Source of the DNA: Aquificota bacterium
GTDB taxonomy: Bacteria; Aquificota; Aquificia; Aquificales; QOAS01
Reading direction: 5' to 3'
Assembly (NCBI GenBank): GCA_013154305.1
Contig: JAADCT010000033.1
Coordinates: 1 to 45,866 of the forward strand
Length of the DNA stretch: 45,866 bases
Made by a program: the position numbers and the translations under genes. Below are positions 1 through 45,866 of the stretch, one piece after another (position 1 is the stretch's first letter; each line of letters starts with the position of its first letter). A model generated the notes under the pieces. That model ran no database searches, was not told where the DNA came from, and saw nothing but the letters and a program-made list of their open reading frames with translations.

Positions 1-34
1 TCCCGCCGACAACGAGTGGGTAATTTGGGCTTGA

Positions 35-40
35 ATAATT
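35..40 (+). promoter_or_regulatory. -10-like hexamer of the hyuB-type gene, possibly leaderless
   Basis: ATAATT lies 13 to 8 nt before the ATG at 48 and there is no Shine-Dalgarno sequence between them. If this is the -10 box, transcription would begin at or next to the start codon. It is one of a repeated class of such sites in this window. Confidence 0.4.
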
Positions 41-47
41 CCTACCG

Positions 48-1616
48 ATGGAGGAAAGGGTTTCGCCGATACTTTTGGAGGTTTACAACAACCGGTTTGC
101 CCAAATTGCGGAGGAGATGGGGGCGGTCCTTCAGCGGACCGCCTTTTCGCCGAACATCAAAGAGAGGCGCGACTTTTCCTGCGCTATCTTTACGGCCGAC
201 GCCGAGCTTTTGGCCCAGGCGGCCCACATTCCGGTCCACCTGGGTTCGATGCCACTTTCGGTAAAGAGCGCGCTGGAGGCATTCGAAAGCCTCGAAGAGG
301 GCGACGTAGTCGTTTTGAACGACCCCTTCAGGGGGGGAACGCACCTTCCCGACGTAACGGCGGTGGCCCCCGTTTACTTTGAGGGCGAGCTGTTGTTTTT
401 CGTGGCAAACCGGGCCCACCACGCCGACGTGGGGGGAATGAGCGCCGGTTCGATGCCCCTTTCGACCTCCCTCTTTCAGGAGGGTATCGTAATTCCGCCG
501 GTGAAGCTCGTTAAAAGGGGGCGGCTCGACCGCGAACTTCTCGACTTTTTTCTGGCCAACGTCCGAAATCCCTACGAGCGGGAGGGCGACTTTGCGGCCC
601 AGTTGGCGGCCCTCGAGGTGGGAAGGCGCCGCTTGGTCGAACTTTTGAGGCGCTACGGTAAGGAGGAGGTCCTCTTTTACGGAAGGGCCCTTTTGGACTA
701 CGCCGAAAGGTTGACCAGGAGTTTCGTTCGTTCGCTTCCCGACGGGGTATACGAGTTTGAGGACCTCGTCGAGGACGACGGCTTCGGTCGGACCGACCTG
801 AGGATAAGGGTAAAGCTGACCGTCGAGGGGGAAAGACTCCGCGTCGACTTTACGGGTACCGACCCGCAAACTTTGGGACCGATGAACGCGGTAAGGGCGA
901 TAACCCTTTCGGCGGTCCTTTACTCGGTTCGGTCCCTTATGGGGGGAGACGAGGTTCCGACCAACGCGGGGATTCTGAGGCCGATAGAGGTAATTACGCC
1001 GAAGGGTTCGTTGGTCGACGCCGAGTTTCCGGCCGCCGTGGCCGGCGGAAACGTGGAAACCTCCCAGAGGATAGTGGACGCCCTCCTGGGGGCCTTTGCC
1101 AAGGCTTTGCCGGAGGTGGTTCCGGCCGCCTCGCAGGGGACTATGAACAACCTCGTTATAGGAGGAACCGACCCGCAAACGGGCGAGGCCTTCAGCTACT
1201 ACGAGACCGTAGGGGGAGGAACGGGCGCCTGGAGCGGCGGGGGCGGCGAAAGCGCAATTCACTCGCACATGACCAACACCCTAAACACGCCGGTCGAGGC
1301 CCTCGAATTCGCCTATCCCCTGATGGTCAGGGAGTATTCGATTAGGGTGGGCAGCGGGGGCGAGGGCCTACACCGCGGCGGCGACGGTTTGGTCCGGGAG
1401 GTGGAACTGCTTACCGACGCGGAGGTGACCATTTTGAGCGAAAGGCGGAGAATTCCCCCTTACGGTCTGGCGGGCGGTTTGCCCGGTGCGGTGGGAAGGA
1501 ACTTGATAAACGGTAAGCCGGTCGGCGGAAAGTTTTCCGGCCGACTGCCAAAGGGGACGGTGATTCGGATAGAAACGCCGGGCGGGGGCGGTTGGGGCAA
1601 ACCCCAAAGGGATTGA
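48..1616 (+). CDS. Hydantoinase B/oxoprolinase family protein
   Basis: A 522-aa protein matching the HyuB family (N-methylhydantoinase / 5-oxoprolinase beta part / acetone carboxylase relatives), which hydrolyses or carboxylates small substrates together with an ATP-binding HyuA partner. The family core is visible as RAHHADVGGMSAGSMP near residues 118-134, and the typical glycine-rich C-terminus appears as ETPGGGGWGKP. Length is normal for a separate B subunit. The ATG at 48 has no Shine-Dalgarno sequence but follows an ATAATT element. HyuA is not in the window; only 47 bases precede this gene, so a partner could lie further left. The substrate cannot be told from sequence. Confidence 0.88.
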   Translation: MEERVSPILLEVYNNRFAQIAEEMGAVLQRTAFSPNIKERRDFSCAIFTADAELLAQAAHIPVHLGSMPLSVKSALEAFESLEEGDVVVLNDPFRGGTHLPDVTAVAPVYFEGELLFFVANRAHHADVGGMSAGSMPLSTSLFQEGIVIPPVKLVKRGRLDRELLDFFLANVRNPYEREGDFAAQLAALEVGRRRLVELLRRYGKEEVLFYGRALLDYAERLTRSFVRSLPDGVYEFEDLVEDDGFGRTDLRIRVKLTVEGERLRVDFTGTDPQTLGPMNAVRAITLSAVLYSVRSLMGGDEVPTNAGILRPIEVITPKGSLVDAEFPAAVAGGNVETSQRIVDALLGAFAKALPEVVPAASQGTMNNLVIGGTDPQTGEAFSYYETVGGGTGAWSGGGGESAIHSHMTNTLNTPVEALEFAYPLMVREYSIRVGSGGEGLHRGGDGLVREVELLTDAEVTILSERRRIPPYGLAGGLPGAVGRNLINGKPVGGKFSGRLPKGTVIRIETPGGGGWGKPQRD

Positions 1617-1642
1617 CGAAAGGTTTCCCTTCCCGCCCGCGT

Positions 1643-2542
1643 TTAAAAGAGTTTTTTTTGACCCAGCGGGGTTTCCCTCCTCAGCCTTTCGACCTCTTTG
1701 AGGAGGCTCTTCATCTCCAACCGGAGGAGTTCGTTTTTCAACCTCTCCCAGTCGGGTTTTTTGAGTTTGAGGTCCTCCTCGCCGAGGGGAAGGTCGAGGT
1801 CGGTTTTCAACCGCGTCAGTTCGAGCCACTTTAAAAGTTCCCGCGGCGAGGTTTTGGAAAGGAGCCTTTTGAGGTCGGAGGGCAGGCGGTCCCAGTTTCG
1901 GACGAGGTTTTCGACCGAACCGTAGCGCGAAAGCACTTCGACCGCCCTCTTTGGACCGACGCCGGGAACGCCGGGAACGTTGTCCACCTTGTCGCCCACC
2001 AGGGCCAGGTAGTCGGGAATTTGTTCCGGCCTTACGCCGAACTTTTTAAGGACCTTTTCCTCCGTAATCTCCTCGCCCGTAAGGGGATTTACGAGTTTTA
2101 CCCTACCAAAGGAAAGCAGGTAGGCCATGTCCTTGTCGGGGGTGTAAACGACCACCTCCCAACCTTTTTGGGAAAAGGTTTTGGCCAGGGTTGCGATGGC
2201 GTCGTCGGCCTCGACCCCCTCGACCTCGACCAGGGGAACGCCTAAAAGCTTCAAAAGGTCCTTGATTACGGGTATCTGGCGCTTGAGGTCGTCGGGGGCC
2301 GGTTTCCTTCGGGCCTTGTAGTCGGCGTAGAGTTCGGAGCGAAAGCTCTTTTTGGGACTGTCGAAAACCACCCCGACGAAAGTCGGGCTTTTTTCCTTTA
2401 AAAAGGCCAAAAAGGTCCTCAGGAAACCGAAAACGGCGCCGGTCGGAAAGCCGTCCTTGGTCCTGAGTGGCGGCAGGGCGTGATAGGCGCGGTAGACGAA
2501 GGCCGAACCGTCAAAGAGGTAAAGGCGTCGGGGAAGGGCCAT
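1643..2542 (-). CDS. Free-standing 5'-3' exonuclease (Pol I FEN-type domain)
   Basis: A 299-aa protein equal to the N-terminal 5' nuclease domain of DNA polymerase I with no polymerase part. It should remove RNA primers and flaps during replication and repair. Metal-binding acidic motifs are visible: LYLFDGSAFVYRAYHAL at the N-terminus, EVEGVEADDAIATLA near 110-125, YTPDKDM near 135, and GDKVDNVPGVPGVGPKRA, the helix-3-turn-helix DNA-binding motif, near 185. It lies 15 nt downstream of the diiron protein gene on the same strand, so they are probably cotranscribed, although no Shine-Dalgarno sequence precedes its ATG. Separate 5' nucleases are known in lineages whose Pol I lacks this domain, including Aquifex. 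Confidence 0.92.
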   Translation of the reverse strand: MALPRRLYLFDGSAFVYRAYHALPPLRTKDGFPTGAVFGFLRTFLAFLKEKSPTFVGVVFDSPKKSFRSELYADYKARRKPAPDDLKRQIPVIKDLLKLLGVPLVEVEGVEADDAIATLAKTFSQKGWEVVVYTPDKDMAYLLSFGRVKLVNPLTGEEITEEKVLKKFGVRPEQIPDYLALVGDKVDNVPGVPGVGPKRAVEVLSRYGSVENLVRNWDRLPSDLKRLLSKTSPRELLKWLELTRLKTDLDLPLGEEDLKLKKPDWERLKNELLRLEMKSLLKEVERLRRETPLGQKKLF

Positions 2543-2557
2543 TAAGAGGAAAAGAGA

Positions 2558-3364
2558 TTAATCGAAAACGAGCCTCTTTTTGGGAATTTGGAAGATGGGA
2601 CCTATTATGTCGGGACCGGCCTCGAGGTTTTCGAGCCACTCGATGGTCCTCAAGACGTTTTCGCGGCCGCGGATAATGGCCCCGTGTTGGGGGGCTATTA
2701 CCTCTATACCGAATATTTCGTCGATTTCGCGCAAAAGCCGCGCGTAGGGCTTAAACACCTGCCTTCCGCCCATGAAGCGTTGAACGTAGGGTTTTACGAA
2801 CCTTTCCAGGTGCACCTCGAGGGCCGAGGGCTCGTCGACGAAGGTGTATTCGACGCCGAAGCTGAAAAACATGTCGCCGCTGTAGAGGATTTTCGCCACC
2901 GGGTCGTAGACCTGAAAGTTTCCGGGCGAGTGCATAAAGTGGCCCGGAATTATGAATATTTCGCTGTTTCCGAGCTTAATTATGCCCCCATCGTCCTCGA
3001 TGCCCTTGAGACGGGGCTCGACGTACTTGTCCAGCCCGTAGTGGGGAATAAAGCGAAGCCACCACTTGGAGATTATCGCCACGGCCTGACTCGTCATGAG
3101 CCAGCCGTTTAGGCCGGCGACGATGTCGGGGTCCTGGTGCGACAGGAATATGTACTCGAGGTTTTGAATGCCTATAAGCTGGGCTATGTCGGAAAAGAGG
3201 GGCTTGAAGAGCTTGTGCCCCCCGGGGTCGAGGAGCATGCCCTTTTTGTTGTCCACTATGAGGTAGACGTTGGTTTGAACCATCTGCCCGTGGCCGTAAT
3301 CCTCGAGCAGGTAACACTGGTGGGTCCCGTCGTCGTAAAGAACCCTCTCGGGCGTAACGACCAT
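2558..3364 (-). CDS. MBL-fold oxygen-binding diiron protein (ODP type, no flavodoxin domain)
   Basis: A 268-aa metallo-beta-lactamase-fold protein resembling the diiron half of flavodiiron proteins. Ligand motifs are SHQDPDIVAG (near 95), PGHFMHSPGNF (near 150), SGDMFF (near 170) and PQHGAI (near 230). The flavodoxin domain of true flavodiiron reductases is missing, so it is more likely an O2/NO-binding or sensing ODP-type protein than a complete reductase; it could also work with a separate flavoprotein. The ORF track starts at a TTG at 3370. I choose the ATG two codons later because GGGAGG lies about 8 nt upstream. A TATAAT-like box sits at 3423-3428. Confidence 0.85.
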   Translation of the reverse strand: MVVTPERVLYDDGTHQCYLLEDYGHGQMVQTNVYLIVDNKKGMLLDPGGHKLFKPLFSDIAQLIGIQNLEYIFLSHQDPDIVAGLNGWLMTSQAVAIISKWWLRFIPHYGLDKYVEPRLKGIEDDGGIIKLGNSEIFIIPGHFMHSPGNFQVYDPVAKILYSGDMFFSFGVEYTFVDEPSALEVHLERFVKPYVQRFMGGRQVFKPYARLLREIDEIFGIEVIAPQHGAIIRGRENVLRTIEWLENLEAGPDIIGPIFQIPKKRLVFD

Positions 3365-3422
3365 ATACAAAACCTCCCGACCGAGAAAATAATTTACGGG
3401 TTTTCCTTTCGGCGGGTTGAGG

Positions 3423-3428
3423 ATTATA
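3423..3428 (-). promoter_or_regulatory. -10 box upstream of the diiron protein gene
   Basis: On the minus strand this reads TATAAT, a perfect -10 consensus. It would give an mRNA leader of about 50 nt that contains the GGGAGG ribosome binding site. No clear -35 is seen. Confidence 0.5.
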
Positions 3429-3490
3429 CGCCAATTACTTTCGTTTTTGGCTGCTCCCCGTCGGTAAACCGCCTTCGGGTTGCGGTGAAA

Positions 3491-3496
3491 AATAAA
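3491..3496 (+). promoter_or_regulatory. -10-like hexamer of the Fe-S protein gene
   Basis: AATAAA lies 14 to 9 nt before the ATG at 3505 and no Shine-Dalgarno sequence is present, matching the leaderless pattern of other first genes here. Confidence 0.35.
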
Positions 3497-3504
3497 ACCT
3501 TCCC

Positions 3505-4779
3505 ATGGAGAAAAAACCTCCCCGACTCCCTTTGGTGGACCAAAAACTGGCCGACGCCTGCGTCCGCTGCGGGCTTTGCAAAACCGTCTGCCCCACCTAC
3601 GCGGTAAAGCTCGACGAGGCCTACTCGCCCCGCGGTCGCATATTCTTGGTAAAGGCCCTTGCGGAGGGGAAAGTCGACCTCTCCCCCGAAACGGTCAAAA
3701 GGTGGGACGAGTGCACCCTCTGCAGGAACTGCGAGCTGATTTGTCCCAACGGGGTCGACTACAAGGACCTGCTCGTAAAGGTCCGAAAGACCGCAAACGA
3801 CCGGAGGAGGGACTGGGTCAAATTGCTCCTTTTAAAGCCGCTGACCCTTCAGGGTTCCAAGGTCTTCCGATGGCTCCTGAAGGCGGGAGCCCTCCTTACC
3901 AAACTCGTTTTGGGAAAGAGGAATACGGTCCCCGTCGTTTTCCCCACCGGGGCTGTGAAACACTTTCCCAAACCGAAGACCGACGCCGGCTCCCTCCGCG
4001 GCAAGGTCTTCCTACCCGAGGGAAGACCGAAGGGAACCCTGGTCTTCTTTCCCGGATGCATGTTTGAAAACTTCTACACCGAAACGGCCAAAAACGCCGT
4101 TCGCCTCCTTCAAAAGTTCGGCTACAGGGTAATAGTTCCCGACGGGGTCGGGTGCTGCGGCGGTCCCCACCTCTACAGCGGCTTTTTGGAGGACTTTAGC
4201 CGCCTGAGGGAGAAAAACGAAAGGGTGTTTCGCCTCCTCAAGGAAAAGGAGGGCGCCGAGGCGCTGGTCGTAATCTGTCCCACCGGCGGCGGCACCTTTA
4301 AGGAGGACTACGGACTTCCCTTTCCCGTTTACGAACTGGTCGAGATTTTGTTAAAGGAGGAGCCCGCGCTCCGCGCGGGAGAAGGCGAACCCGTCACCTT
4401 CCACTACCCCTGCCACTCCTACACCGCCATGGGTCTAAGCCCCGGGCTCTTTGACGAGGCGGTCGAAAAACTTTCGGGCCGAAAACCGCTAAAGGGCGAG
4501 CTGAACCGAAGCTGCTGCGGCTTTGCCGGCGTCTTTTCGGTGAAAAATCCCGAGCTGTCGCAGCAAATACTGAGGCGAAAAATGGAGGACTTTGAAAAAA
4601 CCGGGGCCGGTCTCGTTTTGACCTCCTGTCCCGGTTGCGTTCTCCAGCTGACCGAGGGGGCCATTCGCTACGCGCCCCGACTCCGCGTCGAACACCTGGT
4701 CGACTACGCCGCCCGAAAACTTTTAACCGAAAGGGAAAAGGAAGTTTTGGACCAACTGGTGGAGGAACTCAGAATTTAA
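3505..4779 (+). CDS. Two-[4Fe-4S] CCG-domain oxidoreductase subunit (GlcF/LutA-like)
   Basis: A 424-aa electron-transfer subunit. Two ferredoxin-type cluster motifs occur at the N-terminus, CVRCGLCKTVCPTYAV (near 13-28) and CTLCRNCELICPNGV (near 70-85). Two cysteine-rich CCG domains follow: FFPGCMFENF with GVGCCGGPH, and FHYPCHSYTAMG with RSCCGFAG and TSCPGC. This is the organisation of GlcF, the Fe-S subunit of glycolate oxidase, and of similar lactate or heterodisulfide-type subunits that pass electrons from a flavoprotein. No GlcD/LldD-like flavin subunit is next to it, so the substrate is unknown. It converges with ompH across a shared hairpin. Confidence 0.88.
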   Translation: MEKKPPRLPLVDQKLADACVRCGLCKTVCPTYAVKLDEAYSPRGRIFLVKALAEGKVDLSPETVKRWDECTLCRNCELICPNGVDYKDLLVKVRKTANDRRRDWVKLLLLKPLTLQGSKVFRWLLKAGALLTKLVLGKRNTVPVVFPTGAVKHFPKPKTDAGSLRGKVFLPEGRPKGTLVFFPGCMFENFYTETAKNAVRLLQKFGYRVIVPDGVGCCGGPHLYSGFLEDFSRLREKNERVFRLLKEKEGAEALVVICPTGGGTFKEDYGLPFPVYELVEILLKEEPALRAGEGEPVTFHYPCHSYTAMGLSPGLFDEAVEKLSGRKPLKGELNRSCCGFAGVFSVKNPELSQQILRRKMEDFEKTGAGLVLTSCPGCVLQLTEGAIRYAPRLRVEHLVDYAARKLLTEREKEVLDQLVEELRI

Positions 4780-4800
4780 AGGGCCCCCTTTAGGGGTTTT
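4777..4800 (+). terminator. Shared hairpin between convergent Fe-S gene and ompH
   Basis: TAAAGGG-CC-CCCTTTA is a perfect inverted repeat starting on the TAA stop, followed by a second possible CCCC-TTTA-GGGG hairpin and a TTTTCC tail that continues T-rich into the end of ompH. It can serve the plus strand and, less well, the minus strand. Confidence 0.6.
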
Positions 4801-5326
4801 CCTTTTTGGCCTGCTCCGCCAGTTGGTCGATGGTTTTTGCAACCTCTTCGGTAATGTCTATCGAAGGGTCGTAGTAGAGCAGGTCGCCGCAATTTACCAC
4901 CGCCTTGAAACCCTCAACCTGCGCCAAGGCCTTTAGGGCCGCCTTTACCAGTTCGTTAAACTTTAGAAACTCCTGCTGTAGGTATTGCTGAACCTCCTGC
5001 TGATACTGAACTTGGTAGCGGCGGAGCTCCTCCTGCAGCCTTAAAAACTCCTGCTCCTTTTCCCTCTTTACCTCCTCCGAAAGGAGGCCGCTTTCGAGCT
5101 CCTTTTGAAGGGTTTCCAGCTTTTCCCTTATTTGTTCGGTCTGCTCCTCAATCCTCCTTTGGATTTCGGCGACCCTGGCCTCCACCTCCTTCTTGAGCTC
5201 TTGGGCGTAGCGGGTTTGTTCCATAAGGGCGTCGCCGTTTACGCAAACCAGCTCGGCCGCCGGCGCCGCGGTCGAAAGAACGACGGCGGAGGAAAGGCCC
5301 AAAAGGGCCGACTTAAGAACCTTCAT
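4790..5326 (-). CDS. OmpH/Skp-family periplasmic chaperone
   Basis: A 178-aa protein with an N-terminal signal peptide (KVLKSALLGLSSAVVLSTAAPA) followed by a long charged coiled coil (about residues 38-125), the layout of Skp/OmpH chaperones that hold outer membrane proteins in the periplasm. The family C-terminal block is recognisable as LLYYDPSIDITEEV. Two cysteines, at 28 and 146, fall in the two beta strands that come together in the Skp trimer body, so a disulfide is possible. The ATG has a strong AAAGGAGG site and an upstream TATACT box. No bamA neighbour is seen. Confidence 0.85.
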   Translation of the reverse strand: MKVLKSALLGLSSAVVLSTAAPAAELVCVNGDALMEQTRYAQELKKEVEARVAEIQRRIEEQTEQIREKLETLQKELESGLLSEEVKREKEQEFLRLQEELRRYQVQYQQEVQQYLQQEFLKFNELVKAALKALAQVEGFKAVVNCGDLLYYDPSIDITEEVAKTIDQLAEQAKKENP

Positions 5327-5353
5327 CCGAAACCACCTCCTTTGGAGGGAAAG

Positions 5354-5359
5354 AGTATA
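5354..5359 (-). promoter_or_regulatory. -10 box of ompH
   Basis: The minus strand reads TATACT about 27 nt before the start codon, giving a short leader that contains the AAAGGAGG ribosome binding site. Confidence 0.5.
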
Positions 5360-5365
5360 AGACCA

Positions 5366-6133
5366 CTAACCGCGCTCGAGTCTTTTTGCCTCCTCCCAAA
5401 AGCGGTCCAGCTCCTCGAGGGTAAAGTCGCCCCAGTCCTTGCCGCTCTCTTTGACCTTCCTTTCTACGAAGGAAAAGCGTTTTACGAAGCGCTCGTTGGC
5501 CTTTTGGAGGGCCTCCTCCGCGTCGAGGCCCAAAAAGCGCGCCAGATTTACCAGCGCAAAGAGGAGGTCCCCCAGTTCGTGCTCCAGCCTTTCTCTGTCG
5601 CCGCTTTCGAGGGCCTCCCAAAACTCGTTCCACTCCTCCCGGACCTTTTCCTTTACCTCCTTCAGGTCGGACCAATCGAAGCCGACCGAGGCGGCCTTTT
5701 TCTGAAGCTTTTGCGCCCTCATGAGGGCCGGAAGGTGTTTGGGAACCCCGTCGAGGACCCCCTTTTTCTTTTCGACCTTTTTGCGCTCCCAACTTTTTAG
5801 GACCTCCTCGGCGCTCTTTGCCTCCTCCTCGCCGAAAACGTGGGGATGGCGCTCTATAAGCTTTTTACAGAGGTGGTCGACCACCTCGTCTATGTCGAAG
5901 CGGCCCGCCTCCTCGGCCAGGCGCGCGTGAAAAACGGGCTGGAGCAGGAGGTCGCCGAGCTCCTCTTTAAGAGCCTCCCAATCCTTGCGGTCGATGGCGT
6001 CCAGAACCTCGTAGGCCTCCTCTATCAGATACTTTTTGAGGCTCTCGTGGGTCTGCTTGCGGTCCCAGGGACACTTTTGGCGGAGCTCGGCCATTATCCT
6101 CTTTAGGTCCTCAAAGGTGTAGCGTTCCTTCAT
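5366..6133 (-). CDS. mazG: Nucleoside triphosphate pyrophosphohydrolase MazG
   Basis: A 255-aa protein of the MazG family, which hydrolyses NTPs or dNTPs to monophosphates plus pyrophosphate, a housecleaning role. The signature LRQKCPWDRKQTHESLKKY (near 16-34) followed by IEEAYEVLDAI is typical, and a second MazG-like half (EEWNEFWEALESGD with ELGDLLFALVNLARF) gives the normal two-domain length. The ATG lacks a Shine-Dalgarno sequence; TTTAAA sits just upstream. The gene ends 39 nt before ompH on the same strand, where a TATACT box suggests ompH also has its own promoter. Confidence 0.95.
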   Translation of the reverse strand: MKERYTFEDLKRIMAELRQKCPWDRKQTHESLKKYLIEEAYEVLDAIDRKDWEALKEELGDLLLQPVFHARLAEEAGRFDIDEVVDHLCKKLIERHPHVFGEEEAKSAEEVLKSWERKKVEKKKGVLDGVPKHLPALMRAQKLQKKAASVGFDWSDLKEVKEKVREEWNEFWEALESGDRERLEHELGDLLFALVNLARFLGLDAEEALQKANERFVKRFSFVERKVKESGKDWGDFTLEELDRFWEEAKRLERG

Positions 6134-6190
6134 AAGGATTTAAAGATTTTTCGCCGCCGCGGGAAAAGGGAAGAGGGAGCGAAAAGGGGA

Positions 6191-7012
6191 CTACTCCAGC
6201 TCCAGTAGCTCCTTGGGGATTTTGAACTGCTTTACGACCTCGGGGTGCTCCTTCAGGTATTGGACCACCTTCTTGACGTATTCGAGGCGGCGCTTGCTGG
6301 CCGGGTGGGTCGAGAGCCACTCGGGCGGCTCCTGCGAACCGAACTTTTGAAGCATCTTTTCCCACAGGCTTACGGCCGCCTCCGGGTCGTAGCCCGCCCT
6401 CATCACTATCAGCAAACCGACGATGTCGGCCTCCTTCTCCTGCTTTCTCGAGTAGGGAAGCAGGAAGGCCACGTTGACGCCGAGGGCGTAAAGGTCGGCC
6501 GCTATCCGCTGCTGGGAGGGGGGAATGCGGCTCAGAAGCAGGTATCCGGTGAGCTCGGCGAGGGTGGCGTAGGATATCTTCTCGGCGGCGTGGCGCAGGA
6601 TTACGTGGGCCATCTCGTGGCCCAGAACCACGGCCAGCTCGTCGTCGCTTTCGACGAAGTCGACTAAACCCTTGTAAACGAAGATGTTTCCGTTGGGCAG
6701 GGCGAAGGCGTTAACCTCGGGCTTGTCGAGGACGAAGACCCTCCACTTGTAGGCGCTCTTGTATTCGGGCGGAAGGCTTTGAACGAGCCTTTCAAAAATC
6801 GTTTCGACCCTTTTTACCAGTTCGGGGTCCTCGACCAGCCTTTCGGTTTTCAGAATTTCCTTGGCCGCCTCGTCGCCGAGCCGGACCTCCTGCGAGTGGC
6901 TTATTAAAACCAGCGTCGGTTCGCCCACCACCGGCTTCTGGGCGCAGGATACCAAAAAGGCGGGCGCCGCTACCAACGCCGCCAAAAGAAACCTCCACTT
7001 TTTGCCGGCCAT
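6191..7012 (-). CDS. M48-family metalloprotease, lipoprotein
   Basis: A 273-aa zinc metalloprotease of the M48 family (BepA/YfgC/LoiP-like), probably anchored on the periplasmic side by a lipid. The N-terminus is a signal peptide ending in a lipobox, FLVSC. The HExxH zinc motif is LGHEMAHVILRH (near 128-139) and the third ligand is in EKEADIVGL (near 190). Such proteins act in outer membrane quality control, which fits the nearby OmpH/Skp gene. The ATG has no Shine-Dalgarno sequence and is preceded by AATAAT. Confidence 0.9.
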   Translation of the reverse strand: MAGKKWRFLLAALVAAPAFLVSCAQKPVVGEPTLVLISHSQEVRLGDEAAKEILKTERLVEDPELVKRVETIFERLVQSLPPEYKSAYKWRVFVLDKPEVNAFALPNGNIFVYKGLVDFVESDDELAVVLGHEMAHVILRHAAEKISYATLAELTGYLLLSRIPPSQQRIAADLYALGVNVAFLLPYSRKQEKEADIVGLLIVMRAGYDPEAAVSLWEKMLQKFGSQEPPEWLSTHPASKRRLEYVKKVVQYLKEHPEVVKQFKIPKELLELE

Positions 7013-7019
7013 AGTGGCG

Positions 7020-7025
7020 ATTATT
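7020..7025 (-). promoter_or_regulatory. -10-like hexamer of the M48 protease gene
   Basis: The minus strand reads AATAAT at 13 to 8 nt before the ATG at 7012, without a ribosome binding site; probable leaderless start. Confidence 0.4.
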
Positions 7026-7086
7026 GCACGACCCCCGGCGGGCGAAAAAGCCCCCGCGTTTTTTCCTTAGACTGTTTGTAGATTAA

Positions 7087-7662
7087 ATGGACCGCCGAGC
7101 GGAAAAACTCTTTAACCTTTACAAGTTCTTCGCCTTCCTCTTCTCCTATCCGCGGGACGAAAGTTTTTTTGAAAACCTCGAAAGGTTTTACCCCTTCGAC
7201 GACCGCCGCCCGCTGGAGGAGTTAAAAAGCGTACCCTTGGAGGAGCTTCAGGCCGAATACACCTCCCTTTTTGAGTTTCGCTACGGGGGCGTTCCCTGCA
7301 AACCCTACCAGAGCTTCTTTTCGCCCGAGCGGCTCCTGATGGGGGAGGCGGCCCTCTCGTCGGCCCGCTTTTACGACCTTTTCGGTCTGGAGGTCAAAAA
7401 CGAGCTTCCCGACCGCGCCTCGGTCCAATTCGACTTTGCCGCCTTTTTGGTAAAACTGGCGGCGGAAACGGACGACCCCTCCGAGAGGAAAAAAGTTTCG
7501 TTGCTCTACGTGGAGTTTTTCGAAAAACACCTGCGGTGGACGCGCGAGCTGGCCCGTTGCGTGGAGGAAAACTCCTCAATCCGACCCCTTAAGGAGCTGG
7601 TCCGCAGGCTGGAGGAATTCCTGTCGGAGGAGGAAAAAAGAGTTAAGACGACTGGAGTTTGA
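7087..7662 (+). CDS. TorD/DmsD/NarJ-family molybdoenzyme chaperone
   Basis: A 191-aa all-helical protein fitting the TorD family of cytoplasmic chaperones that bind Tat signal peptides and assist cofactor insertion into molybdopterin oxidoreductases. Visible family features are EYTSLFEFRYGGVPCKPYQSFF (first half shown by EYTSLFEF near 57, then CKPYQSFFSPE near 71) and the following ERLLMGE helix. No molybdoenzyme gene lies in the window, so its client is elsewhere. Its last 20 nt overlap the end of the convergent prefoldin beta-like gene. The start is the ATG at 7087; no Shine-Dalgarno sequence is seen. Confidence 0.78.
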   Translation: MDRRAEKLFNLYKFFAFLFSYPRDESFFENLERFYPFDDRRPLEELKSVPLEELQAEYTSLFEFRYGGVPCKPYQSFFSPERLLMGEAALSSARFYDLFGLEVKNELPDRASVQFDFAAFLVKLAAETDDPSERKKVSLLYVEFFEKHLRWTRELARCVEENSSIRPLKELVRRLEEFLSEEEKRVKTTGV

Positions 7663-7921
7663 AACCGGCGGTCGTAAGCTTGGCCTCCAGTTCCAGCAAA
7701 AGGGCGCGGATTTCCTTTTCCCTCTCCTCGAGGTATTGGATGGCCTCAAGGTAGTTGCTTTCGACCATCACCGGTCCGAGGTTTATGTAGATTTTGCGGC
7801 CCGGTTCGAGGTTTTTCAAAAAGTTTTTAACGCGCTCGATTTGCTCGAGTTCGGCCCGCAGGAGCTGAACCTGCAAAACGAGCGCCTCCTGCGGCTGGGG
7901 CTGAAGCTGAGGCGGGTTCAT
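7643..7921 (-). CDS. Prefoldin beta-like subunit (bacterial)
   Basis: A 92-aa protein made of two coiled-coil helices around a short beta hairpin. The central stretch KIYINLGPVMVES followed by LEAIQYLEEREKEI matches the prefoldin beta pattern (vy..vG..lv... eA...L..r). The N-terminal helix ALVLQVQLLRAELEQIERV has heptad spacing. It is the second gene of a two-gene unit, 41 nt behind the alpha-like gene, with GGAGG about 8 nt before the ATG. Prefoldin hands unfolded proteins to group II chaperonins in archaea and eukaryotes; the bacterial client system is unknown. An unrelated small coiled-coil protein is the alternative, but pairing with an alpha-like gene argues against that. Confidence 0.75.
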   Translation of the reverse strand: MNPPQLQPQPQEALVLQVQLLRAELEQIERVKNFLKNLEPGRKIYINLGPVMVESNYLEAIQYLEEREKEIRALLLELEAKLTTAGFKLQSS

Positions 7922-7962
7922 AACCGCTTCCTCCGAAAGGTTTGAAGGGAGAAGGGAGGAAG

Positions 7963-8391
7963 TTACTTACCTTCCTCCTTCTTCTCCTCCTCCTGGGTCG
8001 TTCCGCGGACGAGTTGGTCGATTTGGGTGTAGAGGTCGGCTATGGTTTGTTCGAGAACGAGCCTGAGGGCGAGCAACCTTTCGATTTCGTCCTCGATGTA
8101 CTTGACGGCCTCGTCGTAGGAGAGCTCGGCCGAAATGTTTTGTCCGACCGAAACGACCACGCGGTCGAGGTTTTCAATCTTCATCTCGACCTGAGCTATC
8201 GAACCGACGGGAATGAGAACGTTTTTACCCTGTCCGAGCCTTTTGAGCGTTCTCAGGGTTGCGACCGTCTGCCGGAGGGCGTTGATGGCCGCGTCCAAGG
8301 CGGCGATTTCGGCCCTGATGCTTTCGATTTGGGCGATGAGCGCCCTTACCTGGTCCTCAACCCTGACTTGGGCTTCCTTTTTTTCAGCCAT
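7963..8391 (-). CDS. Prefoldin alpha-like subunit (bacterial)
   Basis: A 142-aa protein with the prefoldin alpha plan: N-terminal coil (VEDQVRALIAQIESIRAEI), a central beta-hairpin region containing VLIPVGSIAQVEMKIEN and VVVSVGQNISAELSYDEA, and a C-terminal coil (IEDEIERLLALRLVLEQTI). The block VLIPVGS / V.V.VG / S.DEA..Y is the hallmark of the GimC alpha family. The ORF track begins 21 codons upstream; I choose the ATG at 8391 because AAGGAGGTG lies 6-7 nt before it. The C-terminus is an acidic/lysine tail (EEEKKEEG), as in many alpha subunits. Together with the following beta-like gene it could form the alpha2-beta4 jellyfish complex. Confidence 0.85.
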   Translation of the reverse strand: MAEKKEAQVRVEDQVRALIAQIESIRAEIAALDAAINALRQTVATLRTLKRLGQGKNVLIPVGSIAQVEMKIENLDRVVVSVGQNISAELSYDEAVKYIEDEIERLLALRLVLEQTIADLYTQIDQLVRGTTQEEEKKEEGK

Positions 8392-8440
8392 CCCGGCCAC
8401 CTCCTTAAGTTGTTTCCTGTTAGGAAAATTTAGCTTGGCG

Positions 8441-8448
8441 TTTATAAT
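8441..8448 (-). promoter_or_regulatory. -10 region of the prefoldin operon
   Basis: The minus strand reads ATTATAAA, with a leader of about 50 nt that ends in the AAGGAGG site of the alpha-like gene. A TTGACA occurs upstream (8476-8471) but at about 22 nt spacing, which is too long for a normal -35. Confidence 0.4.
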
Positions 8449-8509
8449 CCGCAAGGGCGGAACGGGGGCTTGTCAATCGGGGGTCGGGGCGGCGGTCCGA
8501 CCTTTGGTG

Positions 8510-8515
8510 TATATT
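8510..8515 (+). promoter_or_regulatory. -10 box of the 6S RNA gene
   Basis: TATATT followed by a T-run lies 7-12 nt before the likely RNA 5' end. No good -35 hexamer is seen at 16-18 nt. Confidence 0.45.
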
Positions 8516-8521
8516 TTTTGT

Positions 8522-8721
8522 TGCTTGGGAACCCCGCCCTGCCCGGTGCCGCGGGGGCGTTATTCCCTTCGGGGACTACGGGCACCCAAAGAGGGAAGAC
8601 GGGTTCCCCGGCGTCCCCTAAAAAGGTCGGAAGGTAGGGGGCACGGGGACAGTCTTCCCACCTAAACCTTTGGGTCCCATCTGGGAATAACAGTCCCCCG
8701 CGCCCGCTAGGCGGGGCGGAC
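8522..8721 (+). ncRNA. ssrS: 6S RNA, candidate
   Basis: About 200 nt without an ORF that fold into one long rod, the hallmark of 6S RNA, the RNA that binds the housekeeping RNA polymerase holoenzyme. From the outside in: CCCCGCC (8532) with GGCGGGG (8710); CGCGGGGG with CCCCCGCG; GTTATTCCC with GGGAATAAC; then a one-sided bubble (12 nt on the 5' side, about 4 nt on the 3' side); then ACCCAAAG with CTTTGGGT, GGGAAGAC with GTCTTCCC, and GTCCCCTA with TAGGGGGC. The large asymmetric central bubble and total size fit 6S RNA. It lies directly before the 5-formyl-THF cyclo-ligase gene, the ssrS-ygfA arrangement of many bacteria. Exact ends are estimates. Confidence 0.8.
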
Positions 8722-8741
8722 TAAACCGAGGTAAACCTCCG

Positions 8742-9317
8742 ATGGTTAAGGAGCTGAAGGAGCACCTCCGAAGGGAGCTAATCGAAAGGAGAAGGAGGCT
8801 CCCCGAGGAGGAACGGAGGCGCCAGTCGGCCTCAATAGTCGAAAGGCTCAAAAAGCTTCCCGCCTTTAAGAGGGCCAAAACGGTTTTGCTCTACTATCCC
8901 CTCGGAGGGGAGGTCGACCTCAGACCCCTTTTGGAGGAGCTTTTAAAGGACCCGAAGAAGGTTTTGCTCCTTCCCAAAACGACGGTCGACGGTCGGATGG
9001 TCGCCGTCGAGGTCAACGATAAGGCGGTCCTGAAAAAGGGACGCCACGGCGTCGTCGAACCCTTGGGGGGAAGGATTTTCAAACCGGAAAAGGTCGACCT
9101 GGTAGTGGTACCCGGCGTGGCCTTTGACGAAAGGGGCTGTCGCCTCGGCCGCGGCGGGGGATTTTACGACCGCTTCCTGCCGCGCGTAAAGGGCTTTAAG
9201 GTCGGGGTGGCCTACGACTTTCAGCTTCTCAAGGAGGTTCCCTGCGAGGAGCACGACGCACCACTGGACGCGGTGATAACGCCGACGAAGGTCTACTACA
9301 GAAAGAAGGAGGAGTAG
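8742..9317 (+). CDS. 5-formyltetrahydrofolate cyclo-ligase
   Basis: A 191-aa protein of the MTHFS/YgfA family, which converts 5-formyl-THF to 5,10-methenyl-THF using ATP. The signature GRGGGFYDRFL appears near residues 145-155, and the N-terminal basic helix region (LRRELIERRRRLPEEE) is typical. The gene begins about 20 nt after the predicted 6S RNA rod and is probably cotranscribed with it, as for ygfA in enterobacteria. It is followed after 3 nt by rny, so the three form one unit. Confidence 0.92.
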   Translation: MVKELKEHLRRELIERRRRLPEEERRRQSASIVERLKKLPAFKRAKTVLLYYPLGGEVDLRPLLEELLKDPKKVLLLPKTTVDGRMVAVEVNDKAVLKKGRHGVVEPLGGRIFKPEKVDLVVVPGVAFDERGCRLGRGGGFYDRFLPRVKGFKVGVAYDFQLLKEVPCEEHDAPLDAVITPTKVYYRKKEE

Positions 9318-9320
9318 GCG

Positions 9321-11027
9321 ATGCTGGAGGTTTTGTTTGCGCTGTTTACCGCCGCCCTCGGCGGTGCGGCGGGATACCTATATTCGGAAAAGAAAAATCA
9401 AAAGTTGGTCGACCGCGCGCGCCTCGAGGCGGAGGAGGAATACCAGGCCTTTTTGGAGCAGGAGCGCAAAAAGTGGGAGCAGCTCCTTCAAAAGAGCCTG
9501 AGGGAGAGGGAGGCCTCCCTGCGGGCGGAATTGGAGAGGGAGATTTCCCTTAAGAAGGAGGGGGAGCTTCGCGACCTTTACAAACAGCTGGAGCGGGAAA
9601 GGGCGGAACTGGAGAGGTTGCGGCTCCAGCTCGAGCTTAAAAAGGACGAGCTGACGCGGCTGGAGGAGCGCCTCAAGGAGGAGGAGAGGAGAATAGAGGA
9701 ACGCTCGCAGGTTTTGGAAAGGAAGTGGGAAACCCTCGAGGAGAGGGAGGAGGAACTCTTTAAGCGTTACAAGGAGCTCCAGGAATTGGAAAAGCAACTG
9801 CTTCAAAAGGAAAAGGAGGTCGCCAAACTGGAGGAGGAGGTTCAAAAGCGGCTGCGCGAGCTGGAGGAGGTGAAGGAGCAGGAGCTGAGAAAGCTTCAGG
9901 AAATTGCGAACCTCTCCTACGAGGAGGCCAAGGAGGAGCTCTTTAAGAGGATTGAGGAGAGGGAGCGGCAGGAGATAGCCAAGCGGCTCAGGGAGCTGGA
10001 GGAGCAGGCGCAGGAGGAGGCCCGCCATCGCGCCCGCGAGATTTTGCTGACGGCCATCCAGAGGTTGGCGACCGAGGCTCCGGTCAACTTTATGACCACA
10101 ACGGTTCAGCTCCCCTCCAACGAGTTTAAGGGTCGGATTATCGGCCGGGAGGGAAGGAACATAAGGACCTTCGAACAGCTTACGGGCGTGGACGTTTTAA
10201 TCGACGACACTCCCGACGTTGTTACCCTCTCGTCGTTTGACCCCCTTCGGAGGGAAATCGCCAAGGAGGCCCTCGAAAGGTTAATCGCCGACGGGCGCAT
10301 CCACCCGGCCAGCATCGAAAAGACCGTCGAGGAGGTCCGAAAAGAGTTCGACGAAAAGATTAAAAAGCTGGGCGAGGAGGTCTGCAGGGAATTTGAGCTT
10401 TACGACGTTCATCCGGGACTCCACTACTACCTGGGCAAGCTCTTTTACAGGACTTCCTACACGCAAAACGTTTTGAACCACAGTAAGGAGGTGGCGGCCA
10501 TAGCCGGCATGTTGGCGGCCGAGCTGGGCCTCGACGTTAAAAAGGCCGTAAGGGCCGGCCTCCTCCACGACATCGGCAAGGCCGTCAGCCACGAGCTGGG
10601 CGAAAGCCACACCAAGGCGGGTGCCGAGCTCGTCAAAAAGTACGGGGAGCCCGACTACGTGATTAACGCGATTTTCGCCCACCACGAGGAGGAGGAACCG
10701 CGCTATCCGGAGGTGGTTTTGGTGTGCATTGCCGACAAGATTTCGGCCGCCCGCCCGGGGGCCCGCCGCGAAACGCTGGAAAAGTACATCAAGCGCCTCG
10801 AAAAGATTGAGGAAATCGTAAAGTCCTTTAAGGGGGTTCAAAACGCCTACGCGATACAGGCGGGAAGGGAAGTTCGCGTGATAGTAAACCCCGAGGAGGT
10901 CTCCGAGGAGGAGGCCTTCCTGATGTCGAAGGAAATCGCCAAGCGGTTGGAGGAGGAAATCGACTTTCCCGCCCAAATAAAGGTTACCGTAATTCGCGAA
11001 ACCCGCTACGTGGAATACGCCAAGTGA
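9321..11027 (+). CDS. rny: Ribonuclease Y
   Basis: A 568-aa membrane-anchored endoribonuclease that starts mRNA decay. Order of parts: N-terminal membrane helix (LEVLFALFTAALGGAAGYLY), long coiled coil rich in E/K/R (about 25-240), KH domain (GRIIGREGRNIRTFEQLTG near 275), and HD phosphohydrolase domain with AGLLHDIGKA (near 415) and FAHHEEEE. Length and architecture are normal. GGAGG lies 8 nt before the ATG; the start is 3 nt after the cyclo-ligase stop, so it is an internal operon gene. A strong hairpin terminator follows. Confidence 0.97.
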   Translation: MLEVLFALFTAALGGAAGYLYSEKKNQKLVDRARLEAEEEYQAFLEQERKKWEQLLQKSLREREASLRAELEREISLKKEGELRDLYKQLERERAELERLRLQLELKKDELTRLEERLKEEERRIEERSQVLERKWETLEEREEELFKRYKELQELEKQLLQKEKEVAKLEEEVQKRLRELEEVKEQELRKLQEIANLSYEEAKEELFKRIEERERQEIAKRLRELEEQAQEEARHRAREILLTAIQRLATEAPVNFMTTTVQLPSNEFKGRIIGREGRNIRTFEQLTGVDVLIDDTPDVVTLSSFDPLRREIAKEALERLIADGRIHPASIEKTVEEVRKEFDEKIKKLGEEVCREFELYDVHPGLHYYLGKLFYRTSYTQNVLNHSKEVAAIAGMLAAELGLDVKKAVRAGLLHDIGKAVSHELGESHTKAGAELVKKYGEPDYVINAIFAHHEEEEPRYPEVVLVCIADKISAARPGARRETLEKYIKRLEKIEEIVKSFKGVQNAYAIQAGREVRVIVNPEEVSEEEAFLMSKEIAKRLEEEIDFPAQIKVTVIRETRYVEYAK

Positions 11028-11050
11028 GGCCCCCTTTCGCGGCTTTTCTC

Positions 11051-11081
11051 CCCGCCCCGAAGGGGCGGGCTTTAAATTAAT
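11051..11081 (+). terminator. Terminator after rny
   Basis: CCCGCCCC-GAA-GGGGCGGG stem-loop followed by CTTTAAATTAAT. It also lies just upstream of the metal permease gene, whose AT-rich -10 region is the tail itself. Confidence 0.7.
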
Positions 11082-11093
11082 CGGACGGGACCG

Positions 11094-11891
11094 ATGGAGA
11101 GCTTTTGGCCGACGATTTTGACCGTCTCGGGCCTTCTGGCGCTTTTGCTGGCGCTCTACTCTTTCGTCGTTTACTTTTTCCGTCTCTCTTTTTTGAGCAT
11201 AGCGGTTTCGCACGCCGTTTTGGCCGGTTTGGCGCTGGGCGTGGTTACGGGTTTGGACCCGACGGCGGCGGCTTTGGTCTTTTCGGTGGCGGTCGGTTGG
11301 CTCGTGGCCTTTTTGAGGAGGCGCGTCGGTCTGACGGAGGACGCCTCGGTCGGAATCGTTTTGGCCCTCTCGATGGCCGTCGGGATAATTCTCATCTACC
11401 TCAGTTCCCACAGGGGAAACGTTTTTGCCTACCTTTTTGGGTCGTTGACGACGGTTTCGACCGCCGACGGTGTGGTTCTCTTTTTCCTCCTTTTGGTCAG
11501 CGCCTTTTTGGCCTACCGCTACAAGGACCAGGTTCTCTTTCTCTGCTTCGACGAGGAGACGGCCTACTCGACCGGCATACGGACGGGGGTTCTCTACTAC
11601 TCGATGGTGGCCCTTTTGGCGTTTTTGATAACGTACGCGACGAAGTTGGTGGGTATTTTGCTGACGCACGCCATGCTGGTGGTCCCGACGGCGGCGGCCT
11701 ATCAGCTGGTTTGGCACTACGGGAAGCTTTTGCTCCTTTCGGGGGGGGTTTCGCTGGCTTCGACCTACGGCGGGCTGGCGCTGGCCTACCTTTTGGACCT
11801 GCCGACGGGGCCGTCGATAGTTTTGACCGGCGGGGGAATTTTCCTCCTCTTTTCCCTGCTGGGGTTTTTGAAAAGGAAAAGGGGCCGCTAA
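11094..11891 (+). CDS. Metal ion ABC transporter permease (ZnuB/MntB-like)
   Basis: A 265-aa very hydrophobic protein with about eight predicted membrane segments, matching the ABC-3 permease family for zinc, manganese or iron uptake. Supporting stretches are SIAVSHAVLAGLALGVVTG (near 37-55), VGLTEDASVGIVLALSMAVG (near 82-101) and LVGILLTHAMLVVPTAAA (near 185-202), the conserved family core. No ATP-binding or solute-binding partner is adjacent, which is unusual. It converges with the SAM hydroxide adenosyltransferase gene, sharing 4 nt (CTAA). Confidence 0.9.
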   Translation: MESFWPTILTVSGLLALLLALYSFVVYFFRLSFLSIAVSHAVLAGLALGVVTGLDPTAAALVFSVAVGWLVAFLRRRVGLTEDASVGIVLALSMAVGIILIYLSSHRGNVFAYLFGSLTTVSTADGVVLFFLLLVSAFLAYRYKDQVLFLCFDEETAYSTGIRTGVLYYSMVALLAFLITYATKLVGILLTHAMLVVPTAAAYQLVWHYGKLLLLSGGVSLASTYGGLALAYLLDLPTGPSIVLTGGGIFLLFSLLGFLKRKRGR

Positions 11892-12643
11892 AGGTGGCAA
11901 ACGACCTTTTCCCCCTTTCGGGCGCCGAAGGTTTCCTTAAAGTTACCCTCGGGAACGAAGAGCTCGACCAGTCCGAAGCTCCCGCACGTGGAGCCGACGC
12001 CGTAGCGCTTGGCTTCCAAAAAGGCCCTTACGAAGGGGAAGGTCTTTCCGCGGAAGGTGCAGCGGCGATAGCGGCCGCAGGGAACGGTGGTAACGGCGTT
12101 TCCGAAGCGGTCGAAGTAGACGACTTGGCCGACCACCTTGCCGGGCAGGCGCTTGGGCTTGGGAAAGTTCAGGAGTCTGCGGTAGCGCACGGGCGGGCCC
12201 AACCGCTCTAAGGGAACGCCGGAAAGCAGGTGGGCGGCCGCCGGCGTAAAGACGTCGCGCCCGTGGAAGGTGTCGTTTACGGCCGGAAGGCGGTAGCGGG
12301 GGTTGGTAAGCTCGACGACCTTCAGAGGTTTTTCCTCCTCCAAAACGAGGTCAAAGAGGCCGTTCATCGGACCGACGAAGTAGTAGTTGGGCGTTTTCAC
12401 CGCTATCGGTTTCCTTTCGGTTCCCACGCCGGGGTCGACGACGGCCACGAAGGCGCTCCCCTTCGGAAAGTACCGGTAGTGGGCCTTCAGAAGGAGGGCG
12501 CCCTCGAGAACGTTAAAAGGTTCAACCTCGTGAGTCAGGTCGACCAACCGCAGGTCGGGATTAATCGAGAGGGCGACGCCCTTCATAACGCCGGCAAAGC
12601 CGTCCTTGGTTCCGAAGTCGGTCAAAAAGACCAAAACGCCCAT
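11888..12643 (-). CDS. S-adenosyl-L-methionine hydroxide adenosyltransferase (DUF62)
   Basis: A 251-aa protein of the SAM hydrolase family related to fluorinase and chlorinase; it converts SAM and water (hydroxide) to adenosine and methionine. Family motifs are LTDFGTKDGFAGVMKG at the N-terminus, LVDLTHEVEPFNVLEGA near 33, VVDPGVGTERKPIA near 66, and FHGRDVFTPAAAHLLSG near 124. The stretch YFDRFGNAVTTV begins the C-terminal domain. Its physiological role is unclear in all hosts. The gene has no strong Shine-Dalgarno sequence; a TTTTAAAA element is immediately before the ATG. Confidence 0.93.
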   Translation of the reverse strand: MGVLVFLTDFGTKDGFAGVMKGVALSINPDLRLVDLTHEVEPFNVLEGALLLKAHYRYFPKGSAFVAVVDPGVGTERKPIAVKTPNYYFVGPMNGLFDLVLEEEKPLKVVELTNPRYRLPAVNDTFHGRDVFTPAAAHLLSGVPLERLGPPVRYRRLLNFPKPKRLPGKVVGQVVYFDRFGNAVTTVPCGRYRRCTFRGKTFPFVRAFLEAKRYGVGSTCGSFGLVELFVPEGNFKETFGARKGEKVVCHL

Positions 12644-12675
12644 TTTTAAAAGGTTTTTAATTAAAGGTGCTTTTG

Positions 12676-12690
12676 CCCCCCTTCGGGGGG
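12676..12690. repeat. Perfect hairpin between divergent genes
   Basis: CCCCCC-TTC-GGGGGG lies between two divergently transcribed genes, so it is not a normal downstream terminator. The plus-strand -10-like TAATTA follows directly. It may block read-through between the units. Confidence 0.5.
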
Positions 12691-12691
12691 T

Positions 12692-12697
12692 TAATTA
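12692..12697 (+). promoter_or_regulatory. -10-like hexamer of the helicase loader gene
   Basis: TAATTA lies 14 to 9 nt before the ATG at 12706; no Shine-Dalgarno sequence is present. This supports the internal ATG rather than the track start at 12667, which lies inside the upstream hairpin region. Confidence 0.4.
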
Positions 12698-12705
12698 TTG
12701 AGTTG

Positions 12706-13473
12706 ATGACCTCCGAAAACGGGAGCTACTGCCCCCGCTGCAGGGGTTTGGGCTTTTTAATCACCGAGCGGGGCAGCAAGAAGTGCCGCTGCGTTTACGA
12801 ACGCTTCAACGCGGCCCGATACCTCAACATTCCGAAGCGGTTCGAAAAGGCGGAAGTTTCCCACCTCAGGAGGGTTTTGGACCGGGCCACCCTCGAGGGG
12901 CTCTACGACTACTTGCGGTCGTTTGAAAACTACCACAAAAAGGGGGTGGGTTTGCTATTCGTAGGACCGCCGGGGGTGGGAAAGACGTACGCCGCCGCCG
13001 CGGTCCTGAAGTTCGTTTACAACCGCTTCGGCGTCAGGGGCTACTTCGTCGACACCAAGGAGCTTTCGGTTAAACTGCGGGAGGGAATTTCGAGCGGCTC
13101 CCACCTCAAGTACTTGGAGTTTTTGGCCCGCGTTCCGGTCCTCGTTCTCGACGACCTCGGCAACGAGGTTTTGACCGACTGGTACAGGGACCTGCTGGTG
13201 GGTCTGGTCAGCCGCCGCTACAACGACAAAAAGACGACCTTCGTTACGACCAACTACTACCCTTCGTACCTCCTTTCGGCCCCTAAAGAGGTGACGACCG
13301 GCTACCGCGTTCGGGACAAGGTTTCGGTGGCCGACTTTTTGCCCCAAACGGCGGAAAAGGAAACGCTTTTGGACGCGCGCTTCGGCAGCCACGTCGTTTC
13401 GCGCCTGGGCGAGATGACGGTGCCGATAGTAATGAAGGGAAGGGACAAGAGGCTGGAGGGCGTCGTTCCTTAG
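12706..13473 (+). CDS. DnaC/DnaI-type AAA+ helicase loader
   Basis: A 255-aa ATPase of the DnaC/IstB family that loads the replicative helicase at origins. The N-terminus carries a zinc-binding pattern, CPRCRGLGF then KCRC. The AAA+ core has Walker A GPPGVGKTYAA (near 92) and Walker B VLVLDDLGNE (near 150). A DnaC-type loader is established for Aquifex, and no transposase lies beside this gene, so it is more likely a loader than an IstB transposition protein. The track start 39 nt upstream would translate the hairpin; I use the ATG at 12706. It overlaps the convergent acs gene by 4 nt. Confidence 0.85.
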   Translation: MTSENGSYCPRCRGLGFLITERGSKKCRCVYERFNAARYLNIPKRFEKAEVSHLRRVLDRATLEGLYDYLRSFENYHKKGVGLLFVGPPGVGKTYAAAAVLKFVYNRFGVRGYFVDTKELSVKLREGISSGSHLKYLEFLARVPVLVLDDLGNEVLTDWYRDLLVGLVSRRYNDKKTTFVTTNYYPSYLLSAPKEVTTGYRVRDKVSVADFLPQTAEKETLLDARFGSHVVSRLGEMTVPIVMKGRDKRLEGVVP

Positions 13474-15359
13474 TCCTCCAAGGTCGAGAGGTCTCCCACC
13501 TCCTGTCCCAATTCGCGGGCCCGCAGGAGCCGCCGCATAATCTTCCCGCTTCGCGTTTTGGGAAGCTTTTCGACGAACTCCAGCTCCTCCGGCACGGCTA
13601 TGGGCCCCAGAACCTCCCTTACCGTCCGGCGGATTTCCTCGGCCAGCTTTTCGGAAGGTTCGTAGCCCACCTTTAACACCACGAAGGCCTTTATCCTTTC
13701 ACCCTTTATCTCGTCGGGCTTTCCTATGACGGCGGCCTCGGCCACGGCCGGGTGCTCGAGCAGGGCGCTTTCGACCTCGGCCGTTCCTATGCGGTGGCCG
13801 GCCACGTTCAAAACGTCGTCGGCGCGGCCCAAAATCGCGATAAAGCCCTCTTCGTCCTTTGTTGCCAGGTCCTCGGGGCAATAGTAACCCTTAACGACCT
13901 CCCAATAGCGGTCGTAACGCTCCGGATTTTTCCAAACGGTCCGGAACATGGCGGGCCACGGCGTCTTTATTACCAGATAGCCGACGCGGTTGGGGGGCAA
14001 AGGATTACCCTCCTTGTCCACGACGTCGACTTCGACGGTGAAAAAGGGGCGGCCGGCGTATCCGGGCTTTGCCTTGGTGTGGGGCCACGTTAGTATCACG
14101 TGCATTCCCGTTTCGGTTTGCCACCAGGTGTCGACCACCGGACACTTTTCGCCGCCGATGACGCGGTAGTACCACTCCCACGCCTCGGGATTTATCGGTT
14201 CGCCGACCGAGCCTATCACCCTCAGAGAGGACAGGTCGTAGCGCCTGGGATAATCCTCGCCGTAGCGCATAAAGAGTCTGACGGCCGTCGGTGCGGTGTA
14301 AAAGACGTTGACGCGGTAGCGTTCGACCAACCGCCACCAGATGCCCGGGTCGGGGTAGTTGGGCGCCCCCTCGTACATCACCGTCGTTATTCCGTTGAGG
14401 AGGGGACCGTAAACGATGTAGGAGTGGCCCGTAATCCAACCGACGTCGGCGGTGCACCAGTAAACGTCGTCGTCCTTGAGGTTAAAGTCCCAGCCGGTGG
14501 TGGCGTAAACGCCCACCATGTAGCCGCCCGTGGTGTGGAGAACCCCCTTGGGCTTTCCGGTCGTTCCCGAGGTGTAGAGGATAAACAGCGGGTCCTCGGC
14601 GTCCATCTCCTCGGCGGGGGCTACCTCGCGGTTTTCCGCAACGAGGTCGTAAAATTCCACCTCGGCGGGTCCCAGCTTTTCTTCCCCGTCGCGGTCCCAA
14701 ACGACCAACTTTTCCACGAAGGGAAAGTCCTTTACCGCCTCCCGGGCGGTGGAAAGGAGGTCCACCTTTTTACCCCTTCGGACGGTGTAGGTGGCCGTTA
14801 TTACCACCTTCGGTTCGGCGTCCCCGATGCGAACCTTCAGGGCCTCGCGCGAAAATCCGGCAAAGACGACCGAGTGCACGGCCCCTATGCGGGCGCAGGC
14901 CAGCATGGCGGCCGCCGCCTCGGGGGTGTTGGGCATGTAGATGAGAACGCGGTCGCCCTTTCGAACGCCGAGCCTTTTAAGTCCGGAGGCCAGGCGGCCC
15001 ACCAGCTCGTGGAGTTCGCCGTAGGTGAGCTTTCTCTCCTCCTCCCTCTCGTTGGCGTAGATTATCGCCACCTTGTTGCGGAGCCCGCGCTTTAGGTTTC
15101 GGTCGAGGCAGTTGTAGCAAACGTTGGTCTTTCCGCCCTCAAACCAGCGGGCCCCTTTGAACTTCCCGTTCCAAACGCGCTCCCACCGCTTAAACCAGTG
15201 GAGCTCGGAGGCCAGCTTCTCCCAAAATTTTTCCCGGCTTTTGAGGCTTTCGGCGTAGAGGCTTTCGTAGTCGTCAAAGCGGGCGCCGTCGCCGCAAAGG
15301 GGCTTCGGTTCTACGACCTTTTCCACCTTAAGGAGGTTGGCGTCCTTTTCCCTTCCCAT
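13470..15359 (-). CDS. acs: Acetyl-CoA synthetase, AMP-forming
   Basis: A 629-aa acyl-adenylate-forming enzyme that converts acetate, ATP and CoA to acetyl-CoA. The AMP-binding motif YTSGTTGKPKGVLHTTGG and the C-terminal catalytic lysine motif KTRSGKIMRRLLR are both present, as are VDTWWQTETGMH and the N-terminal acetyl-CoA synthetase domain (FWEKLASELHWFKRWERVW). The ORF track extends 25 codons upstream from a TTG; I choose ATG at 15359 (MGREKDANLL) because a perfect TATAAA box lies 13 to 8 nt before it. No Shine-Dalgarno sequence is present. It lies downstream of pheS on the same strand but probably has its own promoter. Confidence 0.95.
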   Translation of the reverse strand: MGREKDANLLKVEKVVEPKPLCGDGARFDDYESLYAESLKSREKFWEKLASELHWFKRWERVWNGKFKGARWFEGGKTNVCYNCLDRNLKRGLRNKVAIIYANEREEERKLTYGELHELVGRLASGLKRLGVRKGDRVLIYMPNTPEAAAAMLACARIGAVHSVVFAGFSREALKVRIGDAEPKVVITATYTVRRGKKVDLLSTAREAVKDFPFVEKLVVWDRDGEEKLGPAEVEFYDLVAENREVAPAEEMDAEDPLFILYTSGTTGKPKGVLHTTGGYMVGVYATTGWDFNLKDDDVYWCTADVGWITGHSYIVYGPLLNGITTVMYEGAPNYPDPGIWWRLVERYRVNVFYTAPTAVRLFMRYGEDYPRRYDLSSLRVIGSVGEPINPEAWEWYYRVIGGEKCPVVDTWWQTETGMHVILTWPHTKAKPGYAGRPFFTVEVDVVDKEGNPLPPNRVGYLVIKTPWPAMFRTVWKNPERYDRYWEVVKGYYCPEDLATKDEEGFIAILGRADDVLNVAGHRIGTAEVESALLEHPAVAEAAVIGKPDEIKGERIKAFVVLKVGYEPSEKLAEEIRRTVREVLGPIAVPEELEFVEKLPKTRSGKIMRRLLRARELGQEVGDLSTLED

Positions 15360-15366
15360 AGGGGAG

Positions 15367-15372
15367 TTTATA
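15367..15372 (-). promoter_or_regulatory. -10 box of acs, leaderless type
   Basis: The minus strand reads TATAAA at 13 to 8 nt before the ATG at 15359. The bases between it and the start are CTCCCCT, which cannot act as a Shine-Dalgarno sequence. Confidence 0.5.
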
Positions 15373-15446
15373 GCATCCGCGTTTTTCGTCCTAATATGGC
15401 CGCGGTTCGGACAAACGCCCTTTGAGGAAAGCAAAAGAAAGGAACC

Positions 15447-16472
15447 TCAGAGGGAAAGAAATTGGCGCAAAAAGCGGGCGTCGTTTTCGTAAAAGTGCTT
15501 GATGTTGTCGACGCCGTACTTCAGCATGGCAAAGCGGTCGACGCCCAGGCCGAAGGCAAAGCCCCGGTAGCGCTCCGCGTCGACACCGCAGGCCTCCAAG
15601 ACGGCGGGGTGGACCATGCCGGCCCCGAGGACCTCCAGCCAGCCGGTGTTTTTGCAAACGCGGCAACCTTCCCCGCCGCAAATTACGCAACCGATGTCGA
15701 CCTCGGTGCTCGGTTCGGTAAAGGGAAAGTAGGAGGGCCGGAAGCGAACGGGCACCTCGGTTTCGAAAAAGCGGCGCAGGAACTCCTTGAGCACCCACAT
15801 CATGTGGGCGAAGTTGACGGTTTCGTTGACCACCAAACCCTCGACCTGAAAGAACATGGGTGAGTGGGTCGGGTCGTCGTCGCGGCGGTAAACGCGCCCC
15901 GGCGCTATTATCTGAACGGGCGGCCTTTTCTTCAAAAGCGTTCGAACCTGAACGGGGGAGGTGTGCGTGCGCAGGAGGTAACCCTTTCGGTTGAGGTAGA
16001 AAGTGTCCTGCATGTCGCGGGCGGGGTGCTCTTTCGGAATGTTCAGCATGTCGAAGTTGTACTCCTCCTTTTCCACCTCCGGACCCGTTTCGACGGTAAA
16101 GCCCATTCCCTTGAAGATTTCGGTTATTTCCTCGACGACGGCCGACAGGGGATGTTTGGCACCGAGGGGTAAGACGGTGTCGCCGGGAAGGGCGGCGTCA
16201 AGACGCTCCCTTCTCAGCCTCTCCTGAAGTTCCTTTTCTTTGAGCTCCTTCGCCTTTTGACGGACGAAACTTTCGACCTCCTCCCTAAGGAGGTTTATCT
16301 CCCGGCCGAGCTCCTTCCTCTTTTCGGGAGGGGCCGAGCGCAGTTCCTTAAAAAGTTGCGAAATCAGACCTTTTTTTCCCAAAAAGAGTTGACGGAAGTT
16401 TTCCAAGTCCTTTAGGGTTTTTACCGCCTCCTTTTCCTTCAGAAAGCGTTCCCTAACTTCGGAAACGGTCAT
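15447..16472 (-). CDS. pheS: Phenylalanyl-tRNA synthetase alpha subunit
   Basis: A 341-aa class II aminoacyl-tRNA synthetase subunit that charges tRNA-Phe as an alpha2-beta2 enzyme. An N-terminal coiled coil (about 1-90) precedes the catalytic domain with LRTHTSPVQVRTL (near 175), GRVYRRDDDPTHSPMFFQ (near 203-220, motif 2) and GLGVDRFAMLKYG (near 310, motif 3). A four-cysteine pair region, CVICGGEGCRVC, is visible near 268. pheT is not adjacent. The ATG has no Shine-Dalgarno sequence; GATAGT sits 14 to 9 nt upstream. Confidence 0.97.
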   Translation of the reverse strand: MTVSEVRERFLKEKEAVKTLKDLENFRQLFLGKKGLISQLFKELRSAPPEKRKELGREINLLREEVESFVRQKAKELKEKELQERLRRERLDAALPGDTVLPLGAKHPLSAVVEEITEIFKGMGFTVETGPEVEKEEYNFDMLNIPKEHPARDMQDTFYLNRKGYLLRTHTSPVQVRTLLKKRPPVQIIAPGRVYRRDDDPTHSPMFFQVEGLVVNETVNFAHMMWVLKEFLRRFFETEVPVRFRPSYFPFTEPSTEVDIGCVICGGEGCRVCKNTGWLEVLGAGMVHPAVLEACGVDAERYRGFAFGLGVDRFAMLKYGVDNIKHFYENDARFLRQFLSL

Positions 16473-16480
16473 TAAGGATT

Positions 16481-16486
16481 ACTATC
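16481..16486 (-). promoter_or_regulatory. -10-like hexamer of pheS
   Basis: The minus strand reads GATAGT at 14 to 9 nt before the ATG, with no ribosome binding site between them. Confidence 0.4.
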
Positions 16487-16497
16487 TTACGGCGCCC

Positions 16498-16518
16498 GCC
16501 CCCGCTCATAGCGGGGGC
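16498..16518. repeat. Perfect hairpin in the pheS/kamA divergent region
   Basis: GCCCCCGC-TCATA-GCGGGGGC followed on the plus strand by CTTTCCGTCTTC. It lies upstream of both genes, so like the hairpin at 12676 it may separate the two divergent units. Confidence 0.5.
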
Positions 16519-16534
16519 CTTTCCGTCTTCTAAC

Positions 16535-16540
16535 TATAAA
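16535..16540 (+). promoter_or_regulatory. -10 box of the kamA-type gene
   Basis: TATAAA about 60 nt before the start codon. The resulting leader would contain the GCCGCC-GTAA-GGCGGC hairpin at 16552-16567 and a GGAGGTGG ribosome binding site. Confidence 0.45.
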
Positions 16541-16551
16541 TTAAAAGTGTC

Positions 16552-16567
16552 GCCGCCGTAAGGCGGC
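16552..16567 (+). other. Leader hairpin before kamA-type gene
   Basis: GCCGCC-GTAA-GGCGGC, a six-pair stem with a GTAA (GNRA-type) tetraloop, lies between the -10 box and the ribosome binding site. It is followed by an A-run, so it is not a standard terminator; it may stabilise the mRNA or regulate the gene. Confidence 0.45.
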
Positions 16568-16599
16568 CTTCGTCTAAAAAAATTTGCGGAGGTGGACCT

Positions 16600-17733
16600 A
16601 TGGCGCGCATAAAGTGGATTACCGACCCGGAAAAGTTGCCTTTGAGCGCCGAAGAAAAGGAAAAGATTAAAAAAGTTACCGAATTTTTTCCGATGAAGTT
16701 GACCGAACACTACGCCAAACTGATAAATTGGTCCGACCCCCACGACCCTCTGAGGAAAATAGCCGTTCCCTTTGAGGAGGAATTGGAGGAGTGGGGTTAT
16801 CTCGACCCCTCCAACGAAAGGAAGTACACCGTAGCGCCCGGCCTCCAACACAAGTATCGCGACACGGCGCTCTTTCTGATAGCGCCGACTTGTCTCGGAT
16901 TTTGCCGTTTTTGCTTCCGGAAGCGTCTCTTTATTAAGGAAAAGGGCGTCAGCGGAAACGAAATACTGATGGACCTGGAGGAGGCCTTCCGCTACATCGA
17001 AAGCCATCCGGAGATTAACAACGTGCTTCTGACCGGGGGGGACCCCCTCGTTCTGCCGACGGAGAAGCTGCGCGAGGTCATAGCCCGCCTCAGGCAAATT
17101 CCCCACGTGAAAATCGTCCGCATAGGGACCAAGGCCCTCGCCTACTATCCCCAACGGATTACCGAGGACCCCGAATTCGTAAAGATGATAGAGGAGTTTT
17201 CCCTGCCCGACCGACGGATTTACATAATGAACGACTTCAACCACCCGAGGGAGATTTCGGACGAAACCCTTAAGGCGGTGGACGTGCTTCTGAAGGCCGG
17301 GGCGGTTTTGACCAATCAAACCCCCCTTTTGAGGGGCGTAAACGACGACCCCGACACCTTGCGCGAACTCTTTGAAAAGCTGTCGTTTATAGGCGTTCCT
17401 CCCTACTACGTGTTTATCAACCGGCCCGTAAGGGGTAACAAGGCCTTCGCCGTTCCCGTGGAGGAGGCCCTGACGATTTTCGAACGGGCGAAGGTTGGTA
17501 TTTCCGGTCTGGCCGAGAGGGCCAAGCTCGTCATGTCGCACGCGACGGGCAAAATTGAGGTCGTGGGCATGGACGAGGAGCACGTCTACTTTAAGTACCA
17601 CCGGGCGGCCGACCCCGAAAACGAGGGCAAGTTTATGGTCTTTAAGCGCAATCCCGAGGCCTACTGGTTCGACGACTACACCGAAAAGGTGGCCGAATAC
17701 TCCTTTAAGACCTCCGAGGTCGGAACCTCCTGA
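16600..17733 (+). CDS. KamA-family radical SAM aminomutase (lysine 2,3-aminomutase-like)
   Basis: A 377-aa radical SAM/PLP enzyme. The cluster motif is [14 protein letters not shown] (CxxxCxxC, near 89-102), followed by [16 protein letters not shown] (near 141). The likely PLP lysine is in [11 protein letters not shown] near 313. KamA enzymes move an amino group from C2 to C3 of lysine or glutamate, giving beta-amino acids used as compatible solutes, in catabolism, or for EF-P modification. No acetyltransferase (AblB), EF-P or lysine-degradation gene is nearby, so the substrate is open. It begins with a strong GGAGGTGG site. Confidence 0.85.
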
Positions 17734-17765
17734 GTCTTTTTCCTCTTTTGGTTAAAAGCGAAGTC

Positions 17766-17793
17766 TTGACCCCGCGGGGGGCGCGGATAGAAT
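17766..17793 (+). promoter_or_regulatory. Promoter of the rpsF operon
   Basis: TTGACC (17766-17771) and TAGAAT (17788-17793) separated by 16 bp, the best -35/-10 pair in the window. It gives an mRNA leader of about 75 nt before rpsF. Confidence 0.75.
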
Positions 17794-17798
17794 AACTA

Positions 17799-17875
17799 AC
17801 CCTCGGCGGAAGGCCCGCCCTGCTTTCCCCTCCTCAAAAGGGGAAGGCCGAAAAAAACCGTCCGGAGGGTAAAGA
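17799..17875 (+). promoter_or_regulatory. Structured rpsF leader, candidate S6:S18 autoregulatory site
   Basis: The leader can fold so that CCCTCGGCGG (from about 17800) pairs with CCGTCCGGAGGG, which contains the rpsF ribosome binding site, while CTTTCCCC pairs with GGGGAAG inside it. A CCGAAA stretch follows the inner hairpin. Ribosomal complex S6:S18 is known to bind a leader motif before rpsF in many bacteria, and this operon encodes both proteins. The match to that motif was judged by eye only. Confidence 0.5.
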
Positions 17876-18253
17876 ATGGGTAAAAGGCACTACGAGAGGG
17901 AAAGGTTTTACGAAACCGTCTTCGTCGTAAAGCCGACGCTGACCGAAGAGGAGTACAAGAAGGTCGTCGAGGCCGTCAAGAACGAGATTACCCGTAAAGG
18001 CGGCGAAATCCTTTACGAGGAGGATTGGGGCCTCCGGCAGTTCGCCTATCCGATAGAGAAGTTCACCCACGGCCGCTACTACCTCGTTCAGTTCAGGGCC
18101 GTAAACGAGGGCGAACCGCCCTACGAAAACCTCAACGTTCCCAACGAGCTGGAGTTCTTCTACCGCGTTAACGAAAACATCATCCGTTGGCTGACGAGCA
18201 AAATCAGAAAGTCGCAGCTCAAAGCCCAACCCAAAGGCGCCGCCGGGGGGTAA
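17876..18253 (+). CDS. rpsF: 30S ribosomal protein S6
   Basis: A 125-aa protein matching S6: YETVFVVKPTLTEEEYKKVVE at the N-terminus (first part RFYETVFVVKP), then GLRQFAYPIEKFTHGRYYLVQF (shown as FAYPIEKFTHGRYYL) and a C-terminal FYRVNENIIRWLT helix. S6 binds S18 on the small subunit platform. First gene of rpsF-ssb-rpsR-rplI, with CCGGAGGG about 6 nt before the ATG. The order is the usual bacterial one. Confidence 0.97.
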   Translation: MGKRHYERERFYETVFVVKPTLTEEEYKKVVEAVKNEITRKGGEILYEEDWGLRQFAYPIEKFTHGRYYLVQFRAVNEGEPPYENLNVPNELEFFYRVNENIIRWLTSKIRKSQLKAQPKGAAGG

Positions 18254-18264
18254 TTTAACCAACT

Positions 18265-18840
18265 ATGAACTACAACAAGGTCATTTTGGTCGGTAGGGTT
18301 GTGGCCGCTCCCGAAATCCGCATGCTCGAGCAAAGCGGGCGGCAAATAGCCACCTTCTCCCTCGCCTACAACCGAAACTACCGCGACCAAAGCGGTAACT
18401 GGAAGCAAGAGAGCCACTTTTTCGACATCAAAGCCTTCGGAAACCTCGTCGAAAGGGTGGTCTCCCAGCTGGAAAAGGGGGACCTGATTTTGGTCGAGGG
18501 TCGCCTCTCCCAGGACAAGTGGATTGACCGGCAAACGGGCGAGCCGCGGAGCCGCGTTCGCGTGGTTGCCCTCGACATCAAGATTTTGGTAAAGGCGGGG
18601 GCGCGTCCGGCGGCGCCGGCCGAACCGCCGCCGACGGCCGAAGAGCCGGAACTTCCGACCTTCGAAGAGGACGAGCTGCTGCCCCCGACCGATAAAGGTC
18701 AAAAGCCGTCCTCCCCTCCCGAGGAGGACTTCGACGACCTTGAGGCCCTCCTCTTTGGGGAAGGGGAGGAGGAGGAAAAACCCAAAAAGGACGAGCCCAA
18801 GAGGAAGGGCGACGAGGACGACTTCGACATACTCTTATAA
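18265..18840 (+). CDS. ssb: Single-stranded DNA-binding protein
   Basis: A 191-aa SSB. The OB fold is clear from NKVILVGRVVAAPEIRMLE (residues 4-22), SHFFDIKAFGNLVERV (near 51) and LILVEGRLSQDKW (near 73). A disordered acidic linker rich in E, P and K follows (about 115-180), and the protein ends in DEDDFDILL. The acidic tip is the standard SSB interaction tail, though it ends ILL rather than the common IPF. It starts 11 nt after rpsF in the same operon. Confidence 0.97.
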   Translation: MNYNKVILVGRVVAAPEIRMLEQSGRQIATFSLAYNRNYRDQSGNWKQESHFFDIKAFGNLVERVVSQLEKGDLILVEGRLSQDKWIDRQTGEPRSRVRVVALDIKILVKAGARPAAPAEPPPTAEEPELPTFEEDELLPPTDKGQKPSSPPEEDFDDLEALLFGEGEEEEKPKKDEPKRKGDEDDFDILL

Positions 18841-18864
18841 AACCTTTTGAAGGAGGTTCGGGCG

Positions 18865-19080
18865 ATGTTAAAAAAAGGAAAGAAAAAAGTTTGCGAGTTT
18901 TGCCAAAACAAGAAGGAACCCGACTACAAGGACGTCGAAACGCTCAAAAAGTACCTCTCTCCGAGGGGTAAAATAATTCCTTCGAGGCAAACGGGCGTTT
19001 GCGCCAAGCACCAGCGTCGGCTCGCCGTAGCCATTAAGAAGGCCCGTCAACTCGCCCTACTGCCCTACGTCGTTTATTAA
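18865..19080 (+). CDS. rpsR: 30S ribosomal protein S18
   Basis: A 71-aa protein with [21 protein letters not shown] (start [14 protein letters not shown]) and a C-terminal [20 protein letters not shown], typical of S18. The track start at 18847 is a TTG inside the ribosome binding site; the ATG at 18865 follows AAGGAGG with correct spacing and gives the normal S18 length. The CxxC pair at the N-terminus is kept, as in zinc-binding S18 forms. Second ribosomal gene of the operon. Confidence 0.97.
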
Positions 19081-19094
19081 AGGGGAGGGCCGCC

Positions 19095-19550
19095 ATGAAG
19101 GTCGTGTTGATTAAGGACGTTCCCGGATACGGAACCTTCGGCGACATCGTAAACGTTAAAGACGGCTTTGCCAACAACTACCTCATTCCGAGGGGTTTGG
19201 CCCTGCCGGCCACCGAGGGAAACGTGCGCCACGTTCGGGAAATCCTGAAGCAGAAAAAGCGCAAACTGGAGAGGGAAAAGGCCAAGGCGCAGGAAGTGGC
19301 CCAAAAAATCGACGGTTTGGTCATCGAAATCGCCCGCCCGGTGGGCGTTACCGGAAAGCTCTACGGTGCCATTACCGTGGCCGAAATTGCGGAAAAAATT
19401 AAGGAATTGGCCGGCGTCGAGGTCGACAAGAAGAAGATAATGCTCAGGGCCCCCATAAAGAGCGTCGGCCGCTACAACCTGACGGTGAAGCTCCACCCCG
19501 AGGTCTCGGCCACCGTAACCGTCGACGTAAAACCCTCGGAAGTAAAGTAA
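19095..19550 (+). CDS. rplI: 50S ribosomal protein L9
   Basis: A 151-aa protein of normal length for L9. The N-terminal domain has MKVVLIKDVPGYGTFGDIV and GFANNYLIPRGLALPAT, then a long linker helix (about 45-80) and the C-terminal domain with GKLYGAITVAEIA. AGGGGAGGG lies before the ATG. Last ribosomal gene of the operon; a GTG-started membrane protein gene follows after 18 nt. Confidence 0.97.
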   Translation: MKVVLIKDVPGYGTFGDIVNVKDGFANNYLIPRGLALPATEGNVRHVREILKQKKRKLEREKAKAQEVAQKIDGLVIEIARPVGVTGKLYGAITVAEIAEKIKELAGVEVDKKKIMLRAPIKSVGRYNLTVKLHPEVSATVTVDVKPSEVK

Positions 19551-19568
19551 GAAAAGCCCCCGCCTTCG

Positions 19569-20774
19569 GTGGAGAGAAAGCTTCTCTTTTACCTCCTTTT
19601 TGCGTCCTTCGTTTCCGCCTACCTTTCCATTACGGTTTTTCAGGGTTTTCTAACGCTGGCCTTTGCGGTTTGGCTTTTCATCCTTCTGAAGGAAAGACGG
19701 TTTGAGACCTTTAGAGGTAGACTTACCGTTCCCCTTTTGGGACACTTGGCGGTTTTGGACCTGTCGAGCGCCCTCTTTTTGAGGGTTTCCGAGCAGTGGA
19801 GGCGGCTCGTCGAACAGAACTTCTTTACCCTCTCCTACTTTTTTCCCAAAGTTTTGGACCCGGAGGGGGTTTTAAAACTTCTGAGGTGGACGCTGGCGGC
19901 GGCCCCCCTTTTGGGACTGCTTTTGTCGGCCAAAGTTTGGGTCTCGTTTCTGGTCTACGGCGAGATTAAAGCCTTTTGGGGCGGAAAGTTCGTAATCGGA
20001 AACCTTTTGGCCCTGCCCTTTTTCGCCTCCCTCTACTTTGCCCTGACGGGGGAAGGTCTTTGGAGGAAAGTTTTGTTTTCGGGCGGGGCCGCCCTTTTCC
20101 TCTGGACCGCCTTTTTGCCCTTTGAAAGGAGCGTCGTTTTGGGCTTTTTGGCGGGCCTTCTGCTCTTTGGGGCGGCCGCGTTCTCTCTCCTGAAGGACCG
20201 AAGGGCGAGGGCGGCCCTCCTGGCGGGAGGACTGCTTTTGGCGGCGGCGGGGACCGCGGCCGCCCTGCAAAATCCGAAGGTCGAATACTGGATAAAACTC
20301 GTCGAAAGCCGCGGTCTTAACGCGGAGACCCTAAACGCCCTCTCTTCCCAGCGCGTGGTAATAGCCGAAGGGGCCCTCGAGCTGGTCGAAAGGGCCCTCG
20401 AGGAGGGCGACTACCTCAAACTTTTAATCGGTTGGGGCTACGGTCCCCAAAAGCAATACGAAAACCTTCCCCCTCCCCTGAACCGGATAATAAACGAATA
20501 CGAGAGCTTTTTACCGATTACCGAGTTCGTAAACGGCGGCCTCCTCGGCCTTCTTTTCGTCGTTTGGTTCTACCTGGCGGCGGCAAGGCTGACGCGGGAG
20601 ACCTTTAAAAGGAGGGACGAACTTTTCCTCCTTAAGGTTTCGGTTCTTTCGGCCGCCTGGGTGAACCTCGTTTACCACCTCTTTACCCTCTTTTGGGTGC
20701 CTCTCAACGCCCTCTTTTTCGTCCTTTTAGCGGCCGTCGAGGTCCTAAATCAAAGGGGAAGGGAAAAAACTTAG
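19569..20774 (+). CDS. Polytopic membrane protein, O-antigen ligase/polymerase-like
   Basis: A 401-aa protein with about ten predicted membrane helices. A large loop near 270-325 (SSQRVVIAEGALELVER ... LIGWGYGPQKQYENLP ... NEYESFLPITEFVNGGL) resembles the Wzy_C/WaaL periplasmic loop, where a glycine-rich GxG segment is followed by an N/H-x-x-x-L motif and a G-rich helix. It may therefore ligate or polymerise surface polysaccharide. It starts at GTG 18 nt after rplI without a clear ribosome binding site, where dnaB is often found in other bacteria. A glycosyltransferase gene lies 0.5 kb downstream. It overlaps UPF0114 by 4 nt tail to tail. Confidence 0.6.
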   Translation: MERKLLFYLLFASFVSAYLSITVFQGFLTLAFAVWLFILLKERRFETFRGRLTVPLLGHLAVLDLSSALFLRVSEQWRRLVEQNFFTLSYFFPKVLDPEGVLKLLRWTLAAAPLLGLLLSAKVWVSFLVYGEIKAFWGGKFVIGNLLALPFFASLYFALTGEGLWRKVLFSGGAALFLWTAFLPFERSVVLGFLAGLLLFGAAAFSLLKDRRARAALLAGGLLLAAAGTAAALQNPKVEYWIKLVESRGLNAETLNALSSQRVVIAEGALELVERALEEGDYLKLLIGWGYGPQKQYENLPPPLNRIINEYESFLPITEFVNGGLLGLLFVVWFYLAAARLTRETFKRRDELFLLKVSVLSAAWVNLVYHLFTLFWVPLNALFFVLLAAVEVLNQRGREKT

Positions 20775-21298
20775 TCCTTTTTGTGGGTAAAGTAGAGGGC
20801 GAGGGCTATTAAAAGGACGCCGAGGGCGATGTATAGGGTTTCCAGCGGCGAGTGGTAGTCGAGGTGGAGGACTTGTTTGAAAAACGAGACTATGAGGACC
20901 ATAATGACGAGGCGGCCCAGCTTCTCCTTAAGGTCCTCCAAGTTTCGAATAACCAAAACCCGTTGGCCGAGGGGGTCGTTCTCGGCCGGGTCGATTTTTG
21001 AAATAAACAGCTCGTAAAGGCCCAGTGCAAAAACCAACAGAAAGGTTCCTATAAGAAAGAGGTCCACCGAGGCGATTATCACCGACAGGAGTTTGGCGTA
21101 AAAGGCCTCGTAAGTGTAGTGAAAGACGAAGAGGTACAGAAGGTGGACCACCTCGTAGAGGCCGACCATAAAGAGGACGAAGGCCGAAACCAAAGAGGAT
21201 ACGACCGCTATGAGGACGAGCCAGCGGGAGTTCCACAGGAATTGTTCAAAGGCCAGTTCCAACCTCTTTTTGAGGTCGACGCGGTTTTTTTCCTCCAT
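20771..21298 (-). CDS. UPF0114/YqhA-family membrane protein
   Basis: A 175-aa protein with four predicted membrane helices (about 26-48, 68-90, 95-115 region, and 130-170) and the family signature ELFISKIDPAENDPLG in the middle. YqhA-family proteins are widespread but have no firm function. The ATG has no Shine-Dalgarno sequence and is preceded by TTATAA at 12 to 7 nt. Confidence 0.85.
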   Translation of the reverse strand: MEEKNRVDLKKRLELAFEQFLWNSRWLVLIAVVSSLVSAFVLFMVGLYEVVHLLYLFVFHYTYEAFYAKLLSVIIASVDLFLIGTFLLVFALGLYELFISKIDPAENDPLGQRVLVIRNLEDLKEKLGRLVIMVLIVSFFKQVLHLDYHSPLETLYIALGVLLIALALYFTHKKD

Positions 21299-21304
21299 AA
21301 GGTG

Positions 21305-21310
21305 TTATAA
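21305..21310 (-). promoter_or_regulatory. -10 box of the UPF0114 gene, leaderless type
   Basis: TTATAA (self-complementary) lies 12 to 7 nt before the start codon at 21298, and the intervening CACCTT has no anti-16S complementarity. Confidence 0.45.
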
Positions 21311-21328
21311 GGATAGGGAAAGGGGGCC

Positions 21329-22573
21329 TCAGCTGACGGGCGCGTCGCCGTCGCCGGAGGTTTCCTCCGCCTGCTTTTGCTGAACGATTTGTTCGTAGGC
21401 GCCCTTCATCAGCTCCTTAAAGAACTCGACGCGGTCCTTGCAGGAAAAGCGTTCCTTTACGGCCTTGGCGGCGTTTTGGGCTATCAGCTTTCGGTCCTCC
21501 TCGTTTTCGAGGTAAAAGAGGAGTTTTTCCTCTATGTCGAGACGGTCGAGGGCGTTGTAGACGATAACCTCCTCGTTGGGTTTGAAAAAGCTGGGCAGCG
21601 TCGAGCGGAAGTTTATCATCGGCGCCGTTTCGCAGGCGGCGACCTCGAGAGGCGTAAAGCCTATTCCGCTGGGAACGTAGGCGGGAAAGGTCATCAAACC
21701 CAGTTTGGCCTTGGCGATTGTTCCTATTCTCTCTTCGAAGGAGGTAATGTCGGCGACCTTGAAGCTGTCGGGGAGGTTCCCCTCGGCCTTTCCGACGACC
21801 GTTAGCTCCGTTCCTTCGAGGAAGCCGAGGATAAACCAGTTTCGGCGGGCGGTGGCGTAGACCGATATTTGGGCCAACCAGGTAAAGTACTTGGTCGGGT
21901 TTTCCTGGCGGAACTTGTTGAAGCTCTCCTGAAATTGGGGGTTCATCAGCGGAAGCAGGTAGTCGGTGGCAAAGGGCGGGCTGACTTCGGGATTTCGGAA
22001 GCAGAATTCCCCGACCTCGACCGCAAAGTCGCGAATCGGCGGGTCCATAAAGCGGTTCCAGGTTTCGACTATGAAGGCGGGGTCTATGGCGTCGCCGACG
22101 AAAACGACGTCCACCTCCTTCTCCGCCGAAGGCGGCACCAACCTCAAGTTTACGCAGGGGGTAAAGTAGTAGATGTTCGGAAAGCCGAGGGCGCCCAGAA
22201 ATTGGCCGTAGCGCAGGTCGGTTATTAAAAAGACGGTGTTGGGGCTGTTTCTCAGGTTCCAAACGTTTTCGGCGTGAAAGTGGGGGTCCTCGGTGAATAT
22301 CGTAAAGTGGAGGGTTCCCAGGAGGTCCTGGAGGGCCCTCTTTTCGTTTTCGCGTTCGCCCCAAATAACGCCCTTGGTGTTGAAGTCGACCGTAAAGAGG
22401 GGTCGGTAGTCCTCCACCTCCTTTACGGTTTTGGCCACGTTTTGAACGTCGATTTTGAAGACTTTGAGTTCGAACCTTTCGTCGGGAAGGTACTCCTCTA
22501 TCGACTTGAGGAGGTGAACGTCGGCGAAGTTCTCAAATCCGCTCAAAAGGAGCGCAACCTTGATTTTCTCCAT
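21329..22573 (-). CDS. Glycosyltransferase, CgeB/GT4-like
   Basis: A 414-aa protein with a two-lobed layout. The N-terminal part (KVALLLSGFENFADVHLL and later VIWGERENEK, FTEDPHFHAENVW) resembles the DUF3880/CgeB type. The C-terminal lobe has the sugar-nucleotide-binding pattern of GT-B enzymes: AKLGLMTFPAYVPSGIGFTPLEVAACETAPMI (core GIGFTPLEVAAC near 325) followed by RFSCKDRVEFFKELM. It probably adds sugars to a surface glycan or protein. The C-terminal tail (SGDGDAPVS) is flexible. Sugar donor and acceptor are unknown. Confidence 0.7.
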   Translation of the reverse strand: MEKIKVALLLSGFENFADVHLLKSIEEYLPDERFELKVFKIDVQNVAKTVKEVEDYRPLFTVDFNTKGVIWGERENEKRALQDLLGTLHFTIFTEDPHFHAENVWNLRNSPNTVFLITDLRYGQFLGALGFPNIYYFTPCVNLRLVPPSAEKEVDVVFVGDAIDPAFIVETWNRFMDPPIRDFAVEVGEFCFRNPEVSPPFATDYLLPLMNPQFQESFNKFRQENPTKYFTWLAQISVYATARRNWFILGFLEGTELTVVGKAEGNLPDSFKVADITSFEERIGTIAKAKLGLMTFPAYVPSGIGFTPLEVAACETAPMINFRSTLPSFFKPNEEVIVYNALDRLDIEEKLLFYLENEEDRKLIAQNAAKAVKERFSCKDRVEFFKELMKGAYEQIVQQKQAEETSGDGDAPVS

Positions 22574-22580
22574 CAGAGGT

Positions 22581-22586
22581 TTAAAA
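22581..22586 (-). promoter_or_regulatory. -10-like hexamer of the glycosyltransferase gene
   Basis: The minus strand reads TTTTAA at 13 to 8 nt before the ATG at 22573. It faces the GATAAT of the divergent transketolase gene. Confidence 0.35.
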
Positions 22587-22609
22587 GTTTATGCCCTTTC
22601 GGGGAGGCG

Positions 22610-22615
22610 GATAAT
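22610..22615 (+). promoter_or_regulatory. -10 box of the transketolase operon
   Basis: GATAAT lies 17 to 12 nt before the ATG at 22627. No Shine-Dalgarno sequence is present, so the leader would be about 5 nt or none. Confidence 0.45.
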
Positions 22616-22626
22616 TAAAGACCTTA

Positions 22627-23511
22627 ATGGAAAAGAGACCTTCGGTCGACGAGCTCCGGGAAATAGCCCGGAGGGCCCGCATCGAAACCCTTAAGGCGAT
22701 ATACCTGGCCGGCAGCGGCCACCCGGGCGGCTCGCTCTCGATAATGGACATTTTGGTGGCCCTTTACTTCGGAGGTTTCGTCAACGTCGACCCAAAAAAT
22801 CCCTACAAGCCCGACCGCGACCGCGTGGTGCTGTCCAAGGGGCACGCGGCGCCCGCCTTTTACACCATACTGGCCTTTAAGGGTTTTTTCGACAGGGAAC
22901 TCCTTTACACCCTGAGGAAGTTGGGGAGCCCCCTCCAGGGACACGTTTCCAGAAAGCACACCCCCGGGGTGGAGGCCTCCACCGGTTCCCTCGGACAGGG
23001 TCTTTCGATAGCGTTGGGAATGGCCCTCAAGGCTAAGGTGGACGGGGCAAACTACAGGACCTACGCCCTCCTTTCGGACGGTGAACTTCAGGAGGGAATG
23101 ACGTGGGAGGCCGCAATGACGGCCAAGCACTACCGCCCCAAAAGGCTCATCGCGATTGTGGACAACAACAACATTCAGCTTGACGACTTCGTCCACAGGG
23201 TAAACAGCGGCATCTATCCGATAGAGGAAAAGTTTGAGGCCTGCGGCTGGCACGCCATAACGGTCGAGGACGGCCACGACTTTAATCAGCTCTTGGAGGC
23301 CTTGGAGGAGGCGGTGAAAGTTTCCGAGGAAAAGCCGGTGGCCGTAAGGGCCATTACCGTCAAGGGTAAGGGCGTAAAGTTTATGGAGAACAATCCGGCC
23401 TGGCACGGGAAGGCCCCCGACCGTGAAAAGTTTATCGAGGCCATGAAGGACCTCGGCGTTTCGGACGAGGAAATTGAGGAATTTTTAAACAAATACGACC
23501 GAAAGGGGTAA
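22627..23511 (+). CDS. Transketolase, N-terminal (thiamine-binding) subunit
   Basis: A 294-aa half-transketolase with the TPP-binding domain: GHPGGSLSIMDILVALYFGG (near 37-56), LSKGHAAPAFYTILAFKG (near 75), GSLGQGLSIALGMALKAK (near 119) and the TPP motif SDGELQEGMTWEAAM ... IVDNNN (near 151-180). It works with the C-terminal half encoded next to it to move two-carbon units in the pentose phosphate pathway. Split transketolases are common in archaea and some thermophilic bacteria. First gene of the unit, with no ribosome binding site. Confidence 0.95.
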   Translation: MEKRPSVDELREIARRARIETLKAIYLAGSGHPGGSLSIMDILVALYFGGFVNVDPKNPYKPDRDRVVLSKGHAAPAFYTILAFKGFFDRELLYTLRKLGSPLQGHVSRKHTPGVEASTGSLGQGLSIALGMALKAKVDGANYRTYALLSDGELQEGMTWEAAMTAKHYRPKRLIAIVDNNNIQLDDFVHRVNSGIYPIEEKFEACGWHAITVEDGHDFNQLLEALEEAVKVSEEKPVAVRAITVKGKGVKFMENNPAWHGKAPDREKFIEAMKDLGVSDEEIEEFLNKYDRKG

Positions 23512-23532
23512 TTAAAGGGAGGTAAGCCGGCG

Positions 23533-24498
23533 ATGTTTTTATACACCAAAGACGCCCCCAAGGGGGACCTCCGGAAGGTTTACGGTGAAACTTTGGTCGA
23601 GCTCGGCAAAAAGGACCCCAAACTCTGCGTCGTCGACGGGGACCTTTCGACCTCCACCAAAACGGCGATGTTCGGAAGGGAGTTTCCCGAAAGGTTTTTC
23701 AACGTGGGAATAGACGAACAAAACCTCGTCGGGGTCGCCAGCGGATTGGCCTACGACAAGGACCGCACCGTCTTTGCCTCCTCCTTTTCGATGTTTTTAA
23801 CCGGCCGGGCGTGGGAAATTATCCGTCAACACGTGGGCTACAACGACCTGCCGGTCAAGTTGGTGGCCACCCACACCGGCATAACGGTCGGTCCCGACGG
23901 CGCCTCCCACCAGATGAACGAGGACATAGCCATAATGCGGGCCATTCCCAACATGAGGGTGGTCGTTCCCGCCGACAGCAACATTCTCAAAAAAATCCTT
24001 TACAAGGTCTACGAACATCCCGGGGCCTTTTACGTTCGCCTCACGAGGGAGAAGTTTCCCATCGTCTATCCCGAAAACGTCGAATTTGAACTGGGCAAAG
24101 GTTTTGTCCTCCGCGAGGGTAAGGACCTTACGATAGTCGCAATCGGTTTGATGGTTTCCCACGCCCTCGACGCGGCCACCATCCTAAAGGAAAAGTACGG
24201 CGTGGAGGCCGAGGTAATAGACCCCGTCAGCGTAAAGCCGATAGACGAACCCCTTTTGGTCGAAAGTGCCAAAAAGACCGGAAAGGTGGTAACGATTGAA
24301 GAGCACTCCGTTATCGGCGGCTTGGGCGACGCGGTCGCTTCCGTTTTGGCCGAGCGGTATCCCGTTCCCGTCAAAAAAATCGGCATTCCCGACACCTACG
24401 GCGAAAGCGGAACGGCCCAGGAGCTTTTGAGAAAGTTCGGTTTGATGCCCGACCAGCTGGCCGAGAGAATTTACGATTGGCTGAAAGGTTTGAAGTAG
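23533..24498 (+). CDS. Transketolase, C-terminal (pyrimidine-binding) subunit
   Basis: A 321-aa second half of transketolase. The TPP pyrimidine domain has VVDGDLSTSTKTAMFG (near 34), ERFFNVGIDEQNLVGVASGLA (part FFNVGIDEQNLVGVA near 56) and THTGITVGPDGASHQMNEDI (near 116). The C-terminal domain has GYSxxH-like VVTIEEHSVIGGLGDAV (near 255). It lies 21 nt after the first subunit with AAAGGGAGG before the ATG, showing coupling in one operon. A strong terminator follows directly. Confidence 0.95.
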   Translation: MFLYTKDAPKGDLRKVYGETLVELGKKDPKLCVVDGDLSTSTKTAMFGREFPERFFNVGIDEQNLVGVASGLAYDKDRTVFASSFSMFLTGRAWEIIRQHVGYNDLPVKLVATHTGITVGPDGASHQMNEDIAIMRAIPNMRVVVPADSNILKKILYKVYEHPGAFYVRLTREKFPIVYPENVEFELGKGFVLREGKDLTIVAIGLMVSHALDAATILKEKYGVEAEVIDPVSVKPIDEPLLVESAKKTGKVVTIEEHSVIGGLGDAVASVLAERYPVPVKKIGIPDTYGESGTAQELLRKFGLMPDQLAERIYDWLKGLK

Positions 24499-24499
24499 G

Positions 24500-24521
24500 C
24501 CCGCCTCCGGCGGGGTTTTTT
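24500..24521 (+). terminator. Rho-independent terminator after the transketolase operon
   Basis: CCCGCC-TCC-GGCGGG stem, one G, then TTTTTT. A classical terminator starting right at the stop codon. The same CCCGCCTCCGGCGGG core ends the gspC-gspE unit at 35977. Confidence 0.93.
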
Positions 24522-24655
24522 CCTTTAAGTTCCTTAAGGATTTCCGTTTGCGGTAGCTCCCTTCAACCTTCTAAAGGAAGTTTGCGACAATTTTCTTCTT
24601 TCAGGATTTTTCGTTTCTTTGTTAGTTCAAACTGCTGAAAGTCCTACCGTCCGCT

Positions 24656-24742
24656 CAGCGTTAAACCCGCCTTAGCGGGGTGTTAACGGGCGAAGCGGCA
24701 TCAGTTCCCCTCTTTAAAAGAGGGGACTTAGCCCGCAAAATT
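24656..24742 (+). other. Double hairpin upstream of gspD, structured leader or REP-like element
   Basis: Two consecutive inverted repeats precede gspD. The first is CGTTAA-A-CCCGC-CTTA-GCGGG-GTG-TTAACG. The second is CGGGC ... TCCCCTCTTT-A-AAAGAGGGGA ... GCCCG, with an asymmetric loop (GAAGCGGCATCAGT on the left, CTTA on the right). Neither has a T-run, so they are not ordinary terminators. They could be a leader that controls secretin synthesis, or a repetitive palindrome unrelated to gspD. Confidence 0.55.
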
Positions 24743-24763
24743 ATCCTAAAGGCCTCAAACGAC

Positions 24764-26683
24764 ATGGGTGAGAAAAGGACTGTTTTGGGACTGTTGGCGG
24801 CGGCACTGCTTTTTGGCCAGCCGCTTTGGGCGCAGACGGCTCCCGCCAACGCCACTATCGTTTCCGAGGAGGCAACTGTAGACGCCTTTTCGGTCGAAAA
24901 CGCAGAGCTGGCCGACGTTGCCCTCTTTATAGCCAAACTGACGAACAAGGGGGTTTTATTTACGACCCCCGTTAGGGGCAAGATAACGATTGAAATAAAG
25001 AAACCGCTACGGGCAAAGGAGCTTTGGGACATCTTTTCGCAGGCGGCGGCCGAGTTAGGTTATGCGGTTCGCCATCACGAGGACCAAAATTTGGTTGAAA
25101 TTACCCAGCTGCCGAAGGCTAAACTCTTTTCCGACGAACTTAGAGACCCTTTTGCGGGGGAATACTCGGTTGCCGTCCTCCAGGTGAGGTATCTTGACCT
25201 CAACACCCTTCAGGGGCGACTGAAACCCTTTCTTTCGGCCCACTCGAAGGTTATGTACCTGCCCCAATACGGAACCGTAATCGTGGCCGACTTTGCCAAA
25301 AATTTGGAGTTCGTTCGAAACCTTCTGGAGCGTCTTGACAGACCCGACTACATGTCCACTTTGGAGGTTTACAAACCAAAGCACCTACCGGTAAAGGACT
25401 TCGAAAAGGCGGTCGTTCCGATAATCAACTGGTATCGTTCGGTAAAAAAGTACGCTTCTGTTTACTACACAGCTCTGCCCGAAAAGGGCGTTTTTCTCCT
25501 CTACGCGCCCAAAGAACTTCACGACCGCATAAAGGAACTCATGGACCAACTCGACGTGAGAACAGAGGAGAAAAAACCCGACTTCTTCGTCGTAAAACTG
25601 GAGTTTACCTCGGTGGAGGAAGTGGAAAAGTCTATAACCTCCCTCTTTGGGAAAATTCAAAAGAAGGGAAACAACCTCGTTTTTCCCTCCGGGTTGGAAA
25701 TCTCGTTCGACAAGACCAACAACGCCATACTGGTTTTCGGAACCAAGGAGGAATTTGAAAACTTTAAGGAATTCGTAAAACTCATAGACCGGAGGAAAAA
25801 GCAGGTTCTCATAACGGCCACAATCGTGGAGGCGTCGGCCAAAGACATTTTGGAATCGGGCGTTCGGTGGCAGATTTTGGGAACTTCGGGCGGCGTGGCC
25901 TTCGGAGCCACCAGTCGCGAGGGGCTCTACGAGGCCCTCGCCAAGGGCCAGTTCGTAATCGGAACCATGTCCGCCACCGGAACCACCGTAACGGTGGCCG
26001 GAAACGAGCTGTTTTTCCCCGACCTTCTTTTTCTCTACAGCCTTTTAGAGCAGGGAACAGGCTTTAACGTCATTTCTAACCCCAAAGTTTTAACCTTGGA
26101 CAACCAAAAGGCGACCATAAAGGTGGGGCAGGACGTTCCCTTTCCGACCGGGGTTAAGTACGACGTTAACGGAAATCCGATAATTACTTACGACTACAAG
26201 TACGTGGGACTGAACCTCGACGTTTTACCGCGCATTTCTCAAAAAAACCTCCGGCTGATTATCAACTTGAAGGTTCAGGAAATCACCGGCTACCTGTCCA
26301 ACAACGTCGGCGGGATTAACTACAGCGTTCCGATAACCTCGACGAGGGAGCTAAACTCCGACATAATCGTTCAAAACGGTCAAACCGTCATAATCGGCGG
26401 TCTCATCAGTAAAAAGAACCTAAGGAGCGTTTCGAAGGTTCCCATACTGGGGGACATCCCGGTTATAGGAAACCTGTTTAAGTCAACGCGAAAGGAAAAC
26501 GACAAAACCAATCTGTTTATATTCATAACGCCCTACGTAATTTCCTCGCCGGAGGAATTGGCGAAAATAATGGAAGCCCACCGTCGGCTTGCCCAAAAAG
26601 TTTTAAAGTTCTCCGAAAGTAAAAAGCAGGTCAAAATAGAACCTCCGGAGGAGGATGTCCTGGAAAAGCTTCCTTACAACTAG
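24764..26683 (+). CDS. gspD: Type II secretion system secretin GspD
   Basis: A 639-aa outer membrane secretin. It starts with a signal peptide (GEKRTVLGLLAAALLFGQPLWA). The N0 domain (DAFSVENAELADVALFIAKL and KGKITIEI-type strand) is followed by N1-N3 repeats (about 120-370), then the beta-barrel secretin core with KATIKVGQDVPFPTG and the conserved VPILGDIPVIGNLFKSTRK near the end. The track start 28 codons upstream would add a non-signal extension, so I choose the ATG at 24764. A charged tail (EPPEEDVLEKLPYN) overlaps gspN by 29 nt. It forms the outer pore of the secretion system. Confidence 0.95.
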   Translation: MGEKRTVLGLLAAALLFGQPLWAQTAPANATIVSEEATVDAFSVENAELADVALFIAKLTNKGVLFTTPVRGKITIEIKKPLRAKELWDIFSQAAAELGYAVRHHEDQNLVEITQLPKAKLFSDELRDPFAGEYSVAVLQVRYLDLNTLQGRLKPFLSAHSKVMYLPQYGTVIVADFAKNLEFVRNLLERLDRPDYMSTLEVYKPKHLPVKDFEKAVVPIINWYRSVKKYASVYYTALPEKGVFLLYAPKELHDRIKELMDQLDVRTEEKKPDFFVVKLEFTSVEEVEKSITSLFGKIQKKGNNLVFPSGLEISFDKTNNAILVFGTKEEFENFKEFVKLIDRRKKQVLITATIVEASAKDILESGVRWQILGTSGGVAFGATSREGLYEALAKGQFVIGTMSATGTTVTVAGNELFFPDLLFLYSLLEQGTGFNVISNPKVLTLDNQKATIKVGQDVPFPTGVKYDVNGNPIITYDYKYVGLNLDVLPRISQKNLRLIINLKVQEITGYLSNNVGGINYSVPITSTRELNSDIIVQNGQTVIIGGLISKKNLRSVSKVPILGDIPVIGNLFKSTRKENDKTNLFIFITPYVISSPEELAKIMEAHRRLAQKVLKFSESKKQVKIEPPEEDVLEKLPYN

Positions 26684-27317
26684 TTTGGGCCTTCTTTTCG
26701 GCCTCCTCTTGGGGGGATTGGCGCTTTTGGTCCTAACGCCCAAATACCTCTGGTTGGAAAAGTTGGTTTCGGAAAAAGGTCTGTTTCTGAAGGCCCAAAC
26801 CGTTCGCGAAAACCTTTGGGAGGTACAGTACTACGGAGGTGAAGTTTACTACCGCGAAGCGAAGGCCGGAAACTTTACGGTCGTCCGGATAAAATTTTTA
26901 CCCCTGCCGGAGCTGACGTGGAGGTGTTCCTCCGGTTGGTTCAAAGTCTCTCCTAACCTTCCCGAAGTCGGTCTCTCGCTGGAGGCCTCCGACTTTAGTT
27001 GCTCGTCCCTTTTCCGAAAGGGAGAGTGGAAGGTTAAGCTCCTTAGGGAGGAGGTTTTCGGTCGGGCGGTCCTCTACGGGGTGAAAATCGAAAGGGGCCT
27101 TCCCGCGGAGGAATTGGAGCGCCTGACCCTGCGCTTTGAGGGAAAAAGAGTTTATGCAACGGTGGAAGCCGGCGGTCTACGCCTCAGCGGGGAGGGAAGA
27201 ATAAACTGGAAGTTGGCCGACCCCTTCTCGTCGACGATTTACCTGACCCTGAAAGGTCAGGGATTTACCCTGACGCTGAAGGGACCGCTTTTTAGCCCGC
27301 GGGCGGAGGTCCGATGA
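26655..27317 (+). CDS. GspN-like type II secretion protein
   Basis: A 220-aa protein with one N-terminal membrane helix (SLGLLFGLLLGGLALLVLTP) and a beta-rich periplasmic part. It sits exactly where gspN would be, between gspD and gspK, overlapping both, and its ending with repeated beta strands (RLSGEGRINWKLADPFSS, TLKGQGFTLTLKGPLF) resembles the C-terminal part of GspN. Sequence identity of this family is low, so the call rests mainly on context. CCGGAGGAGG precedes the ATG. Confidence 0.6.
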   Translation: MSWKSFLTTSLGLLFGLLLGGLALLVLTPKYLWLEKLVSEKGLFLKAQTVRENLWEVQYYGGEVYYREAKAGNFTVVRIKFLPLPELTWRCSSGWFKVSPNLPEVGLSLEASDFSCSSLFRKGEWKVKLLREEVFGRAVLYGVKIERGLPAEELERLTLRFEGKRVYATVEAGGLRLSGEGRINWKLADPFSSTIYLTLKGQGFTLTLKGPLFSPRAEVR

Positions 27318-28177
27318 TACTGCTGGTGGTTTTGGGATTGTTGCTTTCGGTCTCTTACCCAGCGGTGGACGCCTTTTATTCGGTTTGGCGGGCCGACTCG
27401 GCCGTTTCGACCGTTGCCGCCAAAAGGCGGGACGCGGTCTTTTTGGATTCGGCCCTGCGCAAGGCGGTAGAAGTTTTAAAAAGGGACGACGGCGCCTACG
27501 ACGCCCTAAGCGAATTTTGGGCCAAGCCGATAGTGCTGGAAACGCCGGTCGGCGAGCTCTCGGTCCAAATAGTGGACCTCGACCGCTACCTCAACCTCAA
27601 CCTGGTGGGAAGAAATCCCCTCGTAACGGCGGCCTTCGAGAGGCTTTTACTCCTTTTGGAGGTCGACTACGAACTTCTCGACCGCCTGCTGATGTGGAGC
27701 GGGGTTCGCAAACCTTCCGGCCAGCCGCGGACCGCCTTTCCGGTCAAAGGAAGACCGCTCGACAGCGTTTACGAACTACTCTACTTTTGGAACGAAACCG
27801 CGGACCTCTACGGGGGAAACAAGGGCGGCATTACCTACCCCGGCCTGTTGGAACTTACGACCGTCCACTCCGACGGGAAAATAAACCTGAATACCGCCCC
27901 CTATTGGATATTGAGGAGTTTGGACGACGAGCTGGACGACGCTCTGGCCCGCCAAATTATCGAGGAAAGGGAGCGTTCCCCCTTTAAGAGTTTGCAAGAG
28001 GTTTTGAGGGTCCCCGGCGTTTCGGCCGACCTCCTTTACAGGATTTCGAAACTGGTAAAGTTTCGCTCCCGCTACTTTAAAATAACGCTGAAGTTGAAGC
28101 GCGGCGAATTCCAAACCGTTTTGGAAGCCGTCTACGACCGGGCGACCGACAAAGTTCTCGAAAAGGCGATTTACTGA
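27314..28177 (+). CDS. gspK: Minor pseudopilin GspK, atypical N-terminus
   Basis: A 287-aa protein with GspK hallmarks: SVQIVDLDRYLNLNLVG (near 81), the helix-hairpin-helix-like DGKINLNTAPYWILRSLDD (near 189-207, with the INxNTAP motif) and LQEVLRVPGVSADLLYRIS (near 227). GspK caps the pseudopilus tip. The gene starts at an ATG overlapping the gspN stop; the upstream in-frame stop and lack of other starts fix this. The protein begins directly with the membrane helix (ILLVVLGLLLSVSYPAVDAF) and lacks the usual short charged leader ending in Gly for the prepilin peptidase. Confidence 0.85.
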   Translation: MILLVVLGLLLSVSYPAVDAFYSVWRADSAVSTVAAKRRDAVFLDSALRKAVEVLKRDDGAYDALSEFWAKPIVLETPVGELSVQIVDLDRYLNLNLVGRNPLVTAAFERLLLLLEVDYELLDRLLMWSGVRKPSGQPRTAFPVKGRPLDSVYELLYFWNETADLYGGNKGGITYPGLLELTTVHSDGKINLNTAPYWILRSLDDELDDALARQIIEERERSPFKSLQEVLRVPGVSADLLYRISKLVKFRSRYFKITLKLKRGEFQTVLEAVYDRATDKVLEKAIY

Positions 28178-28193
28178 TAGAGGGGAAAGAGCA

Positions 28194-29369
28194 ATGCCCC
28201 TTTACTTTTACGAGGGCATCGTCGAGGGAAAGAGGATAAAGGGAAAGCTGGCGGCCTCATCGGAGGAGGAGGCGCTGGCGCGGCTGGAGGCCCGCGGGAT
28301 TTTGCCGCTTAAGGTTGAGCCGGTAAGGAGGAGAACCGCCTTCGGCCGCCGGCGGGTTTCGACCGAGGAGCTCGCCTTTGCGCTGCTTCAACTGGCCACG
28401 CTGTTGGAGGCGGGTCTGCCGCTGACGCGGGCCTTAGAATTGGTGGCCTCCCAGGTGGAGAGCGATGAGCTTTCGGCCGTCTTTTTAAAGGTAAAGAGGG
28501 AGATTGAGGAGGGCGTTGACCCGGCCGAGGCCTTCCGAAATGCCGAAGTTTTTCCCGAATTTCTCCCGGAAATGCTGGCGGCCGCCCGAACGGGGGAAAA
28601 CCTCGAATTGACGTTCAAGCTGGCGGGTGAATACCTCCAGAGGATGGCCGAGGTAAAAAACCGCATTGTTTCCTCGGTTACCTATCCCGCCTTCGTAATC
28701 GTTTTCAGTTTTTTGGCGGTGGTGGTGGCCGTAAAGTTCGTAGTGCCAAAGTTGACGGAGGTTTTGCAATCCTTCGGAAAGGAGCCGCCGCTGGTTACCA
28801 AAGTCGTCGTCTTTTTTACCAACCTGGTTTTGTACTCTTTGGCCCTTTTGCCGCCCTTGGCCGCCCTTCTTTACGTCAAAAGGGACTTTTTAAGGTCTCA
28901 GCGTTTCGGACTGTTCCTTTTGAGGGTTCCAATTTTGGGAAAAATCCTCCTTTACTCCAATCTGGCAAGGTTTGCCAAGGTTATGGCAATGCTTCTGGAG
29001 GCGGCCGTTCCCCTTCCCGAAGCCCTCCGTTTGGCGGTTCGAAGCGTAACCCTTCTCCCGCTGAGGGAGGAGTTGGAAAAACTCGTTCCCCAGGTGGAGA
29101 GGGGAAAGTCCCTTTCAAAACTTTTGAAGGACACCCGTCTGGTTCCCCCCCTGTTTGCCAACTTAGTCGAAACGGGCGAAAGTGGCGGCGAATTAGAAAA
29201 GATGTTTGAACTTTTGGCCGAAACCTACGAAAAGGAAACTTTCAGAACTATAGACTTCTGGATTCGAATGGCCGAGCCTATTTCGATACTTTTGATAGCT
29301 TTGGTTGTTGGGGTCGTAGTCGTCAGCGTAATGCTTCCTTTGGCCCAACTCTCCACCGGCGCCTTTTAG
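28194..29369 (+). CDS. gspF: Type II secretion inner membrane platform protein GspF
   Basis: A 391-aa protein of the GspF/PilC family. Two repeated cytoplasmic domains (about 55-165 and 255-365) each precede membrane segments: VSSVTYPAFVIVFSFLAVVVAVKFVVP near 160-186, LVLYSLALLPPLAALLYV near 211, and the last helix ISILLIALVVGVVVVSVMLPL near 365. Motifs RALELVASQVESDEL and ETGESGGELEKMFELLAE are typical. Last gene of the gspD-N-K-F unit, with GAGGGG before the ATG. It overlaps the convergent lipoprotein gene by 4 nt. Confidence 0.95.
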   Translation: MPLYFYEGIVEGKRIKGKLAASSEEEALARLEARGILPLKVEPVRRRTAFGRRRVSTEELAFALLQLATLLEAGLPLTRALELVASQVESDELSAVFLKVKREIEEGVDPAEAFRNAEVFPEFLPEMLAAARTGENLELTFKLAGEYLQRMAEVKNRIVSSVTYPAFVIVFSFLAVVVAVKFVVPKLTEVLQSFGKEPPLVTKVVVFFTNLVLYSLALLPPLAALLYVKRDFLRSQRFGLFLLRVPILGKILLYSNLARFAKVMAMLLEAAVPLPEALRLAVRSVTLLPLREELEKLVPQVERGKSLSKLLKDTRLVPPLFANLVETGESGGELEKMFELLAETYEKETFRTIDFWIRMAEPISILLIALVVGVVVVSVMLPLAQLSTGAF

Positions 29370-29719
29370 GGCGCCGGCTTTACCTCCCTCACGTCGAGCA
29401 GGCATCGGCCGTTTTCAAAGCGAACGACCGCCCGAACCAGCACCTTTTTGCCGGCGTCCCGCAGCGGGTCGAGGCCGCCCGTTCCGACGGCGTAAACGCA
29501 GGCGTTTTGGTCCACGAAGCAGGCGTCCGAGCGCGTCAGGGGAGGGGGACCGCAGTCGGGGGGACACCGCCATCCCCGGTATTCCGCTTTCAGGAGGACT
29601 TCCCGACCGTTTAATTCGGCGCAGTGTCGAACGAGCTGTTCGACCGCCAACGGGGAGGAAGCCCGGGGAACGGTGCAACCGACGAGGGAAATTAATAAAA
29701 GGGAAGCCAACCTCTTCAC
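29366..29719 (-). CDS. Small Cys-rich lipoprotein of the secretion cluster
   Basis: A 117-aa lipoprotein with signal peptide and lipobox ISLVGC. The mature part has a cysteine group (RHCAELNG, WRCPPDCGPPP, DACFVDQNACVY, GRCLL), suggesting disulfides outside the cytoplasm. The pattern of a nucleic-acid-like OB/beta fold (GREVLLKAEYRGWRC, KKVLVRAVVRFENGRCLLDVREV) recalls small OB-fold lipoproteins, but I do not recognise a named family. The track start is a TTG at 29737; I choose GTG at 29719 because GGAGGT lies 7 nt before it. It follows the C11 protease gene closely and is probably cotranscribed with it and gspG-gspI. Confidence 0.7.
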   Translation of the reverse strand: MKRLASLLLISLVGCTVPRASSPLAVEQLVRHCAELNGREVLLKAEYRGWRCPPDCGPPPLTRSDACFVDQNACVYAVGTGGLDPLRDAGKKVLVRAVVRFENGRCLLDVREVKPAP

Positions 29720-29738
29720 GGTTCTTACCTCCGCCAAC

Positions 29739-30938
29739 CTACAGACCGAGGAAGGTTTTTAAAAACTCGTCCCAGAAGGTGTCGGCAAAGGGGTTGTAGT
29801 AACCGTCGCAGGGGTTTGAGGCGTTGCAAAAGTAAGCCTGGTCCGCCAGCGCGGGGTCGTTCGGAAAGTAAATACTGATTCCCTGATAGTTTTCGTCGTT
29901 CGTAAACCTGTAGAGACTTTCTACAGTTGCCGTTATCCTCTCGGGGGCGGTTGAGTTTACGCTTCCGTTAAGGTTTTTAGCAAAGTGGTATAGGTCCGCC
30001 AATTGGTAGTCATCGATAACGGGCGTGTTGTCCCTGGCGTTGCGGTAGGCCGGGTCCAAGGTCGGGTTGCCGAGATACAGCTTTGCCAGCTCGTCGACCG
30101 CCTCAACCAAAATCGGCACCGCCTCCGACGGGACCGCCGCCATAGTAAGCGACATTGCGTAGTTACCGTCGTATTCGGCGTAGGCGTCGACTACGGCCTT
30201 GGCGAAGGCAAAGCTCGCGTTGTAAGTTCCGAGGTAGCTCAAAAACTTGGAAAAGACGCTTTGATAATTCCAACCGTCGCCGGGTTCTAACTGCTCGGAT
30301 GCTATCAAGTAATCGGCAAAGGGATAAACGGCGTAAAACACCTCCAGATTCCCCATAAGGCATTCGTCAAAACTTATCGTTGCAAAGGTTTTGTTAAGGA
30401 ACTGCCTTATCTGGTCCAAGGCCTCCCTCAGTTCGTAGGTGTAAAGCAGGTCGTAGGGCGTTTCGTCGTAGGAAGCGGCCCTGTAGTCGGTCGAGAGCGA
30501 GGAACGCCAACCCGTTCCGTGGTTCCAGAAAATCAGGTGGGCGGTAGCGTTGGGATACTTCGGCCACTCGTTTACCACGAAGGAAATCAAAGTTTTGGGG
30601 TCGCCCATGTTGGGTTCGGCAACAGTGCGCACCAGTTCCAGCTTTCCGAACTCGTTGGTCTCGTAAACGTAGCCCACGCCGTTTCCCAACCGGTCGACGA
30701 GGACCACGACCTTAACCGAGGGGGGAAAAGAGACCTGCGCTATTTCGTCGAGGTCCTGGTCGGCGAAGGGGTCCAAGTTGTTGTCGGCGTTCAAGTAAAT
30801 TAAAAACAGTTGCTCAACGGCCTCGTTTCTGTAAACCGTTTGGGTCTGATTGAGGTCGCCGCCTCCGCCGCCGGTGCACCCCCAAAAGCCCAAAAACGCC
30901 AAAATCAAACTAGCGAAAGTTTTTTTCGAAAACCCCAT
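29739..30938 (-). CDS. Clostripain-family (C11) cysteine protease, lipoprotein
   Basis: A 399-aa predicted extracytoplasmic cysteine protease. The signal peptide ends in FWGC, a plausible lipobox, followed by a glycine linker (TGGGGGD). The caspase-like C11 fold is indicated by FLIYLNADNNLDPFADQDLDEI (beginning LIYLNADNNL near 48), the catalytic histidine in IFWNHGTGW (near 138) and the catalytic cysteine in SFDECLMGNLEVFYA (near 196). C11 peptidases usually cut after Arg or Lys. It sits 14 nt behind the gspI-like gene in the same direction, inside the type II secretion cluster, so it is a candidate secreted substrate or a helper of the system. Confidence 0.85.
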   Translation of the reverse strand: MGFSKKTFASLILAFLGFWGCTGGGGGDLNQTQTVYRNEAVEQLFLIYLNADNNLDPFADQDLDEIAQVSFPPSVKVVVLVDRLGNGVGYVYETNEFGKLELVRTVAEPNMGDPKTLISFVVNEWPKYPNATAHLIFWNHGTGWRSSLSTDYRAASYDETPYDLLYTYELREALDQIRQFLNKTFATISFDECLMGNLEVFYAVYPFADYLIASEQLEPGDGWNYQSVFSKFLSYLGTYNASFAFAKAVVDAYAEYDGNYAMSLTMAAVPSEAVPILVEAVDELAKLYLGNPTLDPAYRNARDNTPVIDDYQLADLYHFAKNLNGSVNSTAPERITATVESLYRFTNDENYQGISIYFPNDPALADQAYFCNASNPCDGYYNPFADTFWDEFLKTFLGL

Positions 30939-30952
30939 CCGGTTTCGATAGT

Positions 30953-31231
30953 CTACCTTTTTACCTCTACGAAGGTAAAGTTCCCGTAAGAGTAGAAAAC
31001 GAGTTCCACGCCGTAGTCCTTCAGCGGGAGGGTTTTAACCGATACCGCCGTGAGGTTTCCGGTTTGGTAGGCCGAGTCGAGGGTAAGAAGTTCCCGCCAC
31101 CTTTCCGTCGTCCGGGAGTTCCTCTTTACCGCTTCACCCAGGAGGTTAAAGAGAACGGTAAAGGCCAGGGAAAGTATCAAAAGGGCAACCGCCACCTCCA
31201 AAATCGTAAAACCCCTGTTTAAATGTCCCAT
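30953..31231 (-). CDS. gspI: Minor pseudopilin, GspI-like
   Basis: A 92-aa type IV pilin-like protein. The prepilin peptidase site is RG-FTILEVAVALLILSLAF (cleavage after Gly 7, Glu at +5). The short mature part (SYGNFTFVEV at the end) and its position after gspG fit GspI; GspH is the alternative. It overlaps the end of gspG by 13 nt, so translation is probably coupled. Confidence 0.72.
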   Translation of the reverse strand: MGHLNRGFTILEVAVALLILSLAFTVLFNLLGEAVKRNSRTTERWRELLTLDSAYQTGNLTAVSVKTLPLKDYGVELVFYSYGNFTFVEVKR

Positions 31232-31632
31232 ACGCTTATGTCGTCCTCGGTTCCCTCAATACCGTCGGGGCCCTTCGACTTCAACTCGTAAGGCTTTCCG
31301 GGTGCCGGAGAAACGTATATGTAGTCGTTGCCCCAGGCGTCCTTGGGAACCTTTTCCATGTATTGACGCCAGTTTTGAGGAACGGGCGGAACGGTGGGCT
31401 TTTCCACCAACGCCCTAAGCCCCTGCTGGGTGGTTGGATAAAAGCCGTTGTCCATTTTAAACTGCTCCAGCGCCCCCTTTATAGCCTTCATTTGAACTTT
31501 GGTGGTTTCAACCTTTCCCTTGTCGACGCTACCCACCACGTTCGGAATTATCAAGGCCGCCAGCAAACCCAAAATAATCAAAACCGCCAAAATTTCTATT
31601 AAGGTAAATCCTTGGGACGAAAACCTGCGCAT
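31219..31632 (-). CDS. gspG: Major pseudopilin GspG
   Basis: A 137-aa protein and the clearest pseudopilin here. Prepilin site QG-FTLIEILAVLIILGLLAALI, then PNVVGSVDKGKVETTK (near 32), the GFYPTTQQGLRALVEKP segment (near 67), DAWGNDYIYVSPAPGKPYE, and the calcium-site C-terminus SKGPDGIEGTEDDISVWDI. It builds the pseudopilus that pushes substrates through GspD. First gene of the minus-strand unit gspG-gspI-C11-lipoprotein. No Shine-Dalgarno sequence; TATATT lies 14 to 9 nt before the ATG. Confidence 0.97.
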   Translation of the reverse strand: MRRFSSQGFTLIEILAVLIILGLLAALIIPNVVGSVDKGKVETTKVQMKAIKGALEQFKMDNGFYPTTQQGLRALVEKPTVPPVPQNWRQYMEKVPKDAWGNDYIYVSPAPGKPYELKSKGPDGIEGTEDDISVWDI

Positions 31633-31640
31633 GAGAGTTA

Positions 31641-31646
31641 AATATA
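31641..31646 (-). promoter_or_regulatory. -10 box of the gspG unit, leaderless type
   Basis: The minus strand reads TATATT 14 to 9 nt before the ATG at 31632. The same AT-rich block (TTAAATATAT on the plus strand) can also serve the divergent gspL gene. Confidence 0.45.
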
Positions 31647-31650
31647 TCCT

Positions 31651-31660
31651 TTCCGCGGAA
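31651..31660. promoter_or_regulatory. TTCCGCGGAA palindrome between gspG and gspL
   Basis: A perfect 10-bp palindrome in the 33-bp divergent gap, next to the shared AT-rich core. It could be an operator for both halves of the secretion cluster, or chance. Confidence 0.3.
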
Positions 31661-31665
31661 GACCG

Positions 31666-32823
31666 ATGATTTATACCGGCTGGGACGGAAGCGTCAAGGT
31701 GTCGGTGGACTACAACCCGCTGAGAAAAAAGTGGAAACTAACTTCCAAAGAGGGAAGAAAAGTCGTAGTTATTCCCTCCGACCGGACGCTAATCAAAAAG
31801 GAAAATCTGCCCAAAGGGGTAAAGGAAGGGGAACTTAGAAAGTTTTTAAAAACCAAATACAGAAACTACGACTTTGACTTTAAAGTCAGCGGCGACAACT
31901 ACACCCTGGTTTTGGTAAAAAACTTTAAACCGCCGAAGGACTACTTTGCCCTCGACCCCGAACCTTTTGCCCTGGCCCGCCTCTCAAATTTGCTTAAGGA
32001 AAACGACCTTCAGATTTTAAATCTGGAACCCGACCGCTTTACGTGGGTTTTAACGAAGGAGGGTAGTTTTGAAACCTACAGAACCGTCGGCTCGCCGGCG
32101 GACCTCCTTCTGAAGTTTCTCAAAGAGGAAAGAAACCTCACTGAAGAACAAGCTCTGAGGATTTTAACCTCCGAAGGTTTGAAAAATCCCGCGGTTCGGA
32201 AAGGTTTTGAGGAGGTTTTAAAGAATTTGCCGCTAAAGCGGGGCATTCCCCTCCTTCCGGCGGGTCGGTGGGCCGAAGTTCCCGGGCTGAGGGAGTTTTT
32301 TGAGGAAAGAGGTTTTAAAGTGGTAAAACTTCCGCACGCAGAACCGGAGCGGGCGGCGGCCCTGGGGGCGGCCCTGAAGTTTGTTTTCCGCGACGGTGCG
32401 CCTTCCTTCGGAAAGCCGCAGGTTTCGCCTAAGGAATTGAAGGCGTTTGCTCTAACGACGCTGGCAATTTTGGTTTCTTTTTTGCTGGGTCTGTGGGCCT
32501 TGGACCGGGTGAAGTTTGAATTTCTGAATAGGTTAAACGAAAGGAAAGTCTTCCTCTTTAGGGAAAAGTTTCCCGACCTTCCTCCGGTCGCCGTGGAAGA
32601 GCAGTTAAAAGTTTTGACCTCTCAAAGGGAACGGTCACTTCTCCCGCGCCTGGAAAGGTTAATTTCCAAGGTTCCGAAAGGGGTAAAAATTTACGAAATA
32701 GGCCTCGTCGGCGGAAAACTCTACCTCAAGGGAGAGGGTCCTCCCGAGGTGGTAAACCGAATGGAAACCTCGGCGGTTAAAAAGCTCGAAAGCGGCGGCG
32801 TGGCCTTTGAGGTGGTCGAATGA
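31666..32823 (+). CDS. GspL-like assembly platform protein
   Basis: A 385-aa protein with a large cytoplasmic part (1-260) that has a diverged actin-like/PilM-type pattern, one membrane helix (FALTTLAILVSFLLGLWAL near 266-284), and a periplasmic ferredoxin-like domain with GVKIYEIGLVGGKLYLKGEG (near 341-360). This is the GspL plan: it binds GspE inside and GspM outside. Identity is from architecture and position before a GspM-like gene. GGAAG before the ATG is a modest ribosome binding site. It overlaps the next gene by 4 nt. Confidence 0.75.
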   Translation: MIYTGWDGSVKVSVDYNPLRKKWKLTSKEGRKVVVIPSDRTLIKKENLPKGVKEGELRKFLKTKYRNYDFDFKVSGDNYTLVLVKNFKPPKDYFALDPEPFALARLSNLLKENDLQILNLEPDRFTWVLTKEGSFETYRTVGSPADLLLKFLKEERNLTEEQALRILTSEGLKNPAVRKGFEEVLKNLPLKRGIPLLPAGRWAEVPGLREFFEERGFKVVKLPHAEPERAAALGAALKFVFRDGAPSFGKPQVSPKELKAFALTTLAILVSFLLGLWALDRVKFEFLNRLNERKVFLFREKFPDLPPVAVEEQLKVLTSQRERSLLPRLERLISKVPKGVKIYEIGLVGGKLYLKGEGPPEVVNRMETSAVKKLESGGVAFEVVE

Positions 32824-33239
32824 TGGAACAAATTCTTACGAGGAGACTGCTGATTTTGGCGGCGGTGGGTACTTTCGCCGTTCTGGCGGTCTTTTTCGTT
32901 CAAAAGTACCTTCAGACCGTAAACGCCGTAAACGCAGCCCACAACGCTTACAAGCGCTTTTTGTTCTTGTTCCAAAACGCGGAGCCGATTAAAAGGGAAA
33001 CCTTCAGCGAGGCGAAACTCCGCGCCGTTTTGAGAAAGCTCGGCGTAAAACTGAGAAGTTACGCCAAGAGGGGAAACGAGGTCGTTTTAGAACTGACCGA
33101 GGTTCGGGCCGAAAAACTTCCCCTTCTCGTTGCGGAACTGGAAAAGTTTGGCCAGGTGGTTGAAATGAGGGCCGTCGACAACACCGGCGAGGGCAACTTT
33201 TACGCCAAGGTCGTTTTAAGGCTGCACTCACCGGCTTAG
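32820..33239 (+). CDS. GspM-like assembly platform protein
   Basis: A 139-aa protein with a short N-terminal cytoplasmic tail, a membrane helix (LLILAAVGTFAVLAVFFV near 9-26), a coiled-coil stretch and a C-terminal ferredoxin-like domain (GNEVVLELTEVRAEKLPLLVAELEKFG, middle part). Size and position after the GspL-like gene fit GspM. GAGGTGG precedes the start, and the ATGA overlap with gspL suggests coupled translation. Its end overlaps the convergent gspJ by 12 nt. Confidence 0.72.
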   Translation: MMEQILTRRLLILAAVGTFAVLAVFFVQKYLQTVNAVNAAHNAYKRFLFLFQNAEPIKRETFSEAKLRAVLRKLGVKLRSYAKRGNEVVLELTEVRAEKLPLLVAELEKFGQVVEMRAVDNTGEGNFYAKVVLRLHSPA

Positions 33240-33731
33240 GTAAAAGGTCTGGCCCTCAACCTCGACGCGGAACAACCTCTCCCTCCCGTAGGAGTAAGGT
33301 AGTAGGTTAGCACCGTCGACGGCATACACTTTGAAACTTTCAAATCTTCCCAGTTCAACGGGTTTCTGCGACCCGAAGTCGTCAATGCTTCCGTAGGGGT
33401 AAGGGAACTCGTAGTAGTAAAGGGTTCGGTTTTTAAAAACGTAAGCGGCCTTTACCACCCCGCGGTAAAACTTTCCGCCGGTAGTTATCAAGTACAGTTC
33501 GGTCCCGTTAACCAGTTTTAACCTCTTTGCACCGTAAACCGCTCTGGTAAGGTCCCAGTAAAGGGAGGAAATTCGCTCCAACCTTTCCGACTCTTTGAGG
33601 AGGGTTCCCGACGCGTCGAAGGCCGACTTGTAGAGAAACAAAACCGTCGAAAGGACCAAAGAGAGCAAAATCACCACCACCAAAACCTCGACGAGGGTAA
33701 AACCCACCGTAAAATAGGCCCTTCGTCCCAT
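33228..33731 (-). CDS. gspJ: Minor pseudopilin, GspJ-like
   Basis: A 167-aa pilin-like protein. The prepilin site is TVG-FTLVEVLVVVILLSLVLS with Glu at +5. The longer mature domain, with KAAYVFKNRTLYYYEFPYPYG and LYLITTGGKFYRGV, fits GspJ rather than H or I. The track start is 26 codons upstream; the ATG at 33731 is preceded by GAGGGG and puts the charged leader at normal length. The gene stands alone on the minus strand, and its start codon overlaps that of divergent gspC. Confidence 0.75.
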   Translation of the reverse strand: MGRRAYFTVGFTLVEVLVVVILLSLVLSTVLFLYKSAFDASGTLLKESERLERISSLYWDLTRAVYGAKRLKLVNGTELYLITTGGKFYRGVVKAAYVFKNRTLYYYEFPYPYGSIDDFGSQKPVELGRFESFKVYAVDGANLLPYSYGRERLFRVEVEGQTFYLSR

Positions 33732-34542
33732 GATGCCCCTCTTTCTCGGTTTGGGACTTTTGGCCTCTGTCGTCTTCGTCGGAAGCGTTTTGGTTTTGCA
33801 ATTCACCATCTCGCGGATACCCCTCGACTACGCCGTTCCAAAACCGGCTAAAGAGGAAAAGGTAAACCCGCAGGAGTTGGGAAGGGAGTTTGCCTCCCTC
33901 TTTCCGAAACCTAAAAGGGAGAGAACCGAAAAGGTTCAACCGCGGCCCGCCGCCGTTCCCAAGGTGGAGGTCCTCGGCGTGGCCCGCGGAAAGGTTCCGG
34001 CGGTAATGTTCCGCGCGGGAAAAAGAACCTACTACCTCCTGAAAGGGGAACAAAAGGACGGGTGGAAACTCGTCGAGGTAGAAGAAAACCGCGTCGTCCT
34101 CTCCTACAAAGGAACGGAGGTCGTCGTTCCCCTGAAGGAAAAAAGACTTTCCTTCCGACCGGTGAGAAGGCGGCCCGGTTTCCCCGCAACGGACCGGAAG
34201 GGAGAACCTAAAACCGCCGGACAAGGTTCGCTTACCGTGTCGAGGGAGCTCGTCGACCGCCTTACTAAAAACTACGGCGAGCTCCTCCGGCAGGTCGACA
34301 TCAGACCCTACTACGAGGGAGGAAGGGCCGTCGGTTTTAAGATATACTGGCTCAGCCCCCAAAGCGTTTTTTACAAACTCGGATTCAGACCCGGCGACGT
34401 TATAGTCTCCGTAAACGGCGTTCCTCTGAAAACCACCGAGGACCTCTTTCGGGTCATACAAATTATCAGAAACGAACCCTCCCTCCGCGTCGTTGTTCTA
34501 AGAAACGGCAACGAGCAAACTTTTAACGTGAGGATTGAGTGA
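33730..34542 (+). CDS. gspC: Type II secretion protein GspC
   Basis: A 270-aa inner membrane protein that links the platform to GspD. The N-terminal membrane helix (LFLGLGLLASVVFVGSVLVL) is followed by a proline-rich linker, an HR domain (VEVLGVARGKVPAVMF ... EENRVVLSYKGTEVVVPL near 80-140) and a C-terminal PDZ domain (FYKLGFRPGDVIVSVNGVPL near 216, then VVVLRNGNEQTFNVRIE). ATGATG offers two adjacent starts, at 33730 and 33733; neither has a clear ribosome binding site. The start overlaps the start of divergent gspJ by 2 nt, or just avoids it if 33733 is used. Confidence 0.92.
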   Translation: MMPLFLGLGLLASVVFVGSVLVLQFTISRIPLDYAVPKPAKEEKVNPQELGREFASLFPKPKRERTEKVQPRPAAVPKVEVLGVARGKVPAVMFRAGKRTYYLLKGEQKDGWKLVEVEENRVVLSYKGTEVVVPLKEKRLSFRPVRRRPGFPATDRKGEPKTAGQGSLTVSRELVDRLTKNYGELLRQVDIRPYYEGGRAVGFKIYWLSPQSVFYKLGFRPGDVIVSVNGVPLKTTEDLFRVIQIIRNEPSLRVVVLRNGNEQTFNVRIE

Positions 34543-35963
34543 TGAAGGTAAGCCGCTACTCACCTCACTTCGTCGTGGTGGCCGAGGACGACAAAAAACT
34601 CGAGGTGGTGGTCCCCCCCGACTACGACCCCCTCGCGTTGGAGGAACTCCGCTTTTTCTCCGACAAGGAGGTCCTCGTAAGAGAAGTTTTACCGAAGGAG
34701 GAATTTCAAAAACTCCTTCAAAAGAAACTCTCCGAGGAAATTCCCGAAGGGGAGGAGGAAGACTCGCCCGAAGGGGGAAAAACCTTGGACCTGCTTACCG
34801 CCGCCGACGACAGTCCCACCGTCCGACTGGTCAACAGGATTTTAATAAAGGCGGTGGATGTAGGGGCCTCCGACGTTCACTTTGAACCCTACGAGGACGA
34901 AACCGTGGTTCGCCTCCGAATGGACGGACAGCTCCACCCTTACCTGACCATTCCGCCGGGCAAGTACGCCGAGGTCGTTTCGCGAATAAAGGTAATGTCC
35001 AACCTCAACGTGGCCGAAAGGAGGATTCCCCAGGACGGAAAGTTCCACGTGAAGGTGGGTCAAAAAGATTACGACGTCAGGGTTTCGGTGGTTCCGACCG
35101 TATTCGGCGAAAGGGTGGTTTTGAGGCTCCTCGACAAGTCGGGAAAGCTTTTGACACTTACCGACCTCGGTCTGTCGGAAGAAGACCTCAAAAAGGTCGA
35201 GAGACTGACGGCCAAACCCTACGGGATGATTTTGGTTACGGGACCGACCGGGGCCGGAAAGTCGACCACCCTCTACGCGATGCTTCTCAAACTCAAAAGT
35301 CCCCGGAGGAACATAATCACCATAGAGGACCCGGTCGAGTATCAGATAAAGGGAATAGGCCAGATACAGGTAAATCCAAAGGTAGGTTTGACCTTCGCCG
35401 CCGGTCTGCGGTCGATACTCCGTCAGGACCCCGACGTCATTATGGTGGGAGAAATCCGCGATTCGGAAACGGCCCAAATAGCCGTCCAGGCCGCCCTGAC
35501 GGGCCACTTAGTCCTTTCGACCCTCCACACCAACGACGCGCCCTCGGCCGTAACCCGCTTAAAGGACATGGAGGTGGAACCCTTTTTAATCGCCTCCGCC
35601 CTCGAGGGCGTTATAGCCCAAAGGCTCGTCCGCCGCATATGCCCCCACTGCAAAGTTCCCTACAAACCGACCGAGGAGGAGCTCAAAAACCTCGGCCTGC
35701 CCCCCGAAGGCGAATACACCTTTTACAAAGGTAAAGGTTGCGAGCATTGCCTCGGCACCGGCTACAAAGGCCGAATAGCCATTTTCGAAGTTTTAGAACT
35801 CAACGAAGAGCTTAAAAAACTAATTACAAAAACCCAGGACGCCAACGAAATAAGAAAGGCGGCCCGCCGCCACGGCTTCAAAACCATGCTCGAAGACGGC
35901 CGCGAAAAGGTCTTAAAAGGAATAACAACCTCCTCGGAGGTCCTCAGCGCCGTAAAGGTTTAA
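34542..35963 (+). CDS. gspE: Type II secretion ATPase GspE
   Basis: A 473-aa cytoplasmic ATPase that powers pseudopilus assembly. Walker A is TGPTGAGKSTTLYA (near 232), the Asp box ITIEDPVEYQIKGIGQ (near 260), Walker B DPDVIMVGEIRD (near 298), and the four-cysteine zinc motif CPHC ... CEHCLGTGYKGR (near 366-400). The N-terminal domain is short. The track start is a GTG at 34539; the ATG at 34542 overlaps the gspC stop as TGATG and is preferred. Followed by a clear terminator. Confidence 0.97.
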   Translation: MKVSRYSPHFVVVAEDDKKLEVVVPPDYDPLALEELRFFSDKEVLVREVLPKEEFQKLLQKKLSEEIPEGEEEDSPEGGKTLDLLTAADDSPTVRLVNRILIKAVDVGASDVHFEPYEDETVVRLRMDGQLHPYLTIPPGKYAEVVSRIKVMSNLNVAERRIPQDGKFHVKVGQKDYDVRVSVVPTVFGERVVLRLLDKSGKLLTLTDLGLSEEDLKKVERLTAKPYGMILVTGPTGAGKSTTLYAMLLKLKSPRRNIITIEDPVEYQIKGIGQIQVNPKVGLTFAAGLRSILRQDPDVIMVGEIRDSETAQIAVQAALTGHLVLSTLHTNDAPSAVTRLKDMEVEPFLIASALEGVIAQRLVRRICPHCKVPYKPTEEELKNLGLPPEGEYTFYKGKGCEHCLGTGYKGRIAIFEVLELNEELKKLITKTQDANEIRKAARRHGFKTMLEDGREKVLKGITTSSEVLSAVKV

Positions 35964-35976
35964 TCTCGGATAAAAG

Positions 35977-36004
35977 CCCGCCTCCGGCGGGAGTTTTTCC
36001 TTTT
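35977..36004 (+). terminator. Rho-independent terminator after gspE
   Basis: CCCGCC-TCC-GGCGGG stem, then AGTTTTTCCTTTT. Same stem sequence as the terminator at 24500. Confidence 0.9.
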
Positions 36005-36137
36005 GCGGGGCCCTTCAAAACGGCCGGCGGTCCCGCCCGCGCCGAACCCCCGTTTACCTCCTTCGGTTTTAAACGCCTTAGAGAAACCCTCGGTAGGTCT
36101 TAATTTTTCAATTATCCGGCGTTCGGTACGGAAGGAG

Positions 36138-37256
36138 ATGAGGGCGATACTGGTAGGAGTTCACAAAAAGGGAGAGACCAAAAGCGAGGCGCTGGCCTCG
36201 ATAAACGAGCTGGCCGGTCTGGTCGAGGCCGTCGACGGCAAGGTCCTCGGCAAACTAATCCAAAAAAGGGACGTTCCCGACCCCTCGACCTACATAGGTA
36301 AGGGAAAGGTTCAGGACCTCAATTTGCTCGTTCAGGGAACGAAGGCCGATACGGTGGTCTTTGACGACCCGCTCACCCCCTCGCAGGTAAAGGAACTCGA
36401 AAAGAGGCTCAACGCAAGGGTAATGGACCGAACCGACCTCGTTTTGGAAATCTTTACCCGCCGGGCCAAAACGAGGGAGGCCAAACTTCAGGTCGAACTG
36501 GCGCGGCTCCAGCACGAACTGCCGCGGCTCTACGGTCGGGGAAAGGCCCTGTCGCGGCAGGCGGGCGGAATAGGCGGAAGGGGTCCGGGAGAGCAGGAGG
36601 CCGAAATCCGCCGCCGAATTTTAAAAAAGCGCATCCACAAAATTAAGGAGGAGCTGGAGGAAATAAAGAAGCGGCGCCGCGAGCAGCGAAAGCGGCGAAT
36701 AAAGGAGGTCTCCAAGGAGGGCAACTTCGTCCGCGTCGCCATAGTCGGCTACACCAACGTGGGAAAGTCGACGCTGATGAAGGCCCTAACCGGCCGCGAC
36801 GTCTTTAAAAAGGACATGCTCTTTGCAACCCTCGACACCACCACCTCCTCCCGGTTCGTCTACCCCGACCTCAAGATACTCTTTACCGACACCGTCGGAT
36901 TTATAAACAAACTCCCCACCGAGTTAATCGAGGCCTTTAAGGCCACCCTCGAGGAGGTTCAGGAGGCCGACCTCATCCTTCACGTGGTCGACGCCTCCGA
37001 CCCCAAGTGGCTTGAAAAAATCGAAACCGTCAACGGGATTTTGAAAAAACTCGACCTCGAAGGGGTAAGACAGATACTGGTCTTCAACAAGGTCGACCGG
37101 CTGGTCTCCTCCCCCGAGGAGGCCGAGCACCTCGAACACCCCATGATGGTGGGAAAGGTTCCCAACCTCTTCGTGTCGGCGGAAAGGAAGTGGAACCTCG
37201 ACCGCCTGCTGGAAATGATTAGGGACCTGCACCTGTCGGAAAAAGAGAAAGGTTAA
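36138..37256 (+). CDS. hflX: Ribosome-associated GTPase HflX
   Basis: A 372-aa GTPase that splits stalled or stressed 70S ribosomes. The N-terminal nucleotide-binding-like domain begins RAILVGVHKKGE; DRTDLVLEIFTRRAKTREAKLQVELA and the GRGPGEQEAEI motif form the middle; the G domain has GYTNVGKSTLMKALTG (near 206), DTVGFINKLP, and NKVD. The track start is 45 codons upstream in proline-rich non-family sequence. I use the ATG at 36138, although its AAGGAG lies directly against the start codon, which is unusually close. It overlaps the convergent AtpZ-like gene by 4 nt. Confidence 0.93.
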   Translation: MRAILVGVHKKGETKSEALASINELAGLVEAVDGKVLGKLIQKRDVPDPSTYIGKGKVQDLNLLVQGTKADTVVFDDPLTPSQVKELEKRLNARVMDRTDLVLEIFTRRAKTREAKLQVELARLQHELPRLYGRGKALSRQAGGIGGRGPGEQEAEIRRRILKKRIHKIKEELEEIKKRRREQRKRRIKEVSKEGNFVRVAIVGYTNVGKSTLMKALTGRDVFKKDMLFATLDTTTSSRFVYPDLKILFTDTVGFINKLPTELIEAFKATLEEVQEADLILHVVDASDPKWLEKIETVNGILKKLDLEGVRQILVFNKVDRLVSSPEEAEHLEHPMMVGKVPNLFVSAERKWNLDRLLEMIRDLHLSEKEKG

Positions 37257-37507
37257 CCTTCCGGGGAATTCTCCTCTTTTTCCGCCTTTTTGGCGATAGC
37301 CTCCATTTCCCTGTAGGCGTTCCTCAAACCGGCCACCACGCCCAGCAAAAAGCCGACGATTAGACCCCAGGGGGCGGTCTTAAAGAGTTGGTCGAAGGCG
37401 TAACCCAAAAGGGCGCCGGCGATTATTCCCCCCACCACGTGGGTTCCCACCATAAAGGCGGAACCTTCCTTGGTAACGAACTTAAAGGAAAAGCGGCGGC
37501 GCGACAT
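37253..37507 (-). CDS. AtpZ/AtpI-like small membrane protein
   Basis: An 84-aa protein with two membrane helices (MVGTHVVGGIIAGALLGYAF and WGLIVGFLLGVVAGLRNAY) separated by a short loop with TAPWG, the layout of AtpZ-family proteins that help assemble F-type ATP synthase or carry Mg/Ca. The track start at 37660 lies inside ftsY on the other strand; I use the ATG at 37507. No ATP synthase genes are in the window. The 15-bp gap to divergent ftsY contains only TTAATACT-like sequence. Confidence 0.75.
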   Translation of the reverse strand: MSRRRFSFKFVTKEGSAFMVGTHVVGGIIAGALLGYAFDQLFKTAPWGLIVGFLLGVVAGLRNAYREMEAIAKKAEKEENSPEG

Positions 37508-37522
37508 TAACCTTAATACTCT

Positions 37523-38707
37523 ATGGTTTTCGGGTTTTTCCGGCGCAAACGCCGGGACGAAGAACCCCCGAAGGGCGAACCACCCTCCGTTAAAGAACTC
37601 CGAAAACTCCTCAAGGAGGGAAAGGCCGCCGAGGTCGTAAAACTTTTGAAGGACCGCCACCGCGAAAACGCCGAACTGACGGCCCTCTACTTTGAGGCCC
37701 TCGTGGAGGCCGGAAAGAGGGAGGAGGCCGAAAAACTCCTCAAGGAGGTCGGAAAGGAAAACCTCCCCCCCTCGGCGGTGGCCAAACTCCTCGAGGAACC
37801 GAAAGAGGAAAAAAAAGAAAGCCTCCTCGAAAAGTTTAAAAGGGGCTTGAGAAAGACGCGGGAATGGGTGGGCCTTTCGCGCTTTTTTTCCTCAAAGAGG
37901 AAGGTCGACGAGGAGTTTTACGAGGAGCTGGAGGAACTTCTCATAAAACTCGACCTGGGGGTGGACGAGGCCGTTTCCCTCGTCGAGGAGGTCAGAAAAA
38001 AGGGCCTTACCTCGGTCGAGGAGGTCAAGGAATACCTCAAAAAGAGGTTTAAGGAAGTCCTCTCCGGTTGCAGGGGCGGGCTGAACCTCTCCAAAAAACC
38101 CTCGGTAATTCTCTTCGTGGGGGTAAACGGGAGCGGTAAGACCACCTCGGTGGGAAAGCTGGCCTACAAACTGACCAAGGAGGGTAAGAAAGTCCTCGTC
38201 GTGGCCGCCGACACCTTCCGGGCGGCGGCGACCGAGCAACTCAAAGTTTGGGCCGAAAGGGCGAAGGCCGACTTCGTCGGCGACGGCGAGGGCGCCGACC
38301 CCGGCGCCGTCCTCTACCGGGGCCTCAAAAAGGCCTTTGAGGAGGGCTACGACGCCGTTTTGGTCGACACGGCCGGCCGCCTCCACACCAAGGAACACCT
38401 CCTCAGGGAAATGCAAAAACTGGTCAAGGTGGTTAAAAAGTTCGACCCCGAAGGACCCTCCGAGGTTCTGCTCGTTTTGGACGCCACCATAGGTCAAAAC
38501 TCGATAAACCAGGCCAAGATGTTTTCCTCGGCCGTCGACCTGACCGGAATAATTTTGACCAAACTCGACGGGACGGCCAAAGGCGGCGCCGTAATACCGA
38601 TATGTAAAAAACTGAAACTGCCGGTCAAGTTCGTAGGCGTCGGCGAGGGCGTCGAGGACCTCCAGCCCTTCGACCCCGACAAGTTCGTCGAGGCGATGTT
38701 CGATTAA
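37523..38707 (+). CDS. ftsY: Signal recognition particle receptor FtsY, unusual N-terminus
   Basis: A 394-aa SRP receptor GTPase that targets ribosomes making membrane proteins. The NG domain starts near residue 95 (KFKRGLRKTREWVGLSRFF) and has GVNGSGKTTSVGKLAYKL (near 199), DTFRAAATEQLKVWAER (near 230), DTAGRLHTKEHLLREM (near 285) and TKLDGTAKGGAVIPI (near 350). The segment before it (about 15-90) is not the usual acidic A domain but two or three TPR-like helical pairs (KELRKLLKEGKAAEVVKLLK, ELTALYFEALVEAGKREEAEK). The ATG has no Shine-Dalgarno sequence. Confidence 0.95.
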   Translation: MVFGFFRRKRRDEEPPKGEPPSVKELRKLLKEGKAAEVVKLLKDRHRENAELTALYFEALVEAGKREEAEKLLKEVGKENLPPSAVAKLLEEPKEEKKESLLEKFKRGLRKTREWVGLSRFFSSKRKVDEEFYEELEELLIKLDLGVDEAVSLVEEVRKKGLTSVEEVKEYLKKRFKEVLSGCRGGLNLSKKPSVILFVGVNGSGKTTSVGKLAYKLTKEGKKVLVVAADTFRAAATEQLKVWAERAKADFVGDGEGADPGAVLYRGLKKAFEEGYDAVLVDTAGRLHTKEHLLREMQKLVKVVKKFDPEGPSEVLLVLDATIGQNSINQAKMFSSAVDLTGIILTKLDGTAKGGAVIPICKKLKLPVKFVGVGEGVEDLQPFDPDKFVEAMFD

Positions 38708-38972
38708 ACCCCCCGCCCCGCCCCTTTTGCGGCCTTTGAAGTTGTAGAAAGACCTGAGGCGACGAACCTATCCTCAAAGCCGAGGGTGAAGCAGGCGTTG
38801 AGTCAACCCCGTTTCAAATTCCGCCAAGAGACCGTAAAAACGCCGACCGCCTGTCGGTTTCGGAAAAGGACGGTTCCCTAAAAGGGAACGAATTCGAAGT
38901 TGACCTCGGAAAGGAGGGTAGAGCCCGAAATTACCCTTCCGGGGAAGGTTTCCGGAAACCCCGCTTCGGCAG
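38708..38972. other. Intergenic stretch between ftsY and tmRNA, possible gene remnant
   Basis: About 265 nt with no ORF of convincing quality. A 48-codon reading on the plus strand from 38738 to a TAA at 38879 (EVVERPEATNLSSKPRVKQ...) has the E/P/K/Q-rich look of the C-terminal tail of IS605 TnpB proteins, but has no start and no upstream transposase. A GTTCCC-TAAAA-GGGAAC hairpin lies at 38873-38889 and could end tmRNA transcription on the minus strand. The ORF track entry at 38900 is an artefact of the tmRNA gene. Confidence 0.25.
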
Positions 38973-39316
38973 TGGAGGCGGCGGGAATCGAACCCGCGTC
39001 CGGAGACGCCGGGCCTCCGAGGCTCTACAGGCTTAGCCGGTGTTTTGGTTCCGCCCTGCGGGCGTCCACCGGCAAACTCCCGCAGGGGGTCCCGCCGCAG
39101 GCGTCGGCTCCGCCCCCGGCGGGCGGGGGGCGGAGCCCCAGCGCCCTCGTTTGACGCCCTTAGGCGGCCGGGCGCAAGCCGCCTAAGGACGGGCTGCCGT
39201 TAATTAGGCAGCCAAAGCGAGCTCAGCTTCGGGAGCTGTTGCTGGCGGCTGTTACGGGTGCCACCCGGCCTGCTCCTCGGGGCCCGACCAGTCCCCGTCG
39301 AAACCTCGTCGCCCCC
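38973..39316 (-). ncRNA. ssrA: Transfer-messenger RNA (tmRNA)
   Basis: On the minus strand the RNA starts GGGGGCGACGAGGTTTCGAC and ends with the T arm GACGCGGGTTCGATTCCCGC followed by CGCCTCC-A. The 5' GGGGGCG pairs with the 3' CGCCTCC (one G-U). The mRNA part encodes APEAELALAA and a TAA at 39236-39204; in-frame GCA ACA precede it, so the tag may be two residues longer. CCA is not encoded after the discriminator base. Length, about 344 nt, is normal. tmRNA rescues stalled ribosomes by tagging the peptide for degradation. Confidence 0.95.
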
Positions 39317-39369
39317 TACCGCGGGGTTTCCAAGGAACCTTCCCTCACTTAGAGAAATTTAAAACGGGA

Positions 39370-39402
39370 AAAACCGGAGGTGTTGACGAAAATCAACCTC
39401 CC
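39370..39402 (-). terminator. Terminator after rplT
   Basis: On the minus strand GGAGGTTGA and TCAACACCTCC form a stem (one bulge) around TTTTCG, followed by GGTTTTTCCCGTTTT. It separates rplT from tmRNA on the same strand. Confidence 0.7.
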
Positions 39403-39753
39403 TCAGGCGGCGAGGGCCTCCTTGGCCTTGTCGACCAACTTTTGGAAGGCCTCGGGGTCGCGAACAGCTATGTCGGCCAAAACCTTGCGGTCGAGCTCAA
39501 CGCCCGCCTTCTGCAGGCCGTGGATAAACCTCGAGTAGTTAAGCCCGTAGGGTCTTACGGCGGCGTTGATGCGCGCAATCCAAAGACGCCTCATTTGACG
39601 CTTGCGCAGCCGCCTGTGGACGTATTGGTAGTAGAGGGCCTTCATTACGCCCTCTTTGGCCTTGCGGTAGTTTTTCCTCCTTCCGTAAAAACCCTTTGCG
39701 AGTTTCAGGATTTTCTTCTTTCTCCTTCTGGACGAGGGTCCTTTGACGCGCAT
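39403..39753 (-). CDS. rplT: 50S ribosomal protein L20
   Basis: A 116-aa protein with the normal L20 sequence plan: [27 protein letters not shown] (starting [13 protein letters not shown]), [19 protein letters not shown] (near 50) and [24 protein letters not shown] (part [15 protein letters not shown] near 76). L20 is needed early in large subunit assembly. The usual partners infC and rpmI are not next to it. The track start three codons upstream is a TTG; the ATG at 39753 is used. No Shine-Dalgarno sequence is present. Confidence 0.96.
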
Positions 39754-39785
39754 AGCAAGCAAGGTTATTTTACCAAACGGGGAGC

Positions 39786-40271
39786 TCAGCCGCTCCCGGA
39801 AACCCCCTTAAGGAGTTCCAAAATTTTTTTAACCCCTTCGCGGGAGGGGGTCAGGTAGTAGGTTTTCCCCTCGTCGGTCGTAACGACCAGCGTCGGAACC
39901 CGGTAGTATTGGATAAACCGCGGAAAGGTAAAGTCGCCGATGGCCTCGAAAAAGCGGGCGGCGTCGTCGGGCCGGCCTTCGACGATGCGAATGAGCCCGA
40001 GCATGTACTTACTTTCGTCAAACTTGTCGTAGGTGTGGGCAAAAGCCTTTTTCGCCTCGCGGAGAAAGTACTCGTCGCCCTCCGAAAGCAGGTAGTCGAC
40101 GAAGTAGTTAAACCCCTCCACGAAGAGCTTTTCCGCCGGGTCCATTCCGTGGGTGAGGTAGTCAAAAGCCGTCTCTATGTAGGTCTCAACGTTGTCGTAG
40201 GGCGCGTAGGGTGCCTCCTTGGTTTCGAAAAAGGCCGGATGACCCTTGTAGATTTGAACCTCGTAGCGCAT
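39786..40271 (-). CDS. Unrecognised 161-aa acidic protein
   Basis: I do not recognise this family. It is a soluble, mostly helical protein with many aromatic residues. The middle ([45 protein letters not shown], pieces near 75-120) reads like one or two TPR-type helix pairs. The C-terminus has a small beta unit ([28 protein letters not shown]). It has no signal peptide or membrane segment. The ATG has no Shine-Dalgarno sequence but TAATAA lies 13 to 8 nt before it, which supports a real expressed gene. It is a single-gene unit upstream of rplT. Confidence 0.75.
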
Positions 40272-40278
40272 CTAAACC

Positions 40279-40284
40279 TTATTA
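40279..40284 (-). promoter_or_regulatory. -10 box of the unrecognised gene, leaderless type
   Basis: The minus strand reads TAATAA at 13 to 8 nt before the ATG at 40271. Confidence 0.4.
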
Positions 40285-40352
40285 GACCACCGGCCCGCTT
40301 TCTTTTTAAGAGCTTCCTCAGAGGGGGCGTCCGGGACCAAATTTCCTAACCG

Positions 40353-41258
40353 ATGGAGACGGCTCCCTCTTACCTGAAACTCCTCGAAACGGGCGAACTT
40401 AAAGAGCGCGTCGAGCTTTTAAAGGAAAAATTGGCCGCCTGCACCGTTTGCCCCCACCACTGCAAGGTCGACCGCCTTTCGGGCCGCGTCGGCTTTTGCC
40501 GGACCCCCTACTTGGTCCGGGTATCCTCGGCCTTTCTCCACCGGGGGGAGGAAAGACCCATTCGCGGCCACCGCGGAAGCGGCACCGTCTTCTTCTCCTG
40601 GTGTAACATGAAGTGCGTCTACTGCCAAAACTACGACATATCCCAACTGGGCGAAGGCGTCGACGTTACCCCCCGCGAGCTGGCCCAAATTATGCTCCGG
40701 CTGCAGGAAATGGGGGCCCACAACGTTAACCTGGTAACGCCCTCCCACGTCGTTCCCCAGATAGTGGAGGCCGTTTACCTGGCCGCCCAAGGGGGATTAA
40801 AAATTCCCCTCGTTTACAACACCTCGAGTTACGACGACCTCGAAACTTTGCGCCTCCTCGAGGGCATAGTTGACATTTATCTGCCCGACCTGAAGTACAT
40901 GCGCGAGGAAAACGGCCGGCGCTACTCAAAGGTCAAAAACTACCCCGAGGTGGCAAAGGCCGCCATTAAGGAGATGCACCGGCAGGTGGGAAACCTCAAA
41001 CTCGACCCCTACGGGGTGGCCTACCGGGGAGTTTTGGTCCGCCATCTGGTTTTGCCCAACGACCTTTCAAACTCCTTTGAGGCAATCGACTTTCTCGCCT
41101 CCGTCGAAAGGGGCCTTGCCGTAAACGTAATGGGCCAATACAGGCCCTACTACAAAGCCCTCGACTATCCGGAGCTGGCCCGCCCCGTCTTTCCCCACGA
41201 GGTCGAGCGCGTCAAAGAGTACGCCCGCCAAAAGGGCCTTTGGCTCATCGAGGATTGA
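40353..41258 (+). CDS. Radical SAM protein, PflA-like (AmmeMemoRadiSam/PflX group)
   Basis: A 301-aa radical SAM enzyme. An N-terminal cysteine group (CTVCPHHCKVDRLSGRVGFC near 30-49) resembles an auxiliary cluster site. The SAM-cluster motif is FSWCNMKCVYCQNYDIS (CxxxCxxC near 87), followed by VNLVTPSHVVPQI and PLVYNTSSYDDLETL, which match the PflX-type subgroup of pyruvate formate-lyase activase relatives. The substrate of this group is not established. No glycyl radical enzyme is adjacent. No Shine-Dalgarno sequence precedes the ATG; AAATTT is 14 to 9 nt upstream. Confidence 0.85.
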   Translation: METAPSYLKLLETGELKERVELLKEKLAACTVCPHHCKVDRLSGRVGFCRTPYLVRVSSAFLHRGEERPIRGHRGSGTVFFSWCNMKCVYCQNYDISQLGEGVDVTPRELAQIMLRLQEMGAHNVNLVTPSHVVPQIVEAVYLAAQGGLKIPLVYNTSSYDDLETLRLLEGIVDIYLPDLKYMREENGRRYSKVKNYPEVAKAAIKEMHRQVGNLKLDPYGVAYRGVLVRHLVLPNDLSNSFEAIDFLASVERGLAVNVMGQYRPYYKALDYPELARPVFPHEVERVKEYARQKGLWLIED

Positions 41259-41283
41259 AAAAAGCCCGCGCCTTCGGCGCGGG
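41259..41283 (-). terminator. Terminator between the radical SAM gene and hisB
   Basis: CCCGCGCC-TTC-GGCGCGGG stem; on the minus strand it is followed by CTTTTTTC, a good terminator for hisB. It begins just after the stop of the plus-strand radical SAM gene and may help end that one too. Confidence 0.88.
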
Positions 41284-41294
41284 AACCTTCCCTC

Positions 41295-41873
41295 TCAAAT
41301 TACCCCCTTGGTGGAGGGAATGCCGCCGCCGACGGGCGTAACGGCGTCCTTGAGCGTCAGGGCGAAGGACTTAAAGCAGGCCTCGGCTATGTGGTGGAGG
41401 TTGTAGCCGCGCTCGACCTTTACGTGGAGGGTCGAGCGGCTTTCGAGGGCAAAACCCTTAAAAAACTCCCAAATGAGCTCAAAGTCGAAGGTCGTAATCT
41501 TTCCCCTGAGGGTTTTCTTGTTGTGGTAAAAGAGGCCCCGACCGGAGAAGTCTATCGAACTGAGAACGAGCGCCTCGTCCATGGGGACGATGCTCCAGCC
41601 GAAGCGTTTTATGCCGCGGGCGTCGCCGAGGGCCTTCCTGACGGCAATTCCGAGCGTCAGGCCGCAGTCCTCGACCAGGTGGTGGTGGGAGACGTGAACG
41701 TCGCCGTCGGCCACCACCTTGAGGTCAAAACGCCCGTGCTTGGCAAAGCTTTCGAGCATGTGGTTTAAGAACCCTATCGGGGTCTTTACCTCGTAGTTTC
41801 CCTCCCCGTCGAGGTTTATCCAAATCTCGACGTCGGTTTCCTTGGTCGTTCTCCGAACCAGGGCCTCCCTCAT
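41295..41873 (-). CDS. hisB: Imidazoleglycerol-phosphate dehydratase
   Basis: A 192-aa enzyme of histidine biosynthesis (sixth step). The metal-binding motifs [21 protein letters not shown] (near 65-85) and a second HH motif region ([19 protein letters not shown] near 158) are clear; [17 protein letters not shown] is typical. Normal length for the single-domain enzyme. No other his gene is adjacent. The ATG has no ribosome binding site; TAGTAT lies 14 to 9 nt upstream and overlaps the promoter of the divergent leucyl-tRNA synthetase gene. Confidence 0.97.
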
Positions 41874-41881
41874 AGGGGTTC

Positions 41882-41888
41882 ATACTAT
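41882..41888. promoter_or_regulatory. Bidirectional -10 core between hisB and leuS beta
   Basis: ATACTAT holds TACTAT on the plus strand (17 to 12 nt before the ATG at 41900) and TAGTAT on the minus strand (14 to 9 nt before the ATG at 41873), overlapping by 5 bp. With only 26 bp between the two start codons, both genes probably have very short or no leaders. Confidence 0.5.
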
Positions 41889-41899
41889 TTCACTCTTTG

Positions 41900-42784
41900 A
41901 TGTCGGAAGTTTTTAACAAAACCCTCAGGGAGTTTCTCAAAGAGAACAAACTTTCGGTGGGCGACAACGCCGTCTTCCTCTTTAGGGCCCTCGGAATAGA
42001 GGACCGCGTGGACCTGAAGCGGCTGGAGGAGGAGCTGGGCGAGGTGGCCAAAATGTCCAAGTCCAAGGCCAACACCGTCGACCCCGAAAGCGTCGTCGAG
42101 CGCTACGGGGCCGACACCGTCCGGCTTTACGTCCTCTTTGCGGCTCCGCCCGAGAGGGACTTCGAGTGGATAGAAAGCGGCATAGAGGGGGCCCATCGCT
42201 TTTTAAACCGCCTTTGGGACTTCGTCGTTAAAAGTTTGCCCCTCTTTGAGGGTCTGGAAGGAAAGCCCGACCAATCGAAGCTTTCCAAAAGGGCCAAGGA
42301 GGTCCGCCGAAAGACGCATCGAACGATTAAAAAGTTCGCCGAGGAGATGGAAAAGGACTACCAATTTAACACCGCCATAGCGGCCGTTATGGAGCTCCTC
42401 AACGAGGTCGAAAGGTTCAAACCCGAAAACGAGGAGGAGAAAAAGGTCCTCAAGGAGGCGGCCGAAACGATGCTGAAGCTCCTCTATCCGATAACCCCCC
42501 ACGTTTGCGAGGAACTTTGGGAAAAAATGGGCAAAAAAACGCGCCTTTACGCCGAACCCTATCCCGAGCCCGACGAGGAGGCCCTCAAGGTGGAGGAGGT
42601 GGAAATTCCCGTTCAGGTCAACGGAAAGGTCCGCGCCAAGGTGGTCGTTCCCGTCGGCGCCTCCCAAGAGGAGGTTCTGAAGGCGGCCACCGCCCACCCG
42701 TCGGTGGCCAAACACCTCGAAGGAAAGGAACTGAAGAAGGTCGTCTACGTTCCCAACCGACTGATAAACCTGGTGGTGAAGTAG
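41900..42784 (+). CDS. Leucyl-tRNA synthetase beta subunit (split enzyme)
   Basis: A 294-aa protein equal to the C-terminal part of bacterial LeuRS. It contains the class I KMSKS loop (KMSKSKANTVDPESVVERYG near 53-72), the ADTVRLYVLFAAPPERDFEW core, the anticodon-binding helical domain (about 95-220, with YPITPHVCEELWEKMG) and the C-terminal domain with VQVNGKVRAKVVVP (near 236). The HIGH motif and CP1 editing domain are absent and must be encoded elsewhere. This is the alpha/beta split known from Aquifex. The track start is a TTG; the ATG at 41900 is used. It is not truncated, having its own promoter-like element. Confidence 0.92.
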   Translation: MSEVFNKTLREFLKENKLSVGDNAVFLFRALGIEDRVDLKRLEEELGEVAKMSKSKANTVDPESVVERYGADTVRLYVLFAAPPERDFEWIESGIEGAHRFLNRLWDFVVKSLPLFEGLEGKPDQSKLSKRAKEVRRKTHRTIKKFAEEMEKDYQFNTAIAAVMELLNEVERFKPENEEEKKVLKEAAETMLKLLYPITPHVCEELWEKMGKKTRLYAEPYPEPDEEALKVEEVEIPVQVNGKVRAKVVVPVGASQEEVLKAATAHPSVAKHLEGKELKKVVYVPNRLINLVVK

Positions 42785-42788
42785 ACCT

Positions 42789-43325
42789 TTAAGGGGAGGA
42801 GAGCTTTCCGAACATAAAGGGTTTGGTCCTCTTGTACCTTCCCATTAAGGTGGCGTTTTCTATTACGTGCCCCTCGAGGGCCCTTTCGACCTCCTCCCTC
42901 GTTGCCCCCGGTTTCAGGTTCGGTTCGTAGTCGAGGGCGTAGAGTTCGAAGTAGTAGCGGTGGGGTCCGTCCCACGGGGGCGGGCAGGGACCGCCGTAGC
43001 CGACGAAACCGAAGTCGTTAACGCCCTGAAGGATGCCCTTTTCGAGGACCGGTTTTTTGGGCAGGTTTCTCGGAAGGCCCTTTACCGTAGGCGGTATGGA
43101 GTAAACGAGCCAGTGGGTAAAGTCGCCGGCGGGTGCGTCCGGGTCGTGCATTATCAGGACCAAACTTTTGGTCCCTTCGGGAATTTCGGAAAAGACCAGC
43201 GGAGGGCTTTCGTTTTTACCGTCGCAGGTAAAGGTTTGGGGTATCGTTCCCCCGTTTTCGAAGGCGGGACTGGAGATTTTCAAACCGAAAACGAGGGCCG
43301 GAATTAAAAGAAACAGCTTCCTCAT
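42789..43325 (-). CDS. YbhB/YbcL-family PEBP-like protein, exported
   Basis: A 178-aa protein of the Raf-kinase-inhibitor-like phosphatidylethanolamine-binding family. Motifs are SPAFENGGTIPQTFTCDGKNESPPL (near 19, part shown), LVLIMHDPDAPAGDFTHWLVYSIPP (near 55, DPDAP core) and GYGGPCPPPWDGPHRYYFELYAL (GPCPP plus PHRY near 112). A short N-terminal signal peptide (KLFLLIPALVFG) suggests a periplasmic location. Function in bacteria is unclear. It ends 4 nt from convergent leuS beta. TAAATT lies 15 to 10 nt before the ATG. Confidence 0.93.
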   Translation of the reverse strand: MRKLFLLIPALVFGLKISSPAFENGGTIPQTFTCDGKNESPPLVFSEIPEGTKSLVLIMHDPDAPAGDFTHWLVYSIPPTVKGLPRNLPKKPVLEKGILQGVNDFGFVGYGGPCPPPWDGPHRYYFELYALDYEPNLKPGATREEVERALEGHVIENATLMGRYKRTKPFMFGKLSSP

Positions 43326-43389
43326 AAGGAGGGAAATTTAGGACCCGCCGGGGTCCTTTCACCGAAAGACCGTCCGAGGAGAAGGTTTT

Positions 43390-44997
43390 TCAGCTTCCTT
43401 CCCCGGAAAGGACCTTTTCCAGCTCCCAAACGGGCATGGGTTTGTAAAAGTACCAACCCTGGGCGTGGGTGACGCCGACCTCTTTAAGGGTTTTGGCCTG
43501 CTCTTCGGTTTCGACGCACTCGGCTATCGTTTCCAGACCGAGTTCTTTGGTAAAGCCCACCACCGAGTTTACGATGGCCTTGGCCTCGTTGTTTTCGAAG
43601 TAGCTTCTGACGAGGGAGCAGTCTAGCTTAATGGCCTCGACCACCCCTTTGGAAACGAGGTCGATGACCAGTTTGAGGGAGGAGTAGCCGGTTCCGAAGT
43701 CGTCGATGGCAAAGCGCAAACCGTGGGCCGAGTGGAGGAATTCCAAAAATTCGACCTCGTCGAGGAGAAACTGCTCCGTAATTTCCAAGGAGAGGTCGAG
43801 ACCCTCCTCCTTAAAGCGGTTTATGGTTTCGACGAGCTTTTTCTGGTATTCGGGATTTTTCAGGTCCACCGCCGAGGTGTTTACGAACACCTCCTTTTTG
43901 AACCTCTTGAGGTAGGGAAGGTATTCGACCAACTTGTCGAGGACCTGAAGGTCGAAGTCGGTTATCAGGTTCATTTCGTAAATGAGTTCGATGAACTTGC
44001 CCACCGGGAGGTAGGAGCCGTTTTGTTTGACCCGAATGAGGGCCTCCAGGTGGGCAACTTTTCCCGTTTTCAGGTCCACTATCGGCTGAAAGTGAACGTC
44101 GACGGCCCTCTCTTTCAAAATCCTTTCTATCTCGTTGAGGACCCGCTTTTTGAGACCCAAACTGGAGAGAATTTGGTCTATCAGCTCCGCGTTGAGGTAG
44201 AGAACGCCGTCGCCGGCGAGAAACTTTTCGGCGTAAAAGAGGATTTTGAAAACCTCGTCGGCGTCCTTGGTAATCAGGGAGGAAAACTTTCCGGTAACTA
44301 TCGAAATTCGGGGCCTTACGGGGAGGTTGTAAAGTTCCTGAAGCCGTTCGAGGTAGTCGAACAGTTCCTTTTCTATCGCGTAAGGGTCCCTCTCGTTGTC
44401 GGAAACGACGACCACGAAGTAGCCGCCGGCCACCTGCGAGTAGTAAAAGCCGTACTTAAAGGCCAGACTTTTTAAAACCCTCTCTATCGCCTCTATGACG
44501 CGGTCGCCGACCGAGATGCCAAAGAGCTGATTTATCGACCGAAGCTTTTTAACGTTTACGACGCTGACGAAAAAGACGCGGTTTTCGTCCAAAAGCCTTT
44601 GAATGAGCTTTAGCAGTTTACTTTTGGAAACGTAGTAGGGATTGTCCTCGCCCAGTTCTTCTATTTTCTCGTAGTCGAGAATGACCTCGGCGGCCGTCTC
44701 TTCGTCGACCTTAAAGACCTCCAGAAGGAGTTTTTTGTATCCTTCGGCGGTGGGATACTTTCCGACGGTGGCCGCCGAAGGGAGTTCCTTTTCGAAGGTT
44801 TCCTTAAGGGGACAGGAGTAACCGGGAATTTCAAAACAGGGAACCGAAAAGCCGAAGTTGAATTCGTAACAGCGGCAGGATTGGGGTTTGACGGCCGCCT
44901 TTTTGGCCGCCTCGTTGGCAAATTCCACCGTCAGGTCCCTTTTCAGTATGAGAACCGGAAACTTCAGCAGGTCCAAAGCCTTCCAATCCCTTTCCAT
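43390..44997 (-). CDS. PAS / degenerate GGDEF / EAL protein, c-di-GMP phosphodiesterase
   Basis: A 535-aa cytoplasmic signalling protein. An N-terminal PAS-like region (1-100) has a cysteine set, SCRCYEFNFGFSVPC and GYSCPLKE. The GGDEF domain (about 130-265) has AGGYFVV instead of GGDEF, so it should not make c-di-GMP. The EAL domain (about 290-530) keeps the catalytic set: EALIR, VNTSA, LEITEQ, DDFGTGYSS, KLDCSLV, AECVETEEQ and QGWYF. It should hydrolyse c-di-GMP, with the PAS region as sensor. It starts 6 nt after the Trm112-like gene, in one unit. Confidence 0.93.
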   Translation of the reverse strand: MERDWKALDLLKFPVLILKRDLTVEFANEAAKKAAVKPQSCRCYEFNFGFSVPCFEIPGYSCPLKETFEKELPSAATVGKYPTAEGYKKLLLEVFKVDEETAAEVILDYEKIEELGEDNPYYVSKSKLLKLIQRLLDENRVFFVSVVNVKKLRSINQLFGISVGDRVIEAIERVLKSLAFKYGFYYSQVAGGYFVVVVSDNERDPYAIEKELFDYLERLQELYNLPVRPRISIVTGKFSSLITKDADEVFKILFYAEKFLAGDGVLYLNAELIDQILSSLGLKKRVLNEIERILKERAVDVHFQPIVDLKTGKVAHLEALIRVKQNGSYLPVGKFIELIYEMNLITDFDLQVLDKLVEYLPYLKRFKKEVFVNTSAVDLKNPEYQKKLVETINRFKEEGLDLSLEITEQFLLDEVEFLEFLHSAHGLRFAIDDFGTGYSSLKLVIDLVSKGVVEAIKLDCSLVRSYFENNEAKAIVNSVVGFTKELGLETIAECVETEEQAKTLKEVGVTHAQGWYFYKPMPVWELEKVLSGEGS

Positions 44998-45003
44998 GGG
45001 GTC

Positions 45004-45210
45004 TTAGGCCTCCGACCACCTTTCGAGGGGTTTGGCCTCTTCGGGCACCATGTTGGGTATTCCGTCGATTACCTCGTAATACACCCGGCAGTTTTGACAC
45101 ACGAGTGCGTTCCTGACGCGGTCGTATTCGACGTCGCCCTTGCACCGCGGGCACGCCAATATTTCCAGAAGCTCCTCCAGTAAAAATTCGTCCCTGCTCT
45201 TTTCCGTCAT
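45004..45210 (-). CDS. Trm112/UPF0434-like small zinc protein
   Basis: A 68-aa protein with LLEILACPRCKGDVEYD and ALVCQNCRVYYEVIDGIPNMV, the zinc ribbon (CPxC ... CxxC) of the Trm112/YcaR family. Eukaryotic and archaeal Trm112 activates methyltransferases; bacterial members are often next to lipid A or kdsB genes, which is not the case here. It precedes the EAL protein in the same operon. The ATG has no Shine-Dalgarno sequence; TTTAAT lies 15 to 10 nt upstream. Confidence 0.92.
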   Translation of the reverse strand: MTEKSRDEFLLEELLEILACPRCKGDVEYDRVRNALVCQNCRVYYEVIDGIPNMVPEEAKPLERWSEA

Positions 45211-45219
45211 CGTAGAGCA

Positions 45220-45225
45220 ATTAAA
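45220..45225 (-). promoter_or_regulatory. -10-like hexamer of the Trm112-EAL unit
   Basis: The minus strand reads TTTAAT at 15 to 10 nt before the ATG at 45210. Confidence 0.35.
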
Positions 45226-45273
45226 TCAAACTCCGCGAGGTAAAAACATTGTTTGGCGTCAGCTTCGGGGAAA

Positions 45274-45279
45274 AATACT
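45274..45279 (+). promoter_or_regulatory. -10-like hexamer of the GGCT-like gene
   Basis: AATACT lies 14 to 9 nt before the ATG at 45288. It supports that internal ATG over the track start at 45249. Confidence 0.4.
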
Positions 45280-45287
45280 TTCGTCAA

Positions 45288-45749
45288 ATGGCGGTTAGAA
45301 GTTACTACTTTGCCTACGGTTCGAACCTAAATCCCGAACGAATGACCGAAAGAGGGGTGAAGTTTTACTCCTTCAAAAGGGCTTTTTTGAAAAACTTTCG
45401 CCTCACCTTTGACAAGGTTTGTAGAACTTTTCCTCCCTCCTTCGGATGCGCAACGATTAGACCCTCTTTCGGAACGAAGGTGGAGGGTCTCCTCTACGAG
45501 GTCGACTTCGGTCAGGCAACCTCCCGACTGGACCGCTTTGAGGCCTTTCCCGACCACTACGGGCGGACCTTTTTGGAGGTTCTCCTCCCCTCGGGGGAAA
45601 AGGTTTGGGCCTTTACTTATTTGGCGGCCCCCGACAAACTTAAAGAGGGCCTAAAACCCCATCCCGATTACTTGGCCCACCTGCTGAAAGCGTGCGAACT
45701 CGGTCTTCTTTCGCCCGAATATTGCGAATTTTTAAAAACCTTCAAGTAG
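45288..45749 (+). CDS. Gamma-glutamylcyclotransferase-like protein (AIG2/GGCT fold)
   Basis: A 153-aa protein with the substrate-loop motif YYFAYGSNLNPERMTERG at the N-terminus, then GLLYEVDFGQATSRLDRFEAFP, where the Glu of FEAFP is at the position of the general acid/base, and FPDHYGRTFLEVLL. Members form 5-oxoproline from gamma-glutamyl compounds or act on similar amides. The track start adds 13 residues without family character, so I use the ATG at 45288. The CRISPR array begins 24 nt after its stop. Confidence 0.85.
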   Translation: MAVRSYYFAYGSNLNPERMTERGVKFYSFKRAFLKNFRLTFDKVCRTFPPSFGCATIRPSFGTKVEGLLYEVDFGQATSRLDRFEAFPDHYGRTFLEVLLPSGEKVWAFTYLAAPDKLKEGLKPHPDYLAHLLKACELGLLSPEYCEFLKTFK

Positions 45750-45773
45750 AGCGTTTTTTGTTTGTTCTATAAA

Positions 45774-45866
45774 GTTTCAATTCTAAATTCCACTAAGTTG
45801 CGATAAAACAATCACTCTACCGCCGGGCTGACGCTGTGGAAAAGTGGGTTTCAATTCCACTAAGTG
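45774..45866. CRISPR. Start of a CRISPR array, cut by the window end
   Basis: Unit 1 is GTTTCAATTCTAAATTCCAC followed by TAAGTTGCGATAAAAC (36 nt, 45774-45809). A 38-nt spacer (45810-45847) follows, then unit 2 begins at 45848 with GTTTCAATTCCACTAAGTG and runs off the window. Unit 1 has 7 extra bases, apparently a duplication of TAAATTC. GTTTCAAT...AAAC repeats of about 30 nt are typical of type I-B and III systems in thermophiles. Only two units are visible and no cas gene is in the window, so array orientation is unknown. Confidence 0.8.

Follow-up and report, generated by a model that had tools for sequence, protein, structure and literature searches.

Two adjacent minus-strand genes in the genome of a thermophilic Aquificota bacterium probably encode a gamma-prefoldin (gPFD) chaperone system, in which a filament-forming protein with two beta-hairpins would be capped at its filament ends by a short partner with only one; we put the probability of this reading at about 0.55. 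The first gene (gene 1, the gPFD gene; positions 7963..8391, minus strand) encodes a 142-aa alpha-class protein with two hairpins. The second (gene 2, the partner gene; 7643..7921, minus strand) follows after an intergenic spacing of 41 nt and encodes a 92-aa beta-class protein with a single hairpin. All positions refer to the window, the whole stretch of 45,866 nucleotides that was analysed. The original prediction that two adjacent minus-strand prefoldin-fold genes lie here, and that a bacterium thus carries a prefoldin pair with one alpha-class and one beta-class member, holds for what is a genuine Aquificota genome. Its further claim of a matched alpha/beta (alpha2-beta4) operon does not, as gene 1 is gamma and gene 2 falls below the canonical beta model TIGR02338.

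To our knowledge, gPFD, a thread-forming chaperone, has so far been studied in one archaeon, Methanocaldococcus jannaschii. New here are the spread of gPFD in Aquificota and its conserved beta-class partner, which is found in M. jannaschii as well. In the open-access literature we found no reference to the partner, although silence there says little about novelty; the search returned nothing for "bacterial prefoldin", nothing for MJ0648 in the listed papers, and nothing relevant for prefoldin together with Aquifex or other Aquificota. More tentatively, gPFD may be no peculiarity of M. jannaschii but lie at the heart of a two-gene filament system that is conserved in deep-branching thermophilic bacteria and in methanogens of vents, and whose natural end-cap, a prefoldin beta pared down to scarcely more than its hairpin, has been overlooked. 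In many Aquificota gPFD could also be central to a larger module that takes in UPF0128, membrane proteins and a Csm5-like protein. A filament-type prefoldin is in any case spread through a bacterial phylum, including a genome where the hexameric prefoldin and a group II chaperonin appear absent. Because the partner lies beside gPFD, and overlaps it in M. jannaschii, filament control is testable in an organism and with a purified system already in use. A natural cap, if true, would also be a useful part for gPFD nanomaterials.

Gene 1 is almost certainly an orthologue of M. jannaschii gPFD

Gene 1 matched the Pfam Prefoldin model (E 1.4e-25, 90 bits; cut-off 23.2) and TIGR00293, a broad model (98.8 bits; cut-off 53.9), so that the profile match foreseen for this gene lies far above both cut-offs; no other PF02996 match was found in the window's genome. 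The closest solved structure was 6vy1, the M. jannaschii gPFD filament named 'prefoldin subunit alpha 2' in the PDB (E 2.5e-47), with true alpha subunits reaching only 3.6e-6 and 2e-5 in the same search. The gPFD encoded in the M. jannaschii genome of our set (G142) is identical to 6vy1 over 134 residues, and gene 1 shares 61% identity with it. Over residues 11-132, gene 1 is 61-67% identical to seven archaeal gPFDs, 39-52% to those of other Aquificota families and 15-25% to the alpha subunits of Methanococci. With 9 or 11 alpha sequences included, the trees placed a branch of 100/100 support between alpha and gamma (the bacterial copies together with archaeal gPFD). By both identity and tree gene 1, at first taken for a prefoldin alpha, is therefore gamma, an alpha-class chain with two hairpins.

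The hairpin region of gene 1 is 78-81% identical to archaeal gPFD, compared with 50-63% for the coiled-coil helices. The hairpins are thus the best conserved part, which is what retention of the assembly interface would predict, and from this conservation the gene 1 product would be predicted to self-assemble into filaments, which may also form in the window's bacterium. An AlphaFold2 model of a 91% identical orthologue (G109, locus L033) shows a helix, four strands and a helix, and superposes on the filament subunit 6vy1 with a TM score of 0.90 and an rmsd of 1.4 A over 117 columns. The two systems share the order helix, two hairpins, helix, and a beta-class gene lies 3' of gPFD at both loci. 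They differ in that the window's host is a bacterium in which neither an alpha prefoldin nor a thermosome was detected, and in that the M. jannaschii partner is a 54-aa mini-protein whose gene overlaps that of gPFD, whereas the window's partner has 92 aa with arms.

Gene 2 encodes a short beta-class protein

Gene 2 matched Pfam Prefoldin_2 (E 1.5e-10, 41.4 bits; cut-off 27.6) and is the only PF01920 match found in the window's genome. Against TIGR02338 (gimC_beta), the canonical beta model, it scored 23.5 bits, under the cut-off of 73. Based on an AlphaFold2 model with a pLDDT of 87, the protein is predicted to adopt the beta-class prefoldin fold, with a helix at residues 10-36, a single hairpin (strands 44-47 and 52-55) and a helix at 57-84. 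Both predicted structures thus contain the hairpins that were looked for, two strands here and four in the gene 1 orthologue. The top Foldseek matches of the gene 2 model were the prefoldin beta subunits of Pyrococcus and Thermococcus (including beta2) and of the archaeal GimC 1fxk, with a probability of 1.00 yet with every E-value above 0.001. The model aligned with archaeal prefoldin beta (1fxk_A/B, 2zdi_A/B, 2zqm; beta2 3aei) over ~71-74 columns at 1.7-2.4 A. Gene 2 differs from these proteins in its shorter arms and 14-20% identity, and in being linked to gPFD and not to alpha. Thus the naming of gene 2 as a prefoldin beta is right as to the fold and the Prefoldin_2 match but does not extend to the canonical subunit.

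We rejected a canonical alpha/beta hexamer operon: identity and tree both make gene 1 a gamma, and gene 2 lies below the beta equivalog cut-off. Of what marks a canonical GimC system, neither a canonical alpha subunit, nor a canonical TIGR02338 beta subunit, nor a group II chaperonin that would accept its clients was found in the genome. The assembly from which the window comes has 1.15 Mb and is 94% complete; its sole PF00118 (Cpn60) match is GroEL (813 bits), and the same search found no thermosome or other group II chaperonin in it. Because GroEL is the only chaperonin found, it is possible that the pair serves GroEL.

A partner gene is conserved with gPFD in almost all genomes examined

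Rather than being peculiar to one bacterium, gPFD is present in 47 of 136 Aquificota genomes, and also in 7 of 36 genomes of Methanococci. A search of 85,462 species genomes with the motifs VGSIAQVE and KYIEDEI, which divergent forms would escape, was confirmed only in the window's genus and in Methanocaldococcaceae-like archaea, so that gPFD may occur in further phyla too. A beta-class partner of 49-99 aa was found at gPFD in all five Aquificota families that carry gPFD and at all seven archaeal loci. According to an ORF survey, the partner lies 3' of gPFD in the window's family f1 (86-92 aa, 41-59 nt gap), in f3 (50-71 aa, 9-56 nt gap) and in f4, where it is divergent (81-82 aa, 54-64 nt gap). 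It overlaps the gPFD gene by 20-32 nt in f5 (49-55 aa) and by 17-29 nt in all seven archaea (50-58 aa). In f2, which we take to be the Aquifex group, a partner of 93-99 aa is encoded a few genes downstream. The M. jannaschii partner (locus L096, 3545-3709, reverse complement) overlaps the end of gPFD by 20 nt and has the sequence MKKKLNNEFQEVIDFLKSLPEGRRVYIEMSGIWIEVTKEEAINYLKSKINEKEA. In f5 and the archaea the partner start codon lies inside the gPFD gene, which suggests that the two are translationally coupled.

Several observations argue that the partners are real. In an unbiased Pfam scan, all 18 Prefoldin_2 matches above the cut-off across the phylum were at gPFD loci, counting with its locus the G110 partner, which lies on a separate contig through an assembly break. 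Scanned singly, 18 of 20 representative partners matched Prefoldin_2 at E 0.01 or better. Family-specific HMMs also recognised partners from the remaining families, with E-values of ~1e-6 to 1e-21 (set size fixed at 1000), and gave only marginal matches to gPFD itself. Furthermore, the partners have a dN/dS of ~0.03-0.36 where dS could be estimated (18 pairs, overlap codons excluded), and this purifying selection indicates real genes. Chance small ORFs were rejected on the strength of the selection, the unbiased scan and the cross-family HMM matches.

The partners vary mainly in their arms, and many consist of a hairpin and short arms only. In the window's genus 37-41 residues precede the hairpin and 35-40 follow it, compared with 15-34 elsewhere and ~15-23 in f5 and the archaea.

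A larger gene cluster surrounds gPFD in some Aquificota

In f2 (locus L092), f5 (L097) and f3 (L098), a conserved cluster around gPFD includes UPF0128 (PF03673), a 239-242 aa protein and two membrane proteins, with a YfdX-family protein and a DUF1931 protein added in f3. The Aquifex form of the 239-242 aa protein matched Csm5 in PADLOC (4.5e-7) and scored 27.8 bits with TIGR01899, under the cut-off of 38.3; the f3 form had no Csm5 profile match. UPF0128 and gPFD are each found in 47 genomes of the phylum and co-occur in 45 (Fisher p 5e-31, uncorrected for kinship or linkage); the four genomes with only one of the two are incomplete assemblies. In Methanococci the association is less tight, with UPF0128 in 16 of 36 genomes, including six of the seven gPFD holders. 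Two UPF0128 paralogues are encoded on other contigs of the window's genome, at a distance from gPFD (G000:C78:2645-3301 and G000:C35:11298-11966), for which a PDB sequence search yielded no relative.

A model for filament capping and its alternatives

Filaments of M. jannaschii gPFD grow through two hairpin sheets, X1 and X2, with the coiled coils forming a brush, and TERM, a gPFD mutant whose X2 is dead, caps the filament by attaching through X1 (PMC4895442). By itself gPFD polymerises into filaments in vitro, and filaments are also present in M. jannaschii cells. It is reported to interact with neither alpha nor beta; its transcripts rise 26-fold after lethal heat shock, and its role in the cell has been described as unclear (PMC11117396).

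We propose that gPFD subunits, each with two beta-hairpins between two coiled-coil helices, would assemble through hairpin-hairpin contacts into a filament, with the protruding coiled coils serving as a brush that holds unfolded proteins. The partner, which likely binds the gene 1 product, would occupy an exposed hairpin where the next gPFD subunit would otherwise bind; because it has only one hairpin, it could dock but not extend, so that no second hairpin would be offered to a following subunit and the filament end would be capped. Capping might set filament length, or it might hold gPFD in short oligomers until the ratio of the two proteins changes on heating. We infer this role from the lone hairpin of the partner, its conserved pairing with gPFD and the example set by TERM. 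Gene 2 resembles TERM in having one working hairpin sheet and no second from which to extend, and a like effect on filament ends is proposed; however, TERM was engineered from gPFD by mutation, whereas gene 2 is a natural beta-class protein and a putative cap. Assembly as such does not require the partner, because M. jannaschii gPFD polymerises on its own in vitro. With almost no arms in f5 and the archaea, the partner would be ill suited there to holding clients as a tentacle does, which speaks for a role in controlling assembly. The longer arms in the window's genus mean that the partner may there hold clients rather than only cap. A low-confidence AlphaFold2 model of a read-through gPFD-partner fusion from L033 (TAA read as Q; pLDDT 69) informs on secondary structure only.

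The two proteins could instead build a closed alpha2-beta4-like hetero-oligomer that forms no filaments, holds unfolded proteins and either delivers them to GroEL or leaves them to fold. Two-hairpin and one-hairpin subunits are the composition of the classical hexamer, and the window's partner both has longer arms than other partners and is placed by Foldseek with canonical beta. We nevertheless consider such an assembly unlikely: gene 1 is gamma rather than alpha, and M. jannaschii gamma reportedly binds neither alpha nor beta (PMC11117396), while gene 2 scores below TIGR02338, most partners are too short for tentacles and no group II chaperonin was found in the window's genome. The hairpin-to-hairpin contact on which capping depends would equally fit a partner that starts or branches filaments or is built into them as a co-subunit, setting their number and spacing rather than stopping growth, and the gene overlap in f5 and the archaea suggests joint production in a fixed ratio. 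This we regard as quite improbable, as a one-hairpin subunit lacks a second assembly surface with which to continue the chain, and the filaments that gPFD forms alone in vitro (PMC11117396) indicate that no nucleator is required.

The presence of gPFD and the partner within the larger cluster of f2, f3 and f5, and the 45 genomes shared between the 47 holders each of UPF0128 and gPFD, would also fit a partner that serves as an adaptor between gPFD and some other component (UPF0128, the Csm5-like protein, the membrane proteins or GroEL) and exerts no control over assembly. However, the cluster genes are not beside the pair in the window's genus or in archaea, about half of the Methanococci with UPF0128 are without gPFD, and partners of 49-58 aa leave little space for a second binding domain, so that we think an adaptor very unlikely. 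Capping of gPFD filaments by the partner is the reading we prefer.

Probable gene exchange with vent methanogens

The gPFDs of f1 and of archaea form one clade with 100/99 support. As f1 belongs to the same order as f2 and f3 and its gPFD nevertheless groups with archaea, gPFD was likely exchanged between vent Aquificota of the window's lineage and Methanocaldococcaceae. Monophyly of bacterial gPFD was not rejected by an AU test (p 0.157), with the root on a long branch. Furthermore, gPFD is wider in Aquificota (47/136) than in Methanococci (7/36), which would give a bacterial source no less probability than an archaeal one. The suggested old transfer from archaea is thus well supported as an exchange with Methanocaldococcaceae, but the one-way direction from archaea to bacteria is not established.

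Genomic context and expression signals

Both genes are preceded by strong ribosome-binding sites, read from the sequence and in agreement with the earlier description: AAGGAGGTGG for gPFD (8397..8406, minus strand) and GGAGGA for the partner (7929..7934, minus strand). A shared -10 region had also been suggested, and a TATAAA box (8441..8446, minus strand), conserved in the relative L035, is a candidate. In contrast to the box, the TTGACA found 24 nt upstream of it is not conserved; no consensus -35 element occurs at the proper spacing, and the box is absent from our promoter scan.

The pair is adjoined by RNase Y and 5-FCL genes, with identical neighbours in the relative G111. Archaeal contamination of the assembly was rejected: the contig is 45.9 kb long with bacterial genes flanking the pair, and gPFD is shared with four further genomes of the genus at 89-90% identity, in one case among the same neighbours. 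The bacterial neighbourhood originally described stands as to RNase Y and the tmRNA, which was confirmed in the window, but not as to a 6S RNA, which Rfam did not confirm.

6S RNA genes often adjoin ygfA/5-FCL. Between 5-FCL and gPFD, upstream of gPFD and on the same strand, lies a GC-rich segment of ~185 nt (8534-8719, minus strand) that is strongly conserved with L035 and adjoins the ygfA/5-FCL-like gene. Its predicted fold is a long interrupted rod resembling 6S RNA and, as it has no Rfam match even at E 1, it would be a divergent 6S candidate. On the other side of the pair lies a convergent plus-strand gene (7087-7662; 191 aa) that looks NarJ/TorD-like by eye and runs over the final 20 nt of the partner gene.
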